From the NCBI GenBank assembly GCA_963971425.1, contig OZ020515.1, positions 17,376,291-17,440,290 on the forward strand: a stretch of 64,000 nucleotides of DNA. Reading direction: 5' to 3'. Source of the stretch: Bryoerythrophyllum caledonicum. Lineage: Eukaryota; Streptophyta; Bryopsida; Pottiales; Pottiaceae. Below are positions 1 through 64,000 of this stretch, piece by piece (the stretch's first letter is position 1; each line of letters begins with the position of its first letter). A program made the translations under genes and the position numbers. The notes beneath the pieces were generated by a model, which was not told the DNA's origin, made no database searches, and worked only from the letters and a program-made list of their open reading frames with translations.

Positions 1-2529
1 CCTTCCAAACAACAAAAAGTAAGGAGAAAAGGACGCCAAAGATGCTTGCTTACTAAACCGGTAGCCCATGGCTATCCACGGTAATTGTAAGTCCCAATCT
101 TGATGATGTCCCTTCTTCAAACTATACTTCCGAAGCCCCCTCTTGACGGTTTGCACCATGCGCTCCGCCAAGCCATCCGCTTCGGGGTGATCCCTCGAAG
201 TAGTGCGATGATCTATCATCGCTTGCTCACACAACGTTTGAAACTCATCCAAGAATTCCCTTCCTTGGTCTGTGAGAACTTCCGCTGGAGCTCCAAAGCG
301 ACTCAACACACGATCAAGGAAAGAGTAAGCGGCCCCCTCACTAAACTTGTCAGGCAACGCCACCAACTCTATCCATTTCGAGAAGTGCTCGATCATCACC
401 AACACATACTTATTGTGTCGAGGTGTCATTGGCAATGGACCAGCGAAATCTAAGCTCCACCTATATCCCAAGCCCATGATTGGCAATGGTTGCAATTGTG
501 GCATCGGAGCGTTAAAAGACGCTCGTACCCGATCACAAACCATACACCGGGCTACCAAGGCTTGAACTTGAGTTTGCATTCCTCGCCACCAATAGTGAAG
601 CTGGAGCAAGCTATAAGTCCTCCGTACTCCAAAGTGCCCAAGGTCTTCATGCGTGTCCTTGATGAGCTTCACTCTCTCCAATGGAGTTGGCACAACCTTT
701 TGCGTGCCATCCGGCCACACCCTCACAAGGTGAGTCCTCTCCCACACGAACCGTTTGGCTCGTTGTGAGACCCGATCTCTCTCCTTAGTGGACCACACAG
801 GCACCACTTCTCCATTCTTTAGAAAATGCATCACGTTCATGTCTTCAAAGATGTCTTTGGCGCCCCCAAATTCTTCACCGCCATCCTCATCTACCGTGGC
901 CACAGTAGAAGCTCCGGTGTCATCTCCACGCATCGCCAATACACTTAGAAAGGCCAAACAATGCCAACCTGGCAACTGATCGGCTTCATCTTCCCCGTGC
1001 CACCTAGCGCCCGTAGCATCCGCTTGGTTTGGAATTGGATTGCGGCTAAGGCCGTCGGCATCCATATTCACCAATCCCGCTCTGTGCACCACCTTGAAGT
1101 CGTATTCCATCAACATCAAGGCCCACCGCGCTAGCTTGCCTGTTAGTTTGTCAGACTCCATCAACCACTTTAAAGGTTGATGATCTGTGACTAACAAGAA
1201 CTCGTTACCATAAAGGTAACATCGAAAATGAGCAATTGCCCATATGGCAGCCAAACACTCCCCTTCATACGAGCTATACTGGGCCTCCGCATTATTGTTG
1301 GACCGGCTGGCGTACGCAATGACAAACTCCTTCCCATCGTCATCCATTTGCGTCAACACCGCACCAATTCCCAATGCGCTCCAATCTGTGTGTAGCTGGT
1401 ATGTCCTTCCGGCTATTGGCCTTCGAAGTATAGGTGCCGATGCCAAGCGGTCCTTCAACTCTTGAAAGGCCACCTCTTGCTCATCTCCCCATATCCAAGG
1501 TTGATCATTCCTTTTCAACATGGTTAATGGCTTGGCAATAGCACTGAAAGTCTTCACAAACTTTCTATAGTAATTACACAACCCCAAGAATGCACGTAGC
1601 CTACTAATATCCCTTGGTCTAGGAATAGACATCACTACTTCAATTTTACTAGCTACCACACCCAATCCACTTGGATATATCATGTGGCCTAAGTACTCGA
1701 TGCGGTCAAAGTAGAATTTCCACTTACCAGGGTGCAACTTCAAACCGTGGAGCCTCAATCTAGCAAACACTTCCATCAAGTGTAGCCTATGTTGCCTTCG
1801 ATTCGTGCTAAAGACAACGATGTCGTCAATGTAGCATCTCACGAAATCCAAGCCCGAGAATACTCGGTCCATAACCCTCTGGAATTCGGCAGGGGCATTC
1901 TTCAATCCAAATGGTAAGAATTTCCATTGGAACAACCGGTCCTTCCCATCTTTGTCAATGCCCCAGAACGCGGTCTTCTCCTTGTCTTCCTCTCTCAGTC
2001 CAATCTGGTGGTATCCAGAGCGCAAGTCCAACGTACTAAATACTTTGGCGTGACCAATAGCCTCAAAGTTCTCCTCCGGCGTTGGCATCGCATAACGATC
2101 CGACTTGGTGAATTTGTTAATCCTCCTATAGTCCCCGCACATCCTCTTCTCGGTCCAATTACCGTAGATATCTTTCTTGGATGGCATAATTGTCGCCGAT
2201 GCATACTCGCAATCCGGTGGAGCCAACTCCATTAGCCCCGCAGCCACCAACTCCTCCGTACGAGCACGTATCATCCTCCGTTCAACGTCGCTATACTTGT
2301 ACGGCTTCCGGTATATTGGTGCTTTGTCCGTCAAATTGATATGTACTTCTTGCCCCTTCAATACTCCAAGATCTTCAAGACTAAAGGCAAAACAATCTAA
2401 GTACTCCCTGAGGAACTCATGTTCCTCTCTCTCAACTGCTCCATCCGCCAGGCCTACCATCGGTTTCCAAGTATCCTTGGTCACCGCCTCCTTCGGTTCC
2501 TTTGGAGCAAGATTCTCCTTCCTTGGTTG
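1..2529 (-). CDS. Ty3/gypsy Pol: reverse transcriptase, RNase H and integrase (3'-truncated by window edge)
   Basis: Copies the element's RNA into DNA and integrates it. Read on the minus strand, the frame in phase with the stop at 2530-2532 is open from 2529 to base 1; I checked positions 1-1260 codon by codon and the rest by translation. In order: an RT entry segment with CGDYRRINKFTKSDRYAMP near 2075-2135, the RT active site YIDD at 1822-1833, RNase H near 1100-1450 (LHTDWSALGIGAVL, then TDHQPLKWL), an integrase HHCC zinc site near 540-650 (LGHFGVRR to CMVCDRV), and the integrase DDE core (WSLDFAGPLP, LTDQGREF, HPEADGLAER). There is no own start codon. It follows the Gag-protease-methyltransferase frame after a single UAG, so expression by readthrough is likely. 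The integrase C-terminus and the 3' LTR lie outside the window. No frameshift or extra stop was seen, which suggests a young copy. Confidence 0.93.
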
Positions 2530-2535
2530 CTATTG
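2524..2535 (-). promoter_or_regulatory. Candidate leaky UAG stop (CAA-UAG-CAA-CCA) between Gag-PR-DNMT and Pol
   Basis: On the minus strand the junction reads CAA TAG CAA CCA AGG. The bases after the stop fit the type I readthrough rule UAG-CAR-YYA known from tobamovirus-type leaky stops, and the preceding CAA also matches. Both sides are in the same frame with no other stop. The match and the shared frame are visible; functional readthrough is inferred. Confidence 0.7.
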
Positions 2536-5500
2536 GATGCCATGCGAAGGAGACTTTTCTCCCTCCACATCTACCAAGCCTCCAAGTCCTTCCAATTGGC
2601 TTAGTTTGCCAATTGTCTCCCTTTGCTGAGCTGTGTGTTCTCCCACGAACATATTCTCCACAGTCTCCTCCAAATCCTTCGTTTGGTGGGCCAATCCCCT
2701 ACTTCGGCTCCCATCCTTCACTCCATGAAGATGATCCTCAGTCTTGAGTGTCGCGAAAAGATTCGCGGAGCCCCACATGTTCCATGGGTGAGGTGCCAAG
2801 GCCTTCTCGCCCCCAACCACTTTGCCTGTCACCTTGACAGAGACAAATGGTTCTCCGGCCGCCCGCAACTCATAAGACCCCATGTAACCAGTAAAACTAG
2901 AAGCCATCCGCTTCTGTTCTGCCACTAGCAACGAAACGATCCACGTCAAGCAATTTAAGTCCATCGCTTGTCCAAGTAAAAATTGCCGTTGTTGCTCCGA
3001 GATCCCGGGCGCATCGGTAGTGCCCGTGGAAAATCCCATGGCTCTCTCCCGTTCATCCGCATTAGGCTCCACCATCTCTTGAGACAAGGAATCCCACACA
3101 AGACCCGGGCCGTTATCCTTAAAGGCATACGACCGAGCAAAACTAACCAACGTGGGCAATGCCCTACGTGGTTCTCCTTTGCGGTTAACGACCGCCAAAG
3201 GTGCTTGGTCGTCATGATAAACGCGTCGCGGTGCCCTGTGAGGATCCAAAATATCACTCACGTAGACATCCGGCCGTTTAATTCGACCTACAGCGGACTG
3301 TAACAACTCTTGAGGTGCTAAATTTGTCCACCACAATCGTGGGCGATGTGCTCGCGATCCCACCGCAGCGGCATCCAACAACACGGGCATACCCAGAGTC
3401 TGGTGTATGCGGTGCATGCCCTCTAATGTCCTCGACCTCGAGCTACTCATCACTGGTACATTCTCCACAATGTAACCTGGTGGTCGCTTCTGAGAGGTTT
3501 GAAGCAAAGACAATACCCGAATCATATCATGAAACCGCGAAGAACGAGTGTCTTTCAACCCGTTTTGATGTCCAGCCATTGACAATCCTTGACATGGCCA
3601 TCCCGCGATGACAAGGTCCACATGGCCAACACGTTGAATATCCTCTGCTGAAAGCAAAGCAATATCACCAACAAGAGTAGAAAATGAAGTCTTGATGGCA
3701 CTAGTGGCCAACAAGTTTGGAAATTGGGTCCTCAATCGCCGTGAATGCCGCTTAGCCACGTGCCTTGCTGCCTCATCAACATCTACGTAGATGTAGCGTT
3801 TGACCTTCATCCCTGATTGCAGCACTGCCGCCAAGCCACTTCCAATCCCTCCGAACAACTCCAACAACACAATACCATCCTCTGGTACCTTCCACTGAAT
3901 GGTGGAAGTGTCTAGACGTGGGCCCAAGTCTTGGTCCACTCGAGAATCATCTTCCGCTTGTGGGAGTATCGAATGCTGCCAAACATCTTCAATGACCTGT
4001 GCCGCATCCTTCTGAAGTTGAGTCGTGGTCCTCCACGCTGCTTCTATGCCAGGTTGATACGTCTCTATATCTCCACCACTTGTGTCACCCACTTGGGCAT
4101 CCATCTCGTGAAGTGTAGGAGTATCCATCGAGAAAGTATCACAACCCTTGTGAAACCATGATGGTTCCACATCCATACCTCCTGAGAAGGCAAACACGTC
4201 TGCAAGATTGCCAGTCAGAACTCGAATAAAACGAGCTGGCAGCTGAGCCTTCCGCCCATCTCCTGCTTGCCATCCTGGTCTATAACTTGCGGTTTCCTCC
4301 CAGAAATCCAAGGTGAACCCCATGGGGTATAGCACCGCCGAGCCCACCAAGACATCGTATGACTTGGCCTCCGTTACTATAGCTTTCACCTTCATAAAGC
4401 TTGCATCCTCGACATCATCTTCGTTGAGTCGTAAAATCAACTCCTCCTTTGTGATGCCTGTAGCATGCTCCGTACCCCCCATGGAAGTGCTAATTGTCCA
4501 TGGACACTTCTCCAAAGTGTCCCTAGTCAAACCCAACCCCTCACGGGCAGATGCTCCCAGCATCAATGGTTGAGCTCCTGAATCCAAAAGCACTCGTCGA
4601 GGCACAAATACCCTCCCCTTGGGCCCAACAAGTTGGAAAATCCCCTGGGAGTTGTCAACCACCACCACACCAGGTGTAATGGATGACCTCTCGATTGCAG
4701 GTCTGGCGGCCATGGTCTTGACACGCATGGCTGCTGAAAGCAGCCCCTCCACGTTGTCCTCTTGACTCTTATCCACCTCTCCTCCAACCACTTCCGTCTT
4801 CAACGCATTGACGCCCGTGGAGTCACCCAACTCACACATTTGAGCCGCCATCTTGAAGACCGCCGCTGCATTGAAGCCCTCTTGTGACATCAATTTAGCA
4901 GAAAATAGTGAAGCCTCACAAACCACGTTTGCCGCTTCTCTCACCACCGTACTAGATGGCTCTACAATCCCAATGCTAGGGCGAGTTGTTGGCACCCCCC
5001 GACGCGTTGGAGGCACCATGGAAGATGTTGGCACCATCTCCTCCAACGTGAAAGACTCTGGCAATCGAGCTTGCCGGTTGTCCTTACCATGTTGAGGATC
5101 CAAGATTGGACTTGCTCCACGTGGAACCTCCTTGGTCACCGGTGTTTGACTCCGCGTAAGGGCATAAGCCTCCCGTGGGCCCCCCGTAATAGCAAGTGCC
5201 ATGCCACTTAGCATATAGTCCCCGAATTCGTCATCATCGGGCCTAAACCCGCCCTCAGCATGAAAACTAGGAGTGACTTGGAGCTTCTCACTCACTGAAG
5301 CAGCATTTGCGCTCATGGCCGCCATCTTGGCCTCCAACTCCGCAAATTTGGCCTTCCAACCTTTCTTGTCTCCTCCCGAAGACTTGGACTCCTTCTCTTT
5401 GTTGCTTGCCTTGGCTCCCTTGCCTCCAGAAGGCTTCAACTCAGGGTGAAGCTTCCAACACTTAGCCTCGGAATGTCCCTTGGCACCACAACCAGAGCAA

Positions 5501-6387
5501 TAGCCACCGATTTGAGGTGTAGAGGACTTGCCTTCCTTGCAATCCTTCCTCAAATGCCCCGGTTTGCCACAACTAAAGCATAATGCTTCAGTATCGGTGG
5601 CATAGGAGGGAACCGCAGCCTTGGCCACCTTGACTTTCTCAGGAACCTTCTCTTCTCGTTTGAGAAATCCCATGGCCGCTTTCTCCTCCAATAAATTGAT
5701 CTCAATTCTCTCGGACGTCTCGAACACAAATCTCAAAGTCGGTGGCTCACCCAATCGCAATGCCTCATTGCGAACTAATGTCTTCAGCTCCTTCTCTAAG
5801 ATGCTGTACCAGTGCTGCACCGCTTGTTGCTCCGTGACTCCGTGAGTAGCAGAGATCAGTCTCCGCAATCTCGCATGAGCTTCTCGCAAGGATTCATCTC
5901 CTCCTCGCGCAAAAGACCTCAATGCCTTCATCTTATCCGCTCGTTGACCTTGATAGTCTCGACGGATCTGTGTGAAGAACATGGCCGTAGGGTTAAACGG
6001 AGGTGGAATAGCCACCGTTTCCATCGGTTGGCTCAAGTCCTCGGCACTACTTGTGCCCTCCTCCTGCTTCCCCTTTCCCACACGTGATGGCACACTCGGC
6101 GCTCCGCCGAATACATCCGCGTAATTCGGTGCATAGAAATCCCTCCATGCCAATATCTCCGTGAGGTGAGCCGCCTCGAATTCTCCATAATCCGCTAACG
6201 GAGCTCCTTCTAGACATCCAAATAACGCCCTCCACACCATGTAAGGGTTGAAGTTGGGGTTGCGAGACTTCTGGAGTTCACACCACATGGTGAACTCCCT
6301 CTTGAAGTCATCCGCTTCAATAGTGCCCGTGGCATCCGAAAACTGTTGCACCCCCCGTTCTCCTCCTCCTCCATATGGTGAAGCCAT
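2530..6387 (-). CDS. Gag - aspartic protease - cytosine-5 DNA methyltransferase polyprotein of a gypsy retrotransposon
   Basis: Structural and processing polyprotein with a captured DNA methyltransferase. Numbering residues from the GTG at 6537: a retrotransposon Gag-type region (about 85-290), two CX2CX4HX4C zinc knuckles (C320-C333 and C347-C360), a lysine-rich linker, an aspartic protease with the DSGA active site at 652-655, then a full DNMT domain (about 887-1210), a short linker and TAG at 2530-2532. The frame is open back to 6618 after a TAA at 6619-6621 but has no ATG before 6387 (residue 51), so I use 6387. A non-AUG start, re-initiation after the 5' ORF, or splicing remain possible. 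Normal gypsy order is Gag-PR-RT-RH-IN; here the methyltransferase is inserted between PR and RT. No internal stop or frameshift appears in 1,285 codons. Confidence 0.93.
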   Translation of the reverse strand: MASPYGGGGERGVQQFSDATGTIEADDFKREFTMWCELQKSRNPNFNPYMVWRALFGCLEGAPLADYGEFEAAHLTEILAWRDFYAPNYADVFGGAPSVPSRVGKGKQEEGTSSAEDLSQPMETVAIPPPFNPTAMFFTQIRRDYQGQRADKMKALRSFARGGDESLREAHARLRRLISATHGVTEQQAVQHWYSILEKELKTLVRNEALRLGEPPTLRFVFETSERIEINLLEEKAAMGFLKREEKVPEKVKVAKAAVPSYATDTEALCFSCGKPGHLRKDCKEGKSSTPQIGGYCSGCGAKGHSEAKCWKLHPELKPSGGKGAKASNKEKESKSSGGDKKGWKAKFAELEAKMAAMSANAASVSEKLQVTPSFHAEGGFRPDDDEFGDYMLSGMALAITGGPREAYALTRSQTPVTKEVPRGASPILDPQHGKDNRQARLPESFTLEEMVPTSSMVPPTRRGVPTTRPSIGIVEPSSTVVREAANVVCEASLFSAKLMSQEGFNAAAVFKMAAQMCELGDSTGVNALKTEVVGGEVDKSQEDNVEGLLSAAMRVKTMAARPAIERSSITPGVVVVDNSQGIFQLVGPKGRVFVPRRVLLDSGAQPLMLGASAREGLGLTRDTLEKCPWTISTSMGGTEHATGITKEELILRLNEDDVEDASFMKVKAIVTEAKSYDVLVGSAVLYPMGFTLDFWEETASYRPGWQAGDGRKAQLPARFIRVLTGNLADVFAFSGGMDVEPSWFHKGCDTFSMDTPTLHEMDAQVGDTSGGDIETYQPGIEAAWRTTTQLQKDAAQVIEDVWQHSILPQAEDDSRVDQDLGPRLDTSTIQWKVPEDGIVLLELFGGIGSGLAAVLQSGMKVKRYIYVDVDEAARHVAKRHSRRLRTQFPNLLATSAIKTSFSTLVGDIALLSAEDIQRVGHVDLVIAGWPCQGLSMAGHQNGLKDTRSSRFHDMIRVLSLLQTSQKRPPGYIVENVPVMSSSRSRTLEGMHRIHQTLGMPVLLDAAAVGSRAHRPRLWWTNLAPQELLQSAVGRIKRPDVYVSDILDPHRAPRRVYHDDQAPLAVVNRKGEPRRALPTLVSFARSYAFKDNGPGLVWDSLSQEMVEPNADERERAMGFSTGTTDAPGISEQQRQFLLGQAMDLNCLTWIVSLLVAEQKRMASSFTGYMGSYELRAAGEPFVSVKVTGKVVGGEKALAPHPWNMWGSANLFATLKTEDHLHGVKDGSRSRGLAHQTKDLEETVENMFVGEHTAQQRETIGKLSQLEGLGGLVDVEGEKSPSHGIQ
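2908..3879 (-). other. Cytosine-5 DNA methyltransferase domain inside the retrotransposon polyprotein
   Basis: Transfers methyl groups from SAM to cytosine C5. The catalytic motifs are present and in canonical, unpermuted order: motif I LELFGGIGSG (893-901), motif IV GWPCQGLS with the catalytic cysteine C982 (bases 3592-3594), motif VI VENVP (1024-1028), motif VIII RAHRPRLWW (1062-1070), a target-recognition stretch with a motif IX-like ERERAMGF, and motif X FLLGQAMD (1186-1193). Motif IV reads PCQ and motif I FGGIGSG. I cannot place it firmly in the DNMT1, DNMT3/DRM or bacterial-like clades by eye. No chromatin-reader or replication-foci domain accompanies it; the flanking modules are retroviral. 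All key residues are intact, so activity is plausible. Confidence 0.93.
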
Positions 6388-6623
6388 CTCCTCCCAATCA
6401 AAAATTGATTGCAAAGGCTTGCTTGGTGGGGAACTTGCACTCCGTGCCAAAGATTCTACCACAAACTCACGTTCTTCTACTATCGGTTGAACCGTATCCT
6501 CCTCTTCTTTCGATTGAGTGGTAACTTCCTCCACCACTCGTTCACGAACGCCTACCGCAAATGGGGTGTTTCTCCGAGTGAAACCGGGCCCCTTCCACGT
6601 CTCCAGATTGAGAATTGGTTAGC

Positions 6624-7265
6624 TCAATCAAAGAAGCGCCATGCTTCATGAGTGCCCTTCTTCTCCGGAGCGTAGATGGTGGGTGGTACTTCCCAATCGA
6701 GTAGCTCCAAGGTGAGTGTGTCCCACACACTGCTGGCCCGCTCTCGCCACGTACCCACTTCCCACTGCCACGTAGTATGAAATACGAAGCCTTCACTCTC
6801 AAACTCGGTAAAGATGAGGGAGAACGTGGGCAATTGGTTCCCTCGACGGAAATCCACCACCTCCACTGTGTATCTTGACCCAACGTTCTTTAGGACAACG
6901 GCCTTCTCTCCAACCACAAGATCCACGGCTTCAACTTGGCCTCCTGCACGACAAAGAGGAGCTTGAACACCCTCCTTGGCCCGAAGCACTCGTACTTTGC
7001 GCACCCCACCAAGTGAAGTCCAATACTTCACGGACTCTTCACTTAGCACCTTCGTGCCTGGCTTTCGCAAGTCTTGAGTCCCGGTTCGAGACTTGGCTAT
7101 GGGAGATAACTCAAAATCCCTACCACTAGAGCTTGCCTGGGAAGGTGAAGATTTAACTTGCAAATCTTGGAGGCAAGTAATCAATTGACTAAGGGTCTCG
7201 GTGCTAATCTCTACCGTGGATGCACTAGACTCTTTTGATTCCTTCTTCTTTCCTCCACTATCCAT
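6624..7265 (-). CDS. 5' ORF of the methyltransferase retrotransposon, unknown function (213 aa)
   Basis: An open frame from ATG 7265 to TGA 6624-6626, immediately upstream of the Gag polyprotein and on the same strand but in another frame. The N-terminal third is Lys/Ser/Thr-rich (GGKKKESKESSAS) with a short helical stretch (LSQLITCLQDLQ). The middle is basic (VRKVRVLRAKEG). The C-terminal half alternates hydrophobic and polar residues with several tryptophans (FHTTWQWEVGTWRER), suggesting a compact beta-rich domain. I recognise no family. The gap to the Gag frame is only a few bases (Gag frame opens at 6618), so the two could be translated in sequence from one transcript or joined by splicing. 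It may be an accessory protein unique to this element class, or a fragment of a longer Gag. Confidence 0.6.
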   Translation of the reverse strand: MDSGGKKKESKESSASTVEISTETLSQLITCLQDLQVKSSPSQASSSGRDFELSPIAKSRTGTQDLRKPGTKVLSEESVKYWTSLGGVRKVRVLRAKEGVQAPLCRAGGQVEAVDLVVGEKAVVLKNVGSRYTVEVVDFRRGNQLPTFSLIFTEFESEGFVFHTTWQWEVGTWRERASSVWDTLTLELLDWEVPPTIYAPEKKGTHEAWRFFD

Positions 7266-8146
7266 GTCCCATATGCTCAATGCAACCCACTCTTTTTACG
7301 TGGTTGTATTAAGTGGGCTCACAATGGATGTTAGGAGAATGCTAGATTAGGGGAATGCTAGAATTTCACTTCTTGTTCACTATCATATGCCACACTTAGC
7401 TCACGTGATGCAACACATCAACAGTGTGCACAACAATTTGATGAGAACAACCCAAAGTCTAGCCATACATGATCCCCACAATCCAAATTCCTAGCCGAAG
7501 TACAAGAGAAAAGCGACAATGTCACTCACCATCCCATACCTCTACTAGTCACTCCCCAAAGGTGGCAAAGTGCAAGAAAAAGGTGACTATGGCACCCAAT
7601 ATCCCACAACTCTTCCAATCACTCTCACAAGCAAATTGGCAAGGGTAAGAAGTGGGCAACAATGGTACCCACTATCCCACACCTTCACCTCTTACAAGAA
7701 TGACGAAGAGCAAGAAGAAGGCGACTATGGCACCCGCTCTCCCGCACTTTCACCACTTACTAACAAGATGCAACATACAAACTTGTCACTCCCCCAAGCA
7801 ACCGACTACCCCCTCTCAACGCGGATCCGGATACGTTACCTTGTTGAAATAGTCTTGGGCCTCCGAATAGCTACCACTAGCTACTCTTAAAGAAACCCTA
7901 AATCCAATCAAGGCCTTATAATGCCACCTAAAAGTAGCTGGCTTTTCTCTAAAACCACACAAAGTTCTAGGATAACACCCTAAAATTCTAAGTGATCAAA
8001 ATCACTAGAAACGGGTAACTCTTGCACTAAATTGTACACAAAGCTAACATGTGCTCAAGCATGTATCATTCCTACATGGAGACAATTGAGCAACCTTGAC
8101 AGAATTGCAATATGCAATTCCAACGAAATTTTGGCAGCGCTTCCGC
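7266..8146 (-). other. Probable leader of the methyltransferase retrotransposon, with a shared 14-bp motif
   Basis: No convincing ORF. It contains three related blocks near 7560-7760 built around GGCACCC(A/G)-type sequence with CTCTCCCACA/ATCCCACA stretches, a local duplication. At 8133-8146 lies GGCAGCGCTTCCGC (minus: GCGGAAGCGCTGCC), found exactly again at 31304-31317 beside another LTR-like segment. It may be a conserved leader or primer-site feature of related elements, but I could not match it to a tRNA by eye. No standard TGGTATCAGAGC primer site was seen. Confidence 0.35.
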
Positions 8147-9950
8147 ATCACCAAAAGCACCACGAAAATTCACAAGACACCAGAAGTGAACAAACTCACA
8201 TCCATGGAATAGCGCGCACAATTGAAGAGGCAACTCACCTCAACAATCCTCTGGACCCCAATTTCGGTGAACGAAGAACCCTCTTTCAGGCCGTTCTCCC
8301 AAGCCACAGCAATATTGGAGATCCTCCTTCAGGCTGTGCCCTCAGTGTCCACGGCATGCAGCACCACCGCCGCTTCACGTCGACGTCCGGCCCACCTCCA
8401 CTTCTCCAGCTTCGAGGGCAGCCACCACAGGCAACATCCTCCGGCACTAGACCGTGCTTCTCTTCTAACGAAATACGGCCACCAACTTCAAGCTCCGCAT
8501 GCACTTATGGTGCTCCAAAACCAGCATACACCAGCAGATGCTTCGAATGTCGCCGAAGACACCACACTTGACGGCGAAAAACACAAGGATCGAGAGTAAC
8601 ACCACTGGGAGAGCCACTCTAGCTCGTGCGAAAAGCGGTTCACCTCCTCCAACGACCGGTGAAAGAGATGTTTCACAACTCAGTTGTGTTCTCCAGCAAC
8701 TCAGTTGTGCCGAAATTGCGGTTGGCGGCACAAATGGAAACTCTGCTCCTCACGTCCCGGGCAGGTGAAATAATTTCGCCACTCCCCCACCGACACAAAC
8801 GTACACCAACGTAGGAGCAATGATCACGCTTCAGTAGAAGCAATCCTTCTCGAGCGCCGTACCACCATCTGTCCCAGCAACTCCGTCACCCTCCCTTGTG
8901 ACCGTAACTTGCACAAGGTCGTCAACAGATGGTCGGCACTCTCCCTTGCTTGCACACAATCGAGAACAACACCGCGCAGCAGCAGATGATGTCCAACTGA
9001 GAAACACCTGCTTCCTCGTGAAAAAGTCCTTGGTCGCCGGACCCACCTCCTCGTACGCGATGTCGTCAAGTTCCCGAACACCTTGCGCTGGATCGAGAGA
9101 GAGCCCCACAGCTCCACCTCCTTTCGGCTAGAGCCACTGCATTCAATCGCTTCGCCTCACGCAAGCAAGAGGTCACCCACGCCGATACCTGAGCCACAGA
9201 CACGGCCTGCATGGCACTTTTCACTAACTCGGTTTCGGCACTTTGCTCCGTGGACTCAGACTCTCCTTGCACGGCGCCAGCCCGAGCACGACCTGCGCAT
9301 CTACTTCCTCGTGCAGAGATACAAACCCTAGCACAGCATCTGTAATGTCATCCTTCGCTCCCAGCTTCCGAACTGCTTCACCCGCGCTTTCCTCTCCAGG
9401 CTGTCGACCTCCATCAACGCCACCTTCACAAACTTGTCCCAACGGTACAGCACCGCACGTCTTGCGGTGACAGAGGCGCTCCGAGGTCCCTTGAAACTCG
9501 GTAGGAGCAATTACTGATCATGCCCGGTTGTACTCATAACTGTATCAGGTCTCAAAGGTGAACAACACAAGCTGCGCAGCCGCCAAGTCGCCGACAGTGC
9601 ACCCCACGCTCTTGAACATGCTCACCTCGTCCTCCGACGTGCGCCTCAACACCAATTCCGCCAACGTCAAGACAATCTGCTCATCGTGGCGACAATTGCG
9701 CTCCTCGACAGTCATGAGCTCGCTTGAGGACTGGACCGCATGAAGACTATCCACAGCGACCCGGGCACATCTCCGCACACACTCATCGTCGCACTCGCGT
9801 ATCACAGGCGTGAACAACCGTACCAGATCCAGGTGCGCCCCGGACCGCAGCCACGGCCTTCGCACCAGCGCCTCACACTTCCAGACACTTAGAAATTGTA
9901 GTGCGACTACAAGGGTTTTGAGCAACGCCCACTAAACCCCATTTAGATGT
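8147..9950. other. GC-richer segment with broken open frames, origin unclear
   Basis: This stretch is much richer in G+C than the surrounding AT-rich repeats and holds many short overlapping frames on both strands. The most protein-like is on the minus strand at 9545-9925 (126 codons, leucine- and cysteine-rich, HEAT/ARM-like alternation), followed by shorter minus-strand pieces down to 8830 in different frames. This could be a captured and decayed host gene carried upstream of the retrotransposon, or simply part of its long leader or LTR. I recognise no family and do not call a gene. Confidence 0.3.
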
Positions 9951-10750
9951 ACAATAATGTTGTGGTTACACCCATTTCCACAACATGATCTTTCTCAAGT
10001 AACAAATAAGTGATAAACACTCACAAATCACAATAAGTCAAGTCCATGCCACTCTTCAAGAGTGAAAACATGATATGGATGAGGCTAACGATGTGCAACA
10101 CGCACACACCTTCACCTCATCACGTGGGAGACTCAACTTGAGAAAGATGAGTCTCCCTCAACCACACGTGGAGGTCACCCGGGTTCCAAGTCCCGAGATG
10201 AGGTGTCGAAAGACACCACGGTTGCCCTAGCCGCCACGCGGCACTAAACCTAACCCTAATCTTCCATTAGCACTAAGTCTTGGGCTCTCCGGTAACTCCA
10301 CAACTCTCTAGATGGTTTCTATCCGAATACCATCTATACAAACACCTCCATGCGCCGATCCTGACACACTCAACAATGCTACTATTCCTTCACATGTCAC
10401 TATTCAATCACAACAAGATCACTATTCAATCACAATAGTGCCACAATCCTCACATGTGCTGTCATCTTCCTTTCAAGACTGTTTTGAATGGGTTTTAAAT
10501 ACTTTTTGAGCTTTTCAACCATCCAACTTGCCTTTGAATAGGATACAAGAAGGCCAACTCAAGTTGGCATGGTCATATGACATTTTCACATGCCATGTGA
10601 CGTGGCGCTTGATGCTAGGCCAATTTTAGGAAGTGACAATAGGTGGATGGAGATGAAATTGCGTTGAAGTTACCAAGTCCTGTACTAAAGCCACCACTAA
10701 CTATTGACCTCTACTAAGTTCTTACCACCTCCATCCACCAACCCACGGCG
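9951..10750 (-). promoter_or_regulatory. Possible 5' LTR/promoter region of the methyltransferase retrotransposon
   Basis: There is no coding signal. On the minus strand a TATA-like ATTTAAA lies at about 10494-10500, followed by direct repeats of CACTATTCAATCACAA-type sequence (10398-10437). The position upstream of the element fits an LTR, but the 3' LTR is outside the window, so the boundaries cannot be fixed. The assignment is inferred. Confidence 0.25.
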
Positions 10751-11010
10751 AAATGACCCCCTCGTTGGGAGTTATCCGAGGTTCGCCCCGTCCGAATTGC
10801 ATGGGGTCATTTTTCTAGCCCTCTTATTTTGGGGGGTCCATAGGCTTTCGGGGGATCTTTTTTGGACAAATTTGGGGCCCACGGCCATCGTTTACCCTAC
10901 TAAACCCTCCCTTGCTATAATTAGTACCCCATCCAAAAACAAAATAGGGGCCAGATTTGGCCCCACCACCTCGTGGCCACCTCGGGTAACTCCCAACGAG
11001 GTGGTCAATT
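10751..11010. mobile_element. MITE with about 32-bp terminal inverted repeats
   Basis: The left end (AATGACCCCCTCGTTGGGAG, continuing to about 10783) is mirrored by the right end (about 10978-11010), whose reverse complement begins AATTGACCACCTCGTTGGGA. Only a few mismatches separate the arms. The interior is about 190 bp with no coding capacity. The superfamily is not assigned because the target duplication is unclear. Confidence 0.7.
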
Positions 11011-11947
11011 TGCCCTGGGCCATCCACCGGTGCTAAATTTGGCTATAACTTATGGGAGGGATGAGTGTACATGAGGAATCACCTTGACAAAAAATTATAT
11101 TTTCAATAATTTTGAATTAATTATGCACCATTTTGAATTAATTATGTAGGGTATGGCGTGGTTGCTTCCGGCACTGGGTGCCGAATTATTTAATTTTTTT
11201 GGACGCACCTATTCGGCACCTCCTTGGGACTTTTCCAACGTTTCGGGAGGTGGCGAAAAAGTTGTATCAAACTTGCAAGCTTTTCGGCATGATTTCATTT
11301 GTTGATCAACGGCTGTGCTCTCGACATAGACATAGACCTGCACCATATGTTCACTTTTTGTTTTATGTTTTTAGATTAATTTCAATTGTATGCATTTTTA
11401 AAATTATGACTTTGTTGGTTTTTCATATTTCAAATCAACGGTTGTATATTAAAAAAAAATGTTTAATTATTCAATCTCAACAACTACTCCTATAATTTTC
11501 ACATATGCAGACAATTGTGAATTATATTTATTTATTTCTTTGGACAAGTCCGTTAAATATTTCATAATTTTGGACAACTCTCCATTTTGAATTAATTATG
11601 TACAAAAGCAACCACTGTGTAAGGTACTCTATTCCACACTACATTCACTGAACGGTGTACCTGTGAGTACTATCACATTAAATTGTGGAAAAGGATGGAT
11701 TCTTGAGTGACTCACTCACATAGCGCAAAACTGTTCCTCTCCCAATTTGACACCAATTGGAGTCGTTTAGGAGCTTTGTGCACATGTTTAGGCACACGAG
11801 TGACTTGGGCTAGAGGGCTTTAGTTGGTTTTGTGGATCTTAATCTTATGCTCGGTCGGTCCTGGCGTGCACTTTTCTAATTCTGGTAACTTTTTGCAATT
11901 AAATCTCAGTTTTATTTGTGCAAAAAAAACACACTTCTGACGTAGCC
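11011..11947. other. AT-rich intergenic stretch without recognisable gene
   Basis: Only short chance frames. It repeats the phrase TTTTGAATTAATTATG three times (near 11108, 11131 and 11584), a minor internal repeat. No RNA gene or clear element was seen. Confidence 0.5.
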
Positions 11948-12879
11948 TTAATCCCTAAATTACCAAGCCATTTTCAAACCAAAAACACTTCAAAACTGCT
12001 TATTTTAGTGCAATTCGCAAGGAAGAAAACCAAAAGTTTTATTTCTACTTTGAACCGTAGGATCTCAATTAAGATTTCTTCAGTATCATACTCACAAAAT
12101 TTTAATAAACTTTGACCACACGGATTGAAAGATTATAGTGTTTAATGTACAGAAGAGGTTTCATTTTCTTCCTTGCTCCTAGTGAATCAACACTCTTTGA
12201 TGTCCAATTTTTGCACTACACAAGGTCTAAATTGATTACCACCATGTTAAGCGTGATATTAGCTCCTTGGACACCAATTTTGAGAGGTAGGAATGCGTGT
12301 AGCATATTCAAAAAAATTGTGCAAGGAGTGGAGGTTCAAAAATTGTCGATTCACGTTTTTTTTTTGTGAACTTATTATGTTTTAGAATAAGAATCCAAAT
12401 GGTCAAAGAAAAGGTTTACACCACGTTATGCTTTGGGGAAAATAAAAAGTAAAAAATATGAAGATCTCTAAGTTTTATGTGGAAAGGAAGAAGATTTTTG
12501 CCCGACAATGTGCGACAATGTGTGAAAATGTTTGACTTGGATTAATATGCTATTTCTCACTAAATACAAGAGAATTTTTTTGACAACAGGAAAGGAAATA
12601 ATATTATTTGCTATTATTGGAAATATCACATTCAATAGAGTGTTAAAACAAAAGTTTTTGGAGTTGCCTGGCGTGCCTGCTCTCCCCATTTGAACTTCAA
12701 AACCCTATATTTTTTTTATGAAATGTTGGAATCAGGAAAAAAATGGACTCACACAGAGCTTTTGGTAATGTCTATCTATAATAAATGTTTCAAAAAATAG
12801 TGTTATAAATTGACACAAGAGGAACCTGCCCAAACCTTCAGCAGTCCCCCGAGGGAACTCTTGGTAATTTAGGGGTTGA
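11948..12879. mobile_element. Non-autonomous TA-target DNA element (copy 1 of a local family)
   Basis: The terminal inverted repeats are TTAATCCCTAAATTACCAAG (11948-11967) and CTTGGTAATTTAGGGGTTGA (12860-12879), two mismatches apart. The interior holds blocks shared with other copies in this window: a segment near 12050-12140 (CCGTAGGATCTCAATTAAG to ATTGAAAGATTATAGTGTTT) and one near 12462-12690 (GAAGATCTCTAAGTTTTATG to AAGTTTTTGGAGTTGCC). The same blocks occur at 45.3-46.1 kb, diverged at 15.3-15.85 kb, and reversed at 53.85-54.48 kb. There is no transposase ORF. Confidence 0.7.
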
Positions 12880-12902
12880 GGGTTAGAATATGTGATATAG
12901 GT

Positions 12903-12929
12903 ACACTAAAATTTATGTTTAGTGTAGTG
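12903..12929. repeat. Palindromic repeat motif CACTAAAATTTATGTTTAGTG (also at 18517, 19265, 28192)
   Basis: A near-palindromic 27-31-bp core recurs at 12903-12929, 18517-18543, 19265-19295 and, diverged, 28192-28217. Each copy is surrounded by extra TTTAGTGTAG or CACTATTTGT phrases, as in the ends of a small inverted-repeat element family. The function is unknown. Confidence 0.6.
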
Positions 12930-12999
12930 GTACAAATAGTGTACTTACCCTAGTACACTATTTGTAAATGAGTTGACAAATAGTGTAAGCCTCCAACAT

Positions 13000-13140
13000 C
13001 ATTAATGTATCCTCCAATAAACCACCTAACCTCCAATGAAACCAATGTCAATTATGTAACCCCCAATCAACCGCCTAACCCATTAATAAATAATTTAAGC
13101 CACCAATGTTATGAATGTAACCCTCCAATCAACCATCTAC
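13000..13140 (+). repeat. Short tandem repeat of about 65 bp (CCTCCAAT..ACCACCTAAC)
   Basis: Two to three diverged units are built on TGTA(A/T)CCTCCAAT and AACCACCTAACC phrases. The weak ORF it creates is a repeat artefact. Confidence 0.5.
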
Positions 13141-13906
13141 CGGCCGCCATGTCTTTACTCACCCTGTTGACTTTGCCCTCCTTATTCCTATCTATATTCC
13201 AGTCTTCCATCCTTAATCCCCCACTTTTGCATTCCACAGTTGTTGGTGAGTTTATGTCGCACTTGGTGTTGAGTTTATGCGGCACTTGGTTTTTTGGTGT
13301 TCAGTTATGTTTTCGCAGGTCATTTTCTTAGATACTCCTTGCTTTTGGGCTGTCGCACACAATGATATGTTATCTTCACGCAGGGATTCGGCCAAGCCTG
13401 CGTCAGGTCAGCATCATCTGCGCACCAACTGACGTCCACAGCGCATCCACAGCAACCAACTACGCCAGCACTCATCGGCCACTTCCTTATTAAAGCACGC
13501 AGTTATTCTGAGTCTGCAGTGATTGACAGTGACTCACCATATGGCTTCACCGCATGCCACCAGACCCTATGTTGACCACATGAATATCATCCATCATCCA
13601 AATGTCTAGTAGAAATCAGGAATGATATTCCCATTTTCTGTTCGCAGGGATGGACGCCGAGACGAGCACACACCCGGCCGCAGGCACTTCAGCAAGTATC
13701 CACCATTCACGCACGCAGGACTGTCATAGGAGCTTCGAGGAAGCCGAGGACTATACAGTCGCACTGTTCAGGCTTTCCCACAATATTTTCAAGCACAATA
13801 CAACACAAACCTTGTTCATGCTACACGGTGGTGGGCTTTGCGGGATACACTATTACCTCCCACGGACACCAACCAAGCCAGTGCATTATCATCCAGCAGA
13901 AGTAAT

Positions 13907-15145
13907 ATGGGCAAACGAAAGAGGATTCTTAGTGAGGCGGCTAGCGGACGGGGCCCACGGCGATCAAAGTGGGTTCAGTGGCTCTACCCACGCCTTTTGG
14001 AATCTTTTGAGGCTTACAAACGAGCGGGAGTTAAGTTTTCTTCTGCCCTTCTTCTTGAACTAGGTCAATCCCTTCTTTTAGGCCTAGACTCACCGTATAC
14101 GGACCAATCTAGGGACCCAAAGGATGAACGACTTTTAATCGATAAATTAACATCATCATGGATTCAACAATTCATGGATGTTAATAGCATTGTTTTACTT
14201 TCTCAACGGGGCCGCTTGAGTTGTAGTCCGGAAAAATAAATGCAAATAGAAAAAAACACGGCATATCATTTGGGGACTTTACAACGGGGATTCCAATATG
14301 GTGTTTTTGATGAAAATCTCATCGAAAACATGGATGAAACCCACTTTACCATTAATATGGACAACGGACGTGCTCTAGGGTTTCGAGGAGATGTTTCGGT
14401 TAAATACACGGATGTCGTAGCCGGAGGAGAAGCCATAACTATGGTCGTACGTATTTCAGGGGGACGTAGAGCCATCATAGAACCTCCAATGCTTATTTTC
14501 AGTAATGAAAATCGGAATTATCCAATTCGAGGTTTGGATGACAACATCCCTGGAGTTAGTTACCGAACGGGACCGAAGGGGTGGTTGGATCAAACTATAT
14601 TCCCACAATACTTTGAGGAATCTAGGGCATATCAACCGGACCCACACAACCGTACAAAATTCATTTGGGTGGATAATTGTACGGCGTATAATTTAACTCC
14701 TACATTAGCGGTCGTTCTAGCACAAAAGAGAACTATTTTGAAATACTTACCCCCATGCGCAACCCACTTATGTCAACCGGCGGACACATTCATAATTTCC
14801 AAGATCAAAGACGCTTGGACCAAACGATGGGAGCTCAAAAAAACCGAATTAATCCAAAAAGCCGTTTGGCAAAATAATGCACGGGGCGACGGTCAATGGT
14901 TTGGTAAACTTTCCAATCCTGTTAAACGGTTTTTTCTTCAACTTGCGGCGGACTCCGTTGAAGATGTCAACCGTGAATTAGATTGTGATCATATGTCCTA
15001 TGCTAGGAAATCTATGATTAGGTGCGGATTAGCATTAGGGCTAGACGGCACTTGGAGTACTAACCAATTGTTTCCTCACTTGCAAGAGATCATTGGAAAG
15101 TACCGTCCATACTTTGATGGAGTACAAGTACCAAATTTGCCATAG
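13907..15145 (+). pseudogene. Pogo-like (DDE_1) transposase with one in-frame stop
   Basis: Catalyses cut-and-paste of a Tc1/mariner-type element. The frame runs from ATG 13907 (MGKRKRIL) to TAG/TAA-bounded 15145, interrupted only by TAA at 14237-14239, in a position (SPEK*MQIEK) that fits loss of a glutamine codon by one C-to-T change. The N-terminal part carries a CENP-B-type helix-turn-helix (SSWIQQFMDVNSIVLLSQRG). The catalytic core shows the three acidic residues of the DDE_1 family: NMDETHF (about 14328-14348), WVDNCTAYN (about 14670-14690) and LPPCATHLCQPADTF (about 14750-14790). About 412 codons, near the usual pogo size. Acceptor-like TTCGCAG sequences upstream (13643) hint at spliced 5' exons (MDAETSTHP frame). 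Flanking terminal repeats could not be fixed. Confidence 0.8.
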
Positions 15146-17609
15146 GCAAATTTATGTATGTTATGTTTTTCACTTTTTTTTGTTATAAAGTTGTGATTTT
15201 CTTTTATTCCCTCTTACAACCAACTCCTTATGCTTTTCTAATGTATATCTTCCATTGATTAATTGTATCTTAACCCCTCAATTTCCTTGACAATCTCAAA
15301 CCAAATGCACTTTACAATGTTCTTGCTATTACAATGATTAAAAAAACAAAAACTTTATATTTCTAATTTTAACCATATGATCTGAATTTAGATTTATAAC
15401 TTCAGCTACTCAAAAAAATTCACCAACTTTGGCCGTACGGATTTAAAGATTATAGTATTTGAAGTAGTAATAACCTTTCTTTGTGATAGATTTAAAGAAA
15501 TTGTGCTAGGAGTGGATGTTCAAGCATTGTCAAATCATGTTTTACTTATTTGTGAACTTTATTTTTTTTATAATGAAAATCCAAATAGTCAATACGTAGT
15601 CAATAGTAGTCAAATACAAAGTGATATACCATGAAAATCTTAATGTTTTATGCAAAGAATAAGACATTTTTCTACAAGCTTGCCAAAAAATGTGTTAAAG
15701 TGTTTGACATGGATTCAAATTTTCATGTTCACTAAAGACAAAAGATACGTTTTCACAATACGAAAGGGAATTATATTACTTGCTTGTGTTCAAAATTTCA
15801 CATGAAAGCACTTTCCTACAAAAAGTTTTTGGAGTTGCGCGCACTCCAAAAACTTGCCCATACTTAAGAAGTTTTCTTTGTAGGATGTCATAACTTTTTT
15901 TCCAAAAGTCCAATGAAGATAAAATTATGTAAGCATGTACCGCATGTCTTCTTCCATCTTTGTATAAAATTTCAAGAATTCCCAAACAAATTTGCAACCA
16001 TGGAAATATGCCGGATATTTGCAAAAGCCCACCTCTAGACTTTTTGCATTGAAAGATTCATTTCTTTTTCCTCCCATTTGTATGTTTTTTAAACATACAA
16101 ATGAAAAGTGCACATTGAGAAAAAATTTGGGCTAATAAAATGGATTCATAATATAAGAATATTGTTGAATACAAGTCAAAGTTTGACAATTTCACCTCAA
16201 ATTTTCTACCTCATAATATTAAAATTAGAAGTAGGCATTTTGTTGAAGCCCAACATCTCTTTCAAATTTGCTCTTTTTGGCAAAAAAATCATTTGAAATT
16301 TTGAAATATAGAGTTATTAAGAGTTAGGCTTCAGCCCGATCCCCTCCCCACTTTCAAAATTGCACTCTTTTAGGAATCATAACAAAATGTTACAATTCAA
16401 TAATAAATCATGTAATTATTATTTTGAAATATAATGGTGGAGGTTAGGCTTGAGCCCGATCGCCCCCTACGTTCCAACATTGCACTCTTTGATTATGATT
16501 TACAAGTTGTTCTACAAGGGTTATATACCAAGTTAGAATGTATCACTTAAAACACATTATTTAAGAAATGTCACATAACATACGAAAATGACACAAATTT
16601 GGACGATCATCATAGTATTTGTGAAATGTCACAAATGAGTACAATTGGGACCAACCAACAATAGACATACAGAAAAAGTTTCATGACGGTTTTCTATAAA
16701 ACAAAATATACATATTAACATCTCATGTTTTGCACATGAGGTCAAATATAGTTGGCTTGTACAAAAAAAATGTCACATGAGCATGTGACATTTTTACAAA
16801 TATTTAAATACTCATATTTTTAACTTCAATGTCAATTTCTATGTAACGAAAGCCTAATGAACATAAATTGTCAAGATTCTAAACATGTGGACTTTATTGT
16901 AAAATCAATTATAGTAAAATTTTGATGCTTTACATAAATAGTGCAACTTTATAGGAGGAGGGTTGGGCTTGAGCCTAACCCCTCACACCTTGACATTTAG
17001 TATTTTGAATATGTTATGAAACTTTAGATTTGGAATTAAAGTGTTAAAAACTGAAATTTTGAAATGGAAATGGAAGGTTTGGGCTTGAACTAACCCGTCA
17101 ACTTTCATACATAAACTTTGAGTTGTAGAATTTGTTATGAAATTATAGAAATGGTGTCAAAGAGTTAGATAGTGCAATTTTAACCTTTAAACTTTGATTT
17201 GAAGTATTTGTTATCAACCCGTAATCTTCCTCATTTCATATTAAGGTGTCATAAGTGCATTATGAACTTCTTATATAATATCAAAATTAGATAACATTAG
17301 ATTTACATATTTGAATTGTGCCTAAGTGCCCATACAATGTATATTACAATACATTTAGCAGCTTATATGGTGACGTTTACTGATTATTTGTGCATGTAGA
17401 TTGATGTAAAACAAAAGTGCACATGTCTATGTGCACTTTTTATGAATATGGTATTTATTTATTATGTTCCCCATCATTTTTCTTCCAATTTTTTCTTTTT
17501 TTCTTGGGAGTGGACTCTGCCTTTTTCCATGCCTATATTCTCATTGTCACAAATGTTTCTCTTTTTTGAAGTTGTAATATTTTTTTAATAAAAATTTCTA
17601 AGTTCTTGT
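15146..17609. other. AT-rich repeat graveyard without genes
   Basis: From about 15273 (TTAACCCCTCAATTTCC) to 15850 lies a degraded copy of the TA-target element family. Four diverged copies of a phrase like GGTTAGGCTTGAGCCCGATC occur near 16325, 16443, 16962 and 17075, spaced irregularly. No coding or RNA gene was seen. Confidence 0.55.
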
Positions 17610-17832
17610 TTAACCCCTAAAGGACCAGAGTCTCCTTCGGGGGGATTCCTTGATTTTTGGGCAGGTTCCTAAAATTCGAAAAAAAATCAATTTTCTCCGA
17701 AATTTTTAATCTAGATTGCCTTTGATAAGAGCTTTGTGGACATATTTTTATTTTATTTTTTGGATCTGTGGTTTGAAAGTTAGTACCACTTATAGTTTTT
17801 GAGGGAAATTGTCGAGGAACTTTAGGGGTTAA
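17610..17832. mobile_element. Short MITE of the TA-target family
   Basis: The ends TTAACCCCTAAAGGACC (17610-17626) and CTTTAGGGGTTAA (17820-17832) are inverted repeats. The interior (TTGATAAGAGCTTTGTGGAC to GAAAGTTAGTACCACTTATA) is shared with the left part of the 1.79-kb element at 53645, so this is probably an internally deleted relative. Confidence 0.7.
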
Positions 17833-18118
17833 CCAATATTTTCCTTCCAAATGTTTCTCTTTTTTCAAGTTGGAATTTCACTTTTCCTCCATATGTACGA
17901 TTTTTTTTCATTATATTTGTTGCAAATTGTTGATTTCCAAAAGTACCCAAAACCTGCAATACTTTCAATGCACTAAATGTCCATAAGTAAATAAAAATGA
18001 TAATGCAATTGTTAATAGAAATGTCACAATATAAGCTTCACCATATATTTGTGCAAGCACAATGCAATCTTTATCACAAATGTGCTTAAACCTTGATTTT
18101 CAGCCAAGATATCCATGA

Positions 18119-18299
18119 TTCTCCTCAGTTGCAACTTTCAAATGGCCATAACTCATTCACCTTTTGGCCGAATCAGGCATATGAGGTTTTTTTTGGCATC
18201 TACATTTTCTGTAGATGCCCAAAAACACCTCATATGCCAAATTCGGGTAAAAAATGAATGAGTTATGGCCATTTGAAAGTAGCTGAGAAGATTCTATGG
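18119..18299. repeat. Long fold-back repeat (about 180 bp hairpin)
   Basis: The arm CTTTCAAATGGCCATAACTC (from 18136) through GGCATATGAGG is mirrored by CCTCATATGCC through GAGTTATGGCCATTTGAAAG (to about 18280). The loop centre TCTACATTTTCTGTAGATG is itself palindromic. Transcribed, this would form a long RNA hairpin. Confidence 0.65.
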
Positions 18300-18359
18300 C
18301 AGCCCTCGACTTCTGGACCCTTTCCAGCCCTCGACTGCTGGTCCTTTCTTTATACTTCT

Positions 18360-18545
18360 ACTGTGGATACACTAATTGTGCACAAGTGAATAAAAATGTG
18401 TTGAAATCTTTACTAGAATTGACAAATAGTGTAGAAGTTGACATTTAGTGTATGGTTTTGTCACTACACTAAATGCCTTCACAGCAATTGGTGTATGAGT
18501 TCGCATTTAGTGTATACTACACTAAACATAAATTTTAGTGTAGCG
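18360..18545. repeat. Cluster of TTTAGTGTA / TACACTAAA inverted motifs
   Basis: At least six copies of (A)CACTAA or TTAGTGT in both orientations end in the palindromic core at 18517-18543. The pattern resembles a small inverted-repeat element lying 360 bp upstream of the ene-reductase ATG. A related cluster sits in that gene's first intron (19210-19410). Confidence 0.5.
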
Positions 18546-18775
18546 TTCTGCAGAGAATATTGACTGTTTCTGGAGTCAAACAAACCATTGGTTGCAAGCC
18601 GTCTGGAAGAACCAGTGGCTATTTCCTATGCCTTGCATGATTGTCGATGACTACAACTTCCCAAGAAATTTCACGTCATTTCATTTCCTCACTTTTAACA
18701 GCTTGTAAGGGTCCAAGACACCTGGAATCACGAAGCTCCGAGATCGATTTCCTAATGCACCAGAACCTATACATG

Positions 18776-18785
18776 TATATATAAG
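18776..18785 (+). promoter_or_regulatory. TATA box of the ene-reductase gene
   Basis: TATATATAAG lies 121 bp before the ATG at 18907, with no competing ATG-rich frame between. The spacing is normal for a plant promoter with a short 5' UTR. Confidence 0.55.
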
Positions 18786-18906
18786 ACCACACGTATGACT
18801 TCAACTTACAGTTCGAGCTGCAAGTGCGGTCTAAGTCAGACAGAGCTGAGGAAGAGAAGTTGTCAGTTTCTTTTGTCCAGAGTTTTCTTTCTACAGTACT
18901 ATCACC

Positions 18907-21715
<2,809 letters not shown>

Positions 21716-22382
21716 CTCTGACTCTTGGTACTATAGATCATTGAAAGTCCCCTGTCTAGATTCAGCCCAAGGTAGATTTCATGACAGAAAATGGTTGCGA
21801 CATTCAGTCATTTCTGCAGTCAACATTTGTCATTGATCATAATTTAAGACTTATAATTTGATATATTCTGCGCAATTTCATGTCCGCTCTTCAACCTTTT
21901 TCAGTAAAAGTTACACTCGCCGAAGAGCCTGTCTTAACTGTGCACATTGGCATGTCATTGACCCCCTGAGCAAACTTACTTCACGTTGAGACTAATTCTA
22001 TGCTGAACAAACCCATACTATGCCTCAAGGGCGAGAGCTATGATTACCAACTCAAGAGATGGTGTGGCCAGTCTAATTGCTTCACCTCTGATCTTGCTTG
22101 CGATGTCGATGTATGGACATCGATCCAGTTTGGATATTGATTGCTGAACCCATGTTCAAAGACTTTTATTTGTCTACTACGCTATTCCAACCCCTGACCT
22201 GGCTACATTATACATGTGCCTACATGATTAATTACTACCTGTTGATTTCATTCATCACCTGATGCCACACCCTCATACTATAGTTACTCACCACTGACAA
22301 CGAGAAGTTGAATATCTGAGTTACCCAAGCAAATTCTTAAGCTGGCACCCAAAATGTCGTCTGGTGAGTATTGGTAGACACC
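21716..22382. other. Convergent intergenic gap between the two host genes
   Basis: Holds the 3' UTRs of the ene-reductase and glyoxalase-like genes. No ORF or repeat stands out. AATAA-like signals are weak (for example ATAATTTAAG near 21838). Confidence 0.4.
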
Positions 22383-23101
22383 TCAGCGTGCCGACAAGGC
22401 GGGGACAAGGTTGCATATGCTTGCAGTGGAAGCGAGGAGGGGCTTCACTGGGAACACCTCGCACGTACAAATCTCTATCATGAACGCATCCGGGTCGTGG
22501 AAAAACACTTGCTCGATTGCCACGCCGGCCTCGTCGAGGGTATTGCGCGTGTACTTGATGCCATGCTCTTGCAATGCCTGCTCCACCCCTGCGATGGAGT
22601 CGCTCTGCAAGACCGCCACCAATGGATAAATATCAAGCCTCTGACTCATATACATGAATTGGAAAGTAAATGATGAACACTCTTCACATCTATTGCTAGT
22701 GATGTGGCTTGTACCTGGAAGGAGAGATGGTCATCTCTGATATTGATCTCCTTCTCGACCGGGGGGAGCGATGACAGCTCCTGGTTCTCAGCTTGCAGGA
22801 AATGGATGCTGATCCCATAGTTGTGCAGCCTGTCAAGGACATCCAGCACCTCTTAAACCAGAATGATTGCCCCACAGACATGAAACATATGAGCATCCTA
22901 GTGTACACATGGGAACAATATAAAATGGTGAAGAGCAGCTGACCATGCTCCATCAAATTTCAATGCTCCGGGTCGCACAATGGGGATGAAGCCCAGAACC
23001 TTCTCGTAGAAATCGGTAGTGACGTGCACATCTCGGCACACTCTAGACACATGGTTCAAGGATTTCAGCGGCAACGAGTGCTTCTCCTTCTGGATCATCA
23101 T
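22383..23101 (-). CDS. Glyoxalase I-like (VOC superfamily) protein, 3 exons
   Basis: VOC-fold metalloenzyme of the plant glyoxalase I-like group, which handles reactive carbonyls or glutathione adducts. Exons in reading order: 23101-22944, 22829-22715 and 22604-22383. They join in frame to 164 residues with GT-AG introns of 114 and 110 bp. Signatures: LNHVSRVCRDV with candidate metal ligand H17, FYEKVLGF, KFDGAW|LHNYGISIHFLQ, DDHLSFQ, and VFFHDPDAFMIEICTCE with the late metal-ligand glutamate. The length matches single-domain plant GLYI-like proteins (about 165-190). Two ATGs lie side by side at the start (23101 and 23098); I use the first. It is convergent with the ene-reductase 667 bp away. 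Whether it makes lactoylglutathione or acts on another substrate cannot be told from sequence. Confidence 0.88.
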
Positions 23102-25124
23102 AGCCGTCTACTTCCGTCGCACTGCTGACTAGTTTGCAGCTGAGGGTCTTCAACGAGCTGTCGTCAACTTGCTGGTCTGTACGTAGACCAGGCCGTAGAA
23201 GAGGTCTTCAGCAGAAAGTGAAACTCTGAATCTACTCGCTCAATTGCTTCCACCTCGGAGTGTTTGTCCACAGCAGGAGCCGCGCTCAATTGATTTCGGG
23301 ATGCGTCTTGAGGAAAGAGGGCTTGATTTCTACAGGCGAAATATGGTCTCGACAATTAAACTAAGGACCTAGTCAAACAAAATGGAAAAAGGCCTTCTTA
23401 CAGATCAAGATCGTCACTGGACTGGAAGAAACTATCAACCCCGCGTACTTGATTCTCAGCCTGCACAAATGATTTTAAGTAACAAGTTAGGCTGGTAGAA
23501 GTAGGTAAATGTTGCAGTAATTCCCGCTACAAGTAGACCTGTGTCATGGGACCCCCCCTTGCTGACACATCATTGGAATCATCGCCTCAGCCAAAGAGAG
23601 CAATTCGCTGAAAAGTGAACCCGAGACAGCTGTGGCATGGACTTGCTGCATAGACATCTTCGCCTGGCTGGTAACCTTTGATCGAGTGGTGACGACTTGA
23701 AGTAATCTGATATCCAGATATGCACGAGACTATTCATCTGTGCTGACGTGCTACGGGTCGGTCCGGGCACACCGGATCCGTGAACTCGGCTCATGGAACG
23801 CGCTGGTCTTTCCATATCTACTGTTAGTGGACGTGTCTGAAGTAATCAGCCCCACTAATTGGCCGAGCATGTACTTGCTACCCAGATATGCATCTACTTC
23901 CGAGGTCAATCGATCTTGCCGGTGTCAAGGTTTCTCCCGAGAGAGCCCCCTACCAGAAAACAGCGATCCGATCTACTCGAATTTGCAGAGGAAATGGAAT
24001 TTCGTATAGTAAGGCCTTGCGGCTCCTTCACCACCTAGCTTGATGATCTCAGCAGCGGTCACTACGTCAGAAATGAAACAAGCCTTACCAGGATATGGCC
24101 GCAAACGCCCCACTTGCAAGACGCTTGCAACTCTGGAACTCTACTGCAGGTATGCAAGATGGAGACTGGATCCAGCAAATGGCTCTGAATCGGTCGCCAG
24201 ACTGTCAACACAACACCCTCCCACGAGCTCCCACCATCAGCATAACAACCAAAGAGACCAACAAGATCACGAAAACAGAGCATAAGCAGCAATCCGGAGC
24301 CCGAACAGAAACCAAACGCTACAGCTTCCAAACACTGAACGTCCTACACAACTCCTTCTCTCCCAATTGTGTTCCCCCCGACCCTCAAACGTCCTGCACG
24401 TTAAAATTCGCCCGGGAACCAAAACAAACCGGACATCACTAGATCACACACCTCCTGGGTCCACTCTGACAACAGAAACTCTCACAACTTCACCACAATC
24501 ATCCCCAAACTGCAACCTTACCTTTCAGTAACGTGATGAAAACGATCGACTACGACGGCAAATGGAGCACGGAACCTTTGCAAGTACAGGACGAAGATGA
24601 AGAGGAGTGAACAGTGCTACGAGGACTTGACAGTTGCAGCGAATCAGTCCTCAACCTCACTAATTGCAGCAGCTGCCAACTCCAAGGCACGAGAGAATTT
24701 TCGACTGCGAGCCTGGGGGAAATATGCAGCAGCTGTGCATGCATGTGTCACGGTCTGCGTGGAATTGTCGATCTCGTAATCAGCACCGGTGCCTGCTCCG
24801 ATGCGGGAACAATCTACGCAGGAACCCTGCTTATGTGTCGTGATTAGCGACTGATGAGCGTGAGAAGGATCGCCACTCACGAGGCTGGTGTGTCAAGCAT
24901 GGGCGCCGTTTCCATCTGCCATGTGAATTCTGGATTTCAACCTTCCTGCCATGTCATCCGTCATTACTTTCCGGTAAGGATTCAATCAAAGGTATGTTCG
25001 TAAAGTGTTTCACTTTTAGGTGGAGAGAACATTCTGCATCTTGTACTTGGAGCATCTGCACCACGTACTGCATGCACCACGCCAACGGCCAAAGCACAAC
25101 AAAAAGTAGTGCGAGTATATCGAT
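23102..25124. other. Upstream region of the glyoxalase-like gene; no clear gene
   Basis: Probably holds the promoter and any 5' UTR exon of the minus-strand glyoxalase-like gene. Several short frames on both strands are not protein-like and lack splice-supported continuation. G+C is higher than in flanking repeats up to about 25.0 kb, so it may be unique host DNA rather than transposon. Confidence 0.4.
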
Positions 25125-25298
25125 CACTACAAGAAAACAGGGTGTTTAGCAACGTTTTGAAAAATTCCTAAGCAACGCCTAGGGGCTTGCTTTTTGAAGA
25201 AGCAATTGTTGTAGCGTGGTTTTATGTACAAAGCAAGCCCCTAGACGTTGCTAAGGAATTTTTCAAAATGTTACTAAACACCCTATTTTCTTGTAGTG
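25125..25298. mobile_element. CACTA-type fold-back MITE (174 bp)
   Basis: It begins CACTACAAGAAAACAGGGTG and ends CACCCTATTTTCTTGTAGTG, the classic CACTA (En/Spm) terminus. The whole element is an almost perfect inverted repeat: arms of about 70 bp include GTTTAGCAACGTTTTGAAAA, then CTAGGGGCTTGC, and their complement. A 3-bp duplication is not convincing (GAT versus TAT). A transcript would fold into a near-perfect hairpin. Confidence 0.85.
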
Positions 25299-26338
25299 TA
25301 TCCCCACCGCATCATTTTTCTTTTAGGCCAAGTGATGTCGTGACGCCAAAATTTGGCGATTTCACTCTAAGATGGTGTGACTCCTAAAAGTTTGGCACTG
25401 GGTTGTTTGGTGAGATGGTGTGGGTTTTGCATACGAATAGCGCACTGTGATCACGGTAACTTGTCGTGCCAAATTTTCTTTGCACCATGTGCCACAATAT
25501 TAGAGGACATGTGTGCGGCACTGCGGCTTACTAACTCCGAAACTAGCTTGCCGAATTGTTGCTCAAGACGAGATCATTGTCAGGTAAGATTCGGTCAACA
25601 TGCGGGTTTGGCGTGCCTCTATCTTCCTTGCCAACTTCATGTGAAAATGGAAAAAATTTGGCATCACGCCATTCCTTGTCGTGGCAATTTGACCTGTGGT
25701 GGGGAGGTTTGTCCATCATGCTTCAGTGTAGATGTGCTTAACGTGGAAGATGGCATATGTGGTGCGGATGCTCTTAGGTGTTGCAGAGTCATGTTCTATT
25801 CAAGGCAAGTGCTATCATTAGTACAGATCAATACAATCGAGGTCACAAGTTATTAACAAATCTATTTTTTATCTAACACCATCCATCCATGTTCATCCAT
25901 GTTCTTCACTTTAACCCTGTAAGGCTAACGAGCCCACTAGGTCTAGAAAGAGTCTATGAGTGTAATAGATCATGTAGAAATCATTCATATAGCAGGTATA
26001 TTTCATCGGGACCCCACTTCACAAAAATCACTGTAGTTTGTCCGTAAAAATCTGGCGCATGTTCTCACGACATTCATTGGAAGTGCACAAATCCTTGGAA
26101 CTTAACTTAGGTTGCCGATCAAACAGAGATGAAATATCGGTCTACTAGATTTGCAAATTACTCCAAAAGTGACCACCTATAGGCCTCTTCTCTTTAAAGG
26201 GTAAATGTATATCTAGTGCATGGAAATATTTTGTTTTACACATCATGATTTTCTCAAATTTTAAATGAAAAATGTGAGCTTTTCTAAATGTATTGGTCTC
26301 TTGACCTTTCAATCATTGATCTTAACAGTGAGATGCCC
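25299..26338. other. Intergenic stretch without recognisable gene
   Basis: The 159-codon frame at 25377-25856 has no recognisable family or splice support. Composition drops back to AT-rich after 25.9 kb. Nothing else was seen. Confidence 0.4.
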
Positions 26339-26347
26339 TTGATTGTT

Positions 26348-26627
26348 GGATCCCACTAAAAATCCCCGGTTGAGGGTTGCACCAAGCCTTTGGCTAGGGA
26401 AGGTGGAAGAGGGTAGGGACAAAACCTGCCTCTATTTTTATGTTGAAGGGGGGCCCTATTTAATCAAAGGGGGCTTGGCAAGGGTAAATTGGGGCCACAT
26501 GCCGCAATTTTGACAAAAGCTTTTCAAAAAAAGCCTCTGAAACCTCTAAAGTGAGAGGCCAAGAAAATAGACCCACCGAAGGTTGAGGCTTGGTGCAACG
26601 CTTGACCGGGAGTATTTAGTGGGATCC
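26348..26627. mobile_element. Mutator-type MITE with 9-bp target site duplication
   Basis: The terminal inverted repeats start GGATCCCACTAAA and extend about 46 bp per arm, including GTTGCACCAAGCCT. The element is flanked by identical TTGATTGTT at 26339-26347 and 26628-26636. A 9-bp duplication with long terminal repeats is the Mutator (MULE) hallmark. The 280-bp interior is non-coding. Confidence 0.85.
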
Positions 26628-26636
26628 TTGATTGTT

Positions 26637-27706
26637 TTGGTACTTGCTATCACGTGCTACAATTTTGATGAACCTAGCCTAGTATTGCACAATTTACTGC
26701 ACAATGGAGTTTTTCCTAATAGTCTTCCTACCTAGAGGAAAGATAAAAGTGAAGTAGGAAAGATAAGGTGAAGTTGGGGTGAGATACAAAAATAGCAAAA
26801 GATAGAGCATATTTAAATCTTATTTTCTATCTTCTTGCATCAATGAAATGCATGAGTAGTAATGCTTATCAACATTCTGGAACCTTCCCAATGTGAGCTA
26901 AAGCTCCCTCATAGTATCCAAGTTTCAAAATGATTGATGAATACTTGGTGCTAATGTTGCAGGTTTCCACAAGATCTTGTTATTTTAGTCTCATGAGGTA
27001 TTTCCGAAGGGTGGACACTTGTATGAACCCTTAAACATCAAAGGGTGCCACTTGTGGCCACAATATTCTTCATGTATGGTGTTGTATTTGAACATGAAAA
27101 GGCTCAGATTTTAAAATGACCTCCAAATGAAAGATGTTAGTTGAAGAATCTTCAATCTAAAGGAATAAATCTTGCTAAACTTTAATACATGTTTTTATAA
27201 GGGACCCCAACCAACAATTTTTTTTTACGGGGTAGGCTTTGTCCACACCACCTTCTTAAAAATAAAATTTAAATTGTGCTACTAAACTATGGATATCCAT
27301 TTTCACATCTTTGAGTCTAATAGAGACAGCAAAAGCCGAGCCATTGAAGCATGGCCAATTTATATGATTCCTCCAGTGTCACTCTTAAGTATTGACTAAA
27401 GTATTGAGTCACACCAAATTCAAGCACATTGAGCCTTTGAGCTTGGTTGCCCTCAAAACACCAACTTAAGCATTTTAGACTATTTTTGGTACTAATACTG
27501 TGTGGATTCATTATTGATGTGGATTACCTACACTAATTTACATCAAGCACATGCATGTCAAGTTCTAGTGAAGCATTCGTTTGCAAGAAAGTGTGTAGCA
27601 ATCAACCATTGCATGTAAATTTTCAATTAGTGTAGAGTCCTGAACTACTCTGATCCACAGTGCACACTATAATCTGGGAACAATAGAGTTTTCTTGAAAG
27701 TAAAGG
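26637..27706. other. AT-rich intergenic stretch without recognisable gene
   Basis: Only short chance frames. No RNA gene, long repeat or element end was recognised. Confidence 0.4.
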
Positions 27707-30390
27707 GAGGTGACCCTGCATATCATCCTGAATCTTATGGTTCTATGGTAGTAATTGGGACCACATGCATATGTTGACTTGGCTTGGAAAAGGTGTGGAG
27801 GAATTATTGGTTAACTTTTTGGGAACTTGGGGTACTAGGGGGAGCTTTAGCTTGCATGGGGTACAACCTAAGAGCATTGATTGTTATTAATTCTCAAGCA
27901 TTTCATTAGTGCAGATAAGGGAGTATGAGATTTTTTGCAATCTATTCTCTTGCAAAAAAGAGTTTGATCATGTCAAGCGCATTTGACATCCTCTCTTTCC
28001 CAAAGTGAAAGCACTTTCAGGAAAACTCTTGTATAGTGCTTCATTTGAGGTAAAAAGTGACCCTGTTTGAGAGATATAATCATGAGGATTGCAAAAATTT
28101 GTAACACATACTTCACATTTATTAATATTATACAAAAATTTATATCAAAAGTAAAAACTTACAGCAGTTACAAGTCATTTACTGCCCATGACACTAAACA
28201 TCAAAATCAGTGTAGTGAAAGTAGAGAGTTGTTTATTACACATGAAAGGTTTAAGGAAAAATCCATTGGTTGAGATATACATGTCAATTGTATCATAGAT
28301 ATTTCGTATATTATGTTGATCAAATCACAATGCCTACCTTTTTCTTATCCATTCAAAAAGGTTTACAAGTTCTCCCTTTCTAGAAGTCTATAAATGAGAT
28401 TGTATTCTAGTGAGAGATGCCACGTCAGCTCCATCATTGCCACATCACCTCATCCAAACTTTGCACATAAGTAATAATTCCTATTGACTTGCCCCAACTC
28501 ACTTACAAACATTATACCGTAAATGGAAGGTAGGATCAGCAATTGAGTGAAAAGAATTATAGAATTTTTAAATATTTTCTTTTCCATTCCTTTTGCTACA
28601 TAATGTTAAAAGATGACTGTTCGAAGGGGTCTCTTATCATATATTCATTTCACATCATAAAATATCAAATACGTGAATACTTTGTCTCATAAGGGCAGGG
28701 ATTGTGCCAACATGGAGTAAGAAAAACAGAACTTCAATAATTTCACACAATTGGTTGTATGTGTGGGAATTGATACAATTGATCAAATATATTTGATCAG
28801 TTTGCACGAGAGCCATTGGTAAAAAGAAATCCTGAAGCACCTTTGAAAGGGTCACTCAATTTGGCTCTTTTTGCTTCTAGTGACCATGTAATCATGTTCT
28901 AAAAATTCTGTGCAAAAATATGGGATGTTTCACATTTGTCCCAAGGTTTGACCTCAATTGAAGACGTAGTTGTGAATCCAAACACACAGATGCATGGACT
29001 CAAAAGGTATTGGTATCAACCGACCTACATAATATATCAAACTGCGAGAGTGTTGAGATATGTAATTTGCTTGTCGTCATGTCCGGGTTTTGAACTTTGC
29101 TGTCATAGAAACATGAGAAAGCAGACCTTTCATCTTGAGACCGGGTCAAATGAGTTCATGTATAGGCCAAGTCTAATGATTCACCTCCATTGGTTTTGCT
29201 ACGACCTTTCATAAAGTTTGATACTTTTCATACAATTAAATTCGTTGGTTTATTTGAGATGAATTCTTTTTTAATGAAAAATAAAAATAAAAATAAAAAA
29301 TTATTGTCAAATACTAATAAAAATGGGGCAAGTCCAACATGTTTATACATTCTTACCCAAGGTATCAATTTTATTTTTCTTTTCCATGTAAGAATTAGAG
29401 ATTTTAACATTTTTTAGTTTTTTTTTTTACTACAATAAGGTGTGGTATATACCCTCTGTTTGATCAATTGAATTCTCATTTCATAAAAAAAATTGATTCC
29501 ACGAAAAAATTTCGACATGTATAGGCAATATAGAGAAATTTAATGTAAGGACTCCAAAATGGTTGTTTACACAAGATTCAAAGAAACTATTCATGAAAAA
29601 TGTTACTCCTTATTGGTCATAAAATAATGGATTTTCTTACTTCTTTATAGATCGCAACTTAAATATGGATTCTCATTGAATACCCAATAAGCCATACAAA
29701 TAACTCAAATAACTTGTAAGTGACCTCTCTTGTGCACCAAAATATCTTACAATGACTTATTGTTACTTTCAAACTATTTGATAGCACTTGATTTAATTAG
29801 TGTTGATGCCATTAACTCCAATTAAGATTCAAAAACATGATAGAGTTTTCTAGAAAGTGAAACTTAGCCACCTTGCCTATCACCCATATTTTAAGGTCTT
29901 ATGATAATAATTGGGACCACATCGGAGTGGTGACTTCGTTCAAAAAAGGTGTAGAGTTAACTATGGGTCAACTCTGTGAGAAATTTTAGAGTGCATGAGA
30001 TAGGGCCAATGGGCGTTGATTGCCATGCATTTCATTTGTGCAGGATAAAAAAGCAAGAAATTTCTCATGCGAGTCTCTTTCATTTTGTATTTAAGTCTCA
30101 CCATGCATTTTTCATTTCTTTCCTCTCTGGAAAGGACTTTAAGGAAAACTTTCATATCATCCTAATTATAAGACAAATTCAAAGTTCAAGATGGATTTGG
30201 AACAAAAAATTAGGCATAGGTATATTAGAGTTTTTCTGAGAGTAATGGTCTACATGTCACCCCAAATCTTAAAGTCATATGTTAGTAACTGGGACCACAT
30301 GCACATGATGACTTGGCTTGGAAAAAGTGTGGAGGAACGACCGGTCAACTTTTTGGAAACTGGGAGTATTATGGGGGGCTAGGGCAAACT
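27707..30390. repeat. Three diverged copies of a 140-bp segment
   Basis: Copies lie at about 27707-27850, 29873-30005 and 30247-30390, all in the same orientation. They share the order CATCCTGAATCTTATG-like, TAATTGGGACCACATG, TGACTTGGCTTGGAAAA, GTGTGGAGGAA, TCAACTTTTTGG. The first two are each followed by a region ending GTGCAG(A/G)ATAA and a serine/phenylalanine-rich tract. They may be remnants of one duplicated element. The 27.85-29.87 kb interval is AT-rich with no gene. Confidence 0.55.
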
Positions 30391-31416
30391 GACCTCCTCG
30401 TGAGATGAAGGAGCCAGTTGCAGCTCAGGAGGTATCATCCCTCGTAGCCGGCCAGGTGGTCAAATCCGAGCATGTCGTGTAAAGAATGATCGATAATCAC
30501 AACAGATTGAGAGTCCTAACCAACATCAAATAAACAAAAAACATACACTAAAACAAGTATAGGTAGTACACTCTCAAGGAATAACTAGTGAATCATACCC
30601 GTAGTTGTGAGCCAAATAAACCGTCCCTAAAGGGTGGCCTATCTTGAACACAAGATCCTAATATGGGCCTAGTCCCTTGTGTGATCAATCCTCAGCCCAT
30701 TCACAACCAACTTATGCAAGCATGGTTACACCTTTCATACGTACTTAGGTTCCTTTTGGTTGATTAGTGAGGCGGTGATTTAATCCAGCCCTTTGATTGA
30801 GTCTACCTTTGAACGAAGGTAACTTTTGCTCTAGGGCTCCGAATCCAACGTTTTCACCACCTATGGGTTCAATTCAGCATTACGAACTTCAGGAGACCCT
30901 TAGTGATCAGGTTCAGACTTAGGTGCGACCCTGGAACCAGTCGACAGCAGACAGGCTCCTCTTTTTATGTTAAGCTTAATTACTCACTATCTTCGTGATT
31001 ATAACTCCGTTTTTTACGTTTGTTTTTTGTATTATTATTAGTTTTTCTTGCTTAACAAGATGGCAGCCCTCAATCAACCATACGACCCAACCATGAACTC
31101 ATAACCGACGACCAGCAGTACATGCTCAACGTATGATTTTACTCAAGGTCATGCATCACATATCTACGCATATACTACTTCCCTCCACATAATTAATCTG
31201 CGTCAGTCTTGTTAAGTATGACCTCCAGCTGAGTTACTTACTACTGATCCTTAACCGGTTGTTTAGTTGAATCTATAACAAACCCTAATCTTAGCAAAAA
31301 ATCGGCAGCGCTTCCGCGTAGTTTTGTTGTATTTCGAAAATTAGGTTTCCCTCATGCACACAAAACATTGACTACTAGCCGGGGAAGGGAAGGGGCTCCT
31401 TGATTTAATTCAATTC
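30391..31416. other. LTR-like segment starting at 30473
   Basis: TGTCGTGTAAAG at 30473 recurs, with at most one change, at 44273 and 62988, and resembles the TGTCGTAC end of the insertion at 36088. The segment then runs without coding potential to the 14-bp GGCAGCGCTTCCGC motif at 31304-31317. The likeliest reading is the end of a minus-strand LTR retrotransposon, but a paired LTR was not aligned. Confidence 0.35.
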
Positions 31417-32172
31417 ACCCTCCTTCCTTGCTTTGTGATCGTCCCCTTCGTGTGTTGTCTTGCTCTTCCTCTTCGTGTGCTGTGATCGTCCCCTTCGTGT
31501 GCTGTGATCGTCCCCTTCGTGTGTTGTCTTGCTCTTCCTCTTCGTGTGCTGCGATCGTCTTGCTCTTCCTCTTCGTGTGTTGTGATCGTCCCCTTCGTGT
31601 GCTGTCTTGCTCTTCCTCTTCATGTGCTGTGATCGTCCCCTTCGTGTGTTGTCTTGCTCTTCCTCTTCGTGTGCTGTGATCGTCTTGCTCTTCCTCTTCG
31701 TGTGCTGTGATCGTCTTGCTCTTCCTCTTCGTGTGCTGTGATCGTCCCCTGCGTGTGCTGTGATCGTCCCCTTCGTATGCTGTCTTGCTCTTCCTCTTCG
31801 TGTGCTGTGATCGTCTTCCTCTTCCTCTTCGTGTGCTGTGATCGTCCCCTTCGTGTGCTGTCTTGCTCTTCCTCTTCGTGTGTTGTGATCGTCCCCTTCG
31901 TGTGCTGTCTTGCTCTTCCTCTTCGTGTGCTGTGATCGTCCCCTTCGTGTGTTGTCTTGCTCTTCCTCTTCGTGTGCTGTGATCGTCTTGCTCTTACTCT
32001 TCGTGTGTTGTGATCGTCCCCTTCGTGTGCTGTCTTGCTCTTCCTCTTCGTGTGCTGTGATCGTCTTGCTCTTCCTCTTCGTGTGCTGTGATCGTCCCCT
32101 TCGTGTGTTGTGATCGTCTCCTTCGTGTGCTGTGATCGTCCCCTTCGTGTGCTGTCTTGCTCTTCCTCTTCG
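31417..32172. repeat. Minisatellite (TGCTGTGATCGTCCCCTTCG / TGTCTTGCTCTTCCTCTTCG blocks)
   Basis: About 750 bp is made of two interspersed blocks of about 20-23 bp, GTGTGCTGTGATCGTCCCCTTC and GTGTGCTGTCTTGCTCTTCCTCTTC, in mixed order. The units lack stops on both strands, giving long repetitive frames that are not genes. Confidence 0.9.
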
Positions 32173-33209
32173 TTACCTAATTCGTCCTCACAGTGGCCGG
32201 GGCTTCCGGCTCTCATTCCTCAGTCCTCTCTCTCTACCCCCACACTCTCCCACCTTCGAATAATGGTGCACCTCCAGGGGTAACCCCCCAGCCTAGCTCG
32301 CCTTTGTTCCCATGGGTGTTCCCCACCGCCTTTGGCCCTTCCATTAATGACTCTTTTTAATAAAAAACCTATTCACCTATGACACTAACTCCTTGCCACC
32401 CTTGCTTTTAACACAATTGGGCGTCCCACTAACCAAGGAAGTCTAAATTACCTACTTTAATCCCATGCCACATGTGTGTGCATGATCTCCAATAAGTGAG
32501 CTTCTAATATAATTTCAACGATGCAAAAACTACCTAATTAGCCTAGATTGAATTCCCCTTGTTTTGGGTTACGGCTAATTTGCCAAGTGATGGTGAGGGT
32601 TTTCCCCAAGCCTTTGGGTCTCTTAAACTATTTTTTTTCCCTTTTCTTTGAGGCTCTTTAACTTTTTCTTCTCTTTTTCTCCTTCTCACCATTTTTCCTC
32701 CTTTCTATTGTTTCGGTTTTCTCCATTATTATTATTTTATTTTTTTCTTCTATTTATTTATTTTTTTCGGTTATCTTCATAAAACTCCCGGTTACCACAA
32801 TGTGGCTCCCACTAATGATTTAGTGGTCGGAAGGCCTATTTGGTCAATCCAATCGAAAACCATGAACTAACCAATGGGATAACCCATTGTGACTACTAGT
32901 TAACCTTTATGGACGCGATGCGCGGTCCATTCAACATCGTGGGCCGTTTTTGCGGCTCACAGTAGTCAAGCGTTTCGCACTCCACAAAGGAAGAATCAAC
33001 GAGTGCAAGTATTGTAAGAGAATGCGGAGCCTTTACTATTGATAAGCAATCACTTATAAGCAAAGGTAATCACTAAACACTCTTTAACTCACTCACAAAG
33101 CTTGACTTGACAAAGACGTCAAGTCAAGGATATGTGCGGCGCTATACGCACACACACAATCCTAAGTGGACGGAAATCATCCACAGATGAATGCGATGCG
33201 CCGCCATAC
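32173..33209. other. Non-coding flank of the chromovirus, pyrimidine-rich tract
   Basis: Includes a C/T-rich tract (32620-32770) and intergenic sequence into which the chromovirus inserted; the same host sequence resumes at 44180. No gene was seen. Confidence 0.4.
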
Positions 33210-33412
33210 TGTTAGGGATCCATTCATGTCGACGCTCTTACATCATGAACCAAGGTTTCTTACAGGATATTCTTTAGTAATATTCATAAGTAAACAAGAT
33301 GACAAGTGAGAGGGAAGGCCTCCTCTCACTTGCTATAAGGAAGACACCACAACCGTTCTAACTACCTCTTTGCTAAGCACTAGTAAGTCCAGACGAGTGT
33401 CTACTCGTAACA
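33210..33412 (-). repeat. 3' LTR of the chromovirus
   Basis: 203 bp, beginning TGTTACGAGTAGACACTCG and ending GGATCCCTAACA on the minus strand. It is about 95 percent identical by eye to the copy at 43977-44179 (differences include GTCGACG/GCCGACG, GTTCTAAC/GTTTTAAC and CTAAGC/CTATGC), which points to a fairly recent insertion. Confidence 0.92.
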
Positions 33413-35680
33413 TTACCCCCCCCCATAAGGTCGAAGGTTGCGGGCCCTCCTCCTAAGCGGGGTTGATCCTACCGCATCCGGGTGCCAACGGTGGAAATCC
33501 CGAATTGTGTCAGCCGCAATCTGCAGATTCTCCACTGGTTCCCAAGAGTTTTCCTCGGGCCCATATCCTTCCCAATTGATTAAATACTGTAGCTTCTGCC
33601 ATCGGCCGTGCAGCCGAGAGTCCAAGACAACATGAACCTCCCACTGAACATCCCCGTCGGACGTAATAATCGGTGGAGGAGGTTGTCGACGCCGTCCCTC
33701 GATGGTGTCCTCGTGGTGCCGCTGTAGAAGATTGACGTGAAACACATCATGAATTCGGAGGGTCTTGGGGAGCTTAAGCTTGTAAACCAAGTCAGAAAGC
33801 CTGGCAATAATTGGAAATGGGCCGAGGAATGGTGATGCCAATTTCTTGGAAGGAGTTGTCGTTGAAATATTCTTATGTCGTAGGAATACCTTCTCACCAA
33901 CTTGGAATGTGGGTTGAACCTGCACTCCTTGGTTGTAATAGTGTCGGGCTCGCACACCTGCAAGGTCGATCATAGTCTTCACCTCGTTGTGTACCTCTTG
34001 AAAGTGCCTTATGCGGTCCTCTACTGCCGGAACGGTGGTCGAGGTTGGAGTAGTGAAAGATAATACAGGATGATACCCGTATGTTGCATAAAACGGGGAG
34101 AAGCCGGTCGATGAATGAGTGGAGTTATTATATGCAAATTCTGCTAACGGAAGCAAGTCGGCCCAGTCATCCTGACGTCGAGTAGTGAACATACGCAAAT
34201 ATTGTTCCAAGATTTGGTTTATTCTTTTTGTTTGCCCGTCGGATTGAGGATGGAACGCCGTAGTTGTAGAAGGATTAATACATAGGAGTTGACATAAGCG
34301 GCGCATGAACTTTGAGATAAAAACAGTCCGCCGGTCAGAAATAATGTCTTGGGGAGTACCGTGAAGTTTCCATATGTGTTGTAAATATAGTGACACCGTG
34401 CCATTAGCACCAATGGTTTCTGTCGTAGGAATAAAGTGAGCCAGCTTGGTATTTTTATCCACCACCACTAATATAGAATCATAACCACTGCTCATAGGAA
34501 GTTTAACAATAAAATCCACTGTTACTTTTTTCCAAGGAGCGTCGGCGGCGGGAATAGGTTGCAAAAGCTCGTAGCGAGCATGGTGGGTGGGCTTGGAACG
34601 TTGGCAGGTGTCACAGCCATCGACGTAGCGGTGAACATAACGGCATAGTGTTGGCCAATAAAAATCCCGAGACACCAGCTCGAGGGTCTTGGCACGTCCT
34701 TGGTGGCCTGCAACAGGGGTGTCGTGGCGCGAGCGCAAAATCTGACGGCGGAGTTCCTCATGGTCAGAAACAAAAACCGCCCCTTTGAAACGGAGAAGGC
34801 CGTCCTCCCATGTGTAAGCCTGGAACCGATGGCAAATGTCTGCAGGTGCTGCCTCCGGGTTGCTTTCAAAGAACGCCAATATTGGCCTAAGCTTGGAGTC
34901 CTCTCTCAGGCTTGCCTTTATCTGAGTAAAGATGCACGCGTCGGTCCACACCGGCTCAAGTCTTTCCAAGTAAGCTAGGCGCAAGAAAGGCCAAGGCTCC
35001 TCATCTGTCCCATCCGTGACATCTACGCGTTGAGATAATTCATTTGTCCTTCCATTCAAAGAGCCTGGCCGGTGGTGGATGGCCAAATCAAAGGCCGAAA
35101 GCATCTCAGACCAACGAGCTTGACGCATGTTGAGATGTTTTGTAAATAGAAATTGTTCTAAGTTTTTATGATTGGAAATGACACGAACCTGGTGGGGGGA
35201 GCCCTCTAGGTAAACGCACCAATTCTGGAATGCTAGCACAATGCTCAAAAGTTCCTTGTCGTAACTGTCATAGTTTTTTTCAGTTGGGTTCATCTTAGAG
35301 CTCCGATATGCACATGGATGAAGATGTCCATCATCACCCCTTTGAGACAGGATGCCCCCGGTGGCTGCGTTGGAAGCGTCTGTCTCTACCACAAATGGTT
35401 GCTCGAAGTTGGGGTGGATTAATACCGGGGCCTTGAGGAACCGGGACCGAAGATCTGTGAAAGCAGCATCGGCCGTAGGGGTCCACTGAAAACAGTGGCC
35501 TTTTTGTGTTAAGTTTGTCAGGGAAACTGCAACGTGTGAATAGTCCACTATAAAGCGTCTGTAAAAATTTGTAAAACCAAAAAATGCTTGGAGTTCTTTC
35601 ACCGTTGTTGGAGTCGGCCAATCCTTAATAACTTGAACTTTGTCTTGACACATCTGAAGGCCGCTAGCAGATACTGTCAT
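33413..35680 (-). pseudogene. Chromovirus Pol C-terminal part: RT end, RNase H, integrase, chromodomain
   Basis: A 755-codon open stretch after the last RT stop. It starts within the RT thumb (ELQAFFGFTNFYRRF), continues with RNase H (FVVETDASNAATGGIL; YDSYDKELLSIV), an integrase zinc site (HDTPVAGHQGRAKTLEL to CDTCQRSK), the integrase core (KVTVDFIVKLP, ISDRRTVF where the usual second aspartate-glycine is DRR, and PQSDGQTKRINQ), and a C-terminal chromodomain (LQYLINWEGYGPEENSWEPVENL) close to the stop next to the LTR. The chromodomain would direct integration into heterochromatin. Its ATG at 35680 is only the first methionine after a stop; the natural frame continues upstream to 36087. Confidence 0.93.
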
Positions 35681-36087
35681 GCCCAGAAATTCGACTTAGT
35701 CTTTATGAAATTCACACTTGGCGGCCTTTGCATAAAGGCCATGCTTGTGTAATCTCTTCAAGACCTCGCGAACCACGGCTTGGTGAGCCTCTAAATTGGT
35801 AGAAAAAATAAGTATATCATCCAAGTAAACCACCACTCAGATGTCTAGTAGGTCGCTGGAAATATTTTGCATGTGAGCTTGGAATTGTGCCGGGGCATTG
35901 GTTAACCCAACTGGCATGACCAAATACTCATATAGCCCATAACGAGTTTTAAAAGCCGTCTTGAATTCATGCCCAGGAGCCATGTCGATTCTATGATAAG
36001 CTTAGCGAACATCCAGCTTTGAAAATATTTTTGCACCAATTAGGCGGTCTGTGAGCTCGGGAATCAAGGGCAATGGATAACGGTTCC
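35681..36087 (-). pseudogene. Chromovirus reverse transcriptase core with three in-frame stops
   Basis: The same frame as the downstream Pol, reading [20 protein letters not shown] up to the insertion, then [11 protein letters not shown] with the YLDD catalytic motif. In-frame stops are TAA at 36002-36004 (where W is normal in DVRW), TGA at 35837-35839 and TAA at 35696-35698. The enzyme is therefore dead in this copy. Confidence 0.9.
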
Positions 36088-36329
36088 TGTCGTACCACAA
36101 ATTTTTCGTTTTTTTTAGTTAGGTCAATGTAGGTATTAAAATTAGACAAGATAAGCTAGGGTAGAAGTTTATCCCCACCCGGAGTTAATTTTTAAGCAAG
36201 ATTAGGATAGGAGGAATACGGGGTTTTTATGAAAGCCTTAATAGTAGCAAGAAGGGACCTAGAGCTATGACTTAGACTCTAGCTTAAAAACAGTCCCTCG
36301 GGCCTTAAACCCGCATGAAGACCAAGAGG

Positions 36330-37290
36330 CAGGGAATGCCACCATCCGAGCCAACCCACACCACTCGAATCTGGCCCGGATGATAGACACCACCCGAATC
36401 TGGCCCGGAAGATAGACACCACCCGAATCTGGCCCGGAAGATAGACGCCATCCAAATCTGGCCCGGAAGGTGGGAAGAAGCAGGACTAGAAGGGACCCGG
36501 GAGGTTCTCAAGACACGGCCATCCGGCATAAAAGTCAGCCTAGATGAGGAAGAATCATCACAGCGAGGAACAGGCCACGAACACGAAGAGGCGAGGAGGA
36601 TCATCACAGTCGAAGGCTCCGAGCCAGCCTTGTGTGCGACTGCTGTTGAGGGAAGGCTCCGGGCCAGCCTTGTGTGAGTGTTCTATTGACTGAAGGCTCG
36701 GGCCAGGGAGTAGTCGGCCACGAACACGAAGAGCACGAGGACAATCATCACATCAAGGAGCAAGGAGAGCACGAGGACGATCACCACAACAAGGAGCAAG
36801 GAGAGTACGAGGACGATCATCACAGCGAGGAGCAAGGAGAGCACGAGGACGACAATCACACCAGTTGGCCAGGGAGTAGTCGGCCACGAACACGAAGAGC
36901 ACGAGGACGATCATCACAGCAAGGAGCAAGGAGAGCACGAGGACGACAGTCACACCAGCCGGTAAGCCAGGCTCCGGGCCAGCCTTGTGTGCGAGTGTTG
37001 TTGAGTGAAGGCTCCGGGCCAACCTTGTGTGAGAGTGCTATTGAGTGAAGGCTCCGGGCTAGCCTTGTATGCGAGTGTTGTTAAGCCAGGCTCCGGGCCA
37101 GCCTTGTGTGCGAGTGTTGTTGAGCCAGGCTCCGGGCCAGCCTTGTGTGCGAGTGTTGTTAAGCCAGGCTCCGGGCCAACCTTGTGTGAGAGTGCTGTTG
37201 AGTGAAGGCTCCGGGCCAACCTTGTATGCGAGAGAGGCCCTGTTGGCGAGTAAGGCTCCGGGCCAGCCTTGTTCAAAGGCACCTACGGGG
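36330..37290. repeat. Three adjacent minisatellites in the nested element
   Basis: 36345-36480: about 31-bp units CACCCGAATCTGGCCCGGAAGATAGA. 36720-36960: GAGCACGAGGACGATCATCACAGC-type units. 36600-37275: about 38-bp units GGCTCCGGGCCAGCCTTGTGTGCGAGTG with variants. Reading frames across them on both strands are repeat artefacts. Confidence 0.88.
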
Positions 37291-39355
37291 TGAAGGGAGC
37301 ACCAACAGTAGGACGTGAAGAGCAAGCCCCAACACGTTTTTCACGTCTCAAAACCCTCCAACATCGAATGGCCTCTAATCTGGTACCCTCGGGAAAGAAG
37401 GAGATTTGCCCGGTCATTCCCAAGGATTCTCTGGAGCTCACCGAGCTCAAAGAGGATCTCCTTCGCATGGGCTGCCTCTCCCTAATGGATTTCTGTTGGA
37501 GCTTTTGGGTGAAATCCACTGTGTAGGAGATGTGGCAAGATCCCTTGCCGGAACCCGATGGAGATAGCATCCGGGCTTGCCTGGATAGATGGACCATGGG
37601 GAGGTGGCAAGAGGTGTACAACTTTCCACGACAAGGGGCTGGGTGGACAAGTACGAAGAAAGAGGAGTATGCCAAGGGGAGGTTTGGTAACAAAGATGCC
37701 AACAACGGTTATGCGGTACAAGATTGCATGGACCCCCGCGCCTGACGGGTCTTCGCATTCCTTGTACCAATTTTACACCCCGAAAAACCCATCCGAGTAA
37801 CGGTTACTCTCGCTAACACCGTGTATGGTTCCTACCTTGGCGAGAGGGTGGTGAATTGGGCCATCATCGTGAGTGATGTGGTAATTTGGTTGACTCGGAC
37901 TATTCACAATGTCAAACGCGCCCCCCTCTGCCCGTTTTTGATCCACATGTATCACCATTTCAAGGAGACCACTCCGGAGGAGGACATGGCGTATGGAACG
38001 CAACTGATGATGAAGAAGTTCGAAGGGACAGAATCGGAACCCGAACCGGGGTCTGAAGGAGGGAGCAACTCATCACAGTCAGGAGAGGAGATTGTACCAC
38101 CTCCCAAGCGTCAGAAACAAAAATAGGGAGGAGCCCCCTCCACCCGCACCCGCGCAGCCATCCGCGCCGCAGCCACCGGACCGGCCCAACTTGGAGGCAA
38201 GACTTATCCAGCCTCCGAGCTACTCGAGGCTATTCACGTATATTTGGAAGACTCGGATAGGACCTTGGGACAAGCGAGCAGCCTGGTGGGTAACCCTCCG
38301 CACGAAGGCTTGATCGCTGCGATCAAGGAGAAGGTCGGAGGAGTCGGAGATCTTCGCCTCATGGAGCAGAAGGTCAACCGACTCACACTCGAGGTGACAA
38401 AGGTAAGGAGTAGAGCGTTGGAGGCAGAGAGAAGTTGCAAGGTAGCTCTTCTCCAAGCCAATGCCTCGGCAACAGCGTTACAACAGGTAGATGAAGCATT
38501 ACGTTTTCCAACAGATGTGGTACTGAAGGCCAAGATGTTCGACGCCCGATTGGAGCGAGATGATCACATTTCCAGCAAGCGGGTGATTGCCTTCGTGATG
38601 GAGCAAACCCTGAAGGTTGAGGCAGCTTATGCCAACATGCGGTTATTGGTGAGCAATGTCACCCACATTCTATCCAAGTTTGTGGAAGACTCCAACAGTT
38701 CCGACAAGGATGGAGACTCGGGTTCGGAGACCAACCCGGAGGAGCGTCACCTCGGTGATCACGGCCCACGGAAGGAGAAGGAAGTGGTGGACCTTGACAG
38801 CCCGGATCTGCCCCCTCCGCTCGTGAGCTCAAGGGTCCCGGCAGGACCATTCCCTTCGGAGGTCACCGCACCTATTCAGAGCGGTTGGAAGGAACGCCCG
38901 GGGGTTGCGATGGATTCCCCCTTCCCGTACATCCTCGCCAGCTGCCACTTGGTGATTCCCCGCGCACCACGCCGATTGTGGCCCCTTTGCCGAGCGGGCT
39001 TCACGTTGGGAAGACCGCAAGTGAGAGTTCCTCTTACTTGTACACTCCAGGACAGATATCCGGCCAGGATATCATCAAGGGCACCCTGAGTCAAGCATCG
39101 GCCCCTCCGACACAATCCGGGCCACATCCGGGCATGACTACCGTGTCAATCACCTCGGATGGCCCGGATTCCTCCTTGCCTTCGAGGGAAACCTTGTTGA
39201 GGGCAACGATTGGTCAACCCACGCCTTCCACCAATGTGTTTGCGCCATTAGTGGCACTTGCAGCCGTAGCGCCCACCCCGACTTCAAGCCGGAGTTCCAA
39301 TAAGCGCAAGAGGAGGGAGGAGCGGAAGAGACTCGAGGAGCTGGCCCGGAAGTAG
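37269..39355 (+). pseudogene. Gag-like ORF of the nested element, three in-frame stops and one frameshift
   Basis: A single frame from 37269 to 39089 is broken by TAG 37524-37526, TGA 37743-37745 (RA*RVFAF, likely an Arg codon lost by C-to-T) and TAG 38124-38126. The downstream end then continues in another frame (38885-39355) and finishes SNKRKRREERKRLEELARK, so a frameshift lies near 38.9 kb. The middle (VYGSYLGERVVNWAIIV to PLCPFLIHMYHHF) resembles proteins of plant non-autonomous retroelements; the next part (38340-38700) is helical or coiled coil, followed by a Pro/Ser-rich tail with a basic end. No zinc knuckle, protease or RT. The family assignment is tentative. Confidence 0.5.
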
Positions 39356-39744
39356 GCCAGGATCTTGGTTTGTAGGTCACTATTCAGTCCGGGATTTGGC
39401 CCCCGGTTGACTTTGGTTTTGACTTGGTTTTGCCTTGGGTTTTGTGTAATAAGTGACCTCTGACGGTGCACGTCGTGTGTAGTGGCAACACCGCCGCCAA
39501 GAGTAGTTAATGTCACCGTTTTTAGTTAGAAGGTATCGTTTGAGTTTGGACTCTTGTGTGAGTCCTTCGCAGTATAAGAGAGGAGTCTCGTGGCTTCTCT
39601 CTTCACTGCTTGATGTGTGTACTTGCTTTCAGTTCAATTCTAAACCTACGCTCTCAGAAAACCTTCGACGGTTGGAGAGCTCGGATTCTATATGACTGTG
39701 AGTACCATCTCAAGTAGTCCACTCCTCAAGTCCATACTAACCGT

Positions 39745-39920
39745 CGAGTCATTGTTTCCTTGCTCCATCAAGTAGAGTTAGTCCGGGTGGATGGAAATAA
39801 CAGGTGAGATGGTTAGTTGGTTAGTTGAGCGTGACTCTAACTCTGACCTCTTGTGATTGTTTCCTTGTTCCATCAAGTAGAGTTAGTCCGGGTGGATGGG
39901 AATAACAGGTGAGATTATAA
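39745..39920 (+). repeat. Direct duplication of about 60 bp in the nested element
   Basis: ATTGTTTCCTTGCTCCATCA through AACAGGTGAGAT at about 39751-39810 is repeated with two or three changes at about 39857-39917, 106 bp apart. Confidence 0.75.
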
Positions 39921-40584
39921 GTGGTTAGGGGAAGACGAGGAGGAGTGACGGGTGCGGAAGAAGTCTTGATATGTCTTGTGTGACCGGTCGGCGGCAGGAT
40001 GTCATCGATTGTGAAGATGTACTCTGGATTCCGGATGCATCAACCTTTGGTCAGATAGGTTGATCCATAGGAGCATTACATACCATCAACTCTTCGTGTT
40101 GAGGACGGAGTAGACTGGTTTGACCTACCGGCAGTAAGTCCAGAACGACTCTAACAGCTCAGATTATCTTGAGAGAAGAAAGACTATCCAACTAAGCCCT
40201 TTGAGCTGTGATCCATCGGAGTAATAGGAGGAAGACTTTGTTCCCTGAAGAAAAGGAGTGGAATCAGGTATCCTTTGAGTTAATAGCTATGCTAGCCTCT
40301 AATTAATACTCCTTTAGCTGATTCTGAGGTAAACGAAGGTCTCACAGCTCGAAGGGTAGGTAAACTGCATACTTACCACCAGAGTAGTGTTAGTCCTTAA
40401 GGCCCAAGCCTTATCCCCTCTTACGGGGGGAACCCAGTGACACCACAACCATCCCAAGTTGGATTAGAGAGACTGTGAGGAAGAAGTGACGTTTACTAAA
40501 ACTTGTTTGAGTCCGTGAACCGTCGTTCACGGTGATAAAACAATCTCCGGATACGCAAGTATCTCGGATGTCTATAATGTATAT

Positions 40585-40910
40585 AGTTATAAAGTCCATG
40601 TGGAATCCGGGCCATGTAGGATCCGGGCCATGTACGATCCGGGCCATGTACGATCCGGGCCATGTGGAATCCAGGCCATGTAGGATCCGGGCCATGTGGG
40701 ATCCGGGCCATGTGGGATCCGGGCCATGTGGGATCCGGGCCATGTGGAATCCAGGCCATGTAGAATCCGGGCCATATGGAATCCGGGCCATGTGGAATCC
40801 GGGCCATGTGGAATTCGGGCCATGTAGGATCCGGGCCATGTAGGATCCGGGCCATGTACGATCCGGGCCATGTGGAATCCGGGCCATGTACAATCCGGGC
40901 CATATAAAGT
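40585..40910. repeat. Minisatellite with about 15-bp units (ATCCGGGCCATGTGG)
   Basis: More than 20 units of ATCCGGGCCATGT(GG/AG/AC)A. As the unit is a multiple of 3, every strand has long repetitive frames (MARIPHGPDSTWPG on minus), which are not genes. Confidence 0.93.
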
Positions 40911-41122
40911 ACTTGGGTGGGGCGGTTGGTGTAATTAACGCTCACCCCTTGTGATCTAAACCTTTCTCTCATTTCTTTTGATGTATATATTGTATAGTTG
41001 ACATTGTACATATCATGGTTTGTTGTTAGTCGTTGTAGTTCTCGGTGACTCTCTGTGGGAACGATTACCTTAAGGGTATCTTTGTGTTAAGATGTGAATA
41101 CTTGCCAACGCGTACTACGACA

Positions 41123-41524
41123 GTTTCGCACCGTGACATTGTTGAGGTTGTGATAATCTACGCAAAATCGAATAGAGTCGTCCTTCTTCTTGGCGAAAAC
41201 AATAGGGGCTGAAACGGGGGACTTGGACCGCTGGATCCACTCTTTGGCCAAGTTTTCCTCGAGATAGCGTCGAAGCTCCTCCAACTCAATCGGGGACATA
41301 GGGCGCAATCCCGTATTACGAAGTTCTTGGCCTTCCTTGAAGTCTATCTTCATGTCCGCGGGGCCATGGTTTGGAAGCTCGTTAGCTGCCTCTTCACTGA
41401 AAGCATCGCTTAAGTCTACATACACCGTCGGAATAGGTGCGGGCTCGACAGAGGTCACCTCAGAAATCTCCAGGCAATAAATTGTTGCTTCCTGTCTTAA
41501 CTGATGGAATATTGCCGCCGACAC
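41123..41524 (-). pseudogene. Chromovirus RT, N-terminal fragment cut by the nested insertion
   Basis: Reads from the protease-RT linker (PADMKIDFKEGQEL, LRPMSPIELEELRRYLEENL) into the RT palm start (SPVSAPIVFAKKKDDSIRFCVDYHNLNNVTVRN), and stops at the insertion. It is the same protein as the fragment at 35681-36087; the join is exact apart from the duplicated 5 bp. It is offset in frame from the protease fragment upstream, with the shift near 41525-41545. Confidence 0.92.
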
Positions 41525-41542
41525 CCGGGTGGGGGCGGTCGT

Positions 41543-42004
41543 TCATGGTCGATAATTTGTTGGTTTCTCCTCGTGGCCTTCCTCCTGGAGTAAGCCACCG
41601 AAACACGTATGTTGGCAATAGAGAGAGTCGAACAACACCTTTTGCTGAGACCACCGGATGGTTGGATCATGGTGGACAAGCCAAGGGGTGCCAAGGATAC
41701 AGTCGTAGCGCCCCGTGTTGGTAATGTCCGCAAGTAGCTTCTCGTGATGACCTCCTACGGTCAAGTCCACGGTTGTTTCGTGAGTGATGAGTCCAGAACT
41801 GATAATTCGGCCGTCAATGACGCGGACCTCCCGCGGGGTAGCTTTCAACCTGATGGTAGCATTACATCGCTTGGCAAATTCGGGGTGCATGAACACTCCC
41901 GTTGCACCGGAGTCCACAAGCGCCACAGCCGACACATTGTTCATATGCACATTCATTGTCAGATGTTTCTCCATATCTATGGTAGCATGGACACATAAAG
42001 CCAA
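41543..42004 (-). pseudogene. Chromovirus retropepsin-type aspartic protease
   Basis: About 150 codons with VSAVALVDSGATGVFMHPEF (catalytic DSGA) and the later hydrophobic ILGTPWLVHHDPTIRW, typical for chromovirus PR and the linker to RT. It lies in a different frame from gag (ending 42121) and from RT (starting 41524), so both junctions are broken or frameshifted in this copy. Confidence 0.9.
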
Positions 42005-42120
42005 AATATAATTTTCTTTATTTATATAAGAGTAGTTACATGTAGTAGAGTCATTTGAGTTTGGGCATAGAGGTGTATTATGTGCCTCCTTATTAGTGCC
42101 CGGGTACTGCCTCCAAGTGT

Positions 42121-43173
42121 TTAGTCCCGAGCTGCTCCTTTTCCCGAGCCTTCATCGCCAGTAGCAGCCAACGTAAGGGGCTTGGAAGGATTAGTAGGAC
42201 ACCGTGAACGTATGTGGCCCATCTTCCCGCACACCCAGCACCTTCTTTGACGTTGATACTCCAATCTGTCGGCCGTTGTTTTAGCAAGAGCCGTGGATGT
42301 GGTGTACGTGGCATCTAATTCCATGGGAGTGGGACCGATTGACGTCGAAGGTGGCCGGGATCGTGCAGCATATTCTCGTGGTGCAAAAGTAGACCCCATA
42401 GGTTGCCGGTGTTGTTGCCGCATCCATAGTCGATCGTCAATTCTTGAAGCCATAGACATCCATTCCTGGAGAGTGCGAGGCTGAGTCTCGGCGGTTGCTA
42501 TGGAGTCGAGAAGGTCGTCCTTTAAACCAGCGCGAAACCGAGCCACGAGACTTGGCTCATTCCATTCCACTTGGGCCGCATGTTCGTTGAATGTTGAGAT
42601 ATAAGTAGCCACGGTGCCAGTCTGTCGAATGTTTGCAAGGCGGTCCTGAGCATTGACTCGTCGGTCTATCTCGTCGTAAACAGCCACCATAGCTCCCCAG
42701 AAGGCCTCGTAATTGTGCAATAAATCATGAGGTCTTCCTTCATCCAAGGCTTGAAGGATGGGCATAGCCCAGTTCTGGGCCGCCCCTGTTAAGTAGGAGA
42801 GAGCATACGCTACTTTGTCTTCGTCAAAATTATAAGTGCCAGGGTTGCCTCGAAAAACCAGACGAAGTTGGGCAAACCACTTGTACACCTCTCTTCCCTT
42901 TTTGCCGATGAACTTATCCGGTTTCGCCACCTTGGGTTCCTTACCGCGGTGGTATTCCCCTCGATACATGTTGGGAGTTGATACCGCGGTTTCTCCACCA
43001 TGCAGCGGTGTAGAAAGAGGAGGAGTTGCTCGCTCAGAAATTTGTTGCACCATATGAGGAATCGCCGCTTGGAAGACGTTCTGAATCTGTTGTTGTATAA
43101 ACATAGCCCAGTCGGGCCCTACTCCATCCGGCACAGGCGGGGCACCTTCCGTGTTAAGTCTTTCTTGATCCAT
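42121..43173 (-). CDS. Chromovirus Gag (350 aa)
   Basis: Capsid and nucleocapsid protein. ATG at 43173 (MDQERLNTEGAP), a retrotransposon-gag domain around residues 80-200 (KWFAQLRLVFRGNPGTY to YISTFNEHAAQVEW, VARFRAGLKDDLLDS), then a CCHC zinc knuckle CWVCGKMGHIRSRC near residue 315 and a short tail. It is the only full-length frame left in this element. Its stop at 42121 precedes the protease by about 115 bp of out-of-frame sequence. Confidence 0.92.
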   Translation of the reverse strand: MDQERLNTEGAPPVPDGVGPDWAMFIQQQIQNVFQAAIPHMVQQISERATPPLSTPLHGGETAVSTPNMYRGEYHRGKEPKVAKPDKFIGKKGREVYKWFAQLRLVFRGNPGTYNFDEDKVAYALSYLTGAAQNWAMPILQALDEGRPHDLLHNYEAFWGAMVAVYDEIDRRVNAQDRLANIRQTGTVATYISTFNEHAAQVEWNEPSLVARFRAGLKDDLLDSIATAETQPRTLQEWMSMASRIDDRLWMRQQHRQPMGSTFAPREYAARSRPPSTSIGPTPMELDATYTTSTALAKTTADRLEYQRQRRCWVCGKMGHIRSRCPTNPSKPLTLAATGDEGSGKGAARD

Positions 43174-43429
43174 GGTTACTAGTCCTTATTTTCTGTAATA
43201 CGTTGCGTCAATATTGCACCTAAATAATTTTTAAACGAAGAGAGCAAAAATTCGGTGTGCTGATCCATAAATTCGGCGATATCTAAAATGCACCATCACG
43301 ATACATAAAATTTGGCGTGAATTACATAAACTGATCGTGCATACCTAAAATTCGGTGATACTTCACAGTCGAATTACTGCGTTTCTGGCTCATAGCAATC
43401 CCGATGACCTTCCCATAAAATTCTGATAT

Positions 43430-43556
43430 AATGCTGCATAAAATTTTGCATAAAATTCTGATAAAATTCTGATATAAAATTCCAATATAAAATTCCGCTA
43501 TAAAATTCCGATATAAAATTCCGATATAAAATTCCGATATAAAATTCTGGTGCATT
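43430..43556. repeat. Short tandem repeat ATAAAATTCCGAT (about 14 bp) in the chromovirus leader
   Basis: Around nine units of (GAT)ATAAAATTC(C/T)GAT between gag and the captured fragment. Related AAATTCGG(C/T)G phrases continue to 43250. Confidence 0.85.
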
Positions 43557-43616
43557 AAATTCTCAACACAAGGATGTCCGTTCTTGAGAGCGTTGCTGTA
43601 ACATGAACCACAACGA

Positions 43617-43850
43617 TCATAATGGAAATAGTTGCCTCGGCCACCAATTCTGCTTCACATCTTGCTCATAATCACACAGCGAACAGATAACCTTCTCAAC
43701 AAGGTGCCGCGGAATCTCGTGGCGCTTTAAATCGTCAACCTCGTCAGAGTTCTTCGCTTCATTGTGACAGTGACGACAATTGAAGACCTCGTTGCAGCGT
43801 GGCGCTTGAATCCGACATCTCCTTCTGTAATGCTTGCAGCATGCGAGCAC
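43617..43850 (-). pseudogene. Captured fragment of a CHY zinc-finger protein (plant RCHY1/MIEL1-type) in the retrotransposon leader
   Basis: The stretch CKHYRRRCRIQAPRCNEVF followed by NCRHCHNEAKN, RHEIPRHLVEKVICSLC and YEQDV is the start of a CHY-type zinc finger, with Cys/His ligands intact. In whole proteins it precedes CTCHY and RING domains of E3 ubiquitin ligases. Here it stops after EQDV, where host sequence would continue with another exon, and has an in-frame TAA just before it. It sits between the 5' LTR and gag of the chromovirus on the same strand, so it was probably transduced by the element. Not expected to be functional by itself. Confidence 0.8.
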
Positions 43851-43976
43851 TCCTTAAATCCCGACATTGATACTCATGGAATTTCGAACCCTAATTTTCT
43901 TTTCCTGCCGCCTCATCCTCTTGCCTTCATGTCTTGTATGATTCCTAAGAGCGTGAACACTCGTGACTTGTCATAA

Positions 43977-44179
43977 TGTTAGGGATCCATTCATGCCGAC
44001 GCTCTTACATCATGAACCAAGGTTTCTTACAAGATATTCTTTAGTAATATTCATAAGTAAACAAGATGACAAGTGAGAGGGAAGGCCTCCTCTCACTTGC
44101 TATAAGGAAGACACCACAATCGTTTTAACTACCTCTTTGCTATGCACTAGTAAGTCCAAACGAGTGTCTACTCGTAACA
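43977..44179 (-). repeat. 5' LTR of the chromovirus
   Basis: 203 bp, TG..CA ends, nearly identical to 33210-33412. The sequence just inside it (GACAAGTCACGAGTGTTC on minus) did not match the usual initiator-Met primer site. Confidence 0.92.
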
Positions 44180-45228
44180 CGTACGTCCCTAAACCTGTAG
44201 ATTAGTAAGAAACCAATCTACGCTAAAACACTACAATGCGAAGAGGCCCTCGATGCGATGTCCCGTGATAGCTGTCGTGTAAAGAAAGATCAATAACCAA
44301 CTTTTGGCGGCACTTATTTCTTGCTTGCTAGGACATGTGCAATGTAGCACATAGTGTAGTGAGTTGTATGCCCATGGTGCTACTATGGTTAAAGCACCCG
44401 CACAGCTCCCACAACGGGGAACGTGGCGCTAAGTAGGATACAAGGTCGGCAAGTCTTTTGCCACTCCAGTCCGCATCGCGGAGCTGACCAACCCCCCGCC
44501 AACAAAATTGTTGTGTTACATGTCTCCTCGTTATTAGCGCCTTAGTTCCATCAACTTTGACATCTCGACCTGGAATCAACAATTTGTGCCATTCCTCCAA
44601 CCTCACTCCCAACTTGTCATGGAAAAGCCCTCCCATTGTTGTTGTGACATATTTGGCATGAAATAAATGTCATGCAACCGGGAAGATTTTTACTTTTCAG
44701 CATGTTTGGCGTCCACATTAGAGTGAGCCGTGTGGTTGCTTATTTGATGGAGATGATTGTTTGAGGTGAAATGTTGTGTGGTGCATGACTCTTAGAAACC
44801 ACCACAATAGAATCACACTACATACTATATGCATTGATCAAATTTGGCACACCCCTCTACCTACTTATTTATTTTTCTGATCATAGTGGTTTGGACATTA
44901 TGGATGTTATATAGGCATATTACATTGGTATCACATAAGCCTTACATAAATATCACCTAGGCAATACACAATATTCACCTAGGCTTTACATGGATATTAC
45001 CTAGGCATTACATAAGTATCACCTTGGCATTGAACGGGTATCACTTTGCCAAATCTCTTGAATTTTTAAGAAATTCTCCATTGTTAGTTAATTGTATACG
45101 AAAGTCACCCAAGCATACGGTACATCAGCTTGCAAGAAAAAATCCATAAGTTACACATTTGGGTGTAATACAATATCTACCATACACTTGTCACACCATA
45201 CCAACCTCCCCACCATCCCGAACACAAC
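44180..45228. other. Intergenic stretch; LTR-like start motif at 44273
   Basis: The host side of the chromovirus insertion continues here. TGTCGTGTAAAG at 44273 matches 30473. Near 44880-45060 a run of TAGGCATTACATNNNTATCACC-like phrases repeats about five times. No gene. Confidence 0.4.
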
Positions 45229-46181
45229 TTAACCCCTAAGGTACCGTGACAGTTTTACACCAAAAACACTTCAAACTAAATGGATTCTAGTGCAACGAGT
45301 AAAGAAGGTAACAAAAACTTTGATTTTTAGTTCTGACCGTAGGATCTCAATAAAGGCTTATTAAGTAATATATGTACAAAATTTCATAAACTTTGACGGC
45401 ATGGGTTAAAAGATTATAGTGTTTGAAGTCAACCAAATGGTTCATTTTCTTCCCTGCGTTTAGTGGATCAACAGACTTTGACTTCAGTTGGTGTCAACAA
45501 ATTTCAATATAAAAGGTCTAAATCTATTACCATCTTGTTAAGCATGATGTTAGCTCCTTACACACCAATTTTTAGAGGTAGAGACAGGGTGTAGCATATT
45601 CAAAACAAGTGTGCAAGGAGTGGAGGCTCAAAATTTGTTAATTCACACTTTATTTTTTTTTGAACTTAATATGTTTTCGATTGATAATCCGAATAGTTAA
45701 TGTGAAGTTTTATATTACATATTGATGTGGAAAAAATAAAAAGTGAAAAATATGAAGATCTCTAGGTTTTATGTGGAAAAGAAGAAGATTTTTTGGTACC
45801 TTGCCCGACAATGAGTGACAATGTGTGAAAATGTTTGACTTCGGTTGGTATGCTATTTTTCACTAAAGACAAGAACTTTTTTTTGACAATACAAAGAGAA
45901 ATAATATTACTTGCAAGTACTGAAAATCTCACTTTCAATAGAGTGTCCTATCAAAAGTTTTTGGAGGTGCCCGAGGTGCCGGCCTTCCCCATTCAAAATT
46001 CAAAACCCTATAACTTTTTCATCAAATGTCCAATTTAGGAAAAAATTGTTTTCCCACTAGGGTCTTGGTAATGTCTTTCTATAATAAAAATTTCAAAGAA
46101 GAATGTTGGAAATTGACACCATAGGAACTTGACCGAACTTTCATAAAGCCCTTTTTGGACACTTGGTACCTTAGGGGTTAA
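45229..46181. mobile_element. Non-autonomous TA-target DNA element (copy 2)
   Basis: Perfect 17-bp terminal inverted repeats TTAACCCCTAAGGTACC (45229-45245) and GGTACCTTAGGGGTTAA (46165-46181). The 953-bp interior matches, block for block, the element at 11948-12879. There is no transposase. Confidence 0.8.
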
Positions 46182-46184
46182 TCC

Positions 46185-46510
46185 TTTAAACCCTTAAGAA
46201 CCAAGTGTCAAAAATAGACTTTTTGAAAGTTTGGTCATGTTCCTATGGTGTTTAGGGAACTAACACCATGCTCAATACAATGGAAATGGATTTAGACCTT
46301 GCGTAGTGCAAAAAATTGACACCAAATGAAGTCAAAGACTTTTGATCCACTCATCAAACCATTTGCTTGACTTCAAACACTATAATCTTTCAATCCGTGT
46401 GTTCAAAGTTTATAAAATTTTGTGAGTATGTTACTTAACAAGTCTAAATTGAAATCCTACAATCAAAGCTTACTTTGAAAAAATTAGTCTAGTGCTCAAA
46501 TCAAGCCTAT
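46185..46510. repeat. Truncated inverted copy of the TA-target element
   Basis: It starts TTTAAACCCTTAAGAACCAAGTGTC and reads as the reverse complement of the right half of copy 2, through CACTATAATCTTTCAATCCGTG and CTACAATCAAAG, so the two copies lie head to head. Confidence 0.65.
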
Positions 46511-47560
46511 ACTCTGACGAGAGTCCTATCACGCCATGCATGGAATAATGTAATGGGACTCTGGGGGGAAATGATGTCGTGTGGGCGGTGAGCAGTGAGC
46601 GGTGAGCAGTAATTTTTATTTTTTTTGATAGGTATTTTCAAATGATTCATGACCTATAATCGCATGGTTTGGGTATAGTTTAGATATTTTTTCAATTCAA
46701 ATGTTGTAATGGCTTCTATATCCGCGGGTTAAAGGCATAAGCTTCAATTTTCAGAGTACCTGTAACGTTGTATAGCATGTGCAATGTATAGTACAATTTG
46801 TAACTTAGGACCGGAACTTATCGACTTTACTGTACCCCACATGGTATAATATGATACTATAACATCAAACCGTTGCGTTCCAGAATGTGACCTGGAACCT
46901 CTTTGGACATAATCTTTATATATGGCTTATTGAACCTCTTTAGATGACCCTATCAGCTCTACAACTACAGTACCTTGCTTAAAGTAAATGGAAACATGAC
47001 TAACTTTGTTCCACAGTCCTTCAGGCATAAACTATTTTATGCATCTGTTCTGCACCATATTAAATTATTCAATTAATTCTACAAATTGTTTTCATGTTTC
47101 TTCAACATGTTGTTAGTTAGATCTACGACATAGTTACATGGGTCGCCCTAGGCAAATTTGGGGTTAAGATTGTGCAAAATAAAATTTAAACTTATTAAAT
47201 AGAGGTTGCACGACCTCTGAAATTAGAAATAGGGAGGTGAAAATAATGAAGGAGTGCCCATTGTGTCATTAAGACGAGGAGGAGCTTCATAAGGACTTAA
47301 AGAGCTATGGACTAGACTTAGTTTTTAAAAAGAAAGTAAAAGACCTTAAGAAATAGACAGCTCTAGATGTGGAAGTAAAATCAGAGGCCACCAAGTGAAG
47401 CTGATTGTAATTTATATATTGTATCAGGACAGAAAAGCCAACGTCCATGCAGAGCAAGGTTGAAAATGATAAAAGGATCCAAACATGAGCGGTAAGTGTA
47501 ACGCAAGGGACAGTAGTCATAATATCATTAGATGAAACAAAACGGATACCTAAAAAAACG
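46511..47560. other. AT-rich intergenic stretch without recognisable gene
   Basis: Includes a GAGCAGTGAGCGGTGAGCAGTAA triplet repeat near 46590. No coding signal was seen; the region near 47.3-47.56 kb may hold the 3' UTR of the pseudogene upstream on the minus strand. Confidence 0.4.
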
Positions 47561-50500
47561 CTATATGCTACAACTCGATACGCTCCAAGCTGATGATGCT
47601 GTAGAAGCATCAATATCGGCACTCCCAAGCTCCGACGAATCTTCTCCACTGGACTCAATGGCTTCAATGTCCATGAACTCTAAGCTCCGAAGGCACGCAG
47701 AAGTTAGGCGACTTGTATGATATTCCACTAATTTTGCTGCTAGTTGGTTAGCAATTCCTTCCGCATAGGATGGGAGTTCATAAGACTTCTGTGGGCTCGG
47801 ATAGAACTCCGGCTCACATAAAAATGGGCGATGAACTTGGTAGGTCAATGTGCCGCATCTGGAAGTGCTAAAATGTATCATGTTAAAACAAGAAAACTGG
47901 TAAGGTATGAGCAAAAAAGAAATTCCGTTTGAAAAGAAATCCTCTGAGCAAACTCACTTACTAAAACAAGATTTCTTCACAATCCTCTCGATGGCGATTG
48001 GTTCCCCGTCAATATCATCTAAATTTGTGACAAGTTCTTTGGGCTCCGCCGGAAGGACTGCGGTGTTGCAAATCAGAGGTGCGAGTAGCGCCTAATAGAT
48101 TTCGGAATCTGCCTTCAATGCCGCAATGTAGCGGTTCACTTTGCGGCAGGCACGAATGGAAGATCCTGGCAAACAAACGATAAGCGTATATATCCAAGAA
48201 CAAAGGTTCTATGTTTCAAAAAATGATCATATAAGGAATTCCAACTCAACAAACATTGTAAAAGAGTGAACTAACCTGTAGCTGCAGTGCAGTCAAGAAT
48301 AACATCTCCAGGCAAACTCGATGCTTCGATAAACATTTGAATTAAGAGAACTGATTTTTCTCATGGTCCACGCCATGGCACTGTGCCGTTCCTCAACTGC
48401 TCCTCTCATGAAACGTAATTTTGGAGAATATCGTCACGGGCCACATCCACCCCATGGCGATCAAGAGCCGGAATTGGCTGGAACAAGAAGTCCGATTTCG
48501 GCACCCCAGCCTCGCACCTCACTGCCAAGCATATCCCAAAGCGCATGGTCCGGAACAAGAAACTAGTCGCCAGTTAATTCTTTGAGAGGTAATAAATCAT
48601 ACAACTTTTGATGAAACTCAGAAGGTTGGTTTGGGGCTCGAAACTGCTGCTCAAGCTATGTTATGTAAATCAAAATATGGTCGAAGAAAAAAATTTAAGT
48701 TGGTTTAACCCGGGTTCGCTAGTTGTAATCCAAGGAATCAGTTCCTACACATGGTCTAGAAGCAAGAATTTGATAATGAAGGATACCTTGGATCAATCGC
48801 AGCTGCTCATTGATGAACCACTTTATTAATATACCCCGCGCCTAACTTGACACTATACTTCCTACCAATTGCAAACGTAAAACTCTGAAGAAAGAAACGC
48901 AAATAAAAATTAAGTCATAAAGGTATAGAGACTTACAGTTATAGATAGATTTAGAGGAGATGTAAGGTGGAGCCGGTTCATCCCCCACCACTCCTTCCGA
49001 ATTTCAAAGCCATTCGATTTGCAATAGCCAAGAATGTTTGATTTTGTGGTCAAACGAAAAGGGTGAATTATAATAATAGCACCATTGTCTTGAAGATGCT
49101 GATCGGCAAAGTCGAATACAGGCTGCAACCATTCTTTGTCATCCTAATTCCATGTAGGAACAAACGTGGGTAGCTTGGATATTCCAGGTTCGGGAAGACC
49201 TTCCGGCATATCCACAAGAATCAAATCCACACAAGGGTGGTTTGTTGCAGATCCTTTGTAATGACGGTTTTTGTCATTGGAGTGTTGTAAATGCATAGTT
49301 GAATATCAGTTAAGTAGGCCATGTTGACTACCGTGTACTAGCATACAAATAAATGTGCAAAAATTTCAAATTTTTAATGGTTGACAAAAGCATGATTACA
49401 TGGAGTTTACCTTGGAAATAAATGTTTTCAGCTCGTTGTAGGTTGGTATTAAGGTCCCTGATTCACCGAGTCCTCCAAGGAACTCGTCCAAATATGAGTT
49501 CAGTATGAATTCATCTACCTTGCTGTCATTCTCCAAAGTAGAAATCAGAATTGGGATTTGAGTGAGCTGCTCGTGGATTGAGTCTCTTTTAGTGTCCCTG
49601 GTAGAGACAGTGCGAATCTGCAAACCAGAACTTACAGTGGGGCTTCGAGTCGTGGAACTCTTACCTTCCTGCTCCCCTGTAGTATTCACCTTTTTCTTGC
49701 TCTTCTTCGAATTCTTCTCAGCTGACTTCTGCAGCTTTTCTAATTCCTTTCTTATTGCCTTCTCTTCTGCATTCTCTTTGGCCTCCTTCACTTTCTGCGC
49801 CTACCTCCGGTCCTCTTCAAGCCGCCTTTTGAGAGCCTTTGTCTTCTCATGCTCATCCTCTATGCCCTTCAAATCTTCCATTTCTTCTCCAAACTCACCT
49901 ATAGCCTCTTGTGACTTTTTCAGATCAATCTCAAAAGATGGAGTGCAGTTTGTCCCACAATGGGATACCAGGCCCTCGTAGTAAGATGAGAAGTTGCCCA
50001 GATGCGTTGCTTAGCAGCCGAGAATATGCACGTAGCCCTGGACCAATAAAACTATGTACTCAAGAAAATCGGGAGGTCTTCCTTGAAAATGGCTCTCTTC
50101 TGTAAGAGCTCATACTTGAAGTACATGTTCAAAAGAAGGCTACTCTCAGAAGGACTTAAAATTACATGCATTAAATCGCAATTCAAACAAATGATGCAAT
50201 GATAGCATCCAATATACATAAATTTAATAAAATGATATATACCTGAAAAGAACTTGTTTGACAACTAAGTCAATTCCCTTGAATCCCACAAAGTCGTCAA
50301 TCATGAGGCTGGTCAGGGCTGCCAATTCAGGGACCGAGATAAGGAAGGTGTTGAATGCGTCGTTCTTCGCTTTTCATATGGGTCTCCATTTCTCCTTATC
50401 AGCTTCAGTCACCTCTTGGGTTTCGCCATCCTCGTTAGTCACTGTCACATAGAAGACAGAAACTCCTCCACGATATCCATGCACAAACTCTTCCTCAAGC

Positions 50501-50807
50501 TTGGCAATGTCACTCTGCAATGTAGGTCTCACCATAGACATAGCTACCATTCTACAAAGAGGAATAGAGAAACGTGACGAACTAGTGCATTGCACTCTCA
50601 AGCTTGCTATAGTTGCCACTGAGTTCAACTTCTGACGTTTACGGATCTCATCCTTGTCAACTCCAAAAAGTCATCATGATCCAATGGTTCGTCTTCTTCA
50701 TTTGATAAGTCATCAATGCCTTCTACATTCCCTCCAACTTCAACATCCCCTCCAGCAACAATCGGCGGTTGATTTGCTAGAGAAGATTCTCCAGCGTTAG
50801 TGTCCAT
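47561..50807 (-). pseudogene. Broken multi-exon gene with an amino-methyltransferase-like (N6/N4 DNA methylase, beta-class order) region
   Basis: Minus strand. Start about 50807 (MDTNAGESS, acidic N-terminus); a 1-bp shift near 50640 leads into DEIRKRQKLNSVATIAS; TGA at 50375 breaks the exon that ends at 50243. A coiled-coil, Lys/Glu-rich exon ends at 49411. A catalytic-type exon reads VDLILVDMPEGLPEPG, then (after a TAG) EWLQPVFDFADQHLQ, GAIIIIHPFR and EWWGMNRL, with donor at 48937. The next part has EKSVLLIQMFIEASSLPGDV then ILDCTAATG, spliced (48276 to 48165) to GSSIRACRKVNRY and IAALKADSEI. The order of a D-x-P motif before PGDVILD..A.TGSS..A fits beta-class amino methyltransferases; the usual DPPY is changed. 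The C-terminus (47561-47880) has ELPSYAEGIANQLAAKL. At least five stops or shifts make it a pseudogene. Assignment is by motif only. Confidence 0.6.
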
Positions 50808-50859
50808 GCCTACTGGAAGCAGGAGAAGACACTCATCTATTAGTCTAGATAACAACAAA

Positions 50860-53322
50860 GTAAAATAGAATGCAATCAGTTCATGACCACATACGACAAA
50901 TATTAATTGTGTATTTTAATGATCTATGTTAATCAAAGTAAGAGTGCCAGCAACAAGCTTCGGGCTGGACTGCAATGCCTTGGACTTATGGCAGGATCAA
51001 CCAGGTAGCTATTCCTTTCCAAAGTACGGCCCCCCATTATTCCTTCACTCCTTTCATGCCATAAGTAACAACATGAAGCCCAGATTTTATTGATTGTAAC
51101 TTTGGAAGCTGACCACTATCACAGTTTCCCCCACCACTCATTGTACTCGTAACCGAGGCCAACCGGAACAACACACTCCTATTTATCATTCTTTTGTTGG
51201 ATCTTCCGGAGCAACCCTAAGACACCCCACCCTCCGTCTGACGGCCCGAATGATTTTTGCAGAATGCAACCAAGTCCAATGCTCATAATGTGGTCCCGAA
51301 GCAAGCACAACTTCGTCTTTTTCATGCATGCTTCGGGCCCGACAGTGCTGATGTGAAATCAGCACAAGCAACCATGAACTAGAAATATCACCTACCAATA
51401 GAGAAGATGAAGTTCCAAGACCAAGGGCCTTGTGCATGATAGTAAGCAATTCAAGGACGTTGCGTCGAACGTACATCGATCTTCACAGAAACTAGGCGCC
51501 TTCATTCTTTACGTAGCAATGTTGATGATTATTAACACATCAGATCTTTGGACATTCCCGATCTTCAAGAACACAGCCAATAAATGATCATACAACCAAT
51601 AGTTTGAAGGGCTTTCACAAGGATTGTATGACCTGTAATTGTATTACCTCCATAAGCTGAATCGATTCAAGTATTTAGCACAAAGCACAACGTCGTAGTT
51701 TTAGATACCAAGGACTCCGAATCTGGGTCGTCGTAACGTAGACATAGTATTGATGAGGCCAAAAGTCGTTGGCATCAGTATCTTCATTTTTTGTAGTGAT
51801 AGTGTCATCCGGTGACAGTGCTCATAATGTGGTCCCAGGGAGTGCACGTTAGAACCGCCCATTCCAGAACCAGACCAGGCACTAGTTTTTACATTCACGT
51901 ATCGGGCCCGATACTCGACCCAGAGGCTCCGATACTCGACACTACTGGTTTAGAATTCAATCAACTTCAGCTGCCCTCAGGCACGTCTCGGCGCCGAGCG
52001 ACAGTTTTCATAACGTGGTCCTAGTGAGTGCAAGTAGAACCAAGTCAATGAATTATTGCGCGCGTTCCAGAATTGAACTAGGAACTGGTCCCGGCACTTT
52101 GGAATCAGACCCGACACCATCGACTAAGGCTCCGATTCTTGAACTAGGCATCTAACGGCTTTGATCAACTACTGCTGCCCGTGTGAAGGTATCGGCCCCG
52201 AAACCAAGGCCTCAGGTTCTCAATCATGATCAACCACCTTCCTTCGCTCGACGGCTATTACTGACTTTGCACTTCGTGATCAGAAGGTTCGTGAATACCA
52301 TTACTAACTGGTCCACGAATTCACGTATCGGGCCCGATACTCAAACCACGGGCTCCGGTATTGAGATACTCAAACCTTCTGGGAATGATTTCGATCAACT
52401 TCAGCTGCCCTCAGGCATGTCTCGGGCCTGACCCTCTCTTCTCACGGCTTTCAAAACTGCCTCTAAACAACCAGGATACCAAGGCCTCAACCACCCCGCT
52501 TCGCAACTGGACTGTTACAAGACTTCGAGATCGGTGATCACGTGGTTCGTGAATACCACAACTAACAGCGTTAGACTCTCGTTTAGAACTATTCCACGGC
52601 TTCGATTAACTACTGTTGCCCGTGTGGAGGTATTGACCCCGACACCAATACCTAAGGTTCTCAATCATCATCAACCACCCCCCTTCGCCCCACAATTGTT
52701 ACAAGACTTTGCGCTTCGTGATAAGGTGGTTTGTGAATACCACTACTAATAGTATTATAATCTCGTTAGAAACCATTTACGGTGATCGTGGCCAACCTCT
52801 AAACACAGCATCACAATCTATGTGATGATAGCTCTTTAGACAGAGCTGTGTGCACGGTAGAACCGCAGTCTCCAGTACAAGACCACGAATTGGTCCATGA
52901 ATTCATGAATTGGAGCCGATACTCGAACCACAAGCTCCAATACTGAGATACTCGAACCTTCTGTTTCTGAGATACTTGATCAACTTCATCTACCCTCAAG
53001 CATGTTTCGGGCCCGACCCAATCTTCTCACGGCTCTCAAAACAGCCTTTAAACAACCAGGATATGTAGAACCGACACCATCAAAACTATGACGAATACAA
53101 CTGGCATTGCTGCCGGTGAGAGTAGTGACGGAACCGAGACAGTAAAACAGTAACATTTCTCCTTAACAAAGCTACATGCGTGCCCTCAAAAATCACGATT
53201 CAAGTTCGTTATCGTTGATTTTATTATTAATATTGCAAATGTCTTAATCTTCTGTGCATCTGCTAAACTCCTTCTTTGGTTTCAATTTCATTTTGTCTTT
53301 GTGAGGTTGCAATTTACTTAGA
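50860..53322. repeat. Diverged long tandem repeats (about 0.4-0.6 kb units)
   Basis: Recurring phrases include CAACTTCAGCTGCCCTCAGG at about 51962 and 52398 and diverged at 52981; TCGGGCCCGATACTC at about 51902 and 52328; CTCATAATGTGGTCCC at about 51280 and 51820; and AAAACNGCCTNTAAACAACCAGGATA at about 52455 and 53040. The units are rearranged rather than strictly head to tail. No gene was seen. Confidence 0.55.
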
Positions 53323-55817
53323 GTGCAATGGCCTTGGCCCTTCATTCGTGCTGATTTGCATTTTGTGCTAGTTATATTTCCACTGGGTGAAGATGGTCAT
53401 GCCATGGTCACTTCTCCACTTCTAGGTCTGAGGTTTCAATTTCGTGAAGAGTCCGTCTTTGTCGAAGAAGAGGTTTTTGACATTGCAACGGGACTAGTCT
53501 CGCATGCTATAGGTCAGTTGTCGAGTAGGAACAATGTCGGGACATTCTGGTTGCTTGAACTCGGAAAGTATCGGGCATACGGAGTCTTTGAGTCAGTTTC
53601 AGCAGCTTCCACTGAACTCCTTACTTCTCGGGAGTTTTCCACTATTCCCTAAAGGACCAAACGTCCCCCCAGGGTCAAATTGGATTTTGGGCATGTACCT
53701 ACAATTCGAAAAAAAATCCTTTTTAATTAAAATTTTTATACAAGATAGCCTCTAATAAGAGCTTTGTGGAGATATTTTTATTTTATTTTTTGGATTTCTG
53801 GTTCAAAAGTTAGTACCACTTAAAGCCAAAAGTGAGGACTCCGAGCACCTCCAAAAATTTTGACAAAAGTTTCTATTGACATCGAGATTTTTCACACATA
53901 TAAAGAATATTTCCTTCTCTGGAAATTTTAAAAAAAAATTCATGTCTTTAGTGTAAGAAGGCCTTTTATTCCAAGTCAAACATTTTCACACATTGTCGGG
54001 CAACGGGGGAAAAAGAATTCATCTTTTCTACATAAAACCTAGAGATCTTTATATTTTACACTTTTTATTTTTTCAACATCAATATGCGGTGAAAACCTTC
54101 TTATTCACTGTTTGGATTATCATTTGAATACATACGTAGTTCACAAAAAAATAAAACGTGAAATGGCTATTTTTGAACCTCCACTCTTTGCACACTTGTT
54201 TTGAATATGCTACACCCCTTTTTTACCTCTAAAAAATGGTGTGTTGAGGAAATAACATCATGCTTAGAACAATGGTAAGAGATTTAGACCTTTGTACAAT
54301 TCAAAAATTTGATACAAAGTGAAGTAAAAGTCTGTTGCTCTACTCAACGCAGGGAAGAAAATGAACCATTGTTTTGACTTTAAACACTAAACTCTATCAA
54401 TCCTTGCGGTGGATTGCAACCAAAATTTGATAGCATGTTGATATGGAAATCTATTTTAAGATCTTACGGTTGAAAATCCAAAATTCACTTTAAAATGTGA
54501 TTTTCATGTCTCTTTTTGGTAGTGGCAGTTTTGGACTGGTTTTTAGAGCGAAAGTGGTCGTGTGGCATAATTACGCTAAGGAGGTACAAAATGGGCAAAA
54601 ATAATATACTCCATAGTATGTTAGTTTTGAAGCCCTTTGTTAAATTGCTGTTGAATGCCAACCGTCCATTTTTTAGGTGTAGAGAAATCGTGGCCAACAA
54701 AATGTTAGGTGAACTGAAAATCTCTTGAACAAAGTGCTGATTTTTGGGACTTCGTGTTGTCATAACACATGTTGCTCTGTAAGTGGCCGAACCCTTTCCC
54801 AAGATGATAATACTGCATACTACAGAGACTGAAAATATACCAAAAATAATACGCAGTATATCAATTTTTTCAAGGCACCGAAAACTAGGTTTTGAAGAAA
54901 ATGATGGAAAAACATAATATTTTTTAAAACATTTTATATTCTAAGATAGATTTTTGTATGCTAAAGAAGGTTCGATAAGAATTTGGAGCAAAAATCAACG
55001 TTTAACCCCCATTTAAAGCATTTTTGACAATCAGCCCATTTTTTGCTGTTACAAGCAAATTAAAGTCTCGAATCATAAGTTTTCATTTGGAATGATTGAA
55101 AAGAACATGTTTTGCATGTAAACTGAAAGTTTTGTAGAATTGTGAACTTTTGGTCTCCCACAAGAAATATATTTGTAACATTTTTAAAACTGTGACAAGT
55201 ATACAGTAATTACAAATATACTTCTTCTCATTGAACTGTGGACCGGATTCGGTGAAAATTTATGATATGTGTGATGGCATGAAAGTCAGGAATCACATTT
55301 TGTAGACCAACATCTGAAATCCAAAGCAAATTGGGCATGTGACGCGAAGGAGCACTTGTGACATGGGAAAAACCGGTTTGTGACAGTTTATTCGTACCAC
55401 CTTAGCGTACTTATGCCCCATGGTCCTTTAGGGATTAAGACCCCAGTGCTTTCCAAAGTCGAACTAGAGCCAAGTCTTGAGACCATCTATGAGCTAAGTG
55501 ATGACTCGGACAGTGAAGACGTCCAACTTTCAATGTTAGAACCAAAGTGCACAGAGCAGTGGGCGCTATCTCTGCAAATTATACGCCAAGAGTCGACTCA
55601 ACCTATCAGCCCGTCACGCTCCAGCGAGCCGTCAAAAACTCTACCAAGTTCATTAGTCAGCGTAGTTCAGTCCTTAATGAAACTTAGTGCACGTAAGAGG
55701 TCTAAAAACGTCTTGTCCCAAATAGATTTCAATGCTATTAAACTACAACAAGTTGAATTTCTTCAACCTCAATACAATGGAAACATTGTATTTGAACTCA
55801 AGCTCAGAACTGCTTAG
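53323..55817 (+). pseudogene. Open frame of unknown function split by a 1.79-kb DNA element
   Basis: The left part, 53323-53644, encodes about 107 residues (MQWPWPFIRADL to TSREFST). The right part, 55438-55817, encodes about 126 residues (KTPVLSKVELEP to FELKLRTA). If the element 53645-55435 and one TA copy are removed, the codon at the junction becomes AAG and the frame continues, giving about 232 residues. The C-terminal half has an acidic Ser/Asp cluster (ELSDDSDSED) and a Ser-rich stretch. I do not recognise a family. The restoration of frame suggests a real ancestral coding exon; further exons are possible. Confidence 0.5.
53645..55435. mobile_element. TA-target DNA element of 1,791 bp (copy 3), inserted in an open frame
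   Basis: Terminal inverted repeats TTCCCTAAAGGACCA (left) and TGGTCCTTTAGGGAT (right), one mismatch, flanked by TA at 53643-53644 and 55436-55437. The left 190 bp match the MITE at 17610. The segment 53.85-54.48 kb matches, in reverse, the interior of copies 1 and 2. The remaining 0.9 kb has no transposase. TA target plus these ends suit a Tc1/mariner-pogo type mover. Confidence 0.82.
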
Positions 55818-56794
55818 AGGTTATCGGCTCGAACTCGAAACCATTCCACGAAGCGTTCTTGAAGATGCCTCGCACCGATGTGTTGTGCACTAGAACGCCT
55901 CACCTTGAAGGGGAAGAGGTATTTGTTTTTCTTAAATGAAAGTCAGAGGAGGAAAAAATCGAGAGATGAGGCAGGAGTAGCTCCGTAGAACCTGGTGAGG
56001 AGGGGTGTAGGTGTTAGGCGCAAACTAGACACACAAGGCAATGAGAGTTGCTGGGCCTCATTGCGAATCCCTCTGTGTACCTTGATTGTTGTTGAAAGGT
56101 GTTTTTATGATGTGGAGTATGTTGGAAGGGATTACAAGCTCTAGATCTTTTGTCATAAGTTGTTGGGATTGCAAAAATCTAGCACTAGTATGGGGGAGTA
56201 GATCTGAAGCGGGGCTCTGTGTTGGCCCAGATCTAGCACTAGATCTTGCATCACTCACGACAACCCTTACACAAACAAATCAAAATCTACGTTATCATAC
56301 CACTAGATAGAAACACCACACCCACCACCTCCTCAATCAGGATACAATCACATTACATGAAGAATGACTACTACCTACATTGCGCACAAGATCAACGCCA
56401 AGTTACAAGACACAAGCATGGAGCGAATCACTCTTCAAAATCAGCTAAGCTTGCCTTGTGTATTCTGCTCTTTAATATACCACAGTATTGTTTGTACAAA
56501 GCATGTAATGATAGGATTGTTCTAGTCGCCAAAGTCAATATCAGACACATGCCTAACCTCTGTACCAGGAAATCACACAAGACCAGCCGCAACAATAGTC
56601 CAGCGACAAAATACAAAAGATCTCGAGAAGAGCGCCGCCTCCCACAGCTAACCGCCTGGACATCACCAACAAATCCCGAAGCACCTGCAACAATCACACA
56701 TCGACATCAGGACAGCGAGATAGATACAACCACCGCCGAAGGTGCAGCATGGAGCATTCAACCCTACGACATATTACCAATCTCACCAAACAAG
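55818..56794. other. Non-coding stretch upstream of the intron-cassette array
   Basis: No convincing gene. From about 56240 the plus strand becomes poor in T and rich in A and C, which removes stop codons and creates chance frames. Confidence 0.4.
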
Positions 56795-57264
56795 GTAAGT
56801 AACAACAAACCTTACCTAGCTAATGAGTGTGCTTTCTCCTTTCCCACCAGCAGCACTTACCGCCTGTGCAGTCATACATCAAAGAGTCATGCAACAACGA
56901 GAAGAACACCGAAGTCAATAGCAAAGCAACAGAGCCCTCCGTAACAAACAATACAAGTAACGCAAGCCCCCACAGAACCAACATCGCCGGACAAGGTAAG
57001 TATCACTAATCCCCGCCTAACTAACGCTTGTGCTCTCCCTTTTTCCACCAGCAGCAGCCACAGTCTCCGGAGCAACTCATCAAGGAGCCAAGAAACAGCA
57101 AGAACCTCGAAGTCAACAGAAAAGTCAACAAAACAACACAAGAACCCTCCGCAGCAAGCAACACAGGAAACACGAACCTCCACAGAACCACCTTCACGGA
57201 ACAAGGTAAGTATCAGCAATCCCTACCTAACTAATACGTGTGCTCCACCCTTTTTCACCAATAG
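56795..57264 (+). repeat. Tandem array of exon-intron cassettes (three introns of 56-59 bp)
   Basis: Units of 201-210 bp each carry a donor in ACAAG|GTAAGTA context (56795, 56996, 57206), a branch-point-like CTAACTAA or CTAGCTAA, a pyrimidine tract, and an acceptor CACCAG or CAATAG (56850, 57051, 57264). The intervening 145- and 154-bp exon-like parts are similar to each other (CAGCA..CACAGAACCA..ACAAG). These exon lengths are not multiples of 3, so the homologous protein frame is not kept from unit to unit. A further intron-like piece may start at about 57438 (CAACAG|GTACGC) and end TTCTAG at about 57496. Confidence 0.65.
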
Positions 57265-59317
57265 CAACCACAGTCTCAGCAGCTGCACAACAACGAGCCA
57301 AGAAACAGCGAGAAGAAGAACACCGAAGCCAACTGTGAAGTCAACAAGGCAAAGCGGGAACCCTCTGCAACAAACACTACAGGAAACACATCAACAACAT
57401 GACATCAAAAAAACCTCAAGTCACCAATTGAGCAACAGGTACGCACGCAATAAAGTACGTAACTCCACCATTCCATTTGTTTCCTTCCATTCTAGAAGAC
57501 CACTAATAAATAGTTACAGGAAGCTAGGTATGACCAAGTACACGCAATGCAAAAGAAAGCAAGGCCAACCACATCAACAGAGACGAAACCCTAGCCGCCA
57601 CCACCATCTAAACGACAAATCTACAGAAAAGCAAGATCCAAACTTCCACATGAGTCATCTCAACCAACCAGCAGCAACTCAACGACTCCCTGGAGAACCT
57701 AAACGACCAAAAGACCAACTACGAAAACGTTCATCATCCACAACAACATCCATCAAACACCAGCACAAAACAAGGTATACAGTACGCCCTCACCTCACTC
57801 CCAAACCCTCTTACATTGCCCTATTGTGTAGACACCCTCTCTCCGCGCTGTGGACACAACACAACATCCAAGCAGCCTGGAGATCGTATCTGCCAGAAGA
57901 CGTGGAGCATCAGAGGAAGAGAGCGCTGCGAATAGCACATCCAACCGGGACACTCCCGGCCAGTGAAGAACAGCACGCTCCCTCCTTCTTAAACTTGTTT
58001 TTTTCTGTTTGGCTAGATTGTGGATCAAATCTCACTAACTTCATGTTGGCATGTCCATTACAGACATTCCGATACCTGCAAGGGACAACGAAGAGACGGC
58101 CCAAGTTAGAAGTCGCAACACAAGCAGTGCACGTGAAAGTGGAAGACACACAGGAGAAAGCGAATAAGACCGACCACCGGCGCACACGACAGATCCACAG
58201 GAAGCCCCGACCCAAGATCTGGGAGCAACCCCAGAGTCGAAACCTACACTACACGAAGCCAAGCATACAAGACGCAGCAGCGGAAGGCAAAAACCCAAGC
58301 AAGGATTCAAGCGGGAGGCAAGAACGCGAACCCAAGCAAGGAGCCAAGCGAGAGGCAAGAACCCGGCGACGCAGACCGTGTTCAAACAAGGAACAGTCAA
58401 CAACTCAGAGCAGGGAGGACGAACGCAAGTTTGCGCGAACCCTGCCCCGCACCAAGCTCCACACCCAGTGCCGCATCCAACTGCCCTCACAGACTGCCCA
58501 TCGCCCGAAGCTCCACCGAGTCTACAACCCGAAGAAGCAGGCGGAGCCTGTGACCACCATTGCCAGCGCCACCAGGCCGCGGGAGCTAACGAAGTCTGCG
58601 AGCCCTTTCTCTCGCTCAAGATTACACCCAACGGCCATCAATCGCCACTACTCGGCGAACGCAGAACCAGGTGCCAGCAGCGCGGAGGCTTCAAGGAACC
58701 GGCACCCAAAACCTAAAACAAGAAGTATCGGCCGCTACAGCATCTTCCGGCATCAGCACCAGGGGCCGAAGGAACCGGCGCCAAGAACAGCTGATACACA
58801 GCAGGAGGCTCCTAAACCTGAGGGCAAGCGCCAAGCCTAAGGACCGGAGGCTGTTCACCCACAACCAACAGTACAGCCCCAATCGACAAAACGTAACCGC
58901 AGCTCGCACGATAACACGCAAGATATGACCATACTTTCAGGTCAATACCTTCTCACACTGTCTTTACAGGATTTGTATCTCTGCCATCAGCTGGGTTATT
59001 GTGCAACCCCATGGTTATGTAAGCTACTCTTAAAATTTAAACGAGTTACTTGGGGAGGTGACCAATATCTTGGCACCTCCCGTGTGTGTGTATGTGCAAG
59101 GGTCAATATGTCTCACTCACAATCCCTAGGTAATAGGTTAGTCAATTGTTTATACCTCACCAATGTTATCACTTTCCACCCCTTCTTGTTAAACTTAACT
59201 TCAAAAAGCCCTCAACATATGTTGGGGGGAGAAGTTAAGAACAAGAGGATAAGGGGCATGTTTGTGACAATATGCTTCACCACCTCAATTGACACTTTCT
59301 ATCTTGCTTGCTGCAGT
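57265..59317 (+). other. T-poor region before the LINE ORF1; long frames likely spurious
   Basis: Plus-strand composition is A/C/G-rich with little T, giving a 501-codon frame at 57335-58840 that starts at GTG and is made of Lys/Arg/Gln/Pro/Thr with no domain. Possible splice sites (57773 donor-like AAG|GTATAC; 57830 GTGTAG; 58065 TTACAG; 59316 TGCTGCAG) suggest transcribed 5' leader sequence. It could be the 5' region of the LINE or a host transcript. Confidence 0.35.
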
Positions 59318-60508
59318 ATGTCTCAATACCAAGATGTCGCTACCTCTTCCAAGCGCTTGTTTGTTAATGTGGTAGAAGAAAACCCTTGCCCAGTAAGTGA
59401 CAACCAGTACACCTTAGTTGTCACAAACACCAACCAGAAGACAGTGAAAGCAACAAGTTTGCCTTACACTGAATACTGGCTTGGATTCAACACAATGAAT
59501 ACAATTGCAAAGGAAAATGGGAGTTACAAAATTCCAATTGTCAGCATTGAGGAATTGGTCAGTTCTGGTCTAAATAAAAAAGAAGCGAGCGAAAGCTTTG
59601 AAGCTATGCCTGCCTACCCTTTCGTTCCCCAGAACGAATGGCCATCCAAAAGAATGGATGGAAAAGAGGGCAACCATTTCAATCTCACTCAACTTCCAAG
59701 TGAAGTTGAGATAGATAATAATGGTTATGCATTGGATTACCAAGTCTCAATCCATTTTGAAGTTGGGGAGCAAATATGGACAAAAGACATTGTGCTAGAT
59801 ATGGTAAAAAATAGACTAAAAGACATGGATATTCCCACTGGGACTGGCATTGGTGAGCCTGTAGCCATCTTTTGCTATCACCAGTCCGACAATTGGAATG
59901 GGGTCCTTAAGCTACACCTCAAAAATCCAAATGTTGATAGGAGGGGACTATTGAATGGGATAAGGCCCTTCGTCCTTATCTTGAATGAAGGTATTCCACA
60001 CAAGGGGAAAGTATGCAAATCATACGATTCCCTTGCCTTCTCACATCTATTGTCTGTCAAAATCTCTGGCCCCAATCTTGTCAATAAAAAACCACATAAC
60101 TTACATGCAGAAATTGTTAAAGAGAGTTTTGCAAGAGGTCATGACTTCGAAGTAACGGGGGTAGAAAAGAAAACCTTTTCCGAGTTTGCATGGGTCAAAA
60201 CTCCCTCACCGGAGCAGGCACCCAAGGTCAAAGACTACAAAGTCACATTTTACAATGAGATTTTCTTACCAGTATTTGCAACTAGGAAAATGGATGAGGA
60301 TGAAATTGCTAAAAAGAACTGTCTCATCCTCATTGCTAAAAAACTTAATAAAACAAAAAATGAGAAAGAACTTGGGGATGGAATTAAATCTATTCTCAGT
60401 GAGGAGAATGTGGTTGATATATTCTTCAAACTTGAGCATGGGCGCCATGTAGGGACTTGTAACATTGAGTGCCTAAATGCGGCAGTCTATAAAAAGCATG
60501 TTAAGTAA
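59318..60508 (+). CDS. LINE-like ORF1 (RNA-binding, RRM-like), 396 aa
   Basis: Probably the nucleic-acid-binding ORF1 of the non-LTR retrotransposon whose endonuclease follows. The frame is open from 58925, but the protein-like part starts at ATG 59318 (MSQYQDVATSSKRLF), just after an acceptor-like TTGCTGCAG. There is an RRM-like stretch at about residues 145-215 (YALDYQVSIHFEVGEQIW to GVLKLHLKNPNVDRRGLL, NGIRPFVLIL) and a second at about 360-395 (VVDIFFKLEHGRHVGTCNIE). No CCHC knuckle was seen. The frame is intact. Family assignment rests on order and pattern, not on a database match; a host gene is the alternative. Confidence 0.55.
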   Translation: MSQYQDVATSSKRLFVNVVEENPCPVSDNQYTLVVTNTNQKTVKATSLPYTEYWLGFNTMNTIAKENGSYKIPIVSIEELVSSGLNKKEASESFEAMPAYPFVPQNEWPSKRMDGKEGNHFNLTQLPSEVEIDNNGYALDYQVSIHFEVGEQIWTKDIVLDMVKNRLKDMDIPTGTGIGEPVAIFCYHQSDNWNGVLKLHLKNPNVDRRGLLNGIRPFVLILNEGIPHKGKVCKSYDSLAFSHLLSVKISGPNLVNKKPHNLHAEIVKESFARGHDFEVTGVEKKTFSEFAWVKTPSPEQAPKVKDYKVTFYNEIFLPVFATRKMDEDEIAKKNCLILIAKKLNKTKNEKELGDGIKSILSEENVVDIFFKLEHGRHVGTCNIECLNAAVYKKHVK

Positions 60509-60535
60509 AGTAAGAAGCTCCATGGAAAATATGTC

Positions 60536-60904
60536 ATGTTTACCCCTCATCCAAAAAGCTTGGATGGAAGTAACAAACCCAGTGCGGATGAACTTGTAAG
60601 ATTAGGCTTTATGGATGTAAACACAGCAGTAGTAAATGCCGTGATCGCCATGGAAAACGGACCAAACAAGGGAAACGGTGTCACCTTGGATCAACTTCGA
60701 AAGGAAATGAAGACCATGAAGGGAGAGATTGTGCAAGAAGCAAGACAATACGCAGACATGGTACAAGCAAACACGGTGAAATCCCTCAGAGGAGAAATGT
60801 CAACCCCTCGTTCGCAACTCATCCAAACCATCATGGCGGCAGAATCCCAAGCATCGGAAAGAGAGCAACGCGCTATTGAAGGCAAGATGGACACGTCAAA
60901 CTAG
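60536..60904 (+). CDS. Small ORF of the LINE-like element, coiled-coil (122 aa)
   Basis: Starts 27 bp after ORF1 in another frame. It is helical and charged with heptad-like spacing (LDQLRKEMKTMKGEIVQEARQ) and Gln/Glu-rich near the end (ESQASEREQRAIEGKMD). It may be a separate trimerisation unit or the end of ORF1 displaced by a frameshift. No known domain. Confidence 0.45.
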   Translation: MFTPHPKSLDGSNKPSADELVRLGFMDVNTAVVNAVIAMENGPNKGNGVTLDQLRKEMKTMKGEIVQEARQYADMVQANTVKSLRGEMSTPRSQLIQTIMAAESQASEREQRAIEGKMDTSN

Positions 60905-61183
60905 TAGTGTTAAACAACGCTACAACTAATATAAATAAATCAGTATATATATATACTATAATAAATACTATAAAAATCCAAAAAACCTATAATAATAAAC
61001 CAAAAACAAAAATAAAAAAATATATAGTATATTTATATACTACAAAACATAATAAAAGTAACAAAAATATAAACAAAAAATATAAAACAATACATAACAA
61101 ATTATATACTATTAAAATACGAAAAATCAACAAGAATAAATATAAAAACATAGTATACCTATACAACACCAAACAATTAAAAC

Positions 61184-61214
<31 letters not shown>
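60905..61214 (+). repeat. A-rich low-complexity spacer ending in (CAA)n
   Basis: A+T about 80 percent, with AAT/ATA/AAA runs, then about ten CAA/AAC triplets at 61184-61213. This is the junction between ORF1 and ORF2. Frames here are trivial. Confidence 0.8.
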
Positions 61215-61215
<1 letters not shown>

Positions 61216-62986
61216 CCACACCCCTCCCACTTATAGCCACAAACATTACTCATAGTAAACTACTAATTATACTATGCGGAGATATAGAAACTAACCCTGG
61301 CCCAATGCCAAATATCTTCCGTAGCCATCCAAAAATACACAAAAGACTATCAAAAATATATTTTATTCCGAATACTATAAAACTCCACCCCGAGTACCAA
61401 CACATAGCATCCTCCTTTGCGCCACTTCTAAAATATAATCACATACTTCACCAAACCTATTCCACCCTTTATCCCAACATCTCCCGCTACATACTTCAAA
61501 AAAAAACAACAACCACCCATCCACACATATCTTGTTTGCCATAATTACCACCCTACACCCGTCAATAGACGAATGCAACAACATCACCAACCAACATTCC
61601 ACCAATACAAACCCAACTCATTGGATAAATATATTACTAAACACCCTATCCTCTCTATATAATCCCCCTGAAAGACACATAGAAACACTCCACCCATACA
61701 CTAAATTCTTAGAGGAAAACCAACACCTTTTTGAACACAAAACCTCTCTACACAATGACCTATATAACTTTATTCATAGCCAAATCCCACCCCCTTCCCA
61801 AGATGAACTACAACTAAAATTTCCCTACTTCCGACACAATCTCATCCTCGAAGCTCTTAGATGCTTCCAGCCAATTCATGATTACACGCACCCTACCCAG
61901 ACACCCGCCTACACTCCTCCTCCACCTCATAACAATGACAATATAGACAATAGGAACACACATATAATTACATGGAACACCTCAACGTTAAACACTGCTT
62001 TACCTTGCATCCATAATCTAACCGTTCACACCAACACACCACCCGCCATAATTGCCATACAAGAAACTAAATTAACCGCTACTAAATCCACAAAATACAT
62101 CCAAAAAACATTCCCCAATTATAAACTCATATTTAACAACACTCATTCTCTTACACGATGCATCCAACAACGGAGGCCATATACTCCGGCAAGAGGTGGT
62201 CTACTCATGCTCATACACCAATCATATGCCTTCCCCAGGAATATTACTAAAATCCCCACCCCGGTTAATATATCACCTTATCTCCAAATTATTGAAATTG
62301 CTAACCGCCCCCTTCAACCATGGATCATTCTTCATCTATACATGCCCTCACATATAGAAGACTCTAGGCTTATTCCGGAGATCCAAAACTCCATTATTTC
62401 ACAAATAAATACACACCTTAACCATACAATTATACTTTGCGGTGACTTTAACCGAGACATCGCCCTTATCGAACGACAAAATGGAGCGGTTTTTACCCCC
62501 CCACTTGACATAGACTATCAATGGCATAACTATACGGATGACCTAGAATTATACCTAATCCCAATCGACACACAATACTCTCGACAAGGTGGACTAAATT
62601 ACACACACACTAGCCTAATTGATGGAATTTATATCAGAACACTTAACCATACCAGTTACACATCAATCACCAACACCACTACCAACTTAAACTCGGACCA
62701 CTTCCCAATCCATCTCAACATACCCCACAATACTCTTATAAATAGGCCTCCTACAACCATCAACTCAAATGATATTAAAATACTAAACCCCATCCCAAAA
62801 GAAAACCTTGACAACTTTAACACAATATTCTTCGAAAAAAACTCTCTATAAATGGACTCCCTTACAGATATCCTTTCTAACCATCAACACCTCACACACA
62901 CACAATGGCAAGACGTTTGCACGACTCTTGACAAACTCATAAAAGAAATCTCTACTATACTAGAAAAAACTTGTAAAGCGCCACCG
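61146..62986 (+). pseudogene. LINE-like ORF2: 2A-like motif plus APE endonuclease; truncated before RT
   Basis: APE-type endonuclease that nicks target DNA for non-LTR retrotransposition. The first frame is open from 61146 (no ATG before 61305) and contains LLIILCGDIETNPGP, bases 61260-61304, then MPNIFRSHPK. A frameshift in an A9 run (61498-61506) moves the reading to the frame of 61532-62851. Endonuclease motifs are complete: IITWNTSTLN (about 61962), IQETK (62057-62071), LYMPS, CGDFNRD (62438-62458), DGIYIR, and LNSDHFPIHL (62687-62716). TAA 62849-62851 is in frame, after which the protein continues (MDSLTDILSNHQ to LEKTCKAPP) and stops abruptly at 62987, where another sequence begins. Reverse transcriptase is missing, so this copy cannot move itself. 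Confidence 0.87.
61278..61304 (+). other. 2A-like ribosome-skipping motif (GDIETNPGP)
   Basis: Exact match to the 2A core D-(V/I)-E-x-N-P-G-P. Such motifs are known near the N-terminus of ORF2 in several APE-type non-LTR elements. The preceding LLIILC gives the hydrophobic run common in LINE 2As. Activity is not implied by sequence alone. Confidence 0.8.
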
Positions 62987-62987
62987 A

Positions 62988-64000
62988 TGTCGTGTAGAGA
63001 GGAGAGCACCTTGAGAATTCGCAGGGAATCTGGCTGCGACTGGAGATTGTTTGCTCGGAAATCCAATCGTATCTTCAAATCTTCAGGTCTTCAATCATCC
63101 GGTCTTCTAAATCTTCAAGTCTTCAGTCTTCAGTCTCCAAACTCCTCCCCGTTGGCCTATCCTGAGGTGGCTCTAAAGGGTTAAGGGTAAAGGTGGGTGA
63201 TAAGAAACCACGGCCTCGGACGGGTAAAACGGGACGGCCAGACCACAAGCTGAAACCGTCCGAAAAATTGGCTCCTAAAATTCAAACCCACGGTGACCAG
63301 CAAACGTGCCTCATCGGTGGGAACGACATAAACACGACCGCGTGGGTAATTAACCCCACTTCGCCGCAACAGAGTTTACAAGAACATAATTGAAATACAA
63401 CTAGCCTCCAAAGCTGGCTTGGAATCACAAAAAAAGAAATCGGACCACAAGCCACAACACACTTGTCTCCATCTTCTCTTCTCTTCAAGCCTCAAGTCTT
63501 CAATTCTTCCATCCTTCAACTCCAAAGTCTTCAAGTGTTCAAAAACACTAAGAAACTCAAAAGAAAAGTTCAAAAACACAATGGAAAAGTTTCACCAAGG
63601 CTGTAACCTTCAAACAAGTGACACAGATGACTCAAAACTTCAAATACTAAGTGTAATAGCTCTATGAAAAGCTAATTCAGACAACTAACACTCCTCCAAA
63701 TTTCAAGTCAATCTAAACTACTGTCCGAAAGTTATACGAGTTCAAAGTTTTGCCCCTCCAGATATTCAATCGCTCATAATATCTTCTTCAAAACTCCAAA
63801 TCTCAATTGTAATATTTTTTTGAAGAGCTACGACCATTGTTCACGCACCTTCCAATTCTCAAACAATTCTAAACTACTGTCCAAAAGTTATGGACAATCA
63901 AAGTTCTGCCTACCCCTATTCATTCAGATCTCTATAACTTCTTGCTCACAACTCCAAATCTCAATTGTAATACCTTTCTAAAAAGCTAAAATAGAGATGC
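62988..64000. other. LTR-like sequence replacing the LINE after 62987; local tandem repeats
   Basis: TGTCGTGTAGAG at 62988 matches the LTR-like starts at 30473 and 44273 and falls exactly where the LINE frame is cut. CTTCAAATCTTC(AGG/TTC)-type C/T-rich repeats occur at 63070-63135 and 63480-63545. From 63630 to the end three diverged units of about 155-165 bp carry AACTCCAAATCTCAATTGTAATA and AAAAGCTAA. No gene was seen; the element continues beyond the window. Confidence 0.4.

Follow-up and report, generated by a model that had tools for sequence, protein, structure and literature searches.

Methylation usually silences transposons, and a retrotransposon that keeps a methyltransferase of its own therefore raises the question of how the mark might benefit the element. 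Such an element lies in the window (the whole 64,000-nucleotide stretch analyzed here), and a single plant contains at least 120 copies of its methyltransferase, which is evidently maintained by purifying selection. The answer we favor, with a probability of roughly 0.55, is that this is an autonomous green-plant retrotransposon of the Ty3/gypsy lineage with a DNMT3-type enzyme, which would prime its own reverse transcription, make Pol through a leaky UAG, integrate from a circle, and methylate its own DNA.

A methyltransferase in the Gag-protease frame

The original prediction described a gypsy element with Gag, two CCHC knuckles, an aspartic protease, and an intact methyltransferase in one uninterrupted frame, and that frame is present on the minus strand from 6537 to 2530. 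The first ATG is codon 51, at window position 6387, where the prediction placed the end of the feature; its residue numbers (e.g., C982), which we retain, start at 6537, not 6387.

2530..6537, minus strand: ORF1, Gag-CCHC-CCHC-protease-DNMT, a single open frame of 1335 codons counted from GTG
5686..6309, minus strand: Gag region, residues 77-284; PF03732 under cut-off
5458..5580, minus strand: two CCHC knuckles, residues 320-333 and 347-360
4339..4602, minus strand: aspartic protease, residues 646-733, LLDSGAQP; Pfam match under cut-off
2908..3879, minus strand: C5 cytosine methyltransferase domain, apparently DNMT3-type, residues 887-1210

The HMM comparison proposed for the methyltransferase region gave a PF00145 match well above the Pfam cut-off of 22 (E 2.4e-13, 50.7 bits). 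In the same frame zf-CCHC also exceeded its cut-off (E 8.4e-5), and the protease (PF13650, E 0.0062) and Gag (PF03732, E 0.0095) scored below theirs; both of these regions can be aligned to nine relatives, with invariant columns in each. Motifs I, IV, VI, and VIII and the C-terminal motif are all present as claimed, with FGGIGSG, PCQ (C982), ENV (1025-1027), RPR (1065-1067), and a DNMT3-like C-terminal stretch. A PDB profile search with the domain returned DNMT3A at 6.2e-25, compared with 1.2e-12 for 4onj (presumably a DRM), 3.6e-9 for DRM2, and 2.7e-9 for HhaI, and the best fold matches of its predicted model (pLDDT 88.2, pTM 0.90) were DNMT3B and DNMT3A (E 3.4e-19). Domain match, profile search, and model fold bear out a gypsy element with an intact methyltransferase and support its assignment to the DNMT3 type, with a predicted fold closest to DNMT3A/3B. 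Motif IV reads PCQ, whereas DNMT3A has PCN.

Across 39 copies, PCQ was retained in all 39, ENV in 38, and the patterns of motifs I and VIII in 37. Median dN/dS between subfamilies I and II was 0.051 for the methyltransferase (272 pairs) and 0.024 for the reverse transcriptase (RT; 210 pairs); within subfamilies, the methyltransferase gave 0.18 (I), 0.16 (II), and 0.38 (III, 15 pairs). Judged by these substitution rates, purifying selection on the domain is shown.

The domain might instead be carried along as a passenger, or might bind RNA or serve a structural role within Gag while lacking catalysis, and the KnitGypsy and SymbioLINE domains showed no activity in yeast, a result that the authors call inconclusive (PMC5890265). 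Near-invariant catalytic motifs, the low dN/dS between subfamilies, and a confident DNMT3-like predicted fold speak against this reading, which we regard as very unlikely. An assembly artifact fusing a host methyltransferase to a retroelement, the outcome that the original prediction named as fatal to it, is rejected as next to impossible: versions of the domain with 86-100% identity are encoded at no fewer than 120 scored places (of 2127 candidates) across the 437-Mb assembly, 72 of the 120 with no stop within the match. The same fusion occurs in annotated Marchantia proteins and in another assembly, on a circular contig (L108) whose circularity may be an assembly-graph effect of repeats.

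The candidate leaky stop and Pol

1..2484, minus strand: ORF2 with RT (1075-2286), RNase H, and integrase (from 699); leaves the window
2524..2535, minus strand: candidate leaky stop CAA-TAG-CAA-CCA, with ORF1 and Pol in the same frame (consensus CAR YYA, PMC2754532)
6624..7280, minus strand: ORF0, 218 codons (first ATG codon 6), in another frame upstream of Gag

No stop interrupts the RT-RNase H-integrase frame (2484-1) before the window edge, as predicted; the frame extends 198 amino acids farther, where it encodes a C-terminal PHD finger that relatives share (the PHD profile comprises 75 pieces). ORF1 and ORF2 share one reading frame, and the single TAG between them stands in the context UAG-CAA-CCA, which matches the type I leaky stop signal UAG-CAR-YYA (PMC2754532). 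This signal, TAG-CAR-YYA, marks the junction in 31 of 39 sequences, with all three subfamilies represented, as well as in L108. Twenty-three of the 31 are otherwise open from methyltransferase to RT, and eight carry further stops. The eight sequences without a visible signal comprise three with no in-frame junction stop, four that are frame-broken (judged on their first three stops only), and one with CAA-CCT. We infer that the UAG is a readthrough site giving Pol. Most ribosomes would halt there and release Gag-protease-DNMT, with readthrough yielding a rarer Pol with its PHD finger, and the methyltransferase would therefore be incorporated into the particle at the Gag level. This placement predicts both the dosage and the location of the enzyme, making the idea of self-methylation testable.

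ORF0 had no Pfam match at E 0.01. Compared with three subfamily II copies, it shows 70-72% amino acid identity, with dN of 0.21-0.24 and dS either saturated or 2.3-2.7.

Split repeats, priming, and integration

9988..9999, minus strand: putative primer-binding site CTTGAGAAAGAT, immediately 3' of A1, complementary to 10137-10148
10000..10366, minus strand: A1, terminal repeat at the 5' end (367 nt), beginning with TGTC and paired with A2, which is outside the window to its left (L009 7575-7941)
10115..10170, minus strand: hairpin in A1, by folding energy, holding the putative self-primer ATCTTTCTCAAG (10137-10148)
10367..10370, minus strand: AGTG (element sense), the 4-bp target-site duplication on the upstream side, from reading both ends

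Ty3/gypsy LTR retrotransposons have the order PR-RT-RNase H-integrase, TG...CA ends, target duplications of 4-6 bp, and a complete LTR at each end. The element agrees in its domain order, TG...CA ends, and 4-bp duplication; an ordinary two-LTR design was rejected because the 5' end has A alone, with B-A-B at the 3' end. The full order is A, ORF0, Gag-CCHC-protease-DNMT, UAG, RT-RNase H-integrase-PHD, and B-GC-A-B. Despite these split repeats (A-coding-B-A-B), the termini are TGTC...GACA, and 4-bp target duplications flank all 10 copies read at both ends, the window copy included. DIRS and other tyrosine recombinase retrotransposons are not known to produce target duplications; split direct repeats are common to DIRS elements and this one, which has an rve integrase and the 10/10 duplications instead.

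Because B-A-B recurs in 12 of 16 other copies (10 probed with the window repeats and two of subfamily III with their own), its origin from a solo LTR or a chance tandem was rejected; of the other four, two show B only once in the 3' piece read and two show nothing there. B meets A at the palindrome GACAGCTGTC (GACA|GC|TGTC), and the junction 19-mer has 75 exact matches in the genome, compared with none for a reversed control. The joint TTA|GTAAAGG is present in the window copy and in all 10 subfamily I/II copies having B-A-B, and a purine-rich stretch lies immediately 5' of B1. A1 and A2 differ at 2 of 367 positions, and the paired repeats of the window copy show 2 differences in 597 nt, in keeping with the young copy originally proposed; by this measure the element has apparently been active recently.

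tRNA primer sites generally begin TGG. The site after A1 lacks this initial triplet and is complementary to a stretch of the element itself; by this triplet rule a tRNA primer was rejected. The putative self-primer pairs at 12 of 12 nt, a value reached by none of 3000 mononucleotide shuffles of A, and its hairpin folds at -23.8 kcal/mol, a z of -3.5 relative to 200 mononucleotide-shuffled sequences. Self-complementary pairing of 12-13 nt is found in subfamilies I, II, and III and in L108, with compensatory, covarying changes; subfamily III and L108 form comparable hairpins of different stem sequence. The transcript is thus putatively self-primed from a stretch inside A.

In the cycle that we propose, this stretch would pair with the site just 3' of A, and reverse transcription would produce linear DNA with long repeats B-GC-A. 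Joining of the ends, at TTA|GTAAAGG, would give a circle or concatemer in which integrase would cut the palindrome GACA|GC|TGTC with loss of GC, and insertion with a 4-bp duplication would yield A-coding-B-A-B. Palindrome and ends appear to fit together as if a DDE integrase worked from the circle junction. The methyltransferase would most likely modify the element's own new DNA no later than integration, while that DNA is in the particle or in circular form; the PHD finger may contribute to selecting or recognizing target chromatin. That circle integration through a built-in palindrome, Gag-dosage self-methylation by a DNMT3-type enzyme, and a PHD-based write-and-read kit have together been kept across green plants is a tentative extension, with the odds against it.

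The circle could be dispensed with if DIRS-like reverse transcription directly yielded linear DNA with TGTC/GACA ends. A-coding-B-A-B is indeed the DIRS arrangement, as also noted for KnitGypsy-Dnmt3 (PMC5890265), but the purine-rich stretch before B1 and the primer site after A1 point to ordinary LTR replication with B-GC-A as the LTR, the exact joint of those LTR ends recurs in 10/10 subfamily I/II B-A-B copies, and Pfam matching of the scanned ORFs gave no tyrosine recombinase; we consider this route unlikely, if still a serious competitor. The target of the enzyme is a separate matter. Guided by the PHD finger, it might act not on cDNA but on the host's chromatin where the element inserts, hiding or taming the new copy under a mark that the host itself uses, or slowing retrotransposition in a way that spares the host. 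Pol ends in a PHD finger, as in relatives, and insertion-site and host-benefit roles are discussed in PMC5890265. CpG content is also consistent with this alternative: observed/expected CpG was 0.77 in the element, 0.69 in the rest of the window, and 0.83 and 0.88 in two other gypsy ORFs there, and transitions at CpG sites were only ~1.3x those at the remaining C/G positions. These comparisons did not clearly show the CpG depletion that might have marked self-methylation, the element not being below the rest of the window, and the sign was dropped. Against an action on host chromatin, which we judge rather improbable, the methyltransferase resides in the Gag-protease ORF, separate from a PHD finger that only readthrough would make.

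Relatives and earlier systems

Relatives of the element occur in liverworts, which are the nearest named ones, and in Sphagnum, Closterium, and chlorophytes. Plastid PsaB scored best against 7ksq (Physcomitrium) and two further chains, at 1666 bits, followed by 1633 for the fourth and at most 1599 for the others, and with the liverwort relatives this makes the host a probable bryophyte. Marchantia and Calypogeia proteins carry the same retroelement-DNMT fusion, extending such elements to bryophytes. Given that methyltransferase distances track those of RT across 34 elements (Mantel r 0.82) and that the methyltransferase lies between protease and RT in elements from liverworts, Sphagnum, and Closterium, the suggested independent acquisition is not supported within the lineage. 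The alternative suggestion of a charophyte-type element stands in part: the DNMT3-type domain, gypsy Pol, and A-coding-B-A-B resemble KnitGypsy-Dnmt3 of Klebsormidium nitens, whereas the Gag-protease location and the probable land-plant host do not. Two K. nitens Pol proteins group in the same RT clade as the element; a methyltransferase was detectable in none of the four checked, some of them partial. Profile scans with the methyltransferase alignment gave 13 loci in viral contigs (26-40% identity) and seven in genome contigs, six actinobacterial plus L108. Chlorophyte RT-DNMT-IN-PHD elements (Haematococcus P0054 and metagenome proteins) share the Pol lineage with PHD and a methyltransferase of ~40% identity, which in them sits between RNase H and integrase; they form a separate clade in the RT tree and in the methyltransferase tree, whose outgroup is one DNMT3A piece, taken without host plant DNMT3 genes.

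Tf1/Sushi and plant Tcn1 gypsy elements have ordinary LTRs and are not known to carry a methyltransferase. They share the self-priming design and have a chromodomain where the present element has PHD (PMC6317226).

Retrotransposon methyltransferases had been reported, as the original prediction noted; KnitGypsy-Dnmt3 is an earlier gypsy example (de Mendoza et al. 2018, PMC5890265). In the available text it shares with our element a gypsy Pol, a DNMT3-type domain with key residues kept, the DIRS-like A-coding-B-A-B, and Ka/Ks below 0.2 (here 0.05 between I and II and 0.18/0.16 within them, yet 0.38 within III). Its methyltransferase is in the Pol ORF, whereas ours precedes a candidate leaky stop in the Gag-protease ORF, and its host is an alga; our element, with at least 120 copies, probably has a land plant as host. 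In that part of the account neither a palindrome nor a self-primer or PHD finger of KnitGypsy is described, and target duplications come up only for a LINE. The kind is already known, and what is new is host, gene layout, and ends. SymbioDIRS-Dnmt3 and SymbioLINE-Dnmt are likewise retroelements with a cytosine methyltransferase, the former also with split repeats, but belong to other classes with tyrosine recombinase or LINE machinery (PMC5890265), and streptophyte and dinoflagellate elements of LTR (there termed Copia) and DIRS type are mentioned as having DNMT3 (PMC12344493). Among the titles and abstract openings listed by our search, with most subscription journals and preprints outside its range, none concerned a DNMT-carrying gypsy element of land plants or the B-A junction.

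For the junction, the closest parallels are retroviral. Panganiban and Temin (1984) placed a palindromic LTR-LTR junction inside the genome as an integrase site, with linear DNA later shown to be the active precursor in a retrovirus (PMC11054761), and foamy-virus integrase cleaves 2-LTR junctions (PMC1180852). Unlike these cases, the element here has its internal junction naturally and conserves it, and together with the target duplications this junction offers a natural system in which to test circle integration by a DDE integrase.

Coding frames and methyltransferase of the element

The gypsy retrotransposon comprises two consecutive frames on the minus strand.

Coding frames of the element
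6537-2530, minus: ORF1, Gag-CCHC-protease-DNMT, one uninterrupted frame (1335 codons, GTG first)
2484-1, minus: ORF2, RT, RNase H and integrase (Pfam), with 198 aa more beyond the window edge

The original prediction had placed Gag, CCHC knuckles, protease and the DNA methyltransferase (DNMT) in one uninterrupted frame, followed by an RT-RNase H-integrase frame open to the window edge. Both claims were borne out, the first also by alignment to relatives. The first ATG of ORF1 is codon 51 (window position 6387). The suggested Pfam search matched DNA_methylase (PF00145) at 2.4e-13, which, like a CCHC knuckle, is above the cut-off; the protease and Gag matches fell below it, and both regions are backed by alignment to nine relatives. 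Outside the window, Pol ends C-terminally in a PHD finger (PF00628, 3.3e-10).

DNMT3A was the top-ranked solved structure for the element DNMT in a sequence search (1.1e-10). A profile of 16 sequences matched DNMT3A (6.2e-25), 4onj (1.2e-12), which we take to be a DRM, DRM2 (3.6e-9) and HhaI (2.7e-9). The structure predicted from the same 16 sequences (pLDDT 88.2, pTM 0.90) has DNMT3B and DNMT3A as its nearest folds (best E 3.4e-19), with query-length TM values of 0.64-0.70 and identities of 20-25% over the best 50 matches listed. As predicted, the catalytic motifs are in place in the window copy, with motif IV reading PCQ versus PCN in DNMT3A.

Genomic copies, selection and a candidate leaky stop

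In the assembly (G000; 437 Mb, 894 contigs), where the window occupies C2:17376291-17440290, the PF00145 profile gave 123 scored matches among 1053 candidates, at least one of which is a bacterial-type gene. The genomic copy count proposed with the original prediction came to at least 120 scored places (2127 candidates) for the window DNMT protein, all at 86% identity or higher, and 72 of the 120 have no stop inside the DNMT match. Forty further copies were read through over DNMT and RT. The 39 full-DNMT sequences, window included, were grouped by identity into subfamilies I (n=17, window included), II (n=16, about 88% to the window) and III (n=6, about 53%). PCQ is conserved in 39/39, ENV in 38/39, and motifs I and VIII in 37/39 each; 30/39 sequences are stop-free.

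Between subfamilies I and II, median dN/dS was 0.051 for DNMT (272 pairs) and 0.024 for RT (210 pairs). The corresponding medians were 0.18 and 0.20 inside subfamily I, 0.16 and 0.19 inside II, and 0.38 (15 pairs) and 0.09 (6 pairs) inside III; in the I-III comparison, synonymous sites are at or close to saturation. These medians indicate that the DNMT is kept by selection, between subfamilies more loosely than RT. The CpG counts of the element and the CpG transitions of subfamilies I and II give no sign of heavy self-methylation. CpG observed/expected was 0.77 in the element, compared with 0.69 across the window outside it and with 0.83 and 0.88 for two further gypsy ORFs there, and pairwise transitions per site at CpG versus other C/G were 0.032 versus 0.024 (I) and 0.058 versus 0.045 (II).

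ORF1 and Pol meet at CAA-TAG-CAA-CCA, with RT in the same frame as ORF1. For tobacco mosaic virus, CAR YYA, the six nucleotides 3' of UAG, is reported to be essential for readthrough (PMC2754532). The junction stop was scored in 39 of 41 sequences (2 were not scorable), and UAG-CAR-YYA is present in 31 of these 39, all three subfamilies being represented, as CAA-CCA, CAG-CCA (once) or, in subfamily III, CAA-TCA. No second stop separates DNMT from RT in 23 of the 31; the other 8 have more stops. The remaining 8 sequences comprise one with CAA-CCT, three with no in-frame junction stop and four that are frame-broken (only their first three stops are listed). L108, a contig from another assembly (CADCWO010000201.1) with a related element, carries an in-frame TAG-CAA-TCA. 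Because the motif is kept while nearly half of the DNMT residues diverge, its conservation argues for selection on it. Putative readthrough at this UAG would set DNMT dosage equal to that of Gag, with less Pol being made.

ORF0 (6624-7280, 218 codons), without a Pfam match, is kept between subfamilies I and II. Two of three subfamily II copies read have a stop at codon 2, ahead of the first ATG, and one of these has a second stop. The 5' leader (7493-7761) holds a 61-nt unit in four degenerate copies.

Split repeats and a proposed integration from joined ends

Repeat comparison gave the following order.

Terminal repeats of the element, in element sense
A1 (367 nt) - coding - B1 (230 nt) - GC - A2 - B2

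A1 and A2 differ at 2/367 positions, and B1 and B2 are identical. With the window repeats as probe, B-A-B was found in 10/16 other copies, and with their own repeats as probe, also in both subfamily III copies of the 16. GACA-GC-TGTC lies between B1 and A2 in all ten window-probe copies, which also have a like A2-B2 joint, and both subfamily III copies carry the palindrome. A junction-spanning 19-mer occurs exactly 75 times in the genome versus 0 for a reversed control. The 4 nt ahead of A1 equal the 4 nt behind the last B in 10/10 copies for which both ends were read (window, C7:14460419, C2:18871154, C11:17100649, C2:13927335, C9:22321093, C7:13327495, C4:18006381, C2:2300829 and C12:16261667); the pieces read of C6:11615563 and C3:26371181 yielded no 5' end.

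Since the primer site directly follows A and a purine-rich stretch directly precedes B1, the LTR in an ordinary replication scheme would be B-GC-A. The joint of both its ends, TTA/GTAAAGG, lies inside the window copy and the ten window-probe copies, which suggests that LTR ends were joined before integration. We propose that B-GC-A would be the reverse-transcribed LTR, that both its ends would be joined before integration, and that cleavage after CA within the palindrome GACAGCTGTC, which drops the GC, would create the new element ends. The 3' end of C9:22321093 (L042, C9:22325000-22328000) reads B-A-B-A-B-A-B, as expected of circles or concatemers; recombination could also produce such an array. 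Integration from joined ends has been considered for retroviruses, where a circle-junction route put forward in 1984 later gave way to linear precursors (PMC11054761), and foamy-virus integrase reportedly cuts a palindromic junction (PMC1180852). KnitGypsy-Dnmt3, the DNMT gypsy element of Klebsormidium nitens, is described as combining DIRS-like repeats with gypsy domains and shares the repeat order found here; the available portion of that source (de Mendoza et al., PMC5890265) yielded no explanation for the repeats. Two junctions, C12:23034656 and C12:23035261, lie 605 bp apart.

The 12-13 nt that directly follow A1 have their complement inside A. This inner stretch, the putative self-primer, is ATCTTTCTCAAG in subfamilies I and II, GTCTTTGTCAAGT in III and ATCTTTGTCAAGT in L108, and the partner site changes to match in each. 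A 12-nt match arose in 0, 0 and 2 of 3000 mononucleotide shuffles of A (I, II, III). The stretch sits in a hairpin (z -3.5, -3.3, -5.4 and -5.9; 200 mononucleotide shuffles each), whose stem sequence in III/L108 differs from that in I/II. Tf1/Sushi elements are known to prime themselves, and the same is predicted of Tcn1 elements in plants (PMC6317226).

Relatives and other features

The DNMT search gave 81 proteins, as did a search of shorter proteins in which 8000 candidates were scored. Relatives among the matches listed come from liverworts (Marchantia, Calypogeia, Riccia), Sphagnum, Closterium, Haematococcus, Cymbomonas and, weakly, Prorocentrum, together with many unnamed metagenome proteins. 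The DNMT precedes RT (layout 1) in the window, in liverworts, Sphagnum and Closterium, in a protein with the label Tetstr1 (taken to mean Tetraselmis) and in others; it lies between RNase H and integrase (layout 2) in Haematococcus, Tetrabaena and metagenome proteins. Layout 2 groups into one clade with support 1.0 in the RT tree, for which 130 sequences were thinned to 60. In the DNMT tree (60 sequences after thinning from 106) it again forms one clade, together with DNMT-IN pieces, at support 0.78. Layout 1 is not a single clade in either; the proteins P0079 and P0080, for example, fall outside. DNMT and RT distances correlate across 34 elements (r 0.823; 0/5000 permutations), with r 0.945 for 11 of layout 1 and 0.791 for 23 of layout 2, hence an apparently old, joint descent. 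Two K. nitens Pol proteins (P0214, P0223) fall in the same RT clade as the element, and none of the four K. nitens proteins checked, some of them partial, showed a DNMT.

L108 is filed under a cyanobacterial MAG, yet is a eukaryotic DNMT-gypsy element with 92% DNA identity to subfamily III across DNMT-RT; its ends have 127 bp in common, as a circular contig or a graph cycle. A bacterial-looking stretch in a plant chromosome (L001, C14:16014858-16018817) encodes a Dcm-like methyltransferase (PF00145, 2.4e-62) besides a transposase-like ORF, by transfer or misjoin.

Elsewhere in the window, 33413-35680 and 42121-43173 encode a gypsy-type Pol that includes a chromodomain, plus Gag in an ORF of its own, with no match to a DNMT, and 61532-62851 is a LINE-like endonuclease ORF (PF03372 just under the cut-off). 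PsaB from two plastid contigs is closest to 7ksq, a Physcomitrium structure; together with liverworts being the nearest named relatives of the element, this makes a bryophyte the probable host. Among the contigs C894, C821 and C572 (L010-L013), C572 has a PsaA/B-like stretch with many stops, and two plastid contigs differ in PsaB, with Ser in C821 versus Leu or Phe in C894 at several editing-type sites.
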